Shown piece after piece: positions 1 to 64,000 of a DNA stretch of 64,000 nucleotides; position 1 is the stretch's first letter; every line of letters starts with the position of its first letter. The notes beneath the pieces are model-generated. The model was not told the origin of the DNA. It worked only from the letters and a program-made list of their open reading frames with translations, and did no database searches. The stretch lies in contig NC_083574.1 of assembly GCF_027579695.1 (NCBI RefSeq), forward strand, positions 47,363,059 to 47,427,058, written 5' to 3'. This stretch comes from Neoarius graeffei. Lineage: Eukaryota; Chordata; Actinopteri; Siluriformes; Ariidae. The translations under genes were made by a program, and so were the position numbers.

Positions 1-56
1 GATATTGTGACAGGTACAGTTGTTTACTGTCTTCTTCTTCTTTTGGCTGCTCCCAA

Positions 57-604
57 TTAGGGGTCACCACAATGGATCTTTCGTCTCCATCGCTCCCTGC
101 CTTCCGCATCCTTCTCTACCACACCTGCCACTTTCATGTCCTCTCTCACCACATCCATGTATCTCCTCTTTGGCCTTCCTCGTTTTCGTGTGCCTGGCAG
201 CTCCATCCTCAACATTCTCCTTCCAGCATGCTCTGCATCTCTTCTCAGGATGTGCCCATACCATCTCAGTCTCATCTCTCTTAGCTTAATTCCCAAGCTC
301 TCCACATGTGCTGTCCCTCTGATGTGCTCGTTCCTTATCCTGTCCAACCTCCCATCACAAACTTTAACATCCTCAACTCCATCACCTCCAACTTTGCCTC
401 CTGTCTCTTCGTTAAGGGTACGGTCTCCAATCCATACATCACAGCTGGTCTCACTACTGTCTTATACAGCTTACCTTTCACTTTTGCTGGGACTTTCCTA
501 TCACAAATGACTCCCGAAATCCTTCTCCACCCTGCCTGCACTCTCTTTCTCACCTCACTATCGCAGCCCCCATTTTCCTGCACAGTTGACCCCAGGTACT
601 TGAA
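57..604 (-). pseudogene. RTE-type LINE reverse transcriptase C-terminal fragment
   Basis: Two adjacent minus-strand reading frames (583-335 and 347-57) carry the C-terminal part of a non-LTR retrotransposon protein. The first has an RVQAGWRR...CDRKVPAKVKGKLYKTVVRPA...YG stretch and the second has RLRWYGHILRRD and GRPKRRYMD, which are hallmarks of the region after the reverse transcriptase in RTE/L1-like elements of fish. The frame breaks near 345, so the copy is dead, and it is 5' truncated. Family assignment comes from motif recognition only. Confidence 0.75.
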
Positions 605-723
605 ATTTAAGTCTAAATGAAAACGTTAAAATAAAAATAATAATAAAAAACTATAAAATTGCTGTAAATTTTACAGCAATTTACTGGAAATTTGGGTATT
701 TACAGTAAACAACTTCAAGTACA

Positions 724-1098
724 GGCGACACGGTGGTGTAGTGGTTAGCGCTGTCGCCTCACAGCAAGAAGGTCTGGGTTCGAGCCCTGTGGCCGGCGAG
801 GGCCTTTCTGTGTGGAGTTTGTATGTTCTCCCCGTGTCCACGTGGGTTTCCTCCGGGTGCTCCGGTTTCCCCCACAGTCCAAAGACATGCAGGTTAGGTT
901 AGGTTAACTGGTGACTCTCTAAATTGACCGTAGGTGTGAATGTGAGTGTGAATGGTTGTCTGTGTCTATGTGTCAGCCCTGTGATGACCTGGCGACTTGT
1001 CCAGGGTGTACCCCGCCTTTCACCTGTAGTCAGCTGGGATAGGCTCCAGCTTGCCTGCGACCCTGTAGAACAGGATAAAGCAGCTAGAGATGAGATGA
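724..1098 (+). repeat. tRNA-derived SINE copy 1
   Basis: Full-length member of the dominant SINE family of this window. The head has a Pol III A box (TGGTGTAGTGG) and B box (GGTTCGAGCCC), the body contains the conserved CCCACAGTCCAAAGACATGC block, and the tail is ATGAG-rich. This copy has a five-base duplication (GTTAG) in the GGTTAGGTTAGG segment. Short ORFs inside are non-genic. Confidence 0.9.
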
Positions 1099-1550
1099 AA
1101 GTTATAAACTGATTAAAATAGCTCGGGATTCAGGGGAATCTGGCAACCCATGAGGGCGGCATTTCATGGTGGACATATGGCAACTTGGTTTTGTATGGGA
1201 CTAGAACAATTGAACTCTACGTCTCTGTTCATGAAGTATTCTCACAAGAAAGTGCTTTTGTTCACACCAGGGATGAGGTTAATGGCACAGCTGGCGTTCG
1301 GTGTGCCTGTGGAAGTAGTATGAGGGTTTTTTTGCTTTTCTTGCCAAAGAAAACCCTTTGAAAATAATGTTTGAAATTCTTTGTATGAAAATGATGAGTG
1401 ACAAAGTAACTCAACCAACACACACTGGCAAGTCTAAAGCATGCAACAGTTTCATCTGTGAATCACAGTTTCAGTGTGATTAAGATTTCAATGAGCTTCG
1501 TTTATGTCTGGAAATAAACATTCAGACAGGAGATGAGTTCCTCTACTACT

Positions 1551-2784
1551 CAGAGATGGACAGTAACAAAGTACATTTACTTGAGTACTGTACTTAAGTA
1601 CACTTTTTGAGTATCTGTACTTTACTTGAGTATTATTTCTTTTGGAAACTTATGACTTTAACTTCACTACATTTGAAAGACAAATATCGTACTTTTCACT
1701 CCACTACATTTCTATCAAGGTCCTCGTTACTTGTTACTATGAAGTGGCTTTGAAAGTGGATGTTTTTTTTCTTTTCTTTTCTAAAATGTGATTGTTTTTT
1801 TCACAGGTGATACTGAGACAGCCCATCAGTAATCACTAGGGTCAGGTCACGTCCATAGACTGTATAAAATCAAGATCAATGATTTCTCCACAGCATTATT
1901 TAACATGATCAGTTGATGGCAGAGTGGAAGAAGGCAGTTCTTCTGGGGAGTGCACGCACCCATGGCCATACCTAGAACCCATGTTTCAATTTTTTGAAAG
2001 GAATAAAGAGTTATTTCATTTTAAATGCTTACTTTGTTTGCCTAAAACAAACCACATCACAACCTACAAAAACTTGCCGTCCAACCTGCGGAAGCATATT
2101 GAGGTATGTAAACATTTTATTCCAAGAGAACGCTTGTAATGAAGTTGTATGTGCTTTTAGAGCTAGCGAGAACGTTGCAATAGCTATGCAGTCTGGTTAG
2201 TCAAACGACTTTCTATGGATTTGCCCGCCAAGTTGCCATCGCCTTGTCCACGGCTAACGTTAACACATAGCTAGTTAACTTGGACACTGTTAGTTAGCAC
2301 GTAAAAACGGAGTTACGCTAACATGAATAACATTAACTTATCTGAAGTCCTTTCAGAAATATGTTTTAGCATAATCTTGTCAAATAAACAGAATGTAGAA
2401 ATCTCTCTTTTCTAGTAGTGTTAGCTACTCAATATGATTTCGAGTTTGAAAAAAAGAGTTTGCTAGCATGTCAGGTGGAGTTTCACTGACTAACTAGCTT
2501 AACGTTAAACCACCATGATGGCACAGCATGCGTTCATTTTGTGAATTCACATTTCTGTCTTTGGTAACAGCATTAGGTTTTGTAACCGTTGTGACAATAA
2601 TACAACGATGTGTTGACAGAAAATGTACTTTTAATACTTAAGTATTTTTATAAGCAAGTACTTCAGTACTTTAACTTAAGTAAAAATTTGACTGGACAAC
2701 TTTCACTTGTATCAGAGTAACATTTGACCAGTGAGATCTGTACTTTGACTTAAGTAATGAAGTTGGGTACTTTGTCCACCTCTG
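1551..2784 (+). mobile_element. hAT-like DNA transposon, internally deleted, with BED-finger exon
   Basis: The ends are imperfect inverted repeats: the left starts CAGAGATGGAC followed by AAAGTAC motifs, and the right ends GTACTTTGTCCACCTCTG. Both subterminal regions are packed with ACTTAAGTA/TACTTGAGT repeats, as in fish hAT elements. A plus-strand exon (about 1924-2105) encodes a small BED-type zinc finger (CLLC ... SNLRKHIE) and is followed by a good donor, gtatgt. No transposase core is seen, so this looks non-autonomous. Target duplications are not clear. Confidence 0.6.
1924..2105 (+). pseudogene. BED zinc-finger exon of hAT element
   Basis: A short exon starting MEEGSSSGE. It contains a CxxC pair (KCLLC) and, about 20 residues on, SNLRKHIE, the usual layout of a zBED DNA-binding domain at the N terminus of hAT transposases. 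A donor-like GAG|GTATGT closes it at 2105/2106. The catalytic exons are absent from the element, so it is treated as a remnant. Confidence 0.5.
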
Positions 2785-3220
2785 GTTAGTCTATGAAGCC
2801 TAGACTTATCTCATATTTCTAAGAGCTGTCCAGGTTCCTCATTTCAGGTCATAAAGTCAATAGGTTTGGTTGGTGAGGTAGTAACAGTCACAGATTTCCT
2901 ATGAACCATTATACCACATTCCTGTTTGCATTATTTGCATCTTACTTCTCAAAAAGTGTTGATTAGTTTTCTGAACCGGCATGGCTCCTCTACATGACTG
3001 CAGTTCAAATCAAGTTTATATTAATGTGCGTATTGTAGTAGCAGCTCATTCAGAGGGACTTGTATGGTGGATAACGGATTAAAAATGTGTTATTTAATGA
3101 GAGAAAAACTTTTTCTCAGGAACAGGAGAAAAAAAAGAGGATGGTGTGGGAATGACTGTTTATAACTGCTATAAGTGATAACAGGAAATATCTGGCCTCT
3201 CAAACATTTCACAACAAATG

Positions 3221-3752
3221 TACACTACCGTTCAAAAGTTTGGGGTCACTTTGAAATGTCCTTATTTTTGAAAGAAAAGCACTGTTCTTTTCAATGAAGA
3301 TCACTTTAAACTAATCAGAAATCCACTCTATACATTGCTAATGTGGTAAATGACTATTCTAGCTGCAAATGTCTGGTTTTTGGTGCAATATCTCCATAGG
3401 TGTATAGAGGCCCATTTCCAGCAACTCTCACTCCAGTGTTCTAATGGTACAATGTGTTTGCTCATTGCCTCAGAAGGCTAATGGATGATTAGAAAACCCT
3501 TGTACAATCATGTTAGCACAGCTGAAAACAGTTGAGCTCTTTAGAGAAGCTATAAAACTGACCTTCCTTTGAGCAGATTGAGTTTCTGGAGCATCGCATG
3601 TGTGGGGTCGATTAAATGCTCAAAATGGCCAGAAAAATGCCTCGACTATATTTTCTATTCATTTTACAACTTATGGTGGTAAATAAAAGTGTGACTTTTC
3701 ATGGAAAACACAAAATTGTCTGGGTGACCCCAAACTTTTGAACGGTAGTGTA
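3221..3752 (+). mobile_element. Tc1/mariner MITE, copy A
   Basis: A 0.53-kb non-autonomous element with near-perfect terminal inverted repeats (TACACTACCGTTCAAAAGTT at the left, its complement ending GTAGTGTA at the right) and TA at both borders. No coding potential. A second copy in opposite orientation lies at 19044-19575. Confidence 0.85.
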
Positions 3753-3885
3753 ACTAAAACATTTAAAAGCATGACCTGTTATTTATTAATAAAGCAAACC
3801 TTGTAATTGTTGGCACATTGTTGTGGTATAAGAGGAATAAAACTCTTCAGGACGTGCTGTTATTGAAAAATACAACTTCAGGGTA

Positions 3886-5245
3886 ACAATACTACCCCAC
3901 CATTGATTATTTTCCAAAAGTTTGCATACCCCAGTTAAAATTTATGTTACTGTGAATAGTTAAGCAAGTAAAACATGATCTGATTTGCAAAAGGCATAAA
4001 GTTAAAGATGACATTTCTTTAAAATAACAAAAGAGGTAAAGGGTCAGAAGCAAAGGTTAAGGCACCCTGCATGGTCAGTCCTTAGTAACACACCCTTTGG
4101 CAAGAATCACAGCTTGCAAACACTTTGTGTAGCCAGCTAATAGTCTTTTCGTTCTTGTTTGGGGGATTTTCACCCATTCTTCAAGGCTTCTATTTCTGAA
4201 AGACTCTTGCACTGCTCTTTTGAGATCTATCCACAGATTTTCAATAATGTTTAGGTCAGAGGACTGTGCGAGCCATGGCAAAACCTTCAGCCTCTTGAGG
4301 TAGTAACATTGTAGATGCTGAGGTGTGTTTAGGATCATTATCCTGCTGTAGAAGCCATCCTCTTTACATCTTCAGCTTTTTTTTTAATAGACGGTGTGAT
4401 GTTTGCTTCCAGAATTTGCTGGCATTTAATTCAATTCATTCTTCCCTCCACCAGTAAAATGTTCCCTGTACCATTGGATACAACACAAGCCCAAAGCATG
4501 ATTGATCCACCCCTGTGCTTAACAGCTGGAGAGGTGTTCATGAAATTCTGAACTTTTTCTTTCCCCTCCCAAACATACCTTTGCTCATTGCGACCAAAAA
4601 GTTCTATTTTAACTTAATCAGTCCAGTTTCCAAAATGCATCAGGCTTGTTTAGATGTTCCTTAGCAAACTTCTGACTCTGAATTTTGTGGTGGAAAGGTT
4701 TTCTTCCGATGGCTCTTCCATGAAGGTCATATTTGTTCAGATGTTGCTGTGCAGTAGAACAGTGCACCACCACTCAAGAGTCTACTAACTCTTCCTGAAG
4801 GTCTTTTGCAGTTAAACAGGCTTTTTGATTTACCTTTCTAGAAATACTTCAAGCACATCTTTCAGAAAGTTTTCTTGGTCTTCTGGACCTCAACTTGACC
4901 TCCACTGTTCCTGTTAACTGCCATTTCTTAATTACATTATGAACTAAAGAAATAGCTGCCTGAAAATGATTTGCTATCTTCTTATAGCCTTCTCCTGCTT
5001 TGTGGGCATCAAAAATTTAAATTTTCTAATAAAGTGCTAGGCAGCTTCTTAGAGGAACCCATGGGTGCTTGTGGTTGGGACAAGGTTTGAGGAGTCAGGG
5101 TATTTATAAGGCTTTGAAATTACAAGCCATAGCCCTAACAAGCTAATTAATGTGTTGGTGACCTTGTTTAAAGTCATCAGAGAGTTCAAATCTCTTGAGG
5201 TGCCAAAACTTTTGCAGTGCTGCTTTCCTTCTCTACACTCTAAAA
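3886..5245 (-). pseudogene. Decayed Tc1-like transposon
   Basis: Minus-strand sequence from about 4990 down to 4075 reads as a broken Tc1 transposase. The final part (4338-4075) holds LAQSSDLNIIENLW, equivalent to the Tc1 (A)QSPDLNPIENLW block that carries the last catalytic Glu, and ends with LAKGCVTKD like the family C terminus. Upstream blocks are interrupted by stops and frameshifts. The borders are approximate. Confidence 0.7.
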
Positions 5246-6579
5246 TTGTACGAAACAAACAAACAAAAAACTAATCTTGCTTAAAATGTTGAAAAGAATT
5301 TCATCTTTAAGCCTTTTGGAGATCATCTTCTACTCACTCAATTATTCACAGTAACAGAAATTGCTCTCGTGCAAAATCCTTACAGATTCAAACTAATGAA
5401 GGGGTGATACTGTATAGTTGGATTTCTTTTGAGTTCAGAGGATTACCTGTGAAGGAATTAGGAAACGGTACCAACACTAACCCAACCTGTAACCTTTTTC
5501 ATATACTTTCAGTCATGTTAATTGTTACAAATGAGCATGTGTGAGACCATGTTGATCTTTTCTACTTGACTTGGCAGTCTAGACAAAATCTAGACATTTA
5601 TCAACCAGACACTTTGTTTCTCTAGAAATAATTGTGATTTTTTTTAATGCACACCCCACGTTAGAATGTTTTAAACCAAATAGTTTGTTACTTTACACTT
5701 TAAAATACTTTATTTAACAGAATACTGTGTCTTTTGAACTTTGACCTGGCCATGGACACCACACTGCAGGCCTGAAAGAGAGAAGTGGACACAATAATTC
5801 ATGGTGTCCCTTCAACTGCTCTGCATTCCAATCATAAGCCGCTTTGGTCTGCTATCTGCACACACTTACACCATACAGATTGCACAGGACTGTAAAACAT
5901 ATGCTAAGCAAGATTACTCCTTTTCCATGGCCCCAAAAAGTCTTGATTTTTATGTACTCAAATATGGAGAACAACATCATGTAAGAGAGCTGGGTTCAAG
6001 TTATCTTTTATCAAATAAATAAACTGATTCTAAAATGTTGCTTTCTGTCACTTTTTTTTTTTTAAGTAAAGCACTTAATAGTAGATAATCTTGTGTTTAT
6101 TTTGGCAGTGTTTGAATTTACTTTCTGCATCACCACATGCTGGTTTGGGATGATGATAAAGTGTCTATTTGGGTAATGGTAGCTCTTTCTGTGCTAGTGA
6201 CCGCAGGGTTGTCGGCTCAAAACCTTGAACTGCTATAAAGTCAATGCCGGACCTTGGACCTTTGAAACAAAAGCATAGACTGAAACACGCCAATATGTTT
6301 ATACTGAAATATTTGGGATGTTCTTAGTAACTCTGGTGCAAATTTGTTGGTTGGTGCAGTATTTTCATTATTCTTGTGAAAACTTAGCACCTCTTTGATG
6401 TCACATGGGGAAACGGTCACAGAAAGAAAACATCTCAGTATTTCATCATTTTGGACATGAGAGATGATGATCAGGTTTCACTGTTCGTTCCTAAAAAGAA
6501 AAGAGCAAGCCTTGCTTTTCTCACTCACCATTTTCCAGTGGCATTCAATGTCATATTCATGAGAAATCTGATTCAGAAT
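5246..6579. other. No gene recognised
   Basis: AT-rich sequence without convincing exons. A 73-codon ORF (5801-6022) has no recognisable motif, and nothing around it supports coding use. Confidence 0.4.
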
Positions 6580-6594
6580 GCAATGCAGCTATAT

Positions 6595-6952
6595 CTCTCA
6601 TCTCATTATCTCTAGCCGCTTTATCCTGTTCTACAGGGTCGCAGGCAAGCTGGAGCCTATCCCAGCTGACTACGGGCGAAAGGCGGGGTACACCCTGGAC
6701 AAGTCACCAGGTCATCACAGGGCTGACACAGACAACCATTCACACTCACATTCACACCTACAGTCAATTTAGAGTCACCAGTTAACCTAACCTGCATGTC
6801 TTTGGACTGTGGGGGAAACCGGAGCACCCGGAGGAAACCCACACGGACACGGGGAGAGCATGCAAACTCCACACAGAAAGGCCCTCGCTGGCCACGGGGC
6901 TCGAACCCAGACCTTCTTGCTGTGAGGCGACAGCGCTAACCACTACACCCAC
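6595..6952 (-). repeat. SINE copy 2
   Basis: Same SINE family, minus orientation. It is bordered by an exact 15-bp target duplication (GCAATGCAGCTATAT) at 6580-6594 and 6953-6967, which shows retroposition and defines the insert precisely. Confidence 0.92.
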
Positions 6953-6967
6953 GCAATGCAGCTATAT

Positions 6968-7660
6968 GACACGGTATAATAGTTAAGGAAGAGACTCAGC
7001 TTGGCTAGCTAGTGGTCTGAGACGACAAACATGATGGTGTTGCTGGCAGTATTAGCAGAAAGCTGCAGTTAAATTCCATTGGTACTATCAGCAAGTAGTC
7101 CAAAGGCACTGTGGGTAATTTAGGAATTTGCTAACCAAATTAAAAATAGTCCTACATGGTGAGGAAAGAAATTTAAACTAAAAATGTCAACTCAGAAATT
7201 CACTACAAAATAAATCTTGGATGCCACTGACACTTACATGATAATTCTAAAGATTAATATGCAAGTTGTTCAGGGTGGATTATTCCTTTAACTGCTCATG
7301 TAAATGACTTCATTTTGCCTCACGTGCAAGTTGCTTTGGATAAAATAGTAGACAAACTGGCACTTGTGTCATGGTCGTACCGGTTTGCCAAGTCTGCACG
7401 TTGGGCTTCTTTTGTCTTGCTACCATGTTTGTTTGTTTTATTCCCTCCACAAGTTGGGGGTTGAAAGTTTTGCATACATTGAAATAATTAATCTAATGCT
7501 TTGTAAGTCAAATAGGTAAGCTGGTGGGTTTGTGAAACCACGCAGACTATTATGAACATACGTGGACTGTGGTTATGATTTTATAGGTTGTACATTAACA
7601 GATACAATTGTATTGAAGTAAAAATAAGGCATTGTAATTACAGTAAAGTATACTGTATTT
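6968..7660. other. No gene recognised
   Basis: Unique-looking AT-rich DNA. No exon, RNA gene or clear repeat structure seen. Confidence 0.35.
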
Positions 7661-7664
7661 GTGT

Positions 7665-7885
7665 CAGCTTCATCCAGGTTCCTCCCAACTCTTAAAAGCA
7701 TGCCGTTGGTGGATTGGCGTCTCTAAATTACATCCTGGTGTGAGTGTGTGCAAATGGTGTGTGTATGTGTGTGATGCCCTTTGATGGACTGGCATCCCAT
7801 TCAGGGTGTATCCCTGACTTGTGCTCAGTGTTCCTGAGATAGACTCTGGATCCACTCCGACCTGACCAGGTTAAACTGGTTATTG
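7665..7885 (+). repeat. Old SINE-like tail sequence
   Basis: Diverged sequence with the same layout as the SINE body (CTCTAAATTacatc, a GATGGACTGGCATCCCATTCAGGGTGT-like segment, then CTCTGGATCCACTCCGACC). It is probably an older relative of the dominant SINE family. No head with A and B boxes is visible. Confidence 0.45.
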
Positions 7886-8140
7886 AAGATGAATTAGCTA
7901 TTTCAGCAATTAATTATATTAAATGCTGATTGAATGAAAAGCTGTAGTCTGTGTCTACTCTGTGAATGTGGTTTTTGTATATTGTAAGACTGCTTCATTA
8001 AAATTGAGTGTATGATGTTAGAATAAAATTGAGTGCATGATGTTATAATATATTTGGTAGTTGTAGTCATGCTTTTAGTATTTAATACAGTAATTGGGAG
8101 GTTCTTTTTTGGATTATGACAATGGGCTGTTTTATTAACC

Positions 8141-8500
8141 ATTGGTGCAGTGGTTAGCACTGTTGCCTCACAGCAAGAAGGTCCTGGGTTCAAACCTCAC
8201 TGCTCACTTGAACCTTTTGTGTGGAGTTTGCATGTTCTCCAAGTATCTGCATGGCTTTCGTCCACCTTCACCAGTTTCCTCCCACAGTCTAAAGACGTGT
8301 GGATTAGGTCAACTAGCTACTCTAAATTGTCCATAGGTGCAAATGTGAGCGTGAATGGTTGTTCATCTCTGTGTTAGTCAGGCTACGATAGATTGGTGAC
8401 CTGCCCAGCATGTACCTCACCTCTTGGCTGAAGTCAGCTGGGATTGGTTCCAGCTTCCCCCTTGTCTCTGAGAGACAAGTGGTATAGATAAAGGACAGAT
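8141..8500 (+). repeat. Diverged SINE copy
   Basis: Recognisable but clearly older member of the SINE family. The head (GTGCAGTGGTTAGCACTGTTGCC, B box GGTTCAAACC), the CCCACAGTCTAAAGACGTG block and the body are present, with many substitutions. Confidence 0.8.
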
Positions 8501-8576
8501 GGATGGATTGGTTGTGCCATGGAGACCTGGCAACCATATTACAGTAGACACTAATCATGTATCTAATTTATTATTG

Positions 8577-8815
8577 AGGCGAGGTGGCCAAGTGGTTAGA
8601 GCGCTTGACCGCTAAGCGAACGGTCCCCGGTTCAAGCCTCGTCTCGGACGGTGATCTGGGGCTCGCCTCCTGTCCACCCAGCAGTGAAGGGGGACCTGGT
8701 GGAAACACTGGGGAAGTTAAGGCAGCGAGGAAAGGAACTGGCCACCCCACCTCACCATGCCAACGGCCCAGGACAAGTGTGCTCTCTAACAGGCACTCCC
8801 TAACATACGTATGAA
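8577..8815 (+). repeat. Second tRNA-derived SINE family
   Basis: Starts with a Ser/Leu-tRNA-like head: A box in GTGGCCAAGTGGTTAGAGCG, an anticodon-arm-like segment, and B box GGTTCAAGCC. An unrelated body follows (CTCCTGTCCACCCAGCAGTG ... GGCACTCCCTAACATACG). It is not a tRNA gene because the acceptor stem cannot close. Confidence 0.65.
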
Positions 8816-9429
8816 AACGTATATGGGACTCTTTGACTTTTGAATTTATTATTAACTATAGTATATATTCCAAACATGTTTGAATCTGTTGTAGTGTGGT
8901 ATTGACTTTAATCAAATCTACTATAGCAAGGCTATTTTATTTTATTTTTTTTTAGAACCCAAATAAACCCATGCCTGGCCACTTAATAACTGTTCAAAGT
9001 CCAAAAGCTTTCAAAACCCCATTCACAAAGAACAGGCTGCTATTTTGTTCACATTAAACCATTTGTATCTAGAACATTCTGTTTGTAAGACCACAGTTAT
9101 CTTTTGTTCAAATTATAAAGCCAGGAAACTACTTCAGAACTACGTCAGTGTTCTACAGTCTGTAATGGAAACCCCCTTAACTTTCTCATAATTACTTTCT
9201 CATGCAAGAATGGGGTCTTAAAATCCCTGCAGCCAGGTAAGACCTGCTGAGATGTGATATGTACTGGGCCTGTTCTACTGGACACTAACTTACCACCAGA
9301 TTAATACAGAATGGATTCATTTTCATAGAGGTACTGTGATCTTTGCAGATGGAGAGAGTTAAGAATATACTGAATATATTACATAGACACCAGCGTTTTA
9401 CTGGGAAATAAGGAAATATGCCACTCGTA

Positions 9430-10790
9430 TTTTTCCAGACGAGCTACATCTGGGACATGGGGAACCAAAACAGTGACATAAATCTCTATATGTCACTCGT
9501 GAGGATACCATTGAATTGTTTTGATAAATGTGGGTAGTTTTTATTTGTGAATGTGTCTATATAATAAAAAGAAAATCACACGTTGGCTTGGGGCGGCACG
9601 GTGGTGTAGTGGTTAGCGCTGTTGCCTCACAGCAAGAAGGTCCTGGGTTCGAGCCCCGGGGCCGGCAAGGGCCTTTCTGTGTGGAGTTTGCATGTTCTCC
9701 CCGTGTCCGCGTGGGTTTCCTCCGGGTGCTCCGGTTTCCCCCACAGTCCAAAGACATGCAGGTTAGGTTAACTGGTGACTCTAAATTGACCGTAGGTGTG
9801 AGTGTGAATGGTTGTCTGTGTCTATGTGTCAGCCCTGTGATGACCTGGCGACTTGTCCAGGGTGTACCCCGCCTCTCGCCCATAGTCAGCTGGGATAGGC
9901 TCCAGCTTGCCTGCGACCCTGTAGAAGGATAAAGCGGCTAGAGATAATGAGATGAGATGAGACACGTTGGCTTGAAGATATGAAGTTTTTCTCCTCATGT
10001 TGAAAAACACGCATTTTTCATACGAAATATGTCGCAGATTAAATAATATTGGGTGGTGTTGAGTGGTATAATCAGATATATTCCATTCAGCTACAGTAGC
10101 ATGATATTGAATGAGTCAAAGACTCGTTTAATATCATGCTAGCTGAATGTAATATATCTAATATACTATGAAAAAAAGCCAGCCAATTATTAATATTATA
10201 AAAATAATAATAATACACATTCCTTTGGGATGTTCAATCGTTCTCTTTCAAAATTCTCTCAAAATCTTGCATATTTAACGAAGCAAACCTGGCGGCCATG
10301 TTTGCTTACAATTGTCACAGTCACTTACTAGTGTGGAAGTTTTATGTCTCCGATGTGTGATGTTGTCTTGACAACCATGCAATATCGTAAACCATATTCA
10401 ACGCTCATTCTCCATTGGGTAGAGTGGAGTAATACACGTAGGATAAGCGATATGCTAACAATATCGCATGCTGTCAAACCAAATGAATGAAACCCGCTAG
10501 AAGGGAATAGAATACATGTTTTTATTCCATCAAAAAAGTGTCCTGTATGTATAATTTCCGATATTTCACTCCGATGACGTCACTCCCAGTGTTTTCCCGC
10601 TGACTTGATGCACATTGTCAAAATGGCAAACCGGTTCAAAATTAAAATTCTTTTGATTAACTTGCTTTTTTGTGTGTGTGGATGTGTCCATATCATATAA
10701 AGAACAGTACATGGCTGTGTGAAGATATGAAGCTTATCTTCTCGTGTTGAAAATATTTTCACTTGTTTGCTTCACTTACAAGTGATATAT
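9430..10790. repeat. Unclassified interspersed repeat (probably DNA transposon)
   Basis: Sequence around a SINE insert recurs elsewhere in the window. The CTACATCTGGGACAT ... GAAGATATGAAGTTT part matches 46640-46820, and the 10060-10560 part matches 33740-34190 in inverted orientation (AAACCTGGCGGCCATGTTTG, GGATAAGCGATATGCTAAC). It holds no long ORF. Borders and family are unknown. Confidence 0.6.
9591..9961 (+). repeat. SINE copy 3
   Basis: Full-length SINE with an exact 13-bp target duplication (ACACGTTGGCTTG) at 9578-9590 and 9962-9974. It sits inside an older interspersed repeat. Confidence 0.93.
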
Positions 10791-10852
10791 ATGGCATTCA
10801 CCACTCAAAGATAAACTTCATATCTTCATGCAACCGTGTAATACCCTCTCTC

Positions 10853-10855
<3 letters not shown>

Positions 10856-10909
<54 letters not shown>
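10856..10909. repeat. (TA)n microsatellite
   Basis: About 25 TA dinucleotides directly beside the 5' end of a Tc1-type element, where the TA-targeting transposon inserted. The YIYIYI reading frames over it are artefacts. Confidence 0.95.
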
Positions 10910-10911
<2 letters not shown>

Positions 10912-10915
<4 letters not shown>

Positions 10916-11436
10916 TATATTGCCAAAAGTATTTGCTCACCTGCCTTGACTCACATATGAGCTTAAGTGACATCCCATTCCTAATCCATAGGGTTCAATA
11001 TGACGTCAGTCCACCCTTTGCAGCTAGAACACCTTCAACTCTTCTGGGAAGGCTGTCCACAAGGTTTAGGAGTGTGTTTATGGGAATTTTTGACCATTCT
11101 TCCAGAATTGCATTTGTGAGGTCACACACTGATGTTGGACGAGAAGGCCTGGCTCTCAGTTTCCGCTCTAATTCATCCCAAAGGTGTTCTATCGGGTTGG
11201 GGTCAGGACTCTGTGCAGGCCAGTCAAGTTCATCCACACCAGACTCTGTCATCCTGGACCTTGCTTTGTGCACTGGTGCACAGTCATGTTGGAAGAGGAA
11301 GAGGCCAGCTCCAAACTGTAAAAACAGTCTGCATGCCTAGGTGCTTGATTTTATACACCTGTGGCCATGGAAGTGATTGGAACACCTGATTCCGATAATT
11401 TGGATGGGTGAGCAAATACTTTTGGCAATATAGTGT
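10912..11436 (-). mobile_element. Tc1 deletion derivative
   Basis: About 0.52 kb with terminal inverted repeats (CACTATATTGCCAAAAGTAT at the left, complement at the right). The interior (11273-10995, minus) encodes only the C-terminal third of a Tc1 transposase. It contains WPAQSPDPNPIEHLWDELER, with the last catalytic Glu, and ends AAKGGLTSY. The N-terminal DNA-binding domain and the first two catalytic Asp are deleted, so it cannot move itself. Confidence 0.85.
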
Positions 11437-11446
11437 ATATATCAGA

Positions 11447-12510
11447 ATAATTCTATTTTTTTTTTTTCGCGGCCTGGTTTTCATCAAATCCTGCGATCTG
11501 ATTGGCTGGCGAGTGCATCCGTATCCTACAATATGGACCCTGGATATGGACCTCTGGCGACTCGCTTGTTCACAACAACAACAAACATTGTAGCAATTTT
11601 TGTCAACATTTATTTTCGCATGTCTCAGGAGAATAGCATTAATTTTACAGCATGGATAGTGATAATGACAGTGTTCACAGCGAAAGCGAGTTTTACTACC
11701 CTGAGGAAGATGAAATAAAAGAAAACATTTCAGGAGAAAGCTAAAACCACTAACTTGCTAACGCCGAGCAAAAACATGGCTGAATCCTGAATGACTCAAT
11801 TTTGTATAAATAGGGCACTACATAGGCGGCAAAATGTAGTTTTTTCCTGCCATGGAAGTGCACTTGTATACCGAGGAGGAAGCCATTTGCATTACAGCCG
11901 TGAATGAGGATTCAAAATGCCGGATCGGCTCTTCCTTTTGGGCGCTCTCATTTTCTGTTAGAATTTGGTAAAGAAAAAAATGTATATTATTTACCAGGGG
12001 GCGGCACGGTGGTGTAGTGGTTAGCACTGTCGCCTCACAGCAAGAAGGTCCGGGTTCGAGCCCCGTGGCTGGCGAGGGCCTTTCTGTGCGGAGTTTGCAT
12101 GTTCTCCCCATGTCCGCGTGGGTTTCCTCCGGGTGCTCCGGTTTCCCCCACAGTCCAAAGACATGCAGGTTAGGTTAACTGGTGACTCTAAATTGACCGT
12201 AGGTGTGAATGTGAGTGTGAATGGTTGTCTGTGTCTATGTGTCAGCCCTGTGATGACCTGGCGACTTGTCCAGGGTGTACCCCGCCTTTCGCCCGTAGTC
12301 AGCTGGGATAGGCTCCAGCTTGCCTGCGACCCTGTAGAACAGGATAAAGCGGCTAGAGACAATGAGATGAGATTATTTACCAGCTTAAGGTCGGTCCATA
12401 TGGTGAAATACCGTGATCTCGGCCTTGAATACTGACCTCGGCCCAGAGGGCCTCGCTCAGTACTTTCAAGACCTCGGTCATGGTATTTCACGATACGGAC
12501 CTCCCAGCTG
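11447..12510 (+). repeat. tacggacc-rich repeat, copy 1 (interrupted by SINE)
   Basis: First of two adjacent direct copies of an unclassified element. It holds a CpG-bearing segment (CATCAAATCCTGCG, CTGGCGACTCGC), a 31-codon acidic ORF (11652-11747) whose centre reads SEFYYPEEDEIKE, and an end that folds on itself (12376-12508: TTTACCAGCT and GGTGAAATACCGTGA pair with their complements). A SINE separates the body from the hairpin end. Confidence 0.65.
11998..12371 (+). repeat. SINE copy 4
   Basis: Full-length SINE with a 12-bp target duplication (ATTATTTACCAG) at 11986-11997 and 12372-12383. It inserted in the hairpin end of the surrounding repeat. Confidence 0.93.
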
Positions 12511-13182
12511 GTAAATAACATTTATTTTTTTCGCGGTCCAGTTTCCATCAAATCCTGCGCTCTGATTGGTTCGCGAGTGGGTCCGTAGCCTATGATACGG
12601 ACCCCGGTTACGGACCTCTGGCGACTTACTCGTTCACAACAACAACAAACATAGTAGCATTTTTTTGTCAACATTTTTTAAATAAGATTTATTTATAAGA
12701 TTATCAAAAATCTTGTGAATGTTTGCCAGCATGTCTCAGGAGAATAGCATTAATTTTACAGCATGGATAGTGATAGTGTTCACAGTGAAAGCGAGTTTTA
12801 CTACCCTGAGGAAGAAGAAATAAAAGAAAACATTTCAGGAGAAAGCTAAAAACCTCTAACTTGCTAACGCCGAGCAAAAACATGGCTGAATCCTGAATGA
12901 CTCAATTTTGTATAAATAGGGGACTACATAGGCAGCAAAATGTAGTTTTTTTTTCCTGCCATGGAAGTGCACTTGTATACCGAGGAGGAAGCCATTTGCA
13001 TTAGATCCATGAATGAGGATTCAAAATGGCAGCTCGCCTCAGCTTGGTTTTCCCTTTTGGGCGCTCTCGTTTTCTGTTAGAATTTGGTAAAGAAAAAAAT
13101 AAATATATTATTTACCAGCTTAAGGTCGGTCCGTATGGTGAAATACCGTGACCTCGGCCTTGAAGACTGACCTCGGCCCAGG

Positions 13183-13190
<8 letters not shown>
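12511..13190 (+). repeat. tacggacc-rich repeat, copy 2
   Basis: Direct repeat of the preceding element. It has the same GTTTCCATCAAATCCTGCGC start, the same small acidic ORF (12763-12849, with FYYPEEEEIKE) and the same TTACCAGCTTAAGGTCGGTC end. It is cut off by a short AT microsatellite at 13188-13213. Small indels separate the copies. Confidence 0.65.
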
Positions 13191-13213
<23 letters not shown>

Positions 13214-13228
<15 letters not shown>

Positions 13229-14312
13229 ATGAGAGATGAACTATTATTTCCATGGTTAATAAAACTCCATTAAATAAAGACTGTGTTTCTCACTGGTTTC
13301 TGATCAGGAAGGAAACAACTCATAGCTCTGAGATGACACACTACAGAGGAGGGGAAACAGCCAAACGATCTTGTGTTAGACTGGCACGAAGTCATTTTAA
13401 ATGTGTGTAACTTTCTGGAACAAGTTTGTTTTTCCAATCATGGTACTTAAAATGCCTCTCTTACCATGTTTGGTCTCTAGCCTGAGTTTGACAGGAACTA
13501 CCATCCATCCCCTTTTTTCTGCCTCCATCAAGGGGCTGGACAGATCCAGGTTCTCTGACTTATGCTGGGATGTTTAGCAGGAACACATAAGCCTGTGGAA
13601 TTTCCTCTGGAGCTGTCTGCAAAGTCTGTGTGCTCTGTCTGAGGGCACGTGTGCCTTCTTAAGAAGAGAAAGACGGAACGTAAACATTGAGTAAGATATG
13701 CAGGAGGAGTATAAAGCAAAACATGTCATTTGAAACAGCTTTGTGTACGTACTGTACATTTATAGAAAATGATCATATCCTTGAAGACAAAAAAAGCTTA
13801 AGTGTGCACTTGCTCAACTTTTTTCAGTGCCACTTCTTTACCAAACGAGTCCTGGCTGAGGAATGTTGGAAAATGTTTAATGTTAAACACGTTCATTTGT
13901 TTAAATTCTCAACTGACTGGAGAGGGTGTTTTAATTAATTTAGTGATTAATTAAATGACAAATACAGAAAGCACAACTTTGACAGAAGTCCTGGCTTCAA
14001 GGCAAATTACAGGTTGATATTAAATGTGCTCATTCTGGTATGTTATTTCTTAAAAATGTCATTATTTAAGCCACAAATTTTTAGGGACATAAGACAAAAA
14101 AACATGGCTTGTCAACTTTAAGAAAGAGAAAAGAAAGAAAGAGAGATGGGGGGCGTTTATAGTTGCTGTAACATAAGCGATAACAGGATTGTCATGCAGC
14201 TGTTCCGCAACATTAAACACAATGACAAATGGTTAAGAAGTGGGATATGCATTAACTGGTATGCATTCATTAATAAATTTTAAAAATTGGAATCATTGCT
14301 GCGGCGTAAGAG
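13214..14312. other. No gene recognised
   Basis: Apparently unique sequence. ORFs of 60-83 codons (for example 13687-13938) show no family motif and no splice context that would support an exon. Confidence 0.35.
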
Positions 14313-14535
14313 GAATGAAGCAAGGCAAGGCAAGTTTATTTATATAGCACATTTCATACACAGTGGCAGTTCAATGTGCTTTACAGAAGTAAAAGCAGAA
14401 CAGTAAACAATAGAAAATAAAATTACATAAAATAATTGGGGAAGAAAAATAATAAGAATTAAACAATAGTAGAAATAAAATAATAAAATGAAATAAAGTT
14501 CAAAAAAGGAATCAACCTCGAGATTAATTATTATT

Positions 14536-14800
14536 ATGGGTTTAACTCATAAAGCGCACTCTTCCCGTGGCTCTTCCACGAGGATCACCAAAAATCGTCC
14601 CACAGACACAATCTACGAGGATCACCAAAAATCGTCCCGCAGACAAAATCTACGAGGATCACATAAAGCGCGCTCTTCCCGTGGCTCTTCCACGAAGATC
14701 ACCAAAAATCGTCCCGCAGACACAATCTACGAGGATCACCAAATAAAATCGTCCCGCAGACAAAATCTACGAGGATCACCAAAAATCGTAAAATCCAAGA
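14536..14800. repeat. Minisatellite in LINE 3' UTR
   Basis: Tandem units built from ACGAGGATCACCAAAAATCG and TCCCGCAGACA(C/A)AATCT, arranged in a higher-order pattern with GCGCTCTTCCCGTGGCTC spacers. The 94-codon ORF over it is a consequence of the repeat. Confidence 0.85.
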
Positions 14801-14894
14801 TTAAAAAGAAATTAAAATAAAGAAAGTAAAATCATTAAAATCAAAATTAAAAGAAATTATGTTAAAGGAAATTAATTACTTAGGTAAAAATTAA

Positions 14895-16120
14895 TCAAGT
14901 GAAAGCATCTGAAAACAGCTTTGTCTTGAGCCTGGATTTAAAACTAACAACAGTAGGAGCATTTTTGATATCATCTGGAAGTTGGTTCCAAAGCTTAGCA
15001 GCATAGCAACTAAAGGCTGCTTCACCACACTTCGTTTTGACAGCTGGTATTACTAGCAAGTTTTTCTCTTGTGATCTTAGAGACCTAGTTGGTGCATATA
15101 ATTGAAACATATCCAGTAGGTAGCTGGGTCCCATCCCATTTAATGTTTTAAATAGAAGTAGTGCTTTAAAGTCAATTCTATAGCTCACTGGGAGCCAGTG
15201 CAGAAACCTTAGGATTGGAGTGATATGGACTACCCTTTTTGTTCTTGTAAGAACCCTTGCTGCTGCATTTTGGATTAGTTGAAGCTCTTTGATGGTCTTT
15301 TTTGGAAGACCTGTGAAAAGGCTATTGCAGTAATCAACCCTACTGGAGATGAAAGCATGAATAAGTTTTTCTAGATCATGCTTTGACATGAGACCCCTGA
15401 GTTTAGAAATGTTTTTAGGTGATAGAATGCAGACTTTTTTACCACTTTCATATGACTGTTGAAGTTAAGTTCGCTGTCAATAAGGACACCAAGGTTTTTG
15501 ACAGTATCCTTTGCTTTAAGCCCCTTAGTTTCAAGAACAGTAGCAATCCTAAGCCTTTCCTCCTTTTTGCCAAATATAATTGCTTCAGTTTTATCTGCGT
15601 TCAGCTGAAGAAAATTGTGAGACATCCATTTGTTAATTTGGTCAATGCATCTGTGAAGAGACTCAAGAGGGGCATAGTCATTAGGTGACATAGCTAAGTA
15701 AAGCTGAGTGTCATCTGCATAGCTATGGAAGTTTATTGAGTTATTCTTAATAATTTGTCCAAGTGGGAGCATATAAAGGTTGAATAGTAATGGTCCCAGG
15801 ATTGAGCCCTGGGGAACCCCACAGTTCAAAGACATGGGTGATGAACTGTGGCCTCCAATGGCCACATAAAAAAATCTTTGTTGTAGGTAAGATTTTAACC
15901 AGTTGATTACTATACCAGTAAATCCAACCCAATGCTCCAGTTGATGTAACAGTATGGAATGATCTACCGTGTCAAATGCAGCACTTAAGTCTAAAAGCAC
16001 CAAGACTGATGTTTTACCAGCATCAGAATTAAGACGTAGGTCATTCATGACTTTAGTAAGAGCTGTTTCAGTGCTATGATTGGCACGAAAACCTGACTGA
16101 AACTTATCAAAACATCCGTT
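14895..16120 (-). pseudogene. LINE reverse transcriptase (frameshifted)
   Basis: The upstream frame (16120 to 15371) has QSGFRANHSTETALTKV, LLDLSAAFDTVDH (RT motif A Asp), CGVPQGSILGPLLF (motif B), SYADDTQLY (catalytic YADD box) and an LGVLIDSELNF block. The downstream frame (15389 to 14895) has SRVDYCNSLF, QNAAARVL, HWLPVSYRIDFKALLL and AAKLWNQLPDDIK, the standard L2/CR1 C terminus. A single-base indel near 15380-15395 separates the frames. The N terminus and endonuclease are missing. Confidence 0.85.
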
Positions 16121-16273
16121 TAATGTCAGGAAGCACTTCTGGATGTGCTGTTAAAGGAAGATAATCAGCTTCACGAAGGGTTGTAATCATACATATTTCT
16201 ATAACCTGTTTTATTCTTTACTTATATGTAAAGAATAGACTGGTACCAAAATTCAAAAAAGTGCTTATTTAAG

Positions 16274-16673
16274 AAGTTAAAGGCATTTTTGAGACAAAGT
16301 CGGCAAACAGTCTTATTTTGTCAATTTGGGTGTGCCGAATTCAAATCTGCAATATGCCGAGCTCTATCTGACCTCTGTTGACCTCTAGAGGTCATTGAAC
16401 TTTGGGCCTGTAAACGTCTCAGCTGAACCCAGTTTCTCAGCTTTCTAAGGAATGAAATGTACTAAAATGATTAATGAAGTTAGCAAATGGCCTTGTTTGT
16501 TAAATGTTTGGGTGCTGAATTCATTTTTCATTTGTAAAACGACATATGACCTCTGATAACCTCAAGGTCATTAAACTTGACCTATAGGCCTATTGCATAT
16601 TGAAGATTTGAATTCGGCACACCCAAATTGACAAAACAAGACTGTTTGCCGACTTTGTCTCAAAAATGCCTTT
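16274..16673. repeat. Fold-back MITE
   Basis: Inverted arms (about 16274-16365 and 16588-16673) share GGCATTTTTGAGACAAAGTC and TTTGGGTGTGCCGAATTC, in opposite orientation around a roughly 220-bp centre. No ORF. Family unknown. Confidence 0.75.
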
Positions 16674-16821
16674 GGGTGTCGCAATTCTGGATTTGGGTAC
16701 CACCTGATAGTATCACATCTTTCATTATTGCATGAATTGTATCAGCAGCTCATTTGAGTAAAAATTGCCAAAACTCTTGATAATTAATATCATGATATTT
16801 TCCATGTACATAGTTCAATGA

Positions 16822-17198
16822 GGGGCGGCACGGTGGTGTAGTGGTTAGTGCTGTCGCCTCACAGCAAGAAGGTCCGGGTTCGAGCCCCGGGGCTGGCGAG
16901 GGCCTTTCTGTGCGGAGTTTGCATGTTCTCCCCGTGTCCGCGTGGGTTTCCTCCGGGTGCTCCGGTTTCCCCCACAGTCCAAAGACATGCAGGTTAGGTT
17001 AACTGGTGACTCTAAATTGAGCGTAGGTGTGAATGTGAGTGTGAATGGTTGTCTGTGTCTATGTGTCAGCCCTGTGATAACCTGGCGACTTGTCCAGGGT
17101 GTACCCCGCCTTTCGCCCGTAGTCAGCTGGGATAGACTCCAGCTTGCCTGCGACCCTGTAGAACAGGATAAAGCGTCTAGAGATAATGAGATGAGATG
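16822..17198 (+). repeat. SINE copy 5
   Basis: Full-length copy of the dominant SINE, plus strand, with intact A and B boxes and an ATGAG tail. Target duplications are not obvious. Confidence 0.9.
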
Positions 17199-18310
17199 GG
17201 TCTATCTATCTTTTATTTTCCCTCATTTTGTTATTGACAGAAAAAAAAATCCTGTTTTTCAAAACAGGAGCATGAACTGTGAAGACTATGTAAAATATGT
17301 AAACACAAGCAAACCATGGACGATTTATGACCACTTTCTACGACTGTTATGCAACACAGAGGATACAGTATACAGATGTTGGAAAAATAGTCAGTTTAAG
17401 AGTCTGACCACAGAACAGAATGTTCTCCAAGAAGACTGAGCCACGATAAGCCACAAACACGGAGCCAGATGTTATTTAGCATGTCAAATTGTGAACACTC
17501 AGCATTTACTCTGCAATGAATATACAGTAACAGGTTTTCCTTATAATGACTCAATTAAAGCATACTCAACATAATTTGGTTATGTAATGTGGAGTGACTG
17601 AGTAATAGGTTTTAAAAGCTGAAGGAAATTGTTCAAGACCAGAACAAATGCTTGTCTTGTCTGGATGATCTTTTTAAAAGCTTGTATGCGGTCAAACAGT
17701 TCGAAAATGAACCCTAGAAGCTCTAATAACCTTTTAACTGGAGAATTCAAAGTTTTTTTTTTTTTTTAAACACTTGATGGTCCGGTCTCATTTGGGTTTT
17801 CGCTCCTTACAGTATAGTAAACAGGTTGGTTTCATATGCAAGCAAACAAACAAAAAATAAATAAATGTAGGAGAACACAGAAAAACATTTCCCTGCTAGG
17901 ATTCAACAGGTAAAGATTGGACCACTTTGCTTTCCCTTTCTCTCCATCATAACATCAGACATTTCAGAGCAGAGTTGGATGACTAATGTATTTTGCCTTC
18001 CTCTGTAGTCCTCAGGACAGAACAGTTTGACATGCATATGAAGTATGCGGATGTCCCATACAGGATACGTACATGGAGACACCCACCCACACACCCAGGA
18101 GACAGGGGAGGGTGCCTCTTTGATCCTGAAATCATGCAAATATCTATCCTGCTAGTCACTGCACAAATTTGCAACAAGAGCCAGGAGTCGTTCTTTTTTT
18201 TTTTTTTTCCAAATCCAGTCCTGAAGACTCATTTTTTGAGATGTTGAAAACTAATGGAGAATGTAAGAATTGTTGAGTTTGATTAGGGGGAAAAAATAAT
18301 GCATGTGCAC
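17199..18310. other. No gene recognised
   Basis: AT-rich sequence. A 17993-18180 open stretch preceded by a tctgtag acceptor-like site was considered as an exon but shows no family motif. Confidence 0.3.
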
Positions 18311-18566
18311 CAGAGCATTTTTTAAGGATTTTCCACTAGGAGACCAACTGGTCTGGGCAATACAATCACAGGCCCCAGAGTCCATGCGGCTGCACCGCTG
18401 CGGCGTATTCTGTGATGCAAATTGCGGCATTACGAATCCTCGTTTCAGCCAGCATGATATCAACGTAGTTAATGCAGTGCCAAGTTACCATAACTTCATC
18501 ATAAGTATGGTAAAAAACTAAAATTACACTATGAGTTTAAGTTATTGTTTTATCAACTTTCATAAT

Positions 18567-18943
18567 CTCATCTCATCTCATTATCTCTAGCCGCTTTATC
18601 CTTCTACAGGGTCGCAGGCAAGTTGGAGCCTATCCCAGCTGACTACGGGCGAAAGGCGGGGTACACCCTGGACAAGTCGCCAGGTCATCACAGGGCTGAC
18701 ACATAGACACAGACAACCATTCACACTCACATTCACACCTACGGTCAATTTAGAGTCACCAGTTAACCTAACCTGCATGTCTTTGGACTGTGGGGGAAAC
18801 CGGAGCACCCGGAGGAAACCCACGCGGACACGGGGAGAACATGCAAACTCCACACAGAAAGGCCCTCGCCGGCCCCGGGGCTCGAACCCAGGACCTTATT
18901 GCTGTGAGGCGACAGCGCTAACCACTACACCACCATGCTGCCC
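18567..18943 (-). repeat. SINE copy 6
   Basis: Full-length SINE, minus strand, with a 12-bp target duplication (AACTTTCATAAT) at 18555-18566 and 18944-18955. Confidence 0.93.
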
Positions 18944-19043
18944 AACTTTCATAATATTATGTATTTTAAGAAACAGTGAAAAATAAGAAATAAGAAAATC
19001 TTCAATTTTATTGCTCAATGTGAAACATAGTATCAAATAACTG

Positions 19044-19575
19044 TACACTACCGTTCAAAAGTTTGGGGACACCCAGACAATTTTGTGTTTTCCATGAAAA
19101 GTCACACTTTTATTTACCACCATAAGTTGTAACATGAATAGAAAATATAGTCAAGACATTTTTCTGGCCATTTTGAGCATTTAATCGACCCCACAAATGT
19201 GATGCTCCAGAAACTCAATCTGCTCAAAGGAAGGTCAGTTTTATAGCTTCTCTAAAGAGCTCAACTGTTTTCAGCTGTGCTAACATGATTGTACAAGGGT
19301 TTTCTAATCATCCATTAGCCTTCTGAGGCAATGAGCAAACACATTGTACCATTAGAACACTGGAGTGAGAGTTGCTGGAAATGGGCCTCTATACACCTAT
19401 GGAGATATTGCACCAAAAACCAGGCATTTGCAGCTAGAATAGTCATTTACCACATTAGCAATGTATAGAGTGGATTTCTGATTAGTTTAAAGTGATCTTC
19501 ATTGAAAAGAACAGTGCTTTTCTTTCAAAAATAAGGACATTTCAAAGTGACCCCAAACGTTTGAACGGTAGTGTA
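19044..19575 (-). mobile_element. Tc1/mariner MITE, copy B
   Basis: Second copy of the element at 3221-3752, in opposite orientation. It has the same TACACTACCGTTCAAAAGTT terminal repeats and TA borders and differs by scattered substitutions. Confidence 0.87.
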
Positions 19576-19875
19576 TATTTACTCTATAATTTGGAAATTG
19601 GAACAGTCTTGACAACCCAACTTCAATATTTCTTAAACATTCCAATCCAAAGAAAGCAGTCTTATGAATTTGGACCAGCAATTCAAGCATCTCCCATAAT
19701 CCCATTTCAGTTTTACCTTTCAGCATCAATCTAACATAACTTGGTTTAAAATTTGGTCTCCCAGTGAAGCTGGTTTGTTATTGACTAGGAGACCAAATCT
19801 GGCCACTGGGAGACCATTTGGTCTCCATTTGGAGACCATTTGGTCTCCCAGTAACTATGCTAAAAAATGCTCTGA

Positions 19876-20449
19876 ATTGTGCACTGAGATTCTGAACCAG
19901 CATGCAGGAATTTCATAACAGTGAAAGACTCTGGTTTAATTGTTAATCAGAGCATATTTAGAATATTACACTCGGGGCCTTTTGCCAAACATGCTAAATA
20001 AAAGAGAAGAATATTGTAACTGTAAAGTACAACAGCCCTATGTGTTTGTTTAGTAAGAGGTTCAGTGTAGTGTAGCTGTGTAAGTAGCGCCCTCTGCTGG
20101 TAAACATACCAGCACAGGCTTTCATTTCTACAAATCAACAGTCATCTCTACTGTTGGGTTGCAACACAATGACACATTCTGGATCTGTTTAATGCTGCAA
20201 ATATCTTTATTAGGATTTTAAACCTGAAATGTAAAGCAAAAGTTGTTGGGTTTTTTCCCCCCTAAGCTTATTACTTTGCCCCCGGAAACAGAAGTAGAAA
20301 TACCAGAACTGTAACACACTCAGAGAAAGGGCTATCCACCCACATCTGCATGCATGAGCTTAAAGATAGTCATGGTTGACTAGTGTTGCTGTGATTGACA
20401 GGTGAAAGAAATGACAGCCCGTCCGCCCAGAGAGTGAGGCTCTCTCTTA
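19876..20449. other. No gene recognised
   Basis: No exon or repeat structure recognised in this stretch. Confidence 0.35.
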
Positions 20450-21206
20450 CACTGCAAAAAACTGAATTTGAGGAGAAAATTCCTTAATACTAGTGAGACT
20501 CTCTTGCTGCATGGACATAAATTTTACTTGACGAGCCATCTTGGAATAAGTTGGTTACAATCTAGAACTAGTTTTAATAATCTCAGAGTTGGCATCTTGT
20601 ATTCTTCTAATAGGAAACGCTAGATCATTTCAGCTATATTCAAGATATTCTAATTTGCTAAGATACCATTTTTGCAGTGTAGAAGAATACAAGACACCAA
20701 CTCTGATTATTAAAACTAGTTCTAGATTGTAACCAACTTATTCCAAGACGGCTCGTCAAGTAAAATTATGTCCATGCAGCAAGAGATTTTCACTTGTATT
20801 AAGGAATTTTCTCCTCAAATTCAGTTTTGGGCGGCACGGTGGTGTAGTGGTTAGCAGGTCCAGGTTCGAGCCCCGTGGCCAGTGAGGGCCTTTCTGTGCG
20901 GAGTATGCATGTTCTCCCCGTGTCCGCGTGGGTTTCCTCCGGGTGCTCCGGTTTCCCCCACAGTCCAAAGACATGCAGGTTAGGTTAACTGGTGACTCTA
21001 AATTGACCGTAGGTGTGAATGTGAGTGTGAATGGTTGTCTGTGTCTATGTGTCAGCCCTGTGATGACCTGGCGACTTGTCCAGGGTGTACCCCGCCTTTC
21101 GCCCGTAGTCAGCTGGGATAGGCTCCAGCTTGCCTGTGACCCTGTAGAACAGGATAAAGCGGCTACAGATAATGAGATGAGATGAGAAATTCAGTTTTTT
21201 GCAGTG
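20450..21206. repeat. Fold-back MITE split by a SINE
   Basis: Outer ends CACTGCAAAAAACTGAATTT (20450) and AATTCAGTTTTTTGCAGTG (to 21206) are inverted. The arms continue inward through TTCCTTAATACTAGTGAGA and ATCTAGAACTAGTTTTAAT on both sides. An additional TTTTTGCAGTG at about 20670 suggests a nested or composite structure. Confidence 0.7.
20829..21187 (+). repeat. SINE copy 7 (head deletion)
   Basis: SINE with an 11-bp target duplication (AATTCAGTTTT) at 20818-20828 and 21188-21198. About 20 bp between the A and B boxes (GCGCTGTCGCCTCACAGCAA region) are missing, so its Pol III promoter spacing is shortened. Confidence 0.92.
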
Positions 21207-21903
21207 TGAATTCCCGGCTGAGGCATCATGATGACTCCATCTTGTGATTTATTATCCCCAATCATCTGTATTACCAAGAGGAAAAATAAACGCGCGCACA
21301 CAAAAAAAAGTACAGAAATTATTTTCCACAAGTAAATAAAATTTTTCATATTTACCTTAATGCTAAGTTCATAACCAGAATATCGTCACGTATTCGTGCA
21401 CTCGAGCTTGGCTCACATCCACGCACGCCACTAGGACTAATTGTTACATGCACCCATCCCTAATCAGAGTGTAAATCAGGGCACGTGCTTAAAAGGACTC
21501 CAAACACATAAGGACTTGAAGTATACGCGCAGTACATATTGTCGGTTTAGTTACTCTGGCTCCTGACTTTATTCTGGGGGTGGGGTTCCCAAAAGCCTCT
21601 TAACGCTAAGAGCATCTTAACTAGGAGAGAGAGAGAGAGAGAGAGTGTTCATTGTGATGCTCACTCTACCATTTAACAATGATCTTTGAGCTACAATGCT
21701 TTTGGGAAACTGACACGTTTGTTTTGAGTCTGCCTTTCGTCCTATTCTCCGATACTCTATTTGCACCTCATATGACCCTTGCCTGACTAGTTGGATCTGT
21801 CTGCCTGCATGGTTCTTAAAAAAATAAAAAATAAAAATACCCACACAACTCTCTTCTTGCATTTACCTCCATTTATCTGCCTCATCAATACCAACACCTG
21901 ACA
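21207..21903. other. No gene recognised
   Basis: Sequence with a short (GA)n run at 21625-21644. No coding or RNA feature recognised. Confidence 0.35.
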
Positions 21904-22318
21904 TACAACCCCTGGCAAAAAGTATGGAATCACCAGTCTTGGATGAGCACTCATTCAGACGTTTTATTCTGTAGAACAAACTCAGATCACAAACATGATA
22001 CAATAATAAAGTCATTCCAAAGTGCAACTTCTTGGCCTTCAGAAACACTAAAATAAACGAAGAAAATACATTGTGATAGTCAGCAAATGTTACTTTTATA
22101 GACCAAGCACAGGGAAAAAAATATGGAATCACTCAATTCTGAGGAAAAAAATATGGAATCACTCAATTTTCAGGTAGAAAATAAGGACTCACCCAGTCAA
22201 TTTCCTTTCCCTAAATTGACACCTGCCTCAGATTAGATCTGCTCGTTAGTCTGCAGTTAGAAACAGCGCAGTTATCACACCTTGGAGGGCTGCTGGACCA
22301 AGTGGATTGGTAAGAATC

Positions 22319-22536
22319 ATGGCTCCAACAATAGAGATGTCTCTTGAAACAAAAGAGAGGATTGTCAAACTTCTTAAAGAAGGTAACTCTTCACGCATGG
22401 TTGCCAAAGATGTGGGCTGTTCACAGTCAGCTGTATCTAAGATATGGACCAAGTACAAACAGCATGGGAAGGTTTTTAAAGCCAAGCGTACTGGTAGACC
22501 AAGGAAGACATCAAAGCGTCAAGACAAAAAACTTAA
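22319..22536 (+). pseudogene. Tc1 transposase, N-terminal piece
   Basis: Begins MAPTIEMSLETKERIV and includes the two helix-turn-helix units of the Tc1 DNA-binding region (SSRMVAKDVGCSQSAVSKIW) and the GRPRKTS AT-hook-like linker. It is cut after KKLK by the TTAA insertion. The continuation is at 26258. Confidence 0.88.
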
Positions 22537-22821
22537 AGTGCTGATGACACGTTTTTGACATCTTTGGCGATGTTTTATAACATAAAAAGTAATTCCCGAT
22601 GATCCATATATTAATTCACGAAGGCGCCTATTTTACAAGTTATGATAAAAAACGCGGCTATTTGGGCAAATTTGACGGGGCTGCAGCACCCAGGAGACGA
22701 AGGAGGAGGAGGAGCTATATGACGTCAGCGAAAGAATCTTCCTCCTAACTTACCAGTTTGTTGTTGATGCGGCAGGTGTTCAGTTTATCATTATTAGTAT
22801 TTTTATTATACATTATTATAC

Positions 22822-22825
<4 letters not shown>

Positions 22826-22876
<51 letters not shown>
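22826..22876. repeat. (AT)n microsatellite
   Basis: About 25 AT dinucleotides just upstream of the THAP exon start. Confidence 0.95.
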
Positions 22877-22881
<5 letters not shown>

Positions 22882-22883
22882 TT

Positions 22884-23270
22884 ATGCCTTCGCGTTGTGC
22901 TGCCGGCTTTTGCTCCAAAACCTACAAGGATGGGGTAAGTTTATTCAAGTTTCCTAGAGATCCCGAGCTGCATGCGAAGTGGGTGAAGCAAGTCAGGCGC
23001 ACTCGTGACAAGTGGGAGCCCTCACCAACATCCGTCCTGTGCTCTGAACACTTCGATTTGGATTGTTTTGACACCCTTCCCAGCTTAAAGGAATCTCTTG
23101 GGTGTGCAGTTCAGCACAAACGTGTGTTACTACCATCAGCAGTGCCTACAGTATTCCGGAGGGGGTCTACTAGTAGCTATGCCGGATCCAGCAGTCGCCT
23201 GGGACAAGGCGACTCCTCCAAAGACAGTCCAACTGTCAGAACATGTGTTGAGAAACGACATAAAATAAAG
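22884..23270 (+). CDS. THAP-domain protein, first exon
   Basis: Start at MPSRCAAGFC. A complete THAP (C2CH) zinc finger spans residues 1-91: Cys5 and Cys10, Trp33, Cys53 and His56 in CSEHF, and the closing AVPTVF motif at 86-91. A Ser/Gly-rich linker follows. A consensus donor (AAG|GTACGT) at 23270/23271 ends the exon, and the frame stays open for only 26 codons beyond it, so a spliced gene is likely. THAP domains bind DNA and occur in P-element and Kolobok transposases as well as host THAP proteins. Its place 350 bp inside a TTAA element argues for a transposon protein. Downstream exons were not identified. Confidence 0.78.
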
Positions 23271-23364
23271 GTACGTAGAGCTATAGAGTGCTCCGACATG
23301 ATGCTAAAAATAGTAACCATGTGGTCTGCGCGGCCATCTTGGAAGTGACTCGCTCCAGAGTGCT

Positions 23365-23406
23365 CATAGAGTACACATCATAGAGTACACATCATAGAGT
23401 ACACAT
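23365..23406. repeat. Three 14-bp tandem units
   Basis: Three near-identical CATAGAGTACACAT units in tandem. Confidence 0.85.
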
Positions 23407-23583
23407 TCATGATAATCATAAATGTAATCATAAAGTCGGCGTGATATCAGTCATGTATTTGCTTGTGAAATCTTGTTTCTCAAAGCAAACACTGAGGGAA
23501 AGCTAACTTAGCCACACAAGTAGGCTACAGATTGTCATTTGCTTACACTGACGTAGATTATAGCCCAGGAGTAATAGGGTTAT

Positions 23584-25524
23584 ACCCGGAACAAATTAGT
23601 AACAAGCTGAAAATTTCAGAATATGTTCAGAATACCTTTAGGAATAACATACTAAAAGTCCCCGGAAATCCCCCTTGTGCTCTCTGAGAAATTCAAGATG
23701 GCGTCCAAAATGGCTGCCAAATGGAGATCTGCCCATATCTCAGGCCCAAAACAAAATATTAATGCAATTAAAAGGTCAGAATATATGTTTTGTAGGGTAG
23801 GAGAGTAAATTCCAACATGTATTAATTACATTGTGTATTAACATTATATAATAACAATGTACACATTATTATAACAGTATATTTGTGTATAATGTGTTCG
23901 CTTGCCATGTCTGGTTAGATTGTCATATTTTTGGCACTGGGAGTTTCACTAAAACCAAAAACATCATGAACTCCAAAACATTACCTTCAATCCATTATAA
24001 CAATTTATTTACATATATTGTTCATTATAACAAGAAGCTAATCCAACACAATAAATCATGGCGACTGAGTGTTCCTCAAATAATTAACCTATTTACAAGA
24101 AGACAACTGGTCACTGTTCTATAACTTTCAACTTCAACAATCAATAAATCGAACACATCAGTCAACCAGACAATCATATTTAATTGGTAGATTCATATAC
24201 CAATACATCTATCATAAATCAATCCATAAATCAATCAATCAATGCAGTCATCATCCTCATCAGATTCGGCAGAAACCGGTTCTTCAGTTTCTCCCTCATG
24301 ATCTAACAAAGATGGCATTGGTGCTGCATTCGTGCATGTTTGACCACTGCACTTTGTACACAGGGCAGAGCAGTGTACCTCCATCTTCCTGCAGCCACAT
24401 GACACTCCACAGCCATCTGCTCTGCAACCACAAGAGACCATGTTGAGCAGAGTGTCTGGAGCAATGGGGCGGTCAGTTTCAACTGGTGTCAAAATATCCT
24501 CCAGTTTCCATCCCCAATCTGTAGGCTGCAGGGGCCTTTCCATCCATTCTTGAACAGTGAGATAAGTTCTGAATGAATGTTGTTTAGCTGCAGCACTTGT
24601 TGGAGGTAAAGTTGCCAACTGGAAGGATGAGGAAAGTGGAGTTCGGCTGATTCCCTTCTTATAAGCAATGAATCGGAACTCATCCAGTGATTCACAGCTG
24701 GAACCTCCATAGAGCTTCAGGAGGAAGCGTTCACCTGCTTGTTGTACTTGCTGATGGGTATTTTCAGCATTTATGAATGTGTCAAGTTCATCATACTTCA
24801 CATTCTTCTTATGCACCAGATTGAAAGCCTTCCGCTTCCCTTGGCGATACAAAGCAGATACAGTGTCACATCCAGTTATAGCATGTAACACCATAAGATG
24901 TTTACTGGTGTTACCAATGCTGTCCTGAATGTCATTTATCCTGTATACAGTTATGGGGTTCTTGCAACATAACATATACAGGTCCATGTTTGTGGAAGCT
25001 TTTTGTCATGAAAGTCGCCGGAATGTTGAAGAAGTGTACTGAAACAGCTTGCCATTGTAGTTTTAGAAGATAGAGTTCTCAAATTTAATTTCCCTTTAAT
25101 ATTTTATCAAAGCTTAAAGATGCACTAAATATTAAGGAAATTGATGTCTAATTGTTGTCTTACATTATGTTCATGTATGTAGGTAGCCTACTAAGCTAAT
25201 CTGTCAATCATGTCAACCATCAAATTCCATGTAATTTCCACATTAATGACCTTGTAATCTTGGTTAATTTTAATTTTAACAGTGTGACAATGGTGAATTT
25301 GCATTGCTTGTATGAGAGAACATATAATTTAACATTTTAATTGCATTTATATTATGTTTTATCCCTGAGATATTGAAAAATCTCCAATCGGTGGCCATTT
25401 TGGACGCCATCTTGAATTTCTCAGAGAGCCCAAGGTGGATTCCCGGGGACTTTTAGTATGTTACTCCTAAGGGTATTCTGAACATATTCTGAAAAATTCA
25501 GCTTGTTACTAATTTGTTCCGGGT
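23584..25524. mobile_element. Inverted-repeat unit carrying the GCDT/cysteine-rich gene
   Basis: Two arms of about 170 bp (23584-23757 and 25356-25524) are near-perfect inverted copies. They share ACCCGGAACAAATTAGTAAC at the tips, then AATATGTTCAGAATACC, AACATACTAAAAGTCCCCGG and AAGATGGCGTCCAAAATGGC. They enclose the minus-strand ORF at 24987-24235. This may be a separate transposon inserted in the THAP element, or the original body of one element. No clear target duplication is seen at the arm tips. Confidence 0.65.
24235..24987 (-). CDS. GCDT-motif, cysteine-rich protein (possible FEN/PIN-like nuclease)
   Basis: A 250-residue ORF. Residues 1-50 hold a (T)xMDLYML segment and, 34 residues later, HAITGCDTVSALYRQGKRKAF. 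The spacing and the G-C-D plus glycine/lysine-rich follow-up resemble the acidic active-site strands and helical clamp of FEN1/XPG-type nucleases, but this is inference. Residues 158-160 are WGW, and 186-218 form a nine-cysteine CxCx4Cx3CxCx6Cx3CxxCx4C cluster like CXC/tesmin zinc-binding repeats. The tail is acidic. The start is uncertain: an in-frame TGA lies 8 codons upstream, and 5' exons may be missing. A homologous C-terminal half is encoded at 57485-57886. It is likely mobile-element encoded; I cannot name the family. Confidence 0.6.
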   Translation of the reverse strand: MDLYMLCCKNPITVYRINDIQDSIGNTSKHLMVLHAITGCDTVSALYRQGKRKAFNLVHKKNVKYDELDTFINAENTHQQVQQAGERFLLKLYGGSSCESLDEFRFIAYKKGISRTPLSSSFQLATLPPTSAAAKQHSFRTYLTVQEWMERPLQPTDWGWKLEDILTPVETDRPIAPDTLLNMVSCGCRADGCGVSCGCRKMEVHCSALCTKCSGQTCTNAAPMPSLLDHEGETEEPVSAESDEDDDCID

Positions 25525-25815
25525 TGGACTCAATTTTGAGCTAATGCTCTTGAGCTATTATCAAATATTTTGCTTCATTCAAGGATAAAACTAAGAAGCC
25601 ATAAACTAGAAGACGTGCCTGCCAATATTATCCTAAATGTATCACGGATCAGGCATAGTCGTAAGCTTATTATGTTAGCCGTTTGCATGCTCCATTAGGA
25701 ACTATGTATTCAGTGTAGCATACGGCTTACATGATATAAGCAGTGTTTACACATGCAAGACAACAATACACAATATTAAAATATTGATTCTGTAACATTA
25801 TTTTAATAATGTTAC

Positions 25816-26040
25816 CAACCTTGTGGTGTTCAATGCTGGGCTGTCTGCCTGTCCGCTGTCCATCTCGGGGTCGGAGTCGCTCTCAGATTGCACAGTAACA
25901 GGTTCAAACCTGTACGGTTGGATGCACCTGTGTTCGTCATCACTTGATTCTTCCAATCTATCCCACTCACAACACAATTCTAGACTCCCAGAAGAGGAAG
26001 AGCTAGAGAGTTCACCGGCGTTTTCATGTGCCATTTCCAT
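25816..26040 (-). CDS. Acidic YxFEP-motif protein, first exon
   Basis: A 75-codon exon starting MEMAHENAGE, with a Ser run (12-17), a DDEH-containing acidic stretch, IQPYRFEP at 40-47 and then SESDSDPEMDSG. It closes at a donor-like TTG|GTAACA. Fish and invertebrate genomes hold many mobile-element-associated proteins with such an acidic leader and a YxFEP block before a P2X7-C-like cysteine domain; that later domain is not visible here. The exon is divergently placed relative to the THAP exon at the other end of the TTAA element. Confidence 0.5.
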
Positions 26041-26257
26041 TGAGTAGAACAGCCAGTGAACCGCAGCGTGTTCTTCCGTTGACGTCACAACATGGCCGCG
26101 AGCCATGGACCCAGTTTTCTTGCGCTGTGCAATTAAAAGTTGGATATTCGTGTAACAACAGCTTCTTTTCACGTAATTATAACAGAAATCTAACATTTGC
26201 CATGTTGTATAGTTTATTTAAGAAATTGCATAGAGTCATGTTCGTGTCATCAGCACT

Positions 26258-27063
26258 TTAAGGCCATATGTCTTGAAAACCAAAAAAGTACAACAAAACA
26301 AATGAAGCATAAATGGGAGGAAGCTGGAGTCAATGTACAAGTATGTGACCGAACTGTGAGAAATCACCTAAAGGAAATGGGATTTTCATATAGGAAAGCT
26401 AAAAGAAAACCATCATTGACACCTAAACAGAAAAGAACAAGACTACAATGGGCTAAGGAGAAGCAATCATGGACTGTGGATGACTGGATGAAAGTTATCT
26501 TCAATGATGAATCACGAATCTGCATTGGACAAGGTGATGATGCTGGAACTTTTGTTTGGTGCCGTTCCAGTGAGATTTATGAAGAGGACTGCCTGAAGAA
26601 AACATCCAAATTTCCACAATCCTTGATGATATGGGGCTGCATGTCAGGCAAAGGCACTGGGGAGATGGCTGTGGTTACTTCTTCAATAAATGCACAGGTT
26701 TACATTGACATTTTGGACAGTTTTCTTATCCCTTCAATTGAAAAGATGTTTGGGGATGAGGAAATAATTTTCCAAGATGACAATGCATCGTGCCATAGAG
26801 CAAAAACTGTGAAAGCATTCCTTGGTGAAAGACACATCCAGTCATGGCCTGCAAATAGTCCAGATCTCAACCCAATAGAAAACTTGTGGTGGAAATTGAA
26901 AAAATGGTCCACGACAAGGCTCCGGCCTGCAAAGCTGATCTGGCAACTGCAATCAGAGAGTTGGCACCAGATTGATGAAGAATACTGTTTGTCACTCATC
27001 AAGTCCATGCCTAAGAGACTGCGAGCCGTTATAAAAGCCAGAGGTGGCGCAACTAAGTACTAG
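26258..27063 (+). pseudogene. Tc1 transposase, C-terminal piece
   Basis: Continues the transposase after the TTAA insertion. It contains KVIFNDESRI (first catalytic Asp), the QDDNASCHRAK block (second Asp) and WPANSPDLNPIENLWW (Glu), and ends ARGGATKY. Between about 26901 and 26960 the frame reads an atypical STTRLRPAKLIWQLQ stretch, while the +1 frame there reads the family-like HDKAPACKADLATAI, so two compensating indels have scrambled about 20 residues. Confidence 0.88.
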
Positions 27064-27336
27064 TGATGTGTTTTGAATGTTCTTTTGTTTGTCTGTTTTT
27101 CATGATTCCATATTTTTTTCCCTGTGCTTGGTCTATAAAAGTAACAATTACTGACTTCCACAATGCTTTTTCTTCATTTCTTTTAGTGTTTCTGAAGGCC
27201 AAGAAGTTGCACTTTGGAATGACTTTATTATTGTATCATGTTTGTGATCTGAGTTTGTTCTACAGAATAAAACGTCTGAATGAGTGGTCATTCAAGACTG
27301 GTGATTGCATACTTTTTGCCAGGGGTTGTATTACAG

Positions 27337-27515
27337 ACATTTAGCAGACACTCTTATCTAGAGCAACATACAACATACCCAGAGTAGCCTGGGGAGCAGT
27401 TGGGAATGGGTTAGGTACCCTGCTCAAGGGCACTTCAGCCGTTATTGCTGGTCCAGGGAATTGAACCAGCAACCTTTTGGTCCCAAAGCTGCTTCTCTAA
27501 CCAATAAGCCATGAC
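27337..27515 (-). repeat. tRNA-derived SINE with GTCTGCTAAATG tail
   Basis: On the minus strand the head has A box (TGGCTTATTGGTTAGAG) and B box (GGTTCAATTCC), and the 3' end has GATAAGAGTGTCTGCTAAATG, the tail shared by V-SINE/HE-like fish SINEs. It lies directly beside the Tc1 element. Confidence 0.75.
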
Positions 27516-27559
27516 TTCCACAAATATAAAATGAAAACACGTGCGTAAACAAAATTGTT

Positions 27560-27565
27560 TTTATT
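27560..27565 (-). promoter_or_regulatory. mapk12: Candidate poly(A) signal for mapk12
   Basis: AATAAA on the minus strand about 970 bp after the mapk12 stop codon. Another AATAAA-like site lies inside the mariner remnant near 28133. Which one is used cannot be decided from sequence. Confidence 0.3.
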
Positions 27566-27885
27566 GAAAATATAAGCAGAACTTTGGTTACAGACAATTA
27601 GTTGTAAATTTATTTGCATAAGTACTTTGTTAAAAACATAAGATGTACATAGTTCCATATGTAACTGGACTCAAATGTGTCCATGGACCACAGTGAACCA
27701 TATAATTGCAGACAAACTCCTGCTCAAAGAAATAATTGCATTTATGCCTCTGTGTTACAGTATACTCATGAATAAGTCATGCTGTGTCCTAATAATGGCA
27801 TGTGGATAGTACTGATTGACCACCTACATAGGAGCGCTTATTGGGAAACAGTGGGTTATACAGTCCATAAATTGTGAGAGAGATA

Positions 27886-28436
27886 TACAGGGTGTTTCAA
27901 AAAATGAGATATATCTTTATAACTTTGCCATTTCTCGTTCAATTGACCTCAAATTTTAACAGCATGTGTGGAAACAGGTCAAAATTTTATGTTTTTAGGT
28001 CTAGAAATGCCATTCACTGGAAAAGAAAAGGTGTTTTGTGCATTAAAGTACACTCGAACACAGTCGGATAAGACTGTGCAGCGTACATTTATGAGAGAAT
28101 TCTCTCTTTTTTTTTTTTTTTTTTTATTTGCACCAACTGCAATGCAGATTTGGACATGGCACAAGAAGTTCAAAGAGGAAGGCTGTGCATGCAGGGCAAA
28201 AGGATCCGGATGACCACCAGCATCAGAAGAGACAGTCGAGCGGGTTCGCAAATATTGAAAATTTGTGAAATTATTCATGGAATCCACATACCTTTGAATT
28301 TCTCATTCAAATTTTGAGGAATAAATCTTATATTGCTCAACATTGATCCTGTTCAGTTTAATTTGTCTAGACTATGTAGTTTCTGGGATATTTACATCTC
28401 AGATATCAATTTTTTTTTTTTTAAAAACACCCTGTA
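27886..28436. mobile_element. Mariner-like remnant with CAGGGTGTTTC ends
   Basis: Ends TACAGGGTGTTTCAAAAAA (left) and AAAAACACCCTGTA (right) are inverted. The interior has a broken ORF reading FCALKYTRTQSDKTVQRTF and, past a poly-T interruption, IWTWHKKFKEEGCACRAKG, which matches the helix-turn-helix start of MLE/IS630-type transposases. The rest of the gene is deleted. It lies within the probable mapk12 3' UTR or just after it. Confidence 0.7.
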
Positions 28437-28536
28437 TATTTTTTTTTATACCACCATCCCACCCCACCCCCCAGTGGGTCATATGACTAGAGATACAGCA
28501 CACTTTGCTTTAGATGTTTGAGTCCAATGTGGAAGC

Positions 28537-28610
28537 TCAGAGTGATGTCTCTTTCTGCACAGGTCTCAATGGTGGAGGCTGGAAGGTAAGAATCTCACTA
28601 AATGTGACTC
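28537..28610 (-). CDS. mapk12: mapk12 coding exon 12
   Basis: Last coding exon, 74 nt with its TGA at 28537-28539. It encodes R340 (shared codon) [18 protein letters not shown] then KETSL. The acceptor is CCAG|GA. The C-terminal ETSL is the PDZ-binding motif. Confidence 0.95.
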
Positions 28611-31600
28611 CTGGACAGAAGAAGAGAGTGGGTGAGAGACATAGAAAGACCAAAGAAAAGAGAGGATGACTCCTCAGTATGTAATAACTAAAACACAGGC
28701 TGTTAGACTGAAAGTACTGGATGAACCATCCTCTGTGCCAAGTAGCAAGTCATCACTTTCTACGATAGTGATATTCAAAAAACAAGTCTCAACAAGAAGA
28801 CAGTAATCTCTATCCCCTGCCCTATATACCAAGTTTCAAGTTCTGCTGCAGGAAACCAACCCTACCTCTTTACACGGACCTCAGCAGCCCATGGCATAAA
28901 CCCACCAGACCGTTGGTCCAGGTGAGCTAAAAATTAAAATCTCTCACATTTCTTAGTATCAAAAGGCACATATACATTACTTAATCAACACATATACCAA
29001 CTTTCAAGACCATACCACTCAGTTTTGAAGTTCTGCTCTGGAAACAAAACCTACCCCTAAAACTAACCTGAGAGACTAAGTCTGAAATTGTTTCCATGGA
29101 AACTCATCTCATCTCATTATCTGTAGCCGCTTTATCCTGTTCTACAGGGTCGCAGGCGAGCTGGAGCCCATCCCAGCTGACTACGGGCGAAAGGCGGGGT
29201 ACACCCTGGACAAGTCGCCAGGTCATCACAGGGCCGAAACATAGACACAGACAACCATCTACACTCACATTCACACCTACGGTCAATTTAGAGTCACCAG
29301 TTAACCTAACCTGCATGTCTTTGGACTGTGGGGGAAACCGGAGCACCCGGAGGAAACCCACGCGGACACGGGGAGAACATGCAAACTCCGCACAGAAAGG
29401 CCCTCGCCGGCCACGGGGCTCGAACCCGGACCTTCTTGCTGTGAGGCGACAGCACTAACCACTACACCACCGTGCCGCCCTTCCATGGAAACATGAATTA
29501 AAATCTCAAATGTTAGTATGAAAAGGCACATCTACTGTACATCACCTTGTTAACATGTATACCAAGTTCCAAATCCAGATCATGAATAGTTTTGGATATA
29601 TGCTCCGGAAACAAACATTGCTCTTAGAAACTAAGTCAAAATTATTTTTTTTTTAAATGTAAAAATTTGAATAATACTTTTTTTCAAAAATCCAAATTAG
29701 CAAAAGGCACCAGTTCACATGTTCCTTGATATATTATATACACAAAAGTTTCATGAAGATATCTTCAGTAGTTTTAAAAGATCTCATCTCATCTCATTAT
29801 CTCTATCCACTTTATCCTGTCCTACAGGGTCGCAGGCAAGCTGGAGCCTATCCCAGCTGACTACGGGCAAAAGGCGGGGTACACCCTGGACAAGTCGCCA
29901 GGTCATCACAGGGCTGACACATAGACACAGACAACCATTCACACTCACATTCACACCTACGGTCAATTTAGAGTCACCAGTTAACCTAACCTGCATGTCT
30001 TTGGACTGTGGGGGAAACCGGAGCACCCGGAGGAAACCCACGCGGACACGGGGAGAACATGCAAACCCCGCACAGAAAGGCCCTCGCCGGCCACAGGGCT
30101 CGAACCCGGACCTTCTTGCTGTGAGGCGACAGCGCTAACCACTACACCACCGTGCCGCCCCAGTTTTAAAAGATATGACCTGGAAATGAAGACATGACTG
30201 GATGGACAGCCAGCTGGATGGACGGAAGGAACCAGTTTCTATATCCCTCACCAAACTTAATTTGGGCGGGGGGATAACAATTTGGCAACAGCCTCGGCCA
30301 AAGACCTTAAATTGTAATGGGAAACTCAAGATGCTTTGACCAAACATCTATACTTTAAATTCTTTCGACTGATCCATTCCCTTTAGTACGGTCATTCTGC
30401 TGTAACGGACCTGAACTGCACTCGGCCATCTCTTGGGTGGTTGCAAAAGATAAGGCATATTTTGTTCAAAGCTTCCATGCATGACAAGTAGATGAAGAAA
30501 AAGTTTGAGATGAGTTTTTATGAGATCACCTTCAGTGAATTTATGGAGGTTTTGGTACACAGAAAGCTAAAATAGAACACCAAAACATACTGGAAAGATG
30601 CACAGTATCTGGGCGGCACGGTGGTGTAGTGGTTAGCACTGTCGCCTCACAGCAAGAAGGTTCTGGGTTCGAGCCCAGCGGCTGGCGAGGGCCTTTCTGT
30701 GTGGAGTTTGCATGTTCTCCCCGTGGCTGTGTGGGTTTCCTCCGGGTGCTCCGGTTTCCCCCACAGTCCAAAGACATGCAGGTTAGGTTAACTGGTGACT
30801 CTAAATTGACCGTAGGTGTGAATGTGAGTGTGAATGGTTGTCTGTGTCTATGTGTCAGCCCTGTGATGACCTGGCGACTTGTCCAGGGTGTACCCTGCCT
30901 TTCGCCCGTAGTCAGCTGGGATAGGCTCCAGCTCGCCTGCGACCCTGTAGAACAGGATAAAGCGGCTAGAGATAATGGATAGATACACAGTATCTCACGC
31001 ATCTGTGCATGGCAGCAAAAAATAAATAAAATAAACCCAACACAAGGGTGGGGAAGGAGGGAGAGAGAGAGAGAGAGAGAGAGTGTGCAGGAAATAATAC
31101 ATGGAGGCTGGGTTGACATGCGTGCCTGTATGATACGACTTCATCATGCTACCGTACCATCACAGGCAGAAACTGGAAAAACACCGTTCCTATAACCGGA
31201 GCCGAGTGTGTGGTACAGGGTGTTTCAAAAAAATTTGATATTAGAGATGTAAATATCCCAGAATATCATCAAATTTTCTGAAAACACCCTGTATTTCAAG
31301 GGTGAGCAGCACACAGGGTACTTCACTCTACCAGATCCAGCAAGGCTAACGAGGGGGAGGGGGCGCATCTCCAAAATACTGGCAATTTTCAAGGTCATGT
31401 TACAGTGCAAGCACCTACGCTCTAACGATTATTTTTGTACAGAATGAGAAAATAAATCCCAACTGCAACTGTGCAAGCAACATTATAAAAATCACAACAT
31501 GCATGCCTGACTTCACTGTTAACAAAGGATTCACAGTGCATTAAACAAGTCAAGTCCACCACTTACGTTTCCATTGCTCCAGTGACTGCTCAGCATTGTC

Positions 31601-34600
31601 CAGTGAGTGATCATATGGCAGTGCTTCAGTTTTCTCCTCTGGGTCATAAAACTCAGAGAAGTAGGGTAGAGCCATACCTTGAGCTGCCGTCACTCTGCAT
31701 TCCGGGTCCAACAGCAGCATGGACTCTATCACGGCAATTGCTGCAGGCCGTATAAAATCACAGATATTCAAGTCTTCTTCATTCACAATAATAACATCTT
31801 TAGCTTAAGCTAGAGTGTTTTGCATTCCAATTTAAGTGTGGTGGCCTTAGAAAACCCTTCACATAGTGAAACTGACATTTTCTACTATGTGATGTTCTGT
31901 AAAAAAAAAAAAAAAAAAAAAAGGATATTCCTGAAGTAAATCATGTTTCTCTTTAGCACATCTCACTCACAAGGAACATCTCATCTCATTATCTGTAGCC
32001 GCTTTATCCTGTTCTACAGGGTCGCAGGCAAGCTGGAGCCTATCCCAGCTGACTACGGGCGAAAGGCGGGGTACACCCTGGACAAGTCGCCAGGTCATCA
32101 CAGGGCTGACACATAGACACAGACAACCATTCACACTCACATTCACACCTACGGTCAATTTAGAGTCACCAGTTAACCTAACCTGCATGTCTTTGGACTG
32201 TGGGGGAAACCGGAGCACCCGGAGGAAACCCACGCAGACACGGGGAGAACATGCAAACTCCACACAGAAAGGCCCTTGCCGGCCACGGGGCTCGAACCCA
32301 GGACCTTCTTGCTGTGAGGCGACAGTGCTAACCACTACACCACTGTGCCGCCCCACAAAGAATATATTATAGAATTTATTATATTACATATAGTTTAAAT
32401 ATGCAGGTGATTGTAGAAAATCATGTGCGCCGATTATCAAGAAATGGTCCACATTTCTCGACCAGTCACCTCGAGCGACTCTGCCAAATGGCAGCCAATC
32501 ACTTCATCACCATGAATGAGTAAGAATTACAAGTTATGAAAGAAATTCTGCTCCTAAAAGCACTAAAGATGCTATGAAGTTTGGTCTAAAACTTTTCAAA
32601 AGGTAAAGTGGGATTGTGCTTTATTTTATCTATTTCAAAACAAAGTATTTTATGTGAATCGGCGTAGATAAGTGACAAGTCTGCGCACATTACATTTGCA
32701 TGTCGCTTTTGAAATTTTTATTTTTAAAATTAATCACCTGCATATTTATACTAAAACAGTTATCCACCTCAGGCTCAGTGAATAATAACCTTGACTTTCT
32801 CTCTCTTCTTATTAATCAAATGTACCATGTACTGAGAGGCTCCGGTTGAAATTATGGATTCTCTGAGGTGACTGGCATAGTACTATTTTCTGAGGGGCTG
32901 CGAATTTGATTAAGTCGGCTATATAGCTTGAAATTGTGACGTCAGTTCATGGTATATCCAGGACATAACCATGACTGACTCACACCATATCAGGGATGAG
33001 AATGAAAAATATTTAAAAAGTCTGAAAAAACCAGGGCGGGGCCCATGGCCCAGGGGCTAATGATTTTTGGCTATTTTATTTATTTTCTTTATTATTAGAC
33101 AGGGAGATTATTGGACAGGGAGATTATTAGAGAGGGAGATTATTATTAGACAGGGAGATTATTAGACAGGGAGATTATTATTAGACACGGAGATTATTAT
33201 TAGACACGGAGATTATTGTGTGTAATCTGAGCTGAAGTGGGTTTTGTGCTTTGTTTTTTTGGGGCGCGCGCGTGCTCTCTCTGCCATGCCAATCCTGTAG
33301 GCTGCGCTGACTCAGCTGAAAACTCTTCGTCCTCGAGAAAAGAGATAAAAGCCCGCCCACACTGAAAGCTGATTGGCTTATTTTGCTGAGTAACCCAATC
33401 AGGATGCTCTTTGTCTGGCATGCGCTACATGAACAAGCACACAGTCTCCCTCGCGCGCGCACATTCTAAGATGCGTGATGCAGACCTTAATGTTGTGTGC
33501 GCACGCTCAAAAACGATCATTTTGGTCTGAAAAAGTCAGAAATCTGCCGATCGGCGGAAAATTCTCATCCCTGCATATCCAGTTTTTTATTTTTTTTGAC
33601 GTCACGAGATACATTGCTTAAATCAATAGTGGAACTATTGCATGTCATGTGAGCCATCTTTGGCCAATCACTACACGGAAATTTTTTGATGAGGGATATA
33701 ATCACCAATATTCACATCACCTTTAGAGAATAATTGTTAAATATATTATAAATACAGGACATTTTTTGATGGAATAAAAACATGTATTCTATTCCCTTCT
33801 AGCAGGTTTCATTCATTTGGTTTGATAGCATGCAATATTGTTAGCATATCGCTTATCCTACATATATTATGCCACTCTACCCAATGGAGAAGGAGCGTTG
33901 AATATGGTTTACGATGTCTTGACAACCATACAATGTCACATATCGGAGATATAAAACTTCCATACTAGCGAGCGAGCGTCTGTAACAATTTGTAAACAAA
34001 CATGGCCGCCAGGTTTGTTTCATTAAATATGGAAGATTTTGAGAGAACTTTGAAAGAGAAAGATGCGCTGAATGCCTGAAAGGAATGTGTATGTATAATA
34101 ATGGCTTTTTTTGCAGTACTTGTCTTCAACTCATACAATATCATGCTAGCTGAATGGAATATATCTGATATACCACTTAATGGCAGCAAATATTATTTAA
34201 ATATAACACTAATCAGCCATAACACCAAGACCACTGAGAGGTGAAGTGAATAACATTGATTATCTCATTACGTTGGCAGCAGTCATGAGGCAGGATGTAT
34301 TGGGCAGCAAGAGAACGGGCAGTTCTTTAAATTGAGGTGTTGGAAGCAGGAAAAACGGGCAAGCATAAGGATCTGAGCAACTTTGACAAAAGCCAAATTG
34401 TGATGGCTAGATGACTGGGTCTGAGCATCTCCTAAAGGGCACATGCTGAGGGGTGTTCCTGGTATACACTGCCTAGTACCAACCAAAAGTGGTCCAAAGG
34501 AGGACAACCGGTGAACCAGTGACCACGTTATGGGTGTGAGAGGCTCACTGATTTGCATGGGGCACGAAGCCTAGCCCATATGGTCCAATCCCACAGAAGA

Positions 34601-37600
34601 ACTACTGTAGCACTTTTCCTTGTTAGCCAGCATTAACTTTTTCAGCAGTTTGTTCTTTATTCATCCCCTATTCAGAAGTTCTATCCAGCCATCATTTTTA
34701 TGAAACAACAAATAACCTTTATAGATTGCTAGAATTAATTATTAGCTAGATTTGGAGAACTACCATGTCATCTCTATATTATCAGGTTGGAATGATCTTA
34801 GCCTGATTTAATATTATCCTATGAAAACAGGAACCTAAGTCACCTATAGTAGAGACAAGCTGGAACATTGTTTTGGTGAAATAAATAAATAAAGCGTGCA
34901 GGTGAACTGGAGCATATCTGGACATGGGAAAATCAGTGCTTGTACCTTGAGGTTTGGCATCTGGCAGCAAAGTGTGAAGATCTTTTTTCCTAAGGGTGGG
35001 CATCTTCTGAATGTATTTTTTAGCCTGGAATAAAAAGTAACTGATGCTCAGGGAATTTTCTGTAAATGGTTAAGCGAGGAATAAATGGCCCGATCTCAGT
35101 AGCTCCTACATGGAGCTACTGAGTGAAACAGTGGGTGTAACTCACATCCTCAGATTGCAGTTTGGAGATGAACTCTTGCTCAGGCTTTCCTGTGACTTTC
35201 ATAATTTCTGTCAGTTGATCCAAGTCTGATGCAAATGCGGTCAAGGATATAAAAAAAAAAAAAAAAGAATAAAGCATAATGCGACAAGGAAATGGGGCAC
35301 ATAGGACCAAAACATTTAAGAATTACTATCTACGATCTTGTAACACTGTCTAATAAAGCCTCTCCGGAGGCATTCAGCAGTGATGTGAGACAGTGTTATA
35401 TTTGTAGGAGGGGAGGATACGATCATGTCCTTTGAACAGAGGTTTTCCAATGAGCATCTCTGCCATGATACAGCCAACAGACCAGATGTCCACTGAAAAG
35501 AGAGAGAGAGGTATGCTTTAACAAAAGAGAGGGAAAAGTGTGGTTTGGTAGATGCCCTTGTTCAGTGTGACTTAGAGAAGTGCTTTGAAGCCTCCATCAA
35601 TAAATATATCCTCATACTGGTTCACTCAGTCAGTAATTATGAATATGATTAGACCAAAATCCCTATTTGGGAAGGCTTAAAAAAAAAAAACAAATTAGAT
35701 ATCTTGTACTCTATCCATTTAACATCCTTTTCCACTGCTGGCAAGCGGGTTTGACGTTGCATGATACAAACAATTTTCTCCTCCACTTTATTTGATCACG
35801 GGCATCTACAACAGTGAGCCCACTCAATCTCAGATCTTCAGTTCGCACCTCTCCCCATGTTTTACAGACCCTGCCCCATTTCTTACACCCATCCACCTGG
35901 AAAACTGATTTGAGACAACAGAATTCCTTCCCTTCAACTCAGGATGGTCTTCTTAACCTTGAGTTCAGCAAGTGACATCGATTCAACATGGCTGCTCACA
36001 GCATAAACCATAAACAAAGTAGCATATTCTAACTTTAAACGAGTTATATTGTTTATACTAGTACTGTATTTGCTTCAGATCAATCAACATACAGATAAAC
36101 ACTAAACAGTTCGATGTTTTAAGGACGTAAACAATCAACTGACCAGCTTGCTGCAAACAAAAGACGAACATGGAGGCGACCATGTCACCCCCCTTTGTAG
36201 CTTGAATGCACAGAAAATCGAAAGTGACAATTCCGTGTTCAGAGTTCCCACTTCCAAGGTAAGTTGAATTGAACTGCATTATTAATAGAACCAATGGGAC
36301 GATCTGCAATGCCATCAAAATTCAAGCTAAGGTCTAAATAATTCATATCCAGTCTGCAAGTCTGATCTAAAGACTGTAGGTCATCAGATCAATTTAAAAG
36401 TCTGGCCAAAGAAAACCATCATAGATTCACAAATATATGACTCACCAGTCTGTGTGTAGCGCATCCAGTTGAGGATGACCTCAGGAGCCCTGTACCAGCG
36501 AGTTACCACATAGCCTGTCATCTCACTATCAGCCTGACGGGCCAAACCAAAATCCAGGATCTAGCATACCAAAATAAAAAAAATTATACATTAGAGCATT
36601 AACACCTGCTGTAATACACATCAGGCATGAATCACATATCATATGTTGCATTACCTTGAGCTCACATTCTTCATTGATGGCTAGATTGCCTGGCTTGAGG
36701 TCCTGCAAGTTACAACGATAAGCAATATCCAACAATGCATTACTGCTCTAGTGGCGTATAGCAGTATACAAAAATACATGCAGCTTACCCTGTGAATGAT
36801 ACCAGCAGCATGGATATACTGTGAATGAGAGGAGATACTGGACATGAGTCTGTTTGTCTATGTGGGTTAAAAAGAGAGGGTCCAAATCGGCCTAGACATA
36901 CAAGATACACACCTTTAATCCTCTCAGTGTCTGGTAGACAAGACACTGAACTTTGTCTTCTGAAAGCTTCCCTGTTTTCATTAGTTTCCCTAAATCAGTA
37001 CCCATAAAGGGCATCACCAGGTAACTGTGTGAGAGAAGGAGAGAGAAAAACTGTTTAGTGGTTGATATTTACTGAAGTTGTATTTGTAAAATGAGTTACT
37101 GAGAGTTCTCCCCGTGTCCGCGTGGGTTTCCTCTGGGTGCTCCGGTTTCCCCCACAGTCCAAAGACATGCAGGTTAGGTTAACTGGTGACTCTAAATTGA
37201 CCGTAGGTGTGAATGTGAGTGTGAATGGTTGTCTGTGTCTATGTGTCAGCCCTGTGATGACCTGGCGACTTGTCCAGGGTGTACCCCGCCTTTCGCCCAT
37301 AGTCAGCTGGGATAGGCTCCAGCTTGCCTGCGACCCTGTAGAACAGGATAAAGCGGCTAGAGATGATGAGATGAGACGAGTTACTGAGAATTCAAGCTCA
37401 AAAACAAGATGAATTCAAAACAGGTTTAAACAATGGTTGTCTGTGTCTATGTGTCAGCCCTGTGATGACCTGGCGACTTGTCCAGGGTGTACCCCGCCTT
37501 TCGCCCGTAGTCAGCTGGGATAGGCTCCAGCTTGCCTGCGACCCTGTAGAACAGGATAAAGCGGCTAGAGATGATGAGATGAGACGAGTTACTGAGAATT

Positions 37601-40600
37601 CAAGCTCAAAAACAAGATGAATTCAAAACAGGTTTAAACAAAAAAACCCACAAGCAGCAAGGACACTGTGCATTCATGGTCATAAATCAGTTTAAAAAAT
37701 AAATAAATAAATAAATCTGTGGTGTAATTAAAGGGGACAGTTCACCCTTCCCAGAATCCAATTTGTTGGTTTTGTTTACATAGGTGGGTGGCACAGTGGT
37801 GCAGTGGTTAGCACTATCGCCTCACAGCAAGAAGGTCCAGGTTCGAGCCCCGTGGCCGGCGAGGGCCTTCCTGTGCGGAGTTTGCATGTTCTCCCAGTGT
37901 CCGCGTGGGTTTCCTCCGGGTGCTCCGTTTTCCCCCCCACAGTCCAAAGACATGCAGGTTAGGTTAACTGGTGGCTCTAAATTTACTGTAGGTGTGAATG
38001 TGAATGGTTGTTTGTTTCTGTGTCAGCCCTGCGATGACCTGGCGACTTGTCCAGGGTGTACCCCGCCTTTCGCTCGTAGTCAGCTGGGATAGGCTCCAGC
38101 TTGCCTGCAACCGTGTAGAACAGGATAAGCGGCTACAGATAATGAGATGAGATCTCTCATCTTATCTCATTATCTCTAGCCACTTTATCCTGTTCTACAG
38201 GGTCGCAGGCAAGCTGGAGCCTATCCCAGCTGACTACAGGCGAAAGGCGGGGTACACCCTGGACAAGTCGCCAGGTCATCACAGGGCTGCACATAGACAC
38301 AGACAACCATTCACACTCACATTCACACCTACGGTCAATTCAGAGTCACCAGTTAACCTAACCTGCATGTCTTTGGACTGTGGGGGAAACCGGAGCACCC
38401 GGAGGAAACCCACGCGGACACTGGGAGAACATGCAAACCCCGCACAGAAAGGTCCTCGCCAGCCACGGGGCTCGAACCCGGACCTTCTTGCTGTGAGGTG
38501 ACAGCGCTAACCACTACACCACCGTGCCGCCCGGCATAAGATATCTTTATACAAATTTTGTGCAAGAGAATGCACATTCACCTGTTCATATGTCATGTTC
38601 AGGAACAAACTAACGTTAATGGCACTAAAATGCCTGGAGGGAAGCCCCTAGGATTGTCTGCTTTGTTTATACAGACTTCTCATGCAGTGGGAAAAATGCA
38701 CTGCTATGTATTCCATATGTAGAAGAACTATCGAGGAGACGACAGGGACAACCTCGAACTTCAATCATTTGGCAAGACTCCACCCAGAGAAGGAAGTGAC
38801 ACGCTGTGTTCATTACTTTGTTGATAGCAGGGCTTGCTTGCTGACCGATGAACTAGCTAGTGTTAACCCTCTCTCATGTTATTTGCCCTGTTGATAGTGG
38901 GCGGGGCTTGCTGAGCGATGAACAAGCTTTTTATCTGTAGCCTATTCACTAAAATGGGGCAGTCAAGCAGTAACGTTAGTCCAACAGAGTAGCAGAGACG
39001 CTTTCACATAAAGACAGCAATAGCCACCGTCAAATGGTGCCGTTGGAGTCTTGTTCTCGGACTCAACTCAAAATTTTCTTTAAATGACTTGATGTTAAGT
39101 GACTTGGCTACAACACTGGAAGACACCATCACAGTCGAATATCAGCCTAGATGAAGAAAAGGTCAGTTATCATGAATGAAATGCCTATAGTTCTCCAATC
39201 CTACCAACTCGTGAACAACAACAGCAGACCAACGAAGTCAGGCAAACCCCTATGGCAGGGGTCTTCAATCCTATCCGCAAAGGGCCGGTGTAGCTGCAGG
39301 CTTTCACTACAGCCAAATTGGAGGCTCACTTGATTGTTGACTGGAGACGAGGGTGAAATGATTAAACAAGTGAAATCAGGTGTAGCTCCTGCTTGGTTGG
39401 AATGAAAGCCTGCAGCCACACTGGCCCTTTCTGGATAGGATTGAAGACCCCTGCCCTATGGTATCTAGCTGTGGAAGATTATCAGCCTCAACGAGTGGCA
39501 AGATTGAGGCTACATCCACACGACAACAGCAACGAGATGTTATTTAAAAATATATCGCGTCCAAATGGGCAACAATCAGTAAAATATCAGGTCCATATGG
39601 CAACGCAACACTTGCTGAAAACGATGCAATACACATGCCACACCTCTAGGGGTGCTGTAAGACGGTCCCTTCGGAGACACCAGAACAATAGAAGTAGTAA
39701 GGACGCATGCGCATAAACTATTATGCTTCATATTAGCCACAAAGTCAGGAAAATCTGTTTGTAAAATTACATTATAATGACCAAATACAATGAAAAGTAT
39801 TTTTCCAGTCTCACCTGTGAAAGGTAATCCCATGTGATCTCGTTTGGACGGCAAACCTGTTGGTACAGTTAAACGCAGCTAATCTTTATTCTCCGCTTTG
39901 ACCTCTCCAAAATGGCGGCGAGGATGACGTATGATTCTACGCGGAAGGCGGCGTCTTTAATGGTCCGGAATAAATTGAATGATACACGTTGATGGATTAA
40001 TTTGTTGTTTCTCACCTGTGAAAGGTAATCCCATATGATCTCGTTTGGACGGTAAACCTGTTGGTACAGTTAAACTCAGCACATGAATATTCTCCGCTTT
40101 GACCTATCCAATATGGCGACGAGGATGACGTATGATTCTACGCGGAAGGCGGCATCTTTAATGGTCCGGAATAAGTTGAATGATACACGTTGATGGATTA
40201 ATTTCTTCTACGCCCTTTTTGAGGAATGTATTGTAGGACTTAAACCCACATCTGAAGAGGTGAGATCGCTCCTTTTTTTCCCCCTATTTTTGCTGGCGGG
40301 ATTGACTCTGCCCTAAGGGCAGAGTCTCTCTCTCATTTTGCACCATTACACAATAAATATTTCACAGTGAAAATATTTTGTAAGCGCGTTTCATGAACCA
40401 AGTTATAGGATTTGTTGACAACTCGCATTGAGTTCGTTACACCTCTACCCGGCGTGAAGCACTCACAGTCATGTGGTTGTGACGTCATCGTAAACAAATC
40501 CGTTCTACTCATCCAGACGACTTCGCAACGGCAACGTTGCCAGATCTTTCCACTCTGGAACCCGTTCTCAAAAAGATTGCGTTTTAGGCACCCAAAACGC

Positions 40601-41895
40601 CGGTGCCGTGTGGACGCCAGGCCTAAACGATAAGCAATTGTATCGGAGTCACCTGAATCCGTTGCCGTGTGGACAGGGCCTGAGGTTTATCTACATTTAG
40701 TAAACTCTGATGTGATTTTAGGTAGCTGAATAAGTATTATTGTTTCATTATCTGTTCTAGACGTGTTCATGTAACAATACGGATAGAACGGATTGGTAAA
40801 ATAAATACATAAATAAAACTACCTTGACAAAATATCTTGAATTTCACTTTACAACTTGTGCTCGATGGCTGAAGATGTTGCCACGTTGTTGTGGATTGTT
40901 TCTCAAACATAACACAGTGGAATATTGATGGGGACTCTCTACCTAGTGCGCAGGCTTCTGGGAAGAGTAAGCTGGTTCGTTTAACTACTAAACTTACAAA
41001 TCTTGGAATCGGTCCAGTGACAAGTCTGCAGTGAAAACATTCAGCAGCCCAATAACCTAAAGCAAAGAGATGCGAGTTCATATAAAAGCAAAACCTCAGA
41101 GAGAAGGCACATTGTGCATGACAATTTATATTTGGGTTACTCACATTGTCATGCTTCATGTGTTTGAGAAGTCGGAGTTCCCGGTAAGCCCTCTTAGCAA
41201 AAAGTTCTGACTGGAAAGGCCGAAGAAGCTTCTTGATAGCAACCTTTGACCCTGTTCTGCGGTCCTGAGCACAGCTAAGGATAGAACATTTTATTATTAT
41301 TTAAAAAAAAAGTCTGCATGCATTCTATGAAGGAATGGGACAGTACAGTTCAAATGTTCAGTTATTCCAGAGCTCAGTGGAGAACCAAACAACTCATTCA
41401 GTTTCTCACCAAGGTCGAGAAGAAGGAAGGATCAGTGAAGTTCAGAATATGTGTGTGTGTGTGTGTGTGTGTGTGAATTCTGAGTAAAAACAAAGTAGGT
41501 TAAAGATTCGGTTATGTTTTGAACTATGTGGTAATTTCACTGGTATTTCATACAGGCCATGACAAGAGTTGAGGTTTTGCTGTGACCACACTTCATCAAC
41601 TCCTCACACAGTATCAAAACAGGAAATGAGGACTGACTTTATACTGTAAAAAGTAAAAGTATCAAACCAGGTTCTTTAGCAGCTCTGAAACACACACACA
41701 CAGGGATGAAACCATACAAAATGACCAGATATAATGGAATATGAATAAAATAATATGGAAAACGAGTCTCACTCACCATACGGTACCATAAGCTCCAGTC
41801 CCAACCGGTTTTAAATCTTTGTATCGCTCAGGTACATCCCAAATGGTTTTATTCACCTCCTGAAGATAATAACCAGGTCTCGACCGTTTAAGCAT
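28537..41895 (-). CDS. mapk12: mapk12, p38-gamma MAP kinase (12 coding exons)
   Basis: Complete stress-activated Ser/Thr kinase gene. Exons run from 41777-41895 to 28537-28610 (listed separately); all junctions are GT-AG, and lengths 130, 59, 112, 30, 48, 115, 72, 80, 79 and 174 follow the p38 family pattern. The product is 363 residues: glycine loop GTGAYGTV (32-39), catalytic Lys54 (VAIK), HRD Asp151, DFG 169-171, and the TGY activation loop 181-183 phosphorylated by MKK3/6. The last residues KETSL form the class I PDZ ligand that distinguishes p38-gamma from alpha, beta and delta and tethers it to scaffolds such as syntrophin, SAP97 and PSD-95. p38-gamma acts in cytosol and nucleus, notably in muscle. 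The residues I recall of fish mapk12a agree closely, so the a paralogue is likely but not proven. Confidence 0.97.
29104..29481 (-). repeat. SINE copy 8 (mapk12 intron 11)
   Basis: Full-length SINE, minus strand, with an 11-bp target duplication TCCATGGAAAC at 29093-29103 and 29482-29492. Confidence 0.93.
29782..30161 (-). repeat. SINE copy 9 (mapk12 intron 11)
   Basis: Full-length SINE, minus strand, with a 12-bp target duplication AGTTTTAAAAGA at 29770-29781 and 30162-30173. Confidence 0.93.
30611..30985 (+). repeat. SINE copy 10 (mapk12 intron 11)
   Basis: Full-length SINE, antisense to mapk12, with a 10-bp target duplication CACAGTATCT at 30601-30610 and 30986-30995. Its tail is AATGGATAGATA rather than ATGAG repeats. 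Confidence 0.92.
31214..31293. mobile_element. 80-bp mariner end-to-end remnant
   Basis: Only the two ends of the CAGGGTGTTTC element remain (TACAGGGTGTTTC ... GAAAACACCCTGTA), with the inner TGTAAATATCCCAGAA segment also found in inverted form in the 27886-28436 copy. It sits in mapk12 intron 11. Confidence 0.7.
31567..31740 (-). CDS. mapk12: mapk12 coding exon 11
   Basis: 174 nt, residues 282-340. Encodes the C-lobe end: [14 protein letters not shown], then the [17 protein letters not shown] segment and SLEQWK of the p38 C-terminal extension. Donor AAAC|GTAAGT splits the Arg340 codon, as in other p38 genes. Confidence 0.96.
31899..31922. repeat. Poly-A tract
   Basis: About 24 consecutive A on the plus strand in mapk12 intron 10. 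Confidence 0.9.
31977..32353 (-). repeat. SINE copy 11 (mapk12 intron 10)
   Basis: Full-length SINE with an imperfect target duplication (CACAAGGAA at 31968-31976, CACAAAGAA at 32354-32362). The single mismatch suggests it is slightly older than its neighbours. Confidence 0.9.
32991..33573. mobile_element. CAGGGATGAG MITE, copy 1
   Basis: Inverted ends CAGGGATGAGAATGAAAA and ATTCTCATCCCTG with CATAT duplicated on both sides. The interior has a minisatellite and a GC-richer block with two CCAAT boxes in opposite orientation (GATTGGCTTATTTTGCTGAG then AACCCAATC). A longer relative is at 61620-63034. Confidence 0.8.
33090..33216. repeat. Minisatellite GACAGGGAGATTATTA
   Basis: About eight imperfect tandem units of roughly 14-17 bp, variants AGACAGGGAGATTATT and AGACACGGAGATTATT. 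Absent from the related copy at 61620-63034, so it arose locally. Confidence 0.9.
33740..34190 (-). repeat. Second copy of the 10-kb unclassified repeat
   Basis: Inverted relative to 10060-10560; shares TGGAATAAAAACATGTATTC, AGCATATCGCTTATCCTAC and ACATGGCCGCCAGGTTTG. No coding content. In mapk12 intron 10. Confidence 0.75.
34204..34620 (+). repeat. Unclassified old retroelement-like repeat
   Basis: Contains blocks (AGCAACTTTGACAAAAGCCA, GGTGAACCAGTGACCACGTT, ATGGTCCAATCCCACAGA) that I recognise as a widespread fish repeat, without a readable frame. The family name is uncertain. Confidence 0.35.
34946..35024 (-). CDS. mapk12: mapk12 coding exon 10
   Basis: 79 nt, residues 256-282. Encodes [26 protein letters not shown]. 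Acceptor CCAG|GCT, donor CAAG|GTACAA. Confidence 0.95.
35146..35225 (-). CDS. mapk12: mapk12 coding exon 9
   Basis: 80 nt, residues 229-255. Encodes [19 protein letters not shown] then ISKLQSED. Donor GAT|GTGAGT. Confidence 0.96.
35421..35492 (-). CDS. mapk12: mapk12 coding exon 8
   Basis: 72 nt, residues 205-229. Encodes [24 protein letters not shown], the helix-F region with the invariant DIWSVGCI block. Acceptor TTCAG|TGGAC. Confidence 0.96.
35705..35935 (-). pseudogene. Non-LTR retrotransposon C-terminal scrap
   Basis: In mapk12 intron 7. The minus-strand frame reads [20 protein letters not shown] and IKWRRKLF, like the very end of RTE/L1-type LINE proteins. No other part of the element is present. 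Confidence 0.5.
36446..36560 (-). CDS. mapk12: mapk12 coding exon 7
   Basis: 115 nt, residues 167-205. Encodes the DFG motif (169-171), activation loop with TGY (181-183), then [20 protein letters not shown]. The [10 protein letters not shown] version of the loop matches p38-gamma. Confidence 0.97.
36655..36702 (-). CDS. mapk12: mapk12 coding exon 6
   Basis: 48 nt, residues 151-166, [16 protein letters not shown]. Starts with the catalytic Asp of HRD, whose Arg is in exon 5. Confidence 0.97.
36789..36818 (-). CDS. mapk12: mapk12 coding exon 5 (30-nt microexon)
   Basis: 30 nt, residues 141-150, [10 protein letters not shown]. Flanked by TTCACAG and GTAAGC. The 30-nt size is conserved in p38 genes. 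Confidence 0.96.
36913..37024 (-). CDS. mapk12: mapk12 coding exon 4
   Basis: 112 nt, residues 103-140. Encodes the hinge and ATP pocket wall [20 protein letters not shown] then [17 protein letters not shown]. Donor AAG|GTGTGT. Confidence 0.96.
37105..37377 (+). repeat. SINE copy 12, 5'-truncated (mapk12 intron 3)
   Basis: Lacks the whole tRNA head, starting at GTTCTCCCCGTGTCC. It still has an exact 12-bp target duplication GAGTTACTGAGA at 37093-37104 and 37378-37389, so it inserted already truncated. Confidence 0.93.
37224..37639. repeat. 208-bp tandem duplication
   Basis: Positions 37224-37431 and 37432-37639 are direct copies with one noticed difference (CGCCCATAG against CGCCCGTAG). The unit spans the SINE 3' half, its target duplication and flanking intron DNA. 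Confidence 0.93.
37784..38152 (+). repeat. SINE copy 13 (mapk12 intron 3)
   Basis: Somewhat diverged SINE (GTGGCACAGTGGTGCAGTGG head). It meets copy 14 tail to tail at 38152/38153. Confidence 0.9.
38153..38532 (-). repeat. SINE copy 14 (mapk12 intron 3)
   Basis: Full-length SINE in opposite orientation to copy 13, their tails directly abutting. The pair can form a long hairpin in the mapk12 pre-mRNA. Confidence 0.9.
38682..38810 (+). pseudogene. BED zinc-finger fragment
   Basis: Reads [34 protein letters not shown], a BED-finger pattern (C, C, TSN, HLxRxHPE) typical of hAT transposons. Isolated remnant in mapk12 intron 3. Confidence 0.55.
39256..39453. mobile_element. 198-bp hAT MITE
   Basis: Inverted ends CAGGGGTCTTCAATCCTATC and GATAGGATTGAAGACCCCTG with an exact 8-bp target duplication CCCTATGG (39248-39255 and 39454-39461), the hAT signature. 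Confidence 0.93.
39505..40683. mobile_element. Non-autonomous element with CCACACGGCAACG ends
   Basis: Left AGGCTACATCCACACGACAAC and right GTTGCCGTGTGGACAGGGCCT are imperfect inverted ends. The interior contains a 0.2-kb tandem duplication (about 39810-40003 and 40011-40204), each unit with an AATGGCG(G/A)CGAGGATGACG segment. No ORF of note. In mapk12 intron 3. Confidence 0.65.
40998..41056 (-). CDS. mapk12: mapk12 coding exon 3
   Basis: 59 nt, residues 84-103, [19 protein letters not shown] then the split Phe codon. Acceptor TTTAG|GTT, donor ATTT|GTAAGT. It was located by the family pattern and exact length. Confidence 0.95.
41145..41274 (-). CDS. mapk12: mapk12 coding exon 2
   Basis: 130 nt, residues 40-83. 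Contains KVAIKKL with catalytic Lys54, and the helix-C region [19 protein letters not shown]. Acceptor TTAG|CTG, donor AAT|GTGAGT. Confidence 0.97.
41452..41475. repeat. (GT)n microsatellite
   Basis: Short GT run in mapk12 intron 1. Confidence 0.9.
41777..41895 (-). CDS. mapk12: mapk12 coding exon 1
   Basis: 119 nt, residues 1-40. Encodes [20 protein letters not shown] then [19 protein letters not shown]. The start fits the family N terminus (RSRPGxYxQEVNKT). Donor TATG|GTGAGT splits the Cys40 codon. Confidence 0.96.
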
Positions 41896-42158
41896 GTTGT
41901 TTTAACAACAAAAAAAATAATAATAAATGTTCTTGCTGCAGGTACAGCCACAATTATTGCCAGTTTCTTCGACACACCTGTAACAATATGAGCCACAGCT
42001 GCTCCAGGAACAGCAGGTACATAACCCCGCCCACAGCGCGTGCACTTCCACATCCGCACTAGCGAACTAAACAGCATGAGTGGAACTCATACACCATATA
42101 AACACTACACATACGTCACTGTACTATTTAGTACGGTAGTGCTGTGACGTAGTATTTC

Positions 42159-43766
42159 CAGTAGTGCTTGAAAGTTTGTGAACCCTTTAGAATTTTCTAT
42201 ATTTCTGCATAAATATGACCTAAAACATCATCAGGTTTTCACACAAGTCCTAAAAGTAGATAAAGAGAACCCAGTTAAACAAAAAAAAAAAAAAAAATTA
42301 AACTCGGTCATTTATTTATTGAGGAAAATGATCCAATATTACATATCTGTGAGTGGCAAAAGTATGTGAACCTCTAGGATTAGCAGTTAATTTGAAGGTG
42401 AAATTAGAGTCAGGTGTTTTCAATCAATGGGATGACAATCAGGTGTGAGTGGGCACCCTGTTTTATTTAAAGAACAGGGATCTATCAAAGTCTGATCTTC
42501 ACAACACATGTTTGTGGAAGTCTATAATGGCACGAACAAAGGAGATTTCTGAGGACCTCAGGAAAAGCGTTGTTGATGCTTGTCAGGCTGGAAAAGGTTA
42601 CGAAACCATCTCTAAAGAGTTTGGACTCCACCAATCCACAGTCAGACAGATTGTGTACAAATGGAGGAAATTCAAGACCATTGTTATCTTCTTCAAGAGT
42701 GGTCGACCAACAAAGATCACTCCAAGAGCAAGGCGTGTAATAGTCGGCGAGGTCACAAAGGACTCCAGGGTAACTTCTAAGCAACTGAAGGCCTCTCTCA
42801 CATTGGCTAATGTTAATGTTCATGAGTCCACTATCAGGAGAAGACTGAACAACAATGGTGTGCATGGCAGGGTTGCAAGGAGAAAGCCACTGCTCTCCAA
42901 AAAGAACATTGCTGCTTGTCTGCAGTTTGCTAAAGATCACGTGGACAAGCCAGAAGGCTATTGGAAAAATGTTTTGTGGACGGATGAGACCAAAATAGAA
43001 CTTTTTGCTTTAAATGAGAAGCGTTATGTTTGGAGAAAGGAAAACACTGCATTCCAGCATAAGAACCTTATCCCATCTGTGAAACATGGTGGTGGTAGTA
43101 TCATGGTTTGGGCCTGTTTTGCTGCATCTGGGCCAGGACGGCTTGCCATCATTGATGGAACAATGAATTCTGAATTATACCAGCGAACTCTAAAGGAAAA
43201 CATCAGGACATCTGTCCATGAACTGAAGCTCAAGAGAAGGTGGGTCATGCAGCAAGACAACGACCCTAAGCACACAAGTCGTTCTACCAAAGAATGGTTA
43301 AAGAAGAATAAAGTTAATGTTTTGGAATGGTCAAGTCAAAGTCCTGACCTTAATCCAATCGAAATGTTGTGGAAGGACCTGAAGCGAGCAGTTCATGTGA
43401 GGAAACCCACCAACATCCCAGAGTTGAAGCTGTTCTGTACAGAGGAACGGGCTAAAATTCCTCCAAGCCGGTGTGCAGGACTGATCAACAGTTACCAGAA
43501 ACGTTTAGTTGCAGTTATTGCTGCACAAGGGGGTCACACCAGATACTGAAAGCAAAGGTTCACATACTTTTGCCACTCACAGATATGTAATATTGGATCA
43601 TTTTCCTCAATAAATAAATGACCAAGTATAATATTTTTGTTTCATTTGTTTAAGTGGGTTCTCTTTATCTACTTTTAGGACTTGTGTGAAAATCTGATGT
43701 TTTAAGTCATATTCATGCAGAAATATAGAAAATTCTAAAGGGTTCACAAACTTTCAAGCACTACTG
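42159..43766 (+). mobile_element. Tc1-like transposon with intact transposase
   Basis: About 1.6 kb with roughly 200-bp inverted repeats (tips CAGTAGTGCTTGAAAGTTTG, inner blocks CATATCTGTGAGTGGCAAAA and TTTTGCCACTCACAGATATG). The right border is TA; the left border reads TC where TA is expected. It lies 263 bp upstream of the mapk12 start codon, transcribed away from it. Confidence 0.92.
42527..43549 (+). CDS. Tc1 transposase, 340 residues, apparently intact
   Basis: Start chosen at MARTKEISEDLR, the usual Tc1 start; the in-frame ATG 26 codons upstream gives an untypical leader. The N terminus has paired-like helix-turn-helix units (YETISKEFGLHQSTVRQIVY) and a GRPTK linker. The catalytic core has VLWTDETK (Asp), QQDNDPKH (Asp) and PDLNPIEMLW (Glu) with 34 residues between the last two, the DD34E spacing. 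It ends AAQGGHTRY. Full family length and no stops or frameshifts suggest recent activity. It cuts and pastes DNA at TA sites. Confidence 0.95.
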   Translation: MARTKEISEDLRKSVVDACQAGKGYETISKEFGLHQSTVRQIVYKWRKFKTIVIFFKSGRPTKITPRARRVIVGEVTKDSRVTSKQLKASLTLANVNVHESTIRRRLNNNGVHGRVARRKPLLSKKNIAACLQFAKDHVDKPEGYWKNVLWTDETKIELFALNEKRYVWRKENTAFQHKNLIPSVKHGGGSIMVWACFAASGPGRLAIIDGTMNSELYQRTLKENIRTSVHELKLKRRWVMQQDNDPKHTSRSTKEWLKKNKVNVLEWSSQSPDLNPIEMLWKDLKRAVHVRKPTNIPELKLFCTEERAKIPPSRCAGLINSYQKRLVAVIAAQGGHTRY

Positions 43767-43852
43767 TAACATGCTGCTGCTTAGTATAGAAATCCTGTTT
43801 GTAGCCACAGAAAAAGATGGTTAAAATGGTATCTATCCATATTTATCTACTA

Positions 43853-43941
43853 GTGCATCTCAAAAAAATTAGAACATTGTAAAAAAGTTCAACATTTTCC
43901 ATCTGTTGTTTAAGAAAATGAAACTTTTTAATATATTCTAC
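43853..43941. repeat. Tc1-type terminal fragment
   Basis: AGTGCATCTCAAAAAAATTAG and the following 70 bp resemble the end of another fish Tc1 element. The rest is missing, abutting a GC-rich repeat. Confidence 0.45.
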
Positions 43942-45362
43942 AGTGGTAGCGGTGGGGGGGGGCTGTGCCCCCCCAAGTTACGATGGGAGTCCTTTGACTA
44001 TTTACAAGGAAGAAAAGGAGAGAGTAGTATGAATAAACAGCCCGCTGCGTGCCTTGTTTTCCCTTATTAAATCCTACTGCGTCCCTTCATCCCGGCAGCA
44101 TCCCTTTGTCCTGTAGGTTGGGCGCACCCATTCGCACCAAAACCGATGCAAATTAGCCTAGTTCTGATGTCACCGATTGCCTCCGCTTTCCAGTATTTTC
44201 CTTATCTGGCTTACGCAGAACTGCAAAACCCATCACTTTTAGTAGACAAGCTGATTTATGAATATTCTGTGGACTAATTAACCCGTTGCTGTGGCAACTG
44301 TCTAGACATATCTGGTCTCCTTGGGTACTCGCGCCAAAGCGGGGACCCTGTGACAGCAAGGCTATGACAGTGTCGCTACATTTGTATCTGACTGATAACT
44401 CGTGTCCTGTCCGGATGGCTAGATAGTGTTCATGAGGCATACAAACAGTTTTGGGCACCCAACAACTTGATGTTGCTCTAGATCTTCATGAATTTGCTTG
44501 CTGTCCTGACCACTCACTGAAAATCCGTATGAAGAGGAGTTTCAGATAAATATTCATTGCAAACTTTTTGGGCTCGACAAAGGCACCCAGGTTGCTTGAT
44601 GATAATGAGGTAAGTTTTCAGTGTAATTTTTTTAACATCCCAAGTCAGATTTCGCAAACTAAGAAATGAATGACTGTTTACTTGCACTGAAGACTAAATG
44701 ACAGTTATTCGTGCTCTTGCTTTATACCACATTAGTTGAGCAGGTATATAAATCTATTAGCTCTTTAATTCAACAAGGACAATGAGGACAAATTTTCTCG
44801 CATTTTGTTTGTGTGTGTGTGTGGGGGGGGAGCAGATTCATGAGAAAACTAAGGGAATGTAGTTTTTCCAATTTACTGATATAGCCTCATATGTCATTCA
44901 TACATGTTTCAATACACCAATATCACACAGTTTTGATTTGAAAAATATGCAACAAACAGAAAAAAATTCATTCGCACCCGATCTGGGGTCACGACCGGTC
45001 ATTACTAGTCAGTTGGATTTCCCAGGAGCTGACAGCGGTCCTTGAAAGATTGGGAATATTACTTTCATGGGCTTATTCCTTGGTCAAAACAGGATTGCCA
45101 AGAGATGTGATCGGTTTTTAGGTATCAGTGGTTCTGTTTCATATAGAAAAAAATACATGGATGAAATGTACTATAATAGAGACATTAAACTTAGCTTTAC
45201 TACACCAAAATTTGCCTCTCAAAATGCAGGAAATAGCCTTTTAGAGGTTTAAAAATTCCAAAATTTCCCGGGGGGGATGCCCCGGACCCCCCTAGATTTG
45301 GCACACCTTTGGTGCGTAACACGTCACCTCCCCCATCCAAAACTTCGTGCCGCCGCCTCTGT
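43942..45362. repeat. Unclassified repeat with G/C-run ends
   Basis: Begins with GTGGGGGGGGGCTGTGCCCC and ends with CCCGGGGGGGATGCCCCGGA followed by GTGCGTAACACGTCACCTCC. Such C-run tips occur in several fish DNA transposons. No transposase is readable and the borders are provisional. Confidence 0.35.
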
Positions 45363-45539
45363 TCTAGACTCATTACCTCCAAAGGCCCTGGAGAACTTGT
45401 TAGTGTACATGACATCATTACCTCTCTGCACATCGAAAGAAGGAGGAAAATTTTGCTTGTTCTGACATGGCGAATTATTAACACGAGGAAATACTCATAA
45501 TTCGCAACTAAAAAGACTGCAGCTACACTGGCAGCTTGA

Positions 45540-46080
45540 CCGTGCTTTCTAGTGCGATCGTATTTCGCTTGCGCAGAACTGTGTCAGTCCCACGCACCTT
45601 GGCTCCTGTGCCTGAAGGTGCGCCTCGGGCTGGACGCGCACCTAACGAGCTCCAGCATGCGAGCCGTTAACAAAGAACACCTGTCTTTAATCAATGAACT
45701 ATGTTTGGAATCAGTGAACTATGTTTGGACTATTTAAGGACTGCGCCATGCAAGGATGATGCGAAGTATTACGCCGCGTCTAGTGTGCCTTACTGAGCCT
45801 TGTTTCCTGTCCTTGTTGACCTCCTGGTTTTTCGACTCCTGTTTCTCGTCCCTTGATCTTGTATAGTTTTGCCTCTGATATTCTGTCCGTGCCTTGATTG
45901 ACCTCCTGCCTGTTTCCTCAATTACGACTTTGCCTGCTGTTTTGGACTGTTTGCCTGTTGTGTGCGTTTCATGCACTTTATGCTCATATCGCACTGTGTA
46001 TTATTTAACTATCTGCACTTACATCCGCCTCTCCCGTACACACTCTGACAAACTGGGTTTTCATGCCCAAACCACAGGAA
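45540..46080 (+). repeat. Retroelement-like fragment (possibly LTR)
   Basis: T- and C-rich run (CCTTGTTGACCTCCTGG, GATTGACCTCCTGCCTG) of a type I associate with LTRs of fish retrotransposons. No coding part and no TG...CA borders established. Confidence 0.25.
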
Positions 46081-46234
46081 GTCCATACAAGGTTTTAGAA
46101 ACCCTAATGAGGCTGAAGTGACAATCTAGTTTAAAAAAAATGTTAGAAAAATTACAGTGGGTGCTTTTCTAATATTCTTATGCAGCTTTTGAAAAAATGT
46201 ATAGTCCGACAAAGGTGTGTGTCACGGGCACCCC

Positions 46235-46604
46235 AGCTATGCCCTGTATACATACATCAAAAGTTAAAGTCCTTCCCACGCCTTACAGTACCTGGTATTC
46301 CTAGGCAGTCTCCCACTCAAGTACTAACCAGGCCCAACCTGTATGTGGCGCATCGGGCGGCGCCGATCTCTGTTTCCATAGCCCTTGGCCTCTCGCCTAT
46401 TACATAGCTAGGGTTACAGTGGGGGGCTAGTCCTCTGGTAACCACGAGCGTTTAACTCCCCATGCACATTTGTATTGCAGCGTGCCTTGCCAGATGGTGG
46501 TAGGTACCATTTTTATGATGGTCTTTGGTATGACCCGACCGTGAATAGAACTCACGATCTCCCGATCGAGAGGCGGACACGCTACCACTAGGCCACTAGT
46601 CGGT
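46235..46604 (-). repeat. Composite tRNA/5S rRNA-derived SINE
   Basis: Read on the minus strand, the head (46604 to about 46530) is tRNA-like: A box TGGCCTAGTGGTAGCG, an anticodon-arm-like CGCCTCTCGATCGGGAG, then a degenerate B box GAGTTCTATTC. About 190 bp later (46345 to 46268) comes a near-copy of the 5S rRNA 3' half: GGGCCTGGTTAGTACTTG, then AGTGGGAGACTGCC (box C region) and AGGAATACCAGGT. The two Pol III promoter-derived parts lie in the same orientation. Confidence 0.7.
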
Positions 46605-47470
46605 GTATACATACATACAGCAGTCTTATCCTTCATACAAACTACATCTGGGACATCAAGTAACACATTTTCCAATATATTTACTCATAAATATATCGAT
46701 TAATTGTTTTGATTAACTTGTGTATTTTTTGTTTGTGAATGTGTCTGTATAATAAAAGAAAATATGTTTGCTTGAAGATATGAAGTTTAGCTTCTTGTGT
46801 TGAAAAACTCATTTTTCATTTGAACTACATATGAACTACCTTTTATATGCATCTTTAACCTGGAAACATGGACACTGTACTTTTTAAATGATTCATGATA
46901 CATACATTGACCATAATTAGTTTTCAAGTAAAACTTTAAAGGGACACTTTTCTAGGTAAAAAGATACACACTAAATGTACGAAAGGTGTAAATTTGAGGG
47001 TACAACTCTAGCAACAAGGAAAGAAGCAACTTTAGAAGTACAGTTCAGAAGGAGGTTTTTTTGGTGTACCACAGGGGGCCTCCCTGTCAAAGAGGGTTTC
47101 AATTAACACACCTTTATAAAAACGCAAGGAATCCAAAGTACCCTTTTTTGAAGAAGGTTTTTTTTTTTTTACATTGCGATATATATTTTTAAACCATTGT
47201 AGTACTGTTTTGTACAAACATAATTCTTTCTTCCATGTATAAACTGAATTTTTTGAAATGAAGAAATGCATTTTTTAAAATTATCTCCCATTCAATTTTA
47301 TTTTTACTACTAATATTTTTCTAACCCTTGGCTTGAAATAGAAAAATTTGCACTCTAATATCTGAAGAATCATTATTAAGTCATAGAACCCCATGACATT
47401 GGACTCCCTTTAATCAACAAAAAAAAGGAATCAGTCTCTCTGTATTGGCTTAAAGCACTTTCTCCTTGTG
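46605..47470. other. No gene; partial repeat at 46640-46820
   Basis: 46640-46820 matches the repeat at 9430-10010 (GTGAATGTGTCTGTATAATA, GAAGATATGAAGTTTAG). The rest is AT-rich with no feature recognised. Confidence 0.5.
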
Positions 47471-47496
47471 TTTTTTTTGAGGCTTTGTATGTTGTT

Positions 47497-47700
47497 TAAA
47501 AGAAAGAAAGCACAACTTTATTCATCACACACTTGTGAAATTTCCTCTCTGCATTTAACCCATCTGAAGCAGTGAACACACACATGCACAATGAGCGCCC
47601 CCCCCCCCCAGAGCAGTGGGCAGCCATGCTAACAGCACCTGGGGAGCAGTTGGGAGTTCAGTGCCTCGCTCAAGGGCACCTCAGCCCAAGGCCGTCCCAT
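47497..47700 (-). repeat. Retroelement tail fragment
   Basis: CTTTATTCATCACACACTTG, CTGCATTTAACCCATCTGAA and CTGGGGAGCAGTTGGGAG blocks are typical of an abundant fish retroposon end. No ORF. Confidence 0.4.
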
Positions 47701-47715
47701 ATTAACCCAACCGCA

Positions 47716-47875
47716 TGTGGGGGAAACCGGAGCACCCGGAGGAAACCCATGCAGACACGGGGAGAACATGCAAACTCCACACAGAAAGGCCCTCACCAGC
47801 CTCTGGGTTCGAACCCAGAACCCTCTTGCTGTGAGGCAACCATGCTAACCACTACACCACCGTGCCACCCAGCTT
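47716..47875 (-). repeat. SINE copy 15 (head half only)
   Basis: Only the 5' half of a SINE. With its flank up to 47952 it is a 445-bp-offset duplicate of 48161-48397, so it arose by local duplication of copy 16 and not by separate insertion. Confidence 0.85.
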
Positions 47876-47956
47876 TTGGGAACAGGTTCAAACCTGCAGG
47901 CCCTGAGTCACAGACATTCCTTTCTATTTGTAATCAAAAGACAGTGTAAGTCTCAT

Positions 47957-48315
47957 TCATCTCATTATCTCTAGCCGCTTTATCCTTCTACAGGGTCGCA
48001 GGCAAGCTGGAGCCTATCCCAGCTGACTACGGGCGAAAGGCGGGGTACATCCTGGACAAGTCGCCAGGTCATCACAGGGCTGAGACACAGACAACCATTC
48101 ACACTCACACCTACGGTCAATTTAGAGTCACCAGTTAACCTAACCTGCATGTCTTTGGACTGTGGGGGAAACCGGAGCACCCGGAGGAAACCCACGCGGA
48201 CACGGGGAGAACATGCAAACTCCACACAGAAAGGCCCTCGCCAGCCTCTGGGTTCGAACCCAGAACCCTCTTGCTGTGAGGCAACCATGCTAACCACTAC
48301 ATCACCGTGCCACCC
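47957..48315 (-). repeat. SINE copy 16
   Basis: Nearly full-length SINE. Its head plus the CAGCTTTTGGGAACAGGTTC flank is the source or product of the 237-bp duplication with copy 15. Confidence 0.9.
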
Positions 48316-49889
48316 AGCTTTTGGGAACAGGTTCAAACCTGCAGGCCCTGAGTCACAGACATTCCTTTCTATTTGTAATCAAAAGACAGTGTAAGTCATA
48401 TTCAAATTTTACAGTCCTCCCCAAAGTCATCTGTCAAGGTATTCCTTTGTTGTAACAAATGATATTTAAGACTTAAATCATTAGGGAGTTTGTATGTCAT
48501 AAATTGAAAAAAAAAACATTGTGATCTAATATCAATGTTCTTATATGCTCAAAGGTGACAGATGTAGAGCAGCAATGTTGCTTTAGTTTGCATTTCATTG
48601 TTCCTGCACAAATTAACAACCTCAAAAAGTTGGGATGTTGTAGAAAATGCAAATAAAAAAAAGAAAGCAGCGATTTCCAAACTTACTTTGACTTGTATTT
48701 CATTGCAGACAGTATGAACCCAAGATACAGTATTTCATGTTTTGTCTGGTCAACTTCATTTCATTTGTTATACCTCCATTCCTGCATTTTAGGTCTGCAA
48801 CACTTTTCAAAAAAAAGGTGGAACGGGAGCAATTTAGGGCTAGTAATGAGGTAAAACAATTAAATAATGATGTGATTTGAAACAGGTGATATCAACAGGT
48901 GACTGTAATCATGATTTGGTACAAAATCAGCATCCTTGAGGAGCAAAGATGGGCTGAGGATCTCCAGTTTGTTAACAAGTCTGAGAAAATTATTGAAATG
49001 TTTAAAAACAATGTTCCTCAAAGAAAGATACAAAGGGATTTGGATATTTAACCCTCTATGTTGCATATTATTATTAAATGATTCAAGGAATTTCGACATG
49101 TAAAGGGCAAGGGCACAAGCCTAAGCTGAACACCCGTGATCTCCGATCTCTCAGATGGCACTGCATCAAGAACCATCAGTCACCTATGGCTGACATAACC
49201 GCATGGGCTTGGGATTACTTTGGCAAACCTTTGTCAAGCACTACAACGTGGAGTTACATCCACAAATGCTAGTTAAAACTTTACTGTGCAAAAAGGAAGC
49301 CTTATGTTAACTGTTCAGACGTGCCCTTGACTTCTCTGGGCTCGGATGCATCTGGGATGGACCATCACACAATGGAAATGTGTATTGTGGTCAGATAAAT
49401 TAGCATTCTAGGTCTTTTTTTTTGTAAGAAATGGACACTGTGTGCTCCAAACCAAAAACGAAAAGGACCATCCAGACTGTTACCAGCAACAAGTCCAAAA
49501 GCCAGGGTCTGTTATGGTATGGGGTTGGGTCAGTGCCCTTGGGAAAGGTAACTTACACTTCTGTGATGGCAGCACTAATGCAGAAAATTACATTGAGATT
49601 TTGGAGCAACATATGCTGCCTTCAAAATGACATCTTTTCCAGGGAGATTTCAACAAGACAATGCAAAACTACATTCTGCATACATTACAAAGGCATGGCT
49701 GTGGAAGAAGAGGGTGCCTGTTCCCTCCGTCCCAATAGAGTATGTGTGGCATATTTTGAAATGAAAAATATGACGATGAGCCTGTAAACGTTGCACACCT
49801 GAAGACTTGTTTGCAGGATGAATGGGACAAAATAACACCTGAAATGCTTCATCACGTGGTGTTTTTAGTCCTTAAACATATTTTAAATC

Positions 49890-50260
49890 GGCGGCACGGT
49901 GGTGTAGTGGTTAGCGCTGTCGCCTCACAGCAAGAAGGTCCGGGTTCGAGCCCCGTGGCCGGCGAGGGCCTTTCTGTGTGGAGTTTGCATGTTCTCCCCG
50001 TGTCCGTGTGGGTTTCCTCCGGGTGCTCCGGTTTCCCCCACAGTCCAAAGACATGCAGGTTAGGTTAACTGGTGACTCTAAATTGACCGTAGGTGTGAGT
50101 GTGAATGGTTGTCTGTGTCTATGTGTCAGCCCTGTGATGACCTGGCGACTTGTCCAGGGTGTACCCCGCCTTTCGCCCGTAGTCAGCTGGGATAGGCTCC
50201 AGCTTGCCTGCGACCCTGTAGAACAGGATAAAGCGGCTACAGATAATGAGATGAGACATC
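49890..50260 (+). repeat. SINE copy 17
   Basis: Full-length SINE with 9-bp target duplication TTTTAAATC at 49881-49889 and 50261-50269, inside the decayed Tc1. Confidence 0.92.
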
Positions 50261-50280
50261 TTTTAAATCAATTTTTGAAT

Positions 50281-50627
50281 CTCATCTCATTATCTGTAGC
50301 CGCTTTATCCTGTTCTACAGGGTCGCAGGCAAGCTGGAGCTTATCCCAGCTGACTACGGGCGAAAGGCGGGGTACACCCTGGACAAGTCGCCAGGTCATC
50401 ACAGGGCTGACACAGACAACCATTCACACTCCCATTCACACCTACGGTCAATTTAGAGCCACCAGTTAACCTAACCTGCATGTCTTTGGACTGTGGAGGA
50501 AACCCACGCAGACACGGGGAGAACATGCAAACTCCGCACAGAAAGGCCCTTGCCAGCCACTAGGCTCGAACCCAGGACCTTCTTGCTGTGAGGCGACAGC
50601 GCTAACCACTACACCACCATGCCGCCC
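50281..50627 (-). repeat. SINE copy 18
   Basis: SINE in opposite orientation to copy 17, only 20 bp away. It has a 13-bp target duplication TCAATTTTTGAAT (50268-50280 and 50628-50640) that overlaps the flank of copy 17, so it inserted second. Confidence 0.92.
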
Positions 50628-51482
50628 TCAATTTTTGAATATAAAATGAAATGTGTTTATTTAAAAAAACCAAAACTTGGAGGTAAAACATCAAATAAAG
50701 TGCTGTTGCATTGCTTTGAGTGCAATACAGGTCAAAGATTATTCACCAATCATTGTTTTCAGTTTTAATTTCAATATACCGTCCCAACTTTTTCCTGATT
50801 TGGGGTTGTAAATGGACTTTGAAATCCACATCAGTTTATAAGCCTTCAGAATGAGGTATCATAAACCATAAAGTATCATCGATTAAACAAAATGTACAGC
50901 TCATAAAAATAATGAACAAACATGGACAGCACTGTCTTTGGCAGATTTTTTTTTTTATTGTATCTAAATGACTGTAAAAGGTAAACAAGTATTCTTGTTG
51001 AACATCCAAAAGTACAGAAATAGTAAGGCCTACATTCAGGCATAGGTTCTATTTATGTGAAGTAAAGTGCCATAAACCTTTTATTCCAGCATAAGATCAT
51101 TTACATATTATTAGCCATTGATAATTACATATTAACACTACAGACAGACTAATTTGGGGCAGTTCTTCAGCAGAGAGGCCAAAATTACGAAATGATTAAG
51201 ACTGCCTTAAAATTCTCAGCTCGGTGATATTGCTGAAGTATGGAATCCAAGGCAAAATGTACTGAAAACCATATTTACAGAAATCAAATCACCCCAATTA
51301 TAGCAATGTCGCTTCAGAGAAATCTTGGTTTGAATTTTAAGAAATGAAAGTTCAGTGTTTTCTGATGCAATTCCGTTCCTGACTTTTCGTTCCTCATAAA
51401 AGATTTTACGTTCAGAAGTAAACGGCTAATTTTCTATGCTTTTTTTTTTAGGGTCAAAAGATACCCCATACAGTGTGACGGT

Positions 51483-51488
51483 TTTATT
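51483..51488 (-). promoter_or_regulatory. selenoo: Candidate poly(A) signal of selenoo
   Basis: AATAAA on the minus strand about 280 nt beyond the candidate SECIS and about 500 nt after the final stop codon. Confidence 0.4.
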
Positions 51489-51759
51489 TAATTACATCAT
51501 CTTGAGTACTGCAACTAAAAAAAAGTTACCACATTTTGCTACGAGCGCAATTTCGTGACCAAAGAACTACCCTTTGTTCTAAGTTGTATCAGCTGCAACT
51601 AACTGTGTGCTTATATTGTATTTTGGAGCTTTACTGCTCACTAACCTGTGCGTTAAGGTTTCTTTTGCATGTACATATGAAAACACATACTGTACACAAG
51701 GTTTCTCTTTCTCACCCTAGCCCACACTCTCTTTGGTTTATAGGATACTAAAACTTCTG

Positions 51760-51810
51760 TCTTTCAGACTAAGACCTGTCTCTCAGACTGGCGGTCCAAG
51801 TCATCATTTA
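51760..51810 (-). promoter_or_regulatory. selenoo: Candidate SECIS element of selenoo
   Basis: On the minus strand the 3' UTR reads ATGATGA, then a stem GACTTGGACC that pairs (9 of 10, counting one G-T) with GGTCTTAGTC, immediately followed by TGAA. This supplies the AUGA/UGA parts of a SECIS quartet. The loop region has GCCA followed by a four-pair mini-stem (GTCT/AGAC), as in form 2 SECIS. The CC where most SECIS have AA agrees with what I recall of the SelO and SelM elements. Distance from the Sec codon is about 190 nt. Exact pairing at the quartet is uncertain. Confidence 0.7.
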
Positions 51811-51984
51811 TAACCAGTCAAATATATAGAATTAATTTTTTTTTATACATTTTCAATATTACAGGAAACCAGACATTTTCTCTGTATATCCTTAAACTGG
51901 TTTAACAGGAGTTTAGTACCTCAAACAGCCTTCACAGACAGATACCCAGACAGAAGAATCTCTGGGCTACTTGTCCTAAAGGCT

Positions 51985-52212
51985 TTAGGATGATCATGTC
52001 ACATAGATTTTAGTAGCCCAGGCTGGGGGCTTGCTGTCATAAGAAACAATCACTCTATTCTCTGCTCCTGTAACATCCTCCTCAGCCTCTCTCTGTGCCT
52101 CTTCATCCTTCTTTTGTGCTTCCTCTGATCCGAGTCTTACCATCTGCCCTGGAAGCTCCAAGCTCTCCTGTGTGCAAAACGGCTTCTCCAGCACTTTCAG
52201 AACTCTCTGAAC
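51985..52212 (-). CDS. selenoo: selenoo terminal exon with Sec codon
   Basis: Acceptor ATCAG|GTT. Encodes VQRVLKVLEKPF, a variable acidic Glu/Lys stretch (EEAQKKDEEAQREAEE), then SYDSKPPAWATKIYVT, Sec and SS. Three residues before Sec there is a Tyr where the human protein has Cys. Confidence 0.92.
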
Positions 52213-52959
52213 CTGATTACACCAATGAAAGGTTTTTTTTTTTTTTTTACATTTCAGAAGTACACACTTTTTAATATTGATCAAGTAAAATTGAGTATGG
52301 TAAAAGCTTAACCTCAGTGAAATCGCCATTTTCAGCTGCTTCGATTGCGTTCTGGGCAATGTAATTCCGAAGCACTACACGAGGATTGGTGCTGTCCATC
52401 ACACGCACTCTCTCCTCCTGCACTGCCTTCACATCACACACTCCCTCACATTCACGAGCCAGCCGCTGTCTGGAGGCAAGCAAAGACAACATGTACATTC
52501 AGGGGGTATTTATAAATGCTGGTCTGTTTATGCAAAAATCCTAATAATAATAACAACAACAACAAGAGCTCTAAGAGGGTGTTTGGACAAATGTTCTCAA
52601 GGGACCACAACCACTTCCATCGTGTTTGTTCTATCTTTCTGCCATCTGCTATAACTAATGAAACCCCTGAGTGTTTTATCACTTGGGTTTCCAAGCAACC
52701 TGTTGTTGCCAAGCACAAACATGGCTCTGTATGACTGCATGGACAACACCGAACACCTCATCCTTATCTGCACCTGTACTGTTTAATCCAGCCGGTCCAT
52801 TCCTCAGTCTGCTTGATCTTTAGGTCGGTCTCTGTGCTTTCCAGCAGCTCCTTTAACCTAGAGAGCTTCTCCAGCTGCCGGGCCAACGTCCTCCGATCTG
52901 ACATCATGCTGAACAGCGCAGGGTTACTCTGGGCCAAGGAGAGCAGCATTGACAACTCA
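51985..52959 (-). CDS. selenoo: selenoo, selenoprotein O (last three coding exons)
   Basis: Partial gene with exons 52774-52959, 52313-52469 and 51985-52212 in phase. SelO is a mitochondrial pseudokinase-fold enzyme that transfers AMP to protein Ser/Thr/Tyr residues; the catalytic core lies in upstream exons not seen here. Visible matches to the family are SMLLSLAQSNPALFSMM, RVMDSTNPRVVLRNYIAQNA then IEAAENGDF, and the C-terminal SKPPAWATKIYVT-U-SS. The TGA at 51994-51996 is read as selenocysteine: it is followed by two Ser codons and TAA at 51985-51987, exactly the family ending (human VTUSS). Plain translation would stop three residues early. No earlier exon was found in 53.0-64.0 kb. Confidence 0.93.
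51994..51996 (-). other. selenoo: UGA selenocysteine codon
   Basis: In-frame TGA at the conserved penultimate-to-terminal Sec site of SelO, followed by TCA TCC TAA. Confidence 0.9.
52313..52469 (-). CDS. selenoo: selenoo penultimate exon
   Basis: 157 nt, entered in phase 2 from the previous exon (AG|A gives Arg). Encodes QRLARECEGVCDVKAVQEER then VRVMDSTNPRVVLRNYIAQN and AIEAAENGDFTE. Acceptor CTCCAG|ACAG; the donor GAG|GTTAAG is a weak GT site but the joined frame fits the family. Confidence 0.92.
52774..52959 (-). CDS. selenoo: selenoo third-last exon
   Basis: 186 nt. Acceptor CCACAG|TGAG, donor ACAG|GTGCAG. Encodes ELSMLLSLAQSNPALFSMMS, a charged helical stretch and EEWTGWIKQYR. The acceptor proves at least one further upstream exon existed. 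Confidence 0.92.
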
Positions 52960-53756
52960 CTGTGGGGAAAACAATTGTGAATTGAAACCACAATGTTTCT
53001 TTGAATGAGGATATGAATAAAAGTAGACAAAAAGGGGGGAAAAAAAACCCAAACTAACGGTGGATATTATACTTTTATTATATTATACCTGGGAAGAAAC
53101 ACCATATTCAAATAACCTAGCTCAGGGTATCTGCACATTTTTCAAGTACAAATTTAAAGACTTTTAAGACCTTTTCAAGACCTCTAAATGGAAAAATTAA
53201 GACTCTACCATGACAAAGAAAATGATAAATATGACAACTTAAAACTGTTTTCTGCAATTTTTTTTTACTAACTTTAAGAAGAATGCACACAATTGGTGAA
53301 CAACAGGATGCATCAATGGCAACTGTTAGACATGCAAACAGCTGAAGCAAAGCCGTGTGTTCTGGGCCTGCAGAACTACTGTAGCAGCAAGGAGAAGACT
53401 GGTGTTTACTGGAGAAAACACCATGAATCATTTCAAAAACGAAACCAATATACAGCAAGTAGAACCAGCTGAACAACCTTAGCCGGCATTATTTCAGTCC
53501 CCAAAGATTATCTTTGATGTGTGATTTTGTGTCCGACAGCAAAGTCAGTCTGAGTGTCGTACAGTACACAGCTGGCTGAGGAAGTTCTCGAGTATCTTCT
53601 GCATTATAGCAGGTAACAGCATAAACCTGTTTATGCAGTCATACAATCATCAGAGCGTTACATTAAACACAGAAAAACAACTGTCACCTTTCATAACCAT
53701 TATCAATATTAATCAATGTGTTGTAATAACTAAACTAATTATCATCAGTGCAATTG

Positions 53757-54230
53757 TTATATCAATATTCATTATTCAAAAATAATCATTAATTATCTAT
53801 AATCCATGAATAATTGTTTGTATTACTACTACTACTACTAATAATAATAAAAAACTACTTTTTTAATAATAATTTTAAAAAAATTAACTCAATTTTATAA
53901 CATTTTAATAATCACTACTTATTAGCTATATTAATTATGAATAGCGTAGCAATTATTATAATTCAGTATTACTACTTAATTAATAAACAGTGATTATCAA
54001 AATGTAATTTAATAATTAGTAATTATCATCAACTACTAAATTATACTAATAATAAGTAGTGATTATTAAAATGCTATAAAATTGAGTTATAAGATTAGTT
54101 AAAATTATTATTAAAAAAGTAGTTATTATTATTATTATTATTATTATTATGTAGTAGTAGTAGTAGTAGTGATACAAACAATTATTCATGGACTATAGAT
54201 AATTTGTTTTTAATAGTGAACATTGATAAC
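53757..54230. repeat. AT-rich inverted repeat
   Basis: Arms 53757-53925 and 54046-54230 are inverted copies (ATCCATGAATAATTGTTTGT then (ACT)n(AAT)n and TCAATTTTATAACATTTTAA on one side, complements on the other). A partial third copy is at 55110-55330. More than 80 percent A+T by eye. Confidence 0.8.
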
Positions 54231-54314
54231 TGAACTGATAATAATAATAATAAAAAAAAAGTCACATTAACAACAAGTATTACTAATAGTATTATTGTTT
54301 ATTATTATTATTAT

Positions 54315-54687
54315 GGGCGGCACGGTCGTGTAGTGGTTAGCGCTGTCGTCTCACAGCAAGAAGGTCCGGATTCGAGCCCCGTGGCCGGCGAGGGCCTTTC
54401 TGTGCGGAGTTTGCATGTTCTCCCCGTGTCCGCGTGGGTTTCCTCCGGGTGCTCCGGTTTCCCCCACAGTCCAAAGACATGCAGGTTAGGTTAACTGGTG
54501 ACTCTAAATTGACCGTAGGTGTGAATGTGAGTGTGAATGGTTGTCTGTGTCTATGTGTCGGCCCTGTGATGACCTGGCGACTTGTCCAGGGTGTACCCGC
54601 CTTTCGCCCGTAGTCAGCTGGGATAGGCTCCAGCTTGCCTGCGACCCTGTAGAACAGGATAAAGCGGCTAGAGATAATGAGATGAGA
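54315..54687 (+). repeat. SINE copy 19
   Basis: Full-length SINE inserted into an (ATT)n run, so its target duplication cannot be separated from the microsatellite. Confidence 0.92.
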
Positions 54688-54716
54688 TTATTATTATTAT
54701 TATTATTATTATTATT

Positions 54717-55088
54717 GGCGGCACGGTGGTGTAGTGGTTAGCGCTGTCGCCTCACAGCAAGAAGGTCCTGGGTTCGAGCCCCGGGGCCGGCGAGGGCCTT
54801 TCTGTGTGGAGTTTGCATGTTCTCCCCGTGTCCGCGTGGGTTTCCTCCGGGTGCTCCGGTTTCCCCCACAGTCCAAAGACATGCAGGTTAGGTTAACTGG
54901 TGACTCTTAATTGACCGTAGGTGTGAATGTGAGTGTGAATGGTTGTCTGTGTCTATGTGTCAGCCCTGTGATGACCTGGCGACTTGTCCAGGGTGTACCC
55001 CGCCTTTCGCCCATAGTCAGCTGGGATAGGCTCCAGCTTGCCTGCGACCCTGTAGAAGGATAAAGCGGCTAGAGATAATGAGATGAGA
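54717..55088 (+). repeat. SINE copy 20
   Basis: Full-length SINE, same orientation as copy 19 and only 30 bp away, again within (ATT)n. The tail runs straight into more ATT repeats. Confidence 0.92.
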
Positions 55089-55599
55089 TTATTATTATTA
55101 TTATTATTATTAGTAGTAGTAGTAGTATAGTTATTTTATATCAATGTTCACTATTTTAAAAAATGTATCTATAATCCATGAGTATGTTTGTATTCTACCA
55201 ATTACTACTTTTTAATCATTATTTGTAATAATTTTTAATAACTTAATTTTATAACATTTAATAATCCCTAGTACTTAATCACTAATTCATAAGTAGTAAT
55301 GATTAATAATCAATAATTACTATTACTACTAATTATTATTAGTGGTTAATATTCTTATTATATTAAAAACACTGTTGTAGACGATAAGTAATAAAACTAA
55401 AAAACTTTTTGTACAAATTATTTATATTGTACTATATTTAGAATTATTGTATTTTCTGGAGTTCTTTTTAATTGAGTTTTGAAATAAAGGTTGTTTATAT
55501 ATTTATATTAAACTTAGTACAATAAACAATGTTAATTATGTAAAAAATTATGCTAATCATTATTATTAGTAGTATTTCCTACAAGTCCCATTTTCCACC

Positions 55600-55960
55600 T
55601 GACTCTTGTGCGCATGCGCGAACCCCCCTGCGTTTCACTTTGGAGCGCTTGACCTCTAACGCGCGCGTGCCTCGTGTCCGTGAAAAGCCAGTTTCCCAGT
55701 GGGCGTGTCCCCAGCGCTGCGTTACCGGCTTTAAACACATTTGTGCGATCCAGCGCTTTTTATCGCAAACGATTCTTCTCCTTATTTTGGGGGTATCGGT
55801 CATCCCCCAACCACTTGTCGTTAAACAGACATCTTCCCATAATTATCAACGCTTTCTAGCGCCCGCGTAAGCTACCTGCGCATCTCTCACTCTTCACAAC
55901 CACCGCACCGCACTGCACCACACCGCCTCCAGCAACCTCCTAACGTTAGTTCTTGATCTA
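55600..55960. promoter_or_regulatory. GC-rich, CpG-containing island
   Basis: An abrupt GC-rich block after 2 kb of AT-rich DNA. It contains the palindrome GCGCATGCGC (55610-55619), an NRF1-type site, several CGCG steps and GGGCGTGTCC. No exon recognised on either strand. It could be a promoter or part of a mobile element. Confidence 0.3.
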
Positions 55961-56514
55961 CGGAACGCACAGAACCAATGCTGCCCCCAAAAGGTGCGCT
56001 GGTCACTTTTAAAATTACGGTTAAAAAAATACCCCAAACCGGATGGAGACATTTCACTCGTTCGGTCCAATATTAAATTTAATACCTCCCTTTCGAAAAT
56101 TCCAGTCATTCCAAATAGTAGAGCAGATAAGCAGATGAATCGTGCACAAGATGATAAAAGCATGAAACTTTCAGGGTTTGTTCTTGAGGGCATAACAATT
56201 AATTTAAGATCTGGAGGCACTCTCAGTTTGACCTTGGAGGTCAATTAGAGGTCATCAATAGGACATTTCTATGCATGAGAGCTAAAATGGGTGTGTTTCT
56301 GGGAGCAATTTTGCTAAAAATGTACAGTAAGTATAAATATGCATGTATTAAGGCATAATCAAGTAAATAAACATAAATAGATATACACCCATAGAGGCAA
56401 ATGAATGAAATAAACAAAAAACGTAATGATAATAACGTTAAATTGGGAAATGGCAGATGAACTGTAACTGATAGATACCCAGGTAAACTACATAAATTTA
56501 ATCATTGTTTTTTT

Positions 56515-56696
<182 letters not shown>

Positions 56697-56760
56697 TTTT
56701 TTTCAAATCATGACTTAAACTTTCATTGCCATATCATGGCAATGCTTTATTCCCTTGAAT

Positions 56761-57127
56761 CTCATTATCTCTAGCCGCTTTATCCTTCTACAGGGTCGCA
56801 GGCAAGCTGGAGCCTATCCCAGCTGACTACGGGCGAAAGGCGGGGTACACCCTGGACAAGTCGCCAGGTCATCACAGGGCTGACACATAGACACAGACAA
56901 CCATTCACACTCACATTCACACCTACGGTCAATTTAGAGTCACCAGTTAACCTAACCTGCATGTCTTTGGACTGTGGGGGAAACCGGAGCACCCGGAGGA
57001 AACCCACGCGGACACGGGGAGAACATGCAAACTCCACACAGAAAGGCCCTCGCCGGCCCCGGGGCTTGAACCCGGACCTTCTTGCTGTGAGGCGACAGCG
57101 CTAACCACTACACCACCGTGCGGCCCC
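56761..57127 (-). repeat. SINE copy 21
   Basis: Full-length SINE with a near-perfect target duplication (TCCCTTGAAT at 56751-56760, TCCCTCGAAT at 57128-57137). It inserted inside the second GCDT unit. Confidence 0.92.
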
Positions 57128-57484
57128 TCCCTCGAATCCTCCCACTCATATCCATGTTCCATGTGCAAGCTGTTATTTTCCCGCACTTCTGTTGGGCATA
57201 GTGAGCAAAAAGGGATGTGGCCTGGCATGTTCCCACACTTGGGGTCCTAAAGTGTGTGCGCTTCTCTCACTCTCACACATTCTCTCTCGACTGTCTGACA
57301 GCAGAGCAGGAGCAATAGAAAGCAAAATCAGCACTACTGTGGTCTTGTGTTTAGTCATCTAATAATTTGTATAATTAACTATTTGTATTATATTTCTAAT
57401 AAGGATTTACTACTTCACCCTTCCTATTAACTATTCCATTGCTTTCCTTTTTATTTACTTTGCTCATATTGCTCTTTGTCACAG

Positions 57485-57886
57485 CTGGAACGCTTTGTTG
57501 TTCTCATTTATGACAGAACAAATACATGTGTAGGTGTCAATGAGGCACGGAAACATCTTTTCACACGAAAGTCAAGATCGTTGGAAAACATCCCCCCTAC
57601 ACAAGCTGCTTTGAGACAACACATCAAACGAGCCATGTATCAGGCTCATGTATGGAACCTTGCCTTGGTTATTAGGCCCCAGTTGCCAAGTCCTTCAGAC
57701 TGGGGATGGGTTAACAGTGACGATGGATGGCAGCCACTTTGGACAACACTACCTGAGGCCTCACAGTCGTGCTATGAGCTTTTGCATTGTGGTTGCAAAA
57801 AGGGCTGTTGTGGTCACTGCAAATGCAAAAAGGCAGAATTGAAGTGTACTGCCCTTTGTGCATGTTCTGGAGACTGCAATGATTAG
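57485..57886 (+). CDS. Cysteine-rich GCDT-family protein, last exon
   Basis: Begins at a good acceptor (TTTGTCACAG|CTGG) and stops with TAG at 57884-57886. The 133 codons align with residues 86-220 of the protein at 24987-24235. Shared anchors are ERF, PPTxAAxxQH (here PPTQAALRQH), P(S/T)DWGW, and the cysteine cluster LLHCGCKKGCCGHCKCKKAE then LKCTALCACSGDC. The GCDT-containing first half should lie in upstream exons, which I could not find between 56.3 and 57.4 kb. A spliced gene is implied. Confidence 0.6.
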   Translation: MERFVVLIYDRTNTCVGVNEARKHLFTRKSRSLENIPPTQAALRQHIKRAMYQAHVWNLALVIRPQLPSPSDWGWVNSDDGWQPLWTTLPEASQSCYELLHCGCKKGCCGHCKCKKAELKCTALCACSGDCND

Positions 57887-58330
57887 AATACTCACAGTAG
57901 GCCTGTATCACTTGTATCACTCATTTGGAAGTCATTTTACAATTACAAAGTATATACTGCTTGGCAATATGCTACAAAATCATAAAAGTTGTTGAAATTG
58001 ACATAACACATCATATATTTTAGAGTGACCTTCATCTTAACCTTGACTTCTAAGTGTAATATCACTATAAATGGACCCTCATGACCTAGAAAAATGGAAA
58101 TCCACATGTAATTACAATTTTTGTCACACTTGTATGATAAAATGCCCCAATTTTTAATCCTGTCCATTGAAATTGCACATAACAAGGGTCAATGACCTCT
58201 AAATGACCTCCAAGGTCAAACTGAGAGCGCCTCCAGATCTTAAATTAATTGTTATGCCCTGGAGAACAAACCCTGAAAGTTTCATGCTTTTATCATGTTG
58301 TGCACAATTCTTATGTTTATAGGGCCTTAA

Positions 58331-59039
58331 AGGAACAGTCCACCGTACTTCCATAATGAAATATGCTCTTATCTGAATTGAGACGAGCTGCTCCGTACCT
58401 CTCCGAGCTTTGCGCGACCTCCCAGTCAGTCAGACGCGCTGTCACTCCTGTTAGCAATGTAGCTAGGCTCAGCATGGCCAATGGTATTTTTTGGGGCTGT
58501 AGTTAGATGCGACCAAACTCTTCCACGTTTTTCCTGTTTACATAGGTTTATATGACCAGTGACATGAAACAAGTTCAGTTACACAAATTGAAACGTAGCG
58601 ATTTTCTATGCTATGGAAAGTCCGCACTATAATGACAGGCGTACTAACACCTTTGGCAGCACATTGATATCTGAGCTCCGTATCAATGCGCTGCCGAAGC
58701 GCGCAGAAGGTGTTAGTACGCCTGTCATTATAGTGCGGACTTTCCATAGCATAGAAAATCGCTACGTTTCAATTTGTGTAACTGAACTTGTTTCATGTCA
58801 CTGGTCATATAAACCTATGTAAACAGGAAAAACGCGGAAGAGTTTGGTCGCATCTAACTACAGCCCCAAAAAATACCATTGGCCATGCTGAGCCTAGCTA
58901 CATTGCTAACAGGAGTGACAGCGCGTCTGACTGCGTCTGACTGACTGGGAGGTCGCGCAAAGCTCAGAGAGGTACGGAGCAGCTCGTCTCAATTCAGATA
59001 AGAGCACATTTCATTATGGAAGTACGGTGGACTGTTCCT
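58331..59039. mobile_element. 709-bp palindromic MITE with TTAA duplications
   Basis: Almost the whole element is a palindrome. Arms of about 340 bp (58331-58668 and 58690-59039) begin AGGAACAGTCCACCGTACTT and are flanked by TTAA at 58327-58330 and 59040-59043. The mirrored ORFs on opposite strands come from the symmetry. Confidence 0.92.
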
Positions 59040-59133
59040 TTAACAGCTCTACTAAAACAATTTAAGACATTTTTAGGCCTTGAAAACCGAAAGTTGTATT
59101 TAAGACTTTTTAAGGACCCGCGGGAACCCTATA

Positions 59134-60406
59134 GCTCTATTTACTATAGATTACAAGCACCCGCTTTAGACTAAAGTATCAGAACATTTACAATTGGGAT
59201 ATAGGAAAAATAAAAAAGTATAAATCAAATCAGTCAAATATATACCGTGCTTAGATCAGTACTGGAAGGCATTTTTTATCAATATATCTAAAAGTTCTCT
59301 GCAGTTTGTAAATCAGGAGTTAAAATTAGATTAGATTTCAAAATTTACATTTTCCACGATATAATTTTAAAAAAACCTGAGACTTTCCTATACTTAAAAA
59401 AAAAAAAAAGTTCGGGTGTTTCTGTACAAGTTATAGCTTTTTAATGCAACAGTTAGTTCCGATCCACTAATTCAAATCGGTCTTCCAAGAGTGCCTCCGT
59501 TTAGTCTAACTGCACTGGGACCGTGTTCACCACATAAAATTCCACGTCGTAGTTTGAAATCATTACTACAGCAGAGTTAGCAACATCAGTGGACATAGCA
59601 AGCGATACTTTTCAGGACCATTTGACTTCAAATATAAAAGCTCGTCAGATAAAAATGAAAAGGAAGACAGGACACCAGGATTCATTTTGGCTACTGGAGC
59701 AAAAAATAAACAGGAGTATTTGGACATAATCATGTCCAAAATGTCACTCAGTACTAATTTTTTGTTTATAGAACTGTTGTATAAACACAATGGCATGTGG
59801 TTATACTGAATATCAGCACAGCTGGAATTAGCTATAGCTATAATTAGCTACGCGGGCTTGTGCCTATGCTGAAATACAGCCATGCTTAATAAAAAAAAGT
59901 CACCCCCAAAATTGAAAAGGGAGAAAACTGCATTTAAAGATTATTTATTTTCACTGGAGCATCAGGGACTTTGACAGTTGCTATCTGATAATAAACTTAA
60001 TTAATTAGGCTTATATCGGTTTCTCTACAGCTTAAAAATAAATAAATAAATACCCCACCACACCCTTGATCAAAGCATGACGTTAAATGTGTGAGGAAAT
60101 CACAATTAGCAAGCAAGGTTTTAAACTTCTTTAAGAAAAAACTGTATCACCACAGATGTTCACTGGATCCTCACACCAACATGAAATATACGAATTGTTT
60201 CTTAATACCGAGGTGTCAAAGTACAGTTGTGAAAACCAACATTATGGAATGAGAGCAAATGAGCACGGACCGTCAAAAACCCAGAGGATGGGGCATTAGT
60301 GGTGCTAGTATCAGGGGTTTTCTGTCAGTGTGATTGAGCACATTACATAGTTTGGTGGAATACTGTATTTGAAATAATTGTACAGTTATGTTAGATTTTA
60401 GTACAC
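59134..60406. other. No gene recognised
   Basis: AT-rich, no exon matching selenoo or another family, no clear repeat borders. Confidence 0.35.
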
Positions 60407-60419
60407 GAGTTAAGCTGTG

Positions 60420-60795
60420 GGGCGGCACGGTGGTGTAGTGGTTAGCGCTGTCGCCTCACAGCAAGAAGGTCCTGGGTTCGAGCCCCGGGGCCGGCGAGGG
60501 CCTTTCTGTGCGGAGTTTGCATGTTCTCCCCGTGTCCGCGTGGGTTTCCTCCGGGTGCTCCGGTTTCCCCCACAGTCCAAAGACATGCAGGTTAGGTTAA
60601 CTGGTGACTCTAAATTGACCGTAGGTGTGAATGTGAGTGTGAATGGTTGTCTGTGTCTATGTGTCAGCCCTGGGATGACCTGGCGACTTGTCCAGGGTGT
60701 ACCCCGCCTTTCGCCCGTAGTCAGCTGGGATAGGCTCCAGCTTGCCTGCGACCCTGTAGAAGGATAAAGCGGCTAGAGATAATGAATGAATGAAT
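60420..60795 (+). repeat. SINE copy 22
   Basis: Full-length SINE with exact 13-bp target duplication GAGTTAAGCTGTG (60407-60419 and 60796-60808). The tail is AATGAATGAATGAAT, not ATGAG. Confidence 0.93.
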
Positions 60796-61149
60796 GAGTT
60801 AAGCTGTGCTTGTTAGTAATTGAACCCCTAGTAACACCCTTAAAAACTCTCACCTGAAACAGTCATTACATTAATTTTCTGTATAGGTATGCTTCTTCTG
60901 TACTTGTGGGCTCGCTGACCTAAACATTAAAATTCACAATTGAAACAGTGCTTGCTACAGGAAACGTCTCAATACAATACAACACAATACAAGGCTTGCG
61001 AGGTGACCGGGGGGTGGGGGTGTAGGATGATTACCATTTGATCTCAACCGCATTAAGGCGGCAAGAGATTGCACCAATTACCTTTTGACGAGGCACCTGT
61101 AGGGACAGCCACAGTCCCGTCTAGAACTATGAATCCCATCAACTAACTT

Positions 61150-61235
61150 CCGCGATGACCTACGTCATGGCGTCCATGATTACGTCACGTCACGTGACCA
61201 ACTCTATAAGTAACCCGAACACCCTCCATACTGTC
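61150..61235 (+). promoter_or_regulatory. Promoter-like cluster (CRE, E-box, TATA)
   Basis: TACGTCA at 61161-61167, then TTACGTCACGTCACGTGACC at 61180-61199 with two CRE-type cores and a CACGTGAC box, then TATAA at 61205-61209. Position and spacing fit a plus-strand TATA promoter, perhaps an LTR. No gene body recognised downstream before the MITE at 61620. Confidence 0.35.
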
Positions 61236-61619
61236 TCGTCGCGTCATACAGACAGACACCCACTTTCATCAGAACATCCAAAATCAAGACGTCTGCCTTG
61301 CAAGAAAAAGGACTCAGCGCGCTTTCGTATATACCACTGGCCACGGTAAATAGTACCCAAGTCGCGCCGTCTCACTCAATTGAGTTACAACTGGTTTATT
61401 TGATTATTATAAGTAATGTTACGACTGCAGCCCAAGCAGTTAATTAAAAGTTAGAAGCGACCGGATTCCTTCTGACTTAATCGCTTTGCACATTATCGTC
61501 AGAGACTTTTCCTCACGAACAACGAAGCTTCGGATCAAGAATTCTCTGTCCTTTTACAGAAGCCTCCACGAGCTTTCTGTGAAACTCCGCGAAACTTCGG
61601 GACAGCTCTGCATATCCTG

Positions 61620-63034
61620 CAGGGATGAGAATGAAAAATATTTTAAAAGTCTGAAAAAACTGGGGCGGGGCCCATGGGGCTAATGATTTTTGGCTTTTTT
61701 TTTTTTTTTACCCCAAAACCATTAATTTTATCAGCAAACATTTGCAATTTATTTGGAAATAAATTCCCCTTCTTTGTGGACTCCCAGGTGAAAGTGATTA
61801 ATATGGTACAAGAGACTTGTTTTTAATCAATTCACATTTGATGATTTCAAAAAATCAATGCACCTTTTAATATAAATGAGCTCTACAGTATTACATTTCT
61901 GCATTTGAGCTATTCATGTCTTTGAATACTCTAATCCTTTAAAATGAAGTGCAAACCAGAAAAAAGTTCTATCATATAATTCTCTGAAGCTTTCTTCTGA
62001 TGTTATCATGGTAGCAGGAGGTCTTGCATATTAAGCAGGCAACATTCAACATCACTCATCACTTCCCTTCCAACTGCTGTGTGTACTAACTCGGTTTTAT
62101 CTGGACAGGATGTTGTGTAATGTGATACAGATACCATATGGGCAATCTGAAGATCGAGATGGTGATTTTGAATTAAAGAACAGGCATGTACAATGGGCAT
62201 TACATATTGGAAATTTTTTTTAAATCAAAAACTATAAGTTCATCTCGGCCTAAAAAATTTGGGCAGATGCTCCCACGCAGCACATGCCAGCAATTCCGTC
62301 CCCCTATGAAATGAGCAATAAGTAGGAGAGTTATACATGCTATCATACTTAAAATTTCATCAGAAATATAGATATGATACTATGATTCTCCCCAACATGC
62401 TACATTAGATAAGCTAACCCCATTTATAAAAGATACACACTTATATATGACATGTAATTGATATATATTTTTTGGGGCGCGCGCTCTCTCTGCCATGCCG
62501 AGCCTGTAGGCTGCACTGACTCAACTGAAAACTCCGGTCCTCGAGAAAAAGAGATAAAAGCCCGCCCACACTGAAAGCTGATTGGCTTATTTTGCTGAGT
62601 AACCCAATCAAGATACTCTTTGTCTGGCATGCGCTACATGAACAGGCACACAGGCAGTGTTGCCAGATTGGGTGGTTTTAAGTGCGTTTTGGAGGGTTTT
62701 GAACATATTTTGGGCTGGAAAGCGTCAGCAGTATCTGGCAACACTGCACACAGTCTCCCTCGCGCACCCCCTCGCGTGCGCACATTCTAAGATGCGTGAT
62801 GCAGACCTTAATGTTGCGCGCGCACGCTCTTGCTCGCTTCTATCAATATGCAGGAGACTCCCGGAACTTCCGGGACACTTGGGATGTCTGCGTTATAAGG
62901 TGACCACAGATCGTTAATCATAACCCCCCCCCAAAAAAAAAAATTTCTCAACGGATTTACATCGATCTCAAAAACGATCATTTTGGTCTGAAAAAGTCGG
63001 AAATCCGCCAATCGGCGGAAAATTCTCATCCCTG
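61620..63034. mobile_element. CAGGGATGAG MITE, copy 2 (longer)
   Basis: Same ends and same CCAAT-containing core as 32991-33573, with ATCCTG duplicated on both sides (61614-61619 and 63035-63040). It has about 0.8 kb of extra AT-rich sequence on the left, no minisatellite, and a 94-bp nested MITE. Confidence 0.8.
62654..62747. mobile_element. 94-bp nested MITE
   Basis: Ends GCAGTGTTGCCAGATTGGG and ATCTGGCAACACTGC, flanked by ACACAG (62648-62653 and 62748-62753). The paralogous site in the copy at 32991-33573 (CAAGCACACAGTCTCCC) lacks it, giving the empty site. Confidence 0.9.
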
Positions 63035-63040
63035 ATCCTG

Positions 63041-64000
63041 CATAGAGACATCGATACTGGAAGTAAGGCTGGCATTTGGGCAAACTAGTCTTAAGAATTA
63101 GCTTTATGAAGTAGTGTGAATTTAAACTCAGAAACTGTTTAATTGTGCACACTGGAGACAGTGTCGAGTTGATAATTGTGGTTCTGCATTGTTCTCCGTT
63201 GTTTAATAGATAGGCTGTTGCATGCTCTTTGCTATCTTGTCTAACATCCTTTAATTTCATTATTACACACATTTTGACCTCATCAAGATTTCAGTGGATT
63301 TGGTAATGTTATAGTGTAGTGGATTAGCAACCACGACGAATTCCTTTGTCTCAAGAAGACCATGAGGTGATTTTCACCTCCCCCCAACACCTTAGATAAC
63401 ATTCCAATTTCTAAGTTATTTACAGCGCATCCCCACGCATACACACATTCTGTCCGCGCACCCCCCCCCCACGCACACATTCAAACTCTCTTTGTCTTCT
63501 CCTCTCTCTCTCTCTCTCTCTCCCCCCTCTCACACTCACTACCTCACTGTTTGGCTGCTGACCATATTGAATGTATTCAACTGCTATTACCCATTTAGTA
63601 TCATTGTTATAATAAATTCAATTATTCTGTTAAACTGTGCTTGTCTGTCCGTTTTTGCTACTGTATTCTTGAAGTCACACAATCTCAAAGAACTCCAAAT
63701 TGCCTTCACCCAAGTGTATATGAATGCTATTGGCTGTAGTGTCTATGTAATACGGTAAGTAATAGATTATTGCTGCATCAGTAGTGATCATAATAATTTG
63801 GAATATACCATAATTTAGCTGTTTGGTAATTTATTATTAAACACCAAAATTAATGGTATTATTAAATGAGACTGATTTAATGAGACCGATTCAATGAGAC
63901 TGATCACTTAAGACCAATTGCACCCACACACCTGTTCATTGAAAAGCATTCCAGGTGACTACCTCAAGAATCTGGTTAAGAAAATGCCAATAGTGTGCAA
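63041..64000. other. No gene recognised
   Basis: Contains a CT-rich run near 63500-63525 and C-run segments. No exon or RNA gene supported. Confidence 0.35.

Follow-up and report, generated by a model that had tools for sequence, protein, structure and literature searches.

An internally deleted DNA transposon, probably of the AcademX type, carries part of a gene for a likely FEN/XPG-like nuclease in the catfish Neoarius graeffei

Which kind of genetic element brings together a GCDT motif, reminiscent of FEN/XPG nucleases, and a cluster of cysteines spaced as in CXC repeats? The question is raised by a short open reading frame in the 64,000-nucleotide stretch of Neoarius graeffei DNA analysed here (contig NC_083574.1; in the following "the window"), which the original prediction had read as a protein of a DNA element, possibly a nuclease or recombination factor. 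The frame lies on the minus strand, which had been left unstated, and extends over 24235-25005 including the stop codon at 24235-24237, that is, 256 codons from stop to stop; counted from the Met at 24985-24987 it encodes the 250 residues claimed before. HAITGCDT (24862-24885), WGW (24508-24516) and the nine-cysteine, CXC-like cluster CGCRADGCGVSCGCRKMEVHCSALCTKCSGQTC (24334-24432) were found as described, GKRKAF (24823-24840) and an LPPT motif accompany them, and all are read from the minus strand. On the plus strand, the same region is interrupted by many stops, and when the element was resampled 500 times under a first-order Markov model, the longest open frame reached 191 codons. Searches of Pfam, NCBIfam and PDB gave no match to this frame, and its single-sequence AlphaFold model has a mean pLDDT of 32.5. 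When copies were sought in the genome itself (2.34 Gb in 38 contigs), the protein proved to be dispersed: all 150 places scored, from 782 candidates, matched, and the frame is therefore a member of a repeat family.

The boundaries of the repeat can be read directly from the DNA. The element, with its gene on the minus strand, occupies 23561-25557 (1,997 bp), starts with TAGCCC, ends with GAGCTA and is flanked by the trinucleotide TTA on the left (23558-23560) as well as on the right (25558-25560), as expected of a 3-bp target-site duplication. Its terminal inverted repeats match best at 23584-23789 and 25319-25524, over 206 bp at 88% identity (217 bp at 87% in another comparison), and comparison among copies extends both arms out to 23561 and 25557; they do flank the reading frame as had been noted, being longer than the 170 bp then given. 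Fourteen close copies were taken as 10-kb stretches (L022-L035); apart from one end of L034, they all cease to resemble the window at 23561 and 25557, give or take a few bases. Both ends are thus present in 13 of the 14, L034 lacking one, and what the search returned were copies with arms rather than single-copy genes without them. An identical 3-bp duplication surrounds 11 of the 14 two-ended copies, the window counted in (L023, L024 and L035 show none), and all of six further copies found via the arm, which amounts to 17 of 20 two-ended copies, again including the window. Common ends together with target duplications rule out that the arms are chance or intron repeats. The element in the window is a separate DNA transposon with the arms as its terminal inverted repeats, and the reading frame, bounded by them, is carried by a DNA element as predicted.

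A search of the same genome with the arm yielded 984 candidates, the best 40 of which are all identical (100%, rounded) over 239-240 bases; this indicates that at least these 40 copies spread recently, and the transposon family was probably active until recently. The 88% identity between the two arms of the window copy should not be taken as a measure of age, because the two ends of the family differ likewise in other copies.

The copy in the window is not a complete one. The longest of the close-family copies retrieved, L022 (C23:42704570-42709169), measures 4,600 bp, and the window aligns to its gene-sense positions 1-525 and 3156-4600, so that about 2.6 kb are missing at a junction located at 24999-25001. 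L022 contains two reading frames of 620 and 369 codons, the gene being broken between frames; the C-terminal one is 97% identical to that of the window, and the copy further encodes a long N-terminal region and upstream FEN/XPG-like motifs, both absent from the window. Exactly the same deletion breakpoint was observed in L023 and L033, and another common junction, at 511/3567, is found in L028-L031. Identical junctions at different insertion sites imply that the deleted forms themselves moved, for which the enzyme would have been supplied in trans. Using the N-terminal frame of L022 as query, 77 matches were obtained among the 71 places scored of 173 candidates, including one close-family piece on C18 (82%), the others being distant. 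Among the distant relatives, L038 contains a single frame of 1,322 codons, and its comparison with L040 gave a dN/dS of 0.14 over 642 codons; within families, the ratio ranges from 0.4 to 1.8 and is based on few differences. A second L038 frame of 626 codons, located downstream (L038:8039-9916), may encode a Helitron-type protein, judging from its look. Neither repeat comparisons nor copy comparisons revealed the ends of the distant families.

In the aligned members, the motifs follow each other in the order DG, FDRY...SIK, HEEAD, DTDV, HAxTGCDT, GKGK, LPPT, GW and cysteine tail, as far as the length of each copy allows, though not without exceptions: L045, which has a long open frame, contains DTN in place of DTD, and GCN replaces GCD in L048 and L049. 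An alignment of the core of eight members left DG, D-x-Y...S-x-K, HEE-x-D, DT and GC as invariant columns. L022 itself displays VLDGG, VFDGY, QADADA, GTDTDLL and GCDT, distributed over two frames, and we take this series, as well as that of its relatives, to represent the FEN/XPG order. While the ordered acidic active-site motifs are present in the relatives, the window copy keeps the last one only; DTD, the preceding EAD-type motif, DG and FDRY were lost with the deletion at about 25000. The DLYML segment is not the acidic strand: that strand is DTD, seen in longer relatives only. Since the deletion removed the upstream motifs, the reading frame in the window is a fragment and not an intact nuclease, and with the transposase region and most acidic residues gone, the copy is very likely inert.

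How far does the likeness to FEN/XPG nucleases reach beyond the motifs? The Pfam family XPG_I aligned with L022 over positions 2-89 of 89 at E 0.0033 and 18.2 bits, below the cut-off of 24.9, L022 being the one match among ten I-regions of the family. None of the eight core sequences matched XPG_I, their best Pfam match being Dis3l2_C_term (E 0.016), and none of the six XPG_I matches in the genome (from nine candidates) falls on the listed GCDT places. Compared with PDB, the core profile gave no significant match; EXO1 came first (E 0.17, in two co-linear segments) and accounted for four of the five matches, the fifth being an unrelated protein at E 0.26. A shorter profile, not significant either, placed two unrelated proteins (E 1.1) ahead of EXO1 (E 1.4). 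The best support for the link stems from a profile-profile comparison (hhalign) of the ten I-regions with exons of the same genome, which we take to be FEN1-, GEN1- and XPG-like: a single alignment of 113 columns was obtained with a score of 28.5, an E-value of 2.3e-5 (for a single comparison) and a probability of 51%, a score reached by none of 100 column shuffles (best 14.7) and far from that of the reversed profile (2.3). Based on motif order and hhalign score, a FEN/XPG-like domain in the family is likely, the link falling short of proof, and GCDT is most likely its last acidic motif, in agreement with the original prediction.

The cysteine tail has likewise turned out as foreseen, namely CXC-like, judging from its relatives. 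Two of the five proteins scanned matched Pfam TCR just below its cut-off of 23.5 bits (L036 with E 2.4e-4 and 21.7 bits, L038 with E 9e-4 and 19.9 bits); the tail of the window copy gave no match to TCR at E 10.

To which superfamily does such an element belong? The N-terminal regions of the longer relatives lead to DUF6589, listed by Pfam as a domain of unknown function. It was matched by L045 (E 3.6e-5) and L044 (E 0.051), both under the cut-off, and not by the other four of the six members scanned. Across the genome, DUF6589 has 14 matches (all 29 candidates scored), 12 of them over the cut-off, and two of these lie upstream of a GCDT match on the same strand, by 1.6 kb on C9 (83433490) and by 1.2 kb on C3 (16905838). 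At a further locus, L063 (C13:31225400-31230400), a frame with DUF6589 (1101-2084, plus strand, E 3.3e-25) is located beside one with Helicase_C on the other strand (3582-4508, minus, E 5.5e-16), which suggests an AcademH-like locus and thereby a function for DUF6589. Direct comparison of our family with the helicase-linked frame gave a weak similarity, E 0.002-0.0025 in one pair.

AcademX elements contain a nuclease of the XPG type. In the accessible part of the published description, AcademX is stated to encode a nuclease and to generate target duplications of 3 or 4 bp (PMC10045372), AcademH being the group encoding a helicase, as the available portions of two articles have it (PMC10045372, PMC10799480). 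The window's own family combines 3-bp duplications and terminal inverted repeats with a likely nuclease instead of a helicase. The simplest reading, taken from published descriptions rather than reference sequences, is that DUF6589 probably represents the Academ transposase region and that this family is probably AcademX; the earlier statement that the layout fits no standard transposase class is then probably wrong, as nuclease plus duplications of 3 or 4 bp is how AcademX is characterised in the accessible part of PMC10045372. Our literature search returned no paper with any of five GCDT motif strings or with DUF6589, and the portions of text it covered describe neither an XPG nor a CXC domain for Academ. 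We consider it quite probable that the element in the window is an Academ-type DNA transposon, for which AcademX is the best placement, and that this copy, with its internal deletion, is non-autonomous. The proposal of a nuclease with CXC-like tail is largely right for the family, the kind of element probably being a known one and the window copy a fragment.

An element of the same kind standing outside Academ, that is, a new superfamily with another transposase and a FEN-like nuclease, appears unlikely, though it is the strongest of the competing explanations. It draws on the very basis of the Academ placement, descriptions rather than reference sequences, on the N-terminal alignment, which revealed no DDE catalytic triad, and on the DUF6589 scores of the scanned members, all below the cut-off where a match was found. 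It has to contend with the over-cut-off DUF6589 matches upstream of GCDT on C9 and C3, the union of DUF6589 and helicase at L063, and duplications of 3 bp as in AcademX, so far as the text of PMC10045372 is accessible.

Following the AcademX reading, the longer relatives would produce one long protein composed of a DUF6589-like, putative transposase region, a FEN/XPG-like nuclease and a CXC-like tail, and the full-length protein is expected to act as transposase and structure-specific nuclease. The transposase region may recognise the inverted ends of about 200 bp and perform the strand transfer; the FEN-like, presumably metal-dependent domain may trim or cleave flap-like or branched intermediates at these ends, and the cysteine tail could bind zinc and help to hold the DNA. 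Insertion would leave the 3-bp duplications. The copy in the window, having lost about 2.6 kb, probably provides no active enzyme and may have been mobilised in trans by a longer relative. A different division of labour, in which cutting is done by the FEN-like nuclease instead of a DDE domain, the CXC tail serves as DNA clamp and the DUF6589-like region binds the ends without being catalytic, seems very improbable to us; if it were true, a large group of transposons would move by flap-endonuclease chemistry.

Slightly less probable still is that the frame belongs to a domesticated host gene, or that the deleted copy encodes a functional regulator. A frame of 256 codons has stayed open, the form with the same breakpoint occurs at three places, and the dN/dS between window and L022 is 0.52, a value derived from only about 10 differences; against this stand the dispersal of the repeats over different insertion sites, the deletion of most acidic motifs, and several sister copies with stops or frame breaks.

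The surroundings of the element consist of three stacked transposons, the Academ-like one residing in a Kolobok-type element, and the latter in a Tc1-like one. The Kolobok-type element (22537-26257, plus strand, 3,721 bp) has perfect ends of 15 bp, which occur nowhere else in the window, is flanked by TTAA at 22533-22536 and 26258-26261, and is interrupted by the Academ-like element. Its left part contains a THAP-domain exon (22884-23270, plus strand, Pfam THAP E 1.5e-16), followed by the splice-donor-like GTACGT, and its right part the first exon of a second gene (25819-26106, minus strand), which we take to be KolX-like, KolX being a protein with a ballast fold. Only this first exon of the KolX-like gene was found; all 150 places scored matched it, and the 4,796 candidate places reveal a very abundant family. 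A second Kolobok-type copy, L051, likewise has TTAA at both ends. Kolobok elements are known for TTAA, 5'-RR ends and a layout with two proteins, according to the accessible part of PMC9587614, and for a THAP domain in the transposase gene, according to that of PMC6004289; TTAA duplication, 5'-RR ends and THAP domain were all found in the surrounding element. The Kolobok-type insertion split a Tc1-like gene, the N-terminal part of which (22250-22532, plus strand) matches helix-turn-helix families, for example HTH_29 (E 6.8e-7), and the C-terminal, DDE part of which (26262-27063, plus strand) matches Pfam HTH_Tnp_Tc3_2 and DDE_3; the arms of the Tc1-like element are located at 21898-22151 and 27083-27336. 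Elsewhere in the window, a dispersed repeat of about 220-330 bp is found at 20853-21186, 29103-29436 and 29783-30000 (95-97% identity, one copy inverted), and neighbouring inverted repeats at 20458-20828 (67 nt at 94% and 63 nt at 98%) may constitute a short foldback element.

The nesting also provides an empty site: a query joining both flanks of the Academ-like element with one TTA matched all 40 Kolobok copies scored (424 candidates), covering all its 297 bases at 98%, and such uninterrupted copies show that TTA was the site at which the Academ-like element inserted into a Kolobok copy. The GCDT gene has the THAP exon on one side and, on the other, the KolX-like exon, with which it shares the orientation. 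That it could be an accessory gene of the surrounding Kolobok-type element is refuted by these empty sites and keeps practically no probability, the more so as the gene lies within terminal repeats and a 3-bp duplication of its own and the window's Kolobok parts found no match in any of the 14 close copies.

Outside this genome, IMG/VR contained no protein relative and no match to the first motif pattern or the arm pattern. The second motif pattern matched once in IMG/VR, and 12 motif matches were obtained from GTDB genomes; these 13 loci are chance matches, as tblastn gave nothing better than E 0.10 and, for L010, no match. No match was obtained in plasmids.

With the Academ-type reading, an unexplained open reading frame finds its place in a transposon family whose ends are clearly defined. 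Three subjects come together in this family: the proteins with GCDT and CXC that recur in this genome, the fusion of a FEN/XPG-like nuclease with a transposon protein, and Pfam DUF6589. A role of a flap-type nuclease in cut-and-paste transposition can now be phrased as a testable question, for example with regard to the processing of one strand at the ends or to the stagger of 3 bp.

Compared with known systems, the surrounding element agrees with Kolobok of the Kol0 type in TTAA, AG ends, THAP exon and a second gene in opposite orientation, the GCDT gene being no part of it. The tail shares the C-x-C spacing with the CXC or tesmin/TSO1-like repeat (Pfam TCR), to which the window copy itself remains unmatched. 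AcademX, as far as the accessible text of PMC10045372 goes, is similar in joining a nuclease and a putative transposase in one protein and in its 3-bp duplications; the window copy differs by its deletion, and that part of the article makes no mention of a CXC-like tail. The DUF6589-like N-terminal region is common to our family and the helicase-linked, AcademH-like locus. The superfamily of FEN1, EXO1, XPG and GEN1, finally, resembles the transposon family in the order of the acidic motifs and in the stretch GCD-x-x-S...G-x-K, and differs in that the domain is here fused to a transposon protein, with weak sequence similarity, and in the motif itself, the transposon family having GCDT or GCDS, whereas the host exons reaching this motif have GCDY.
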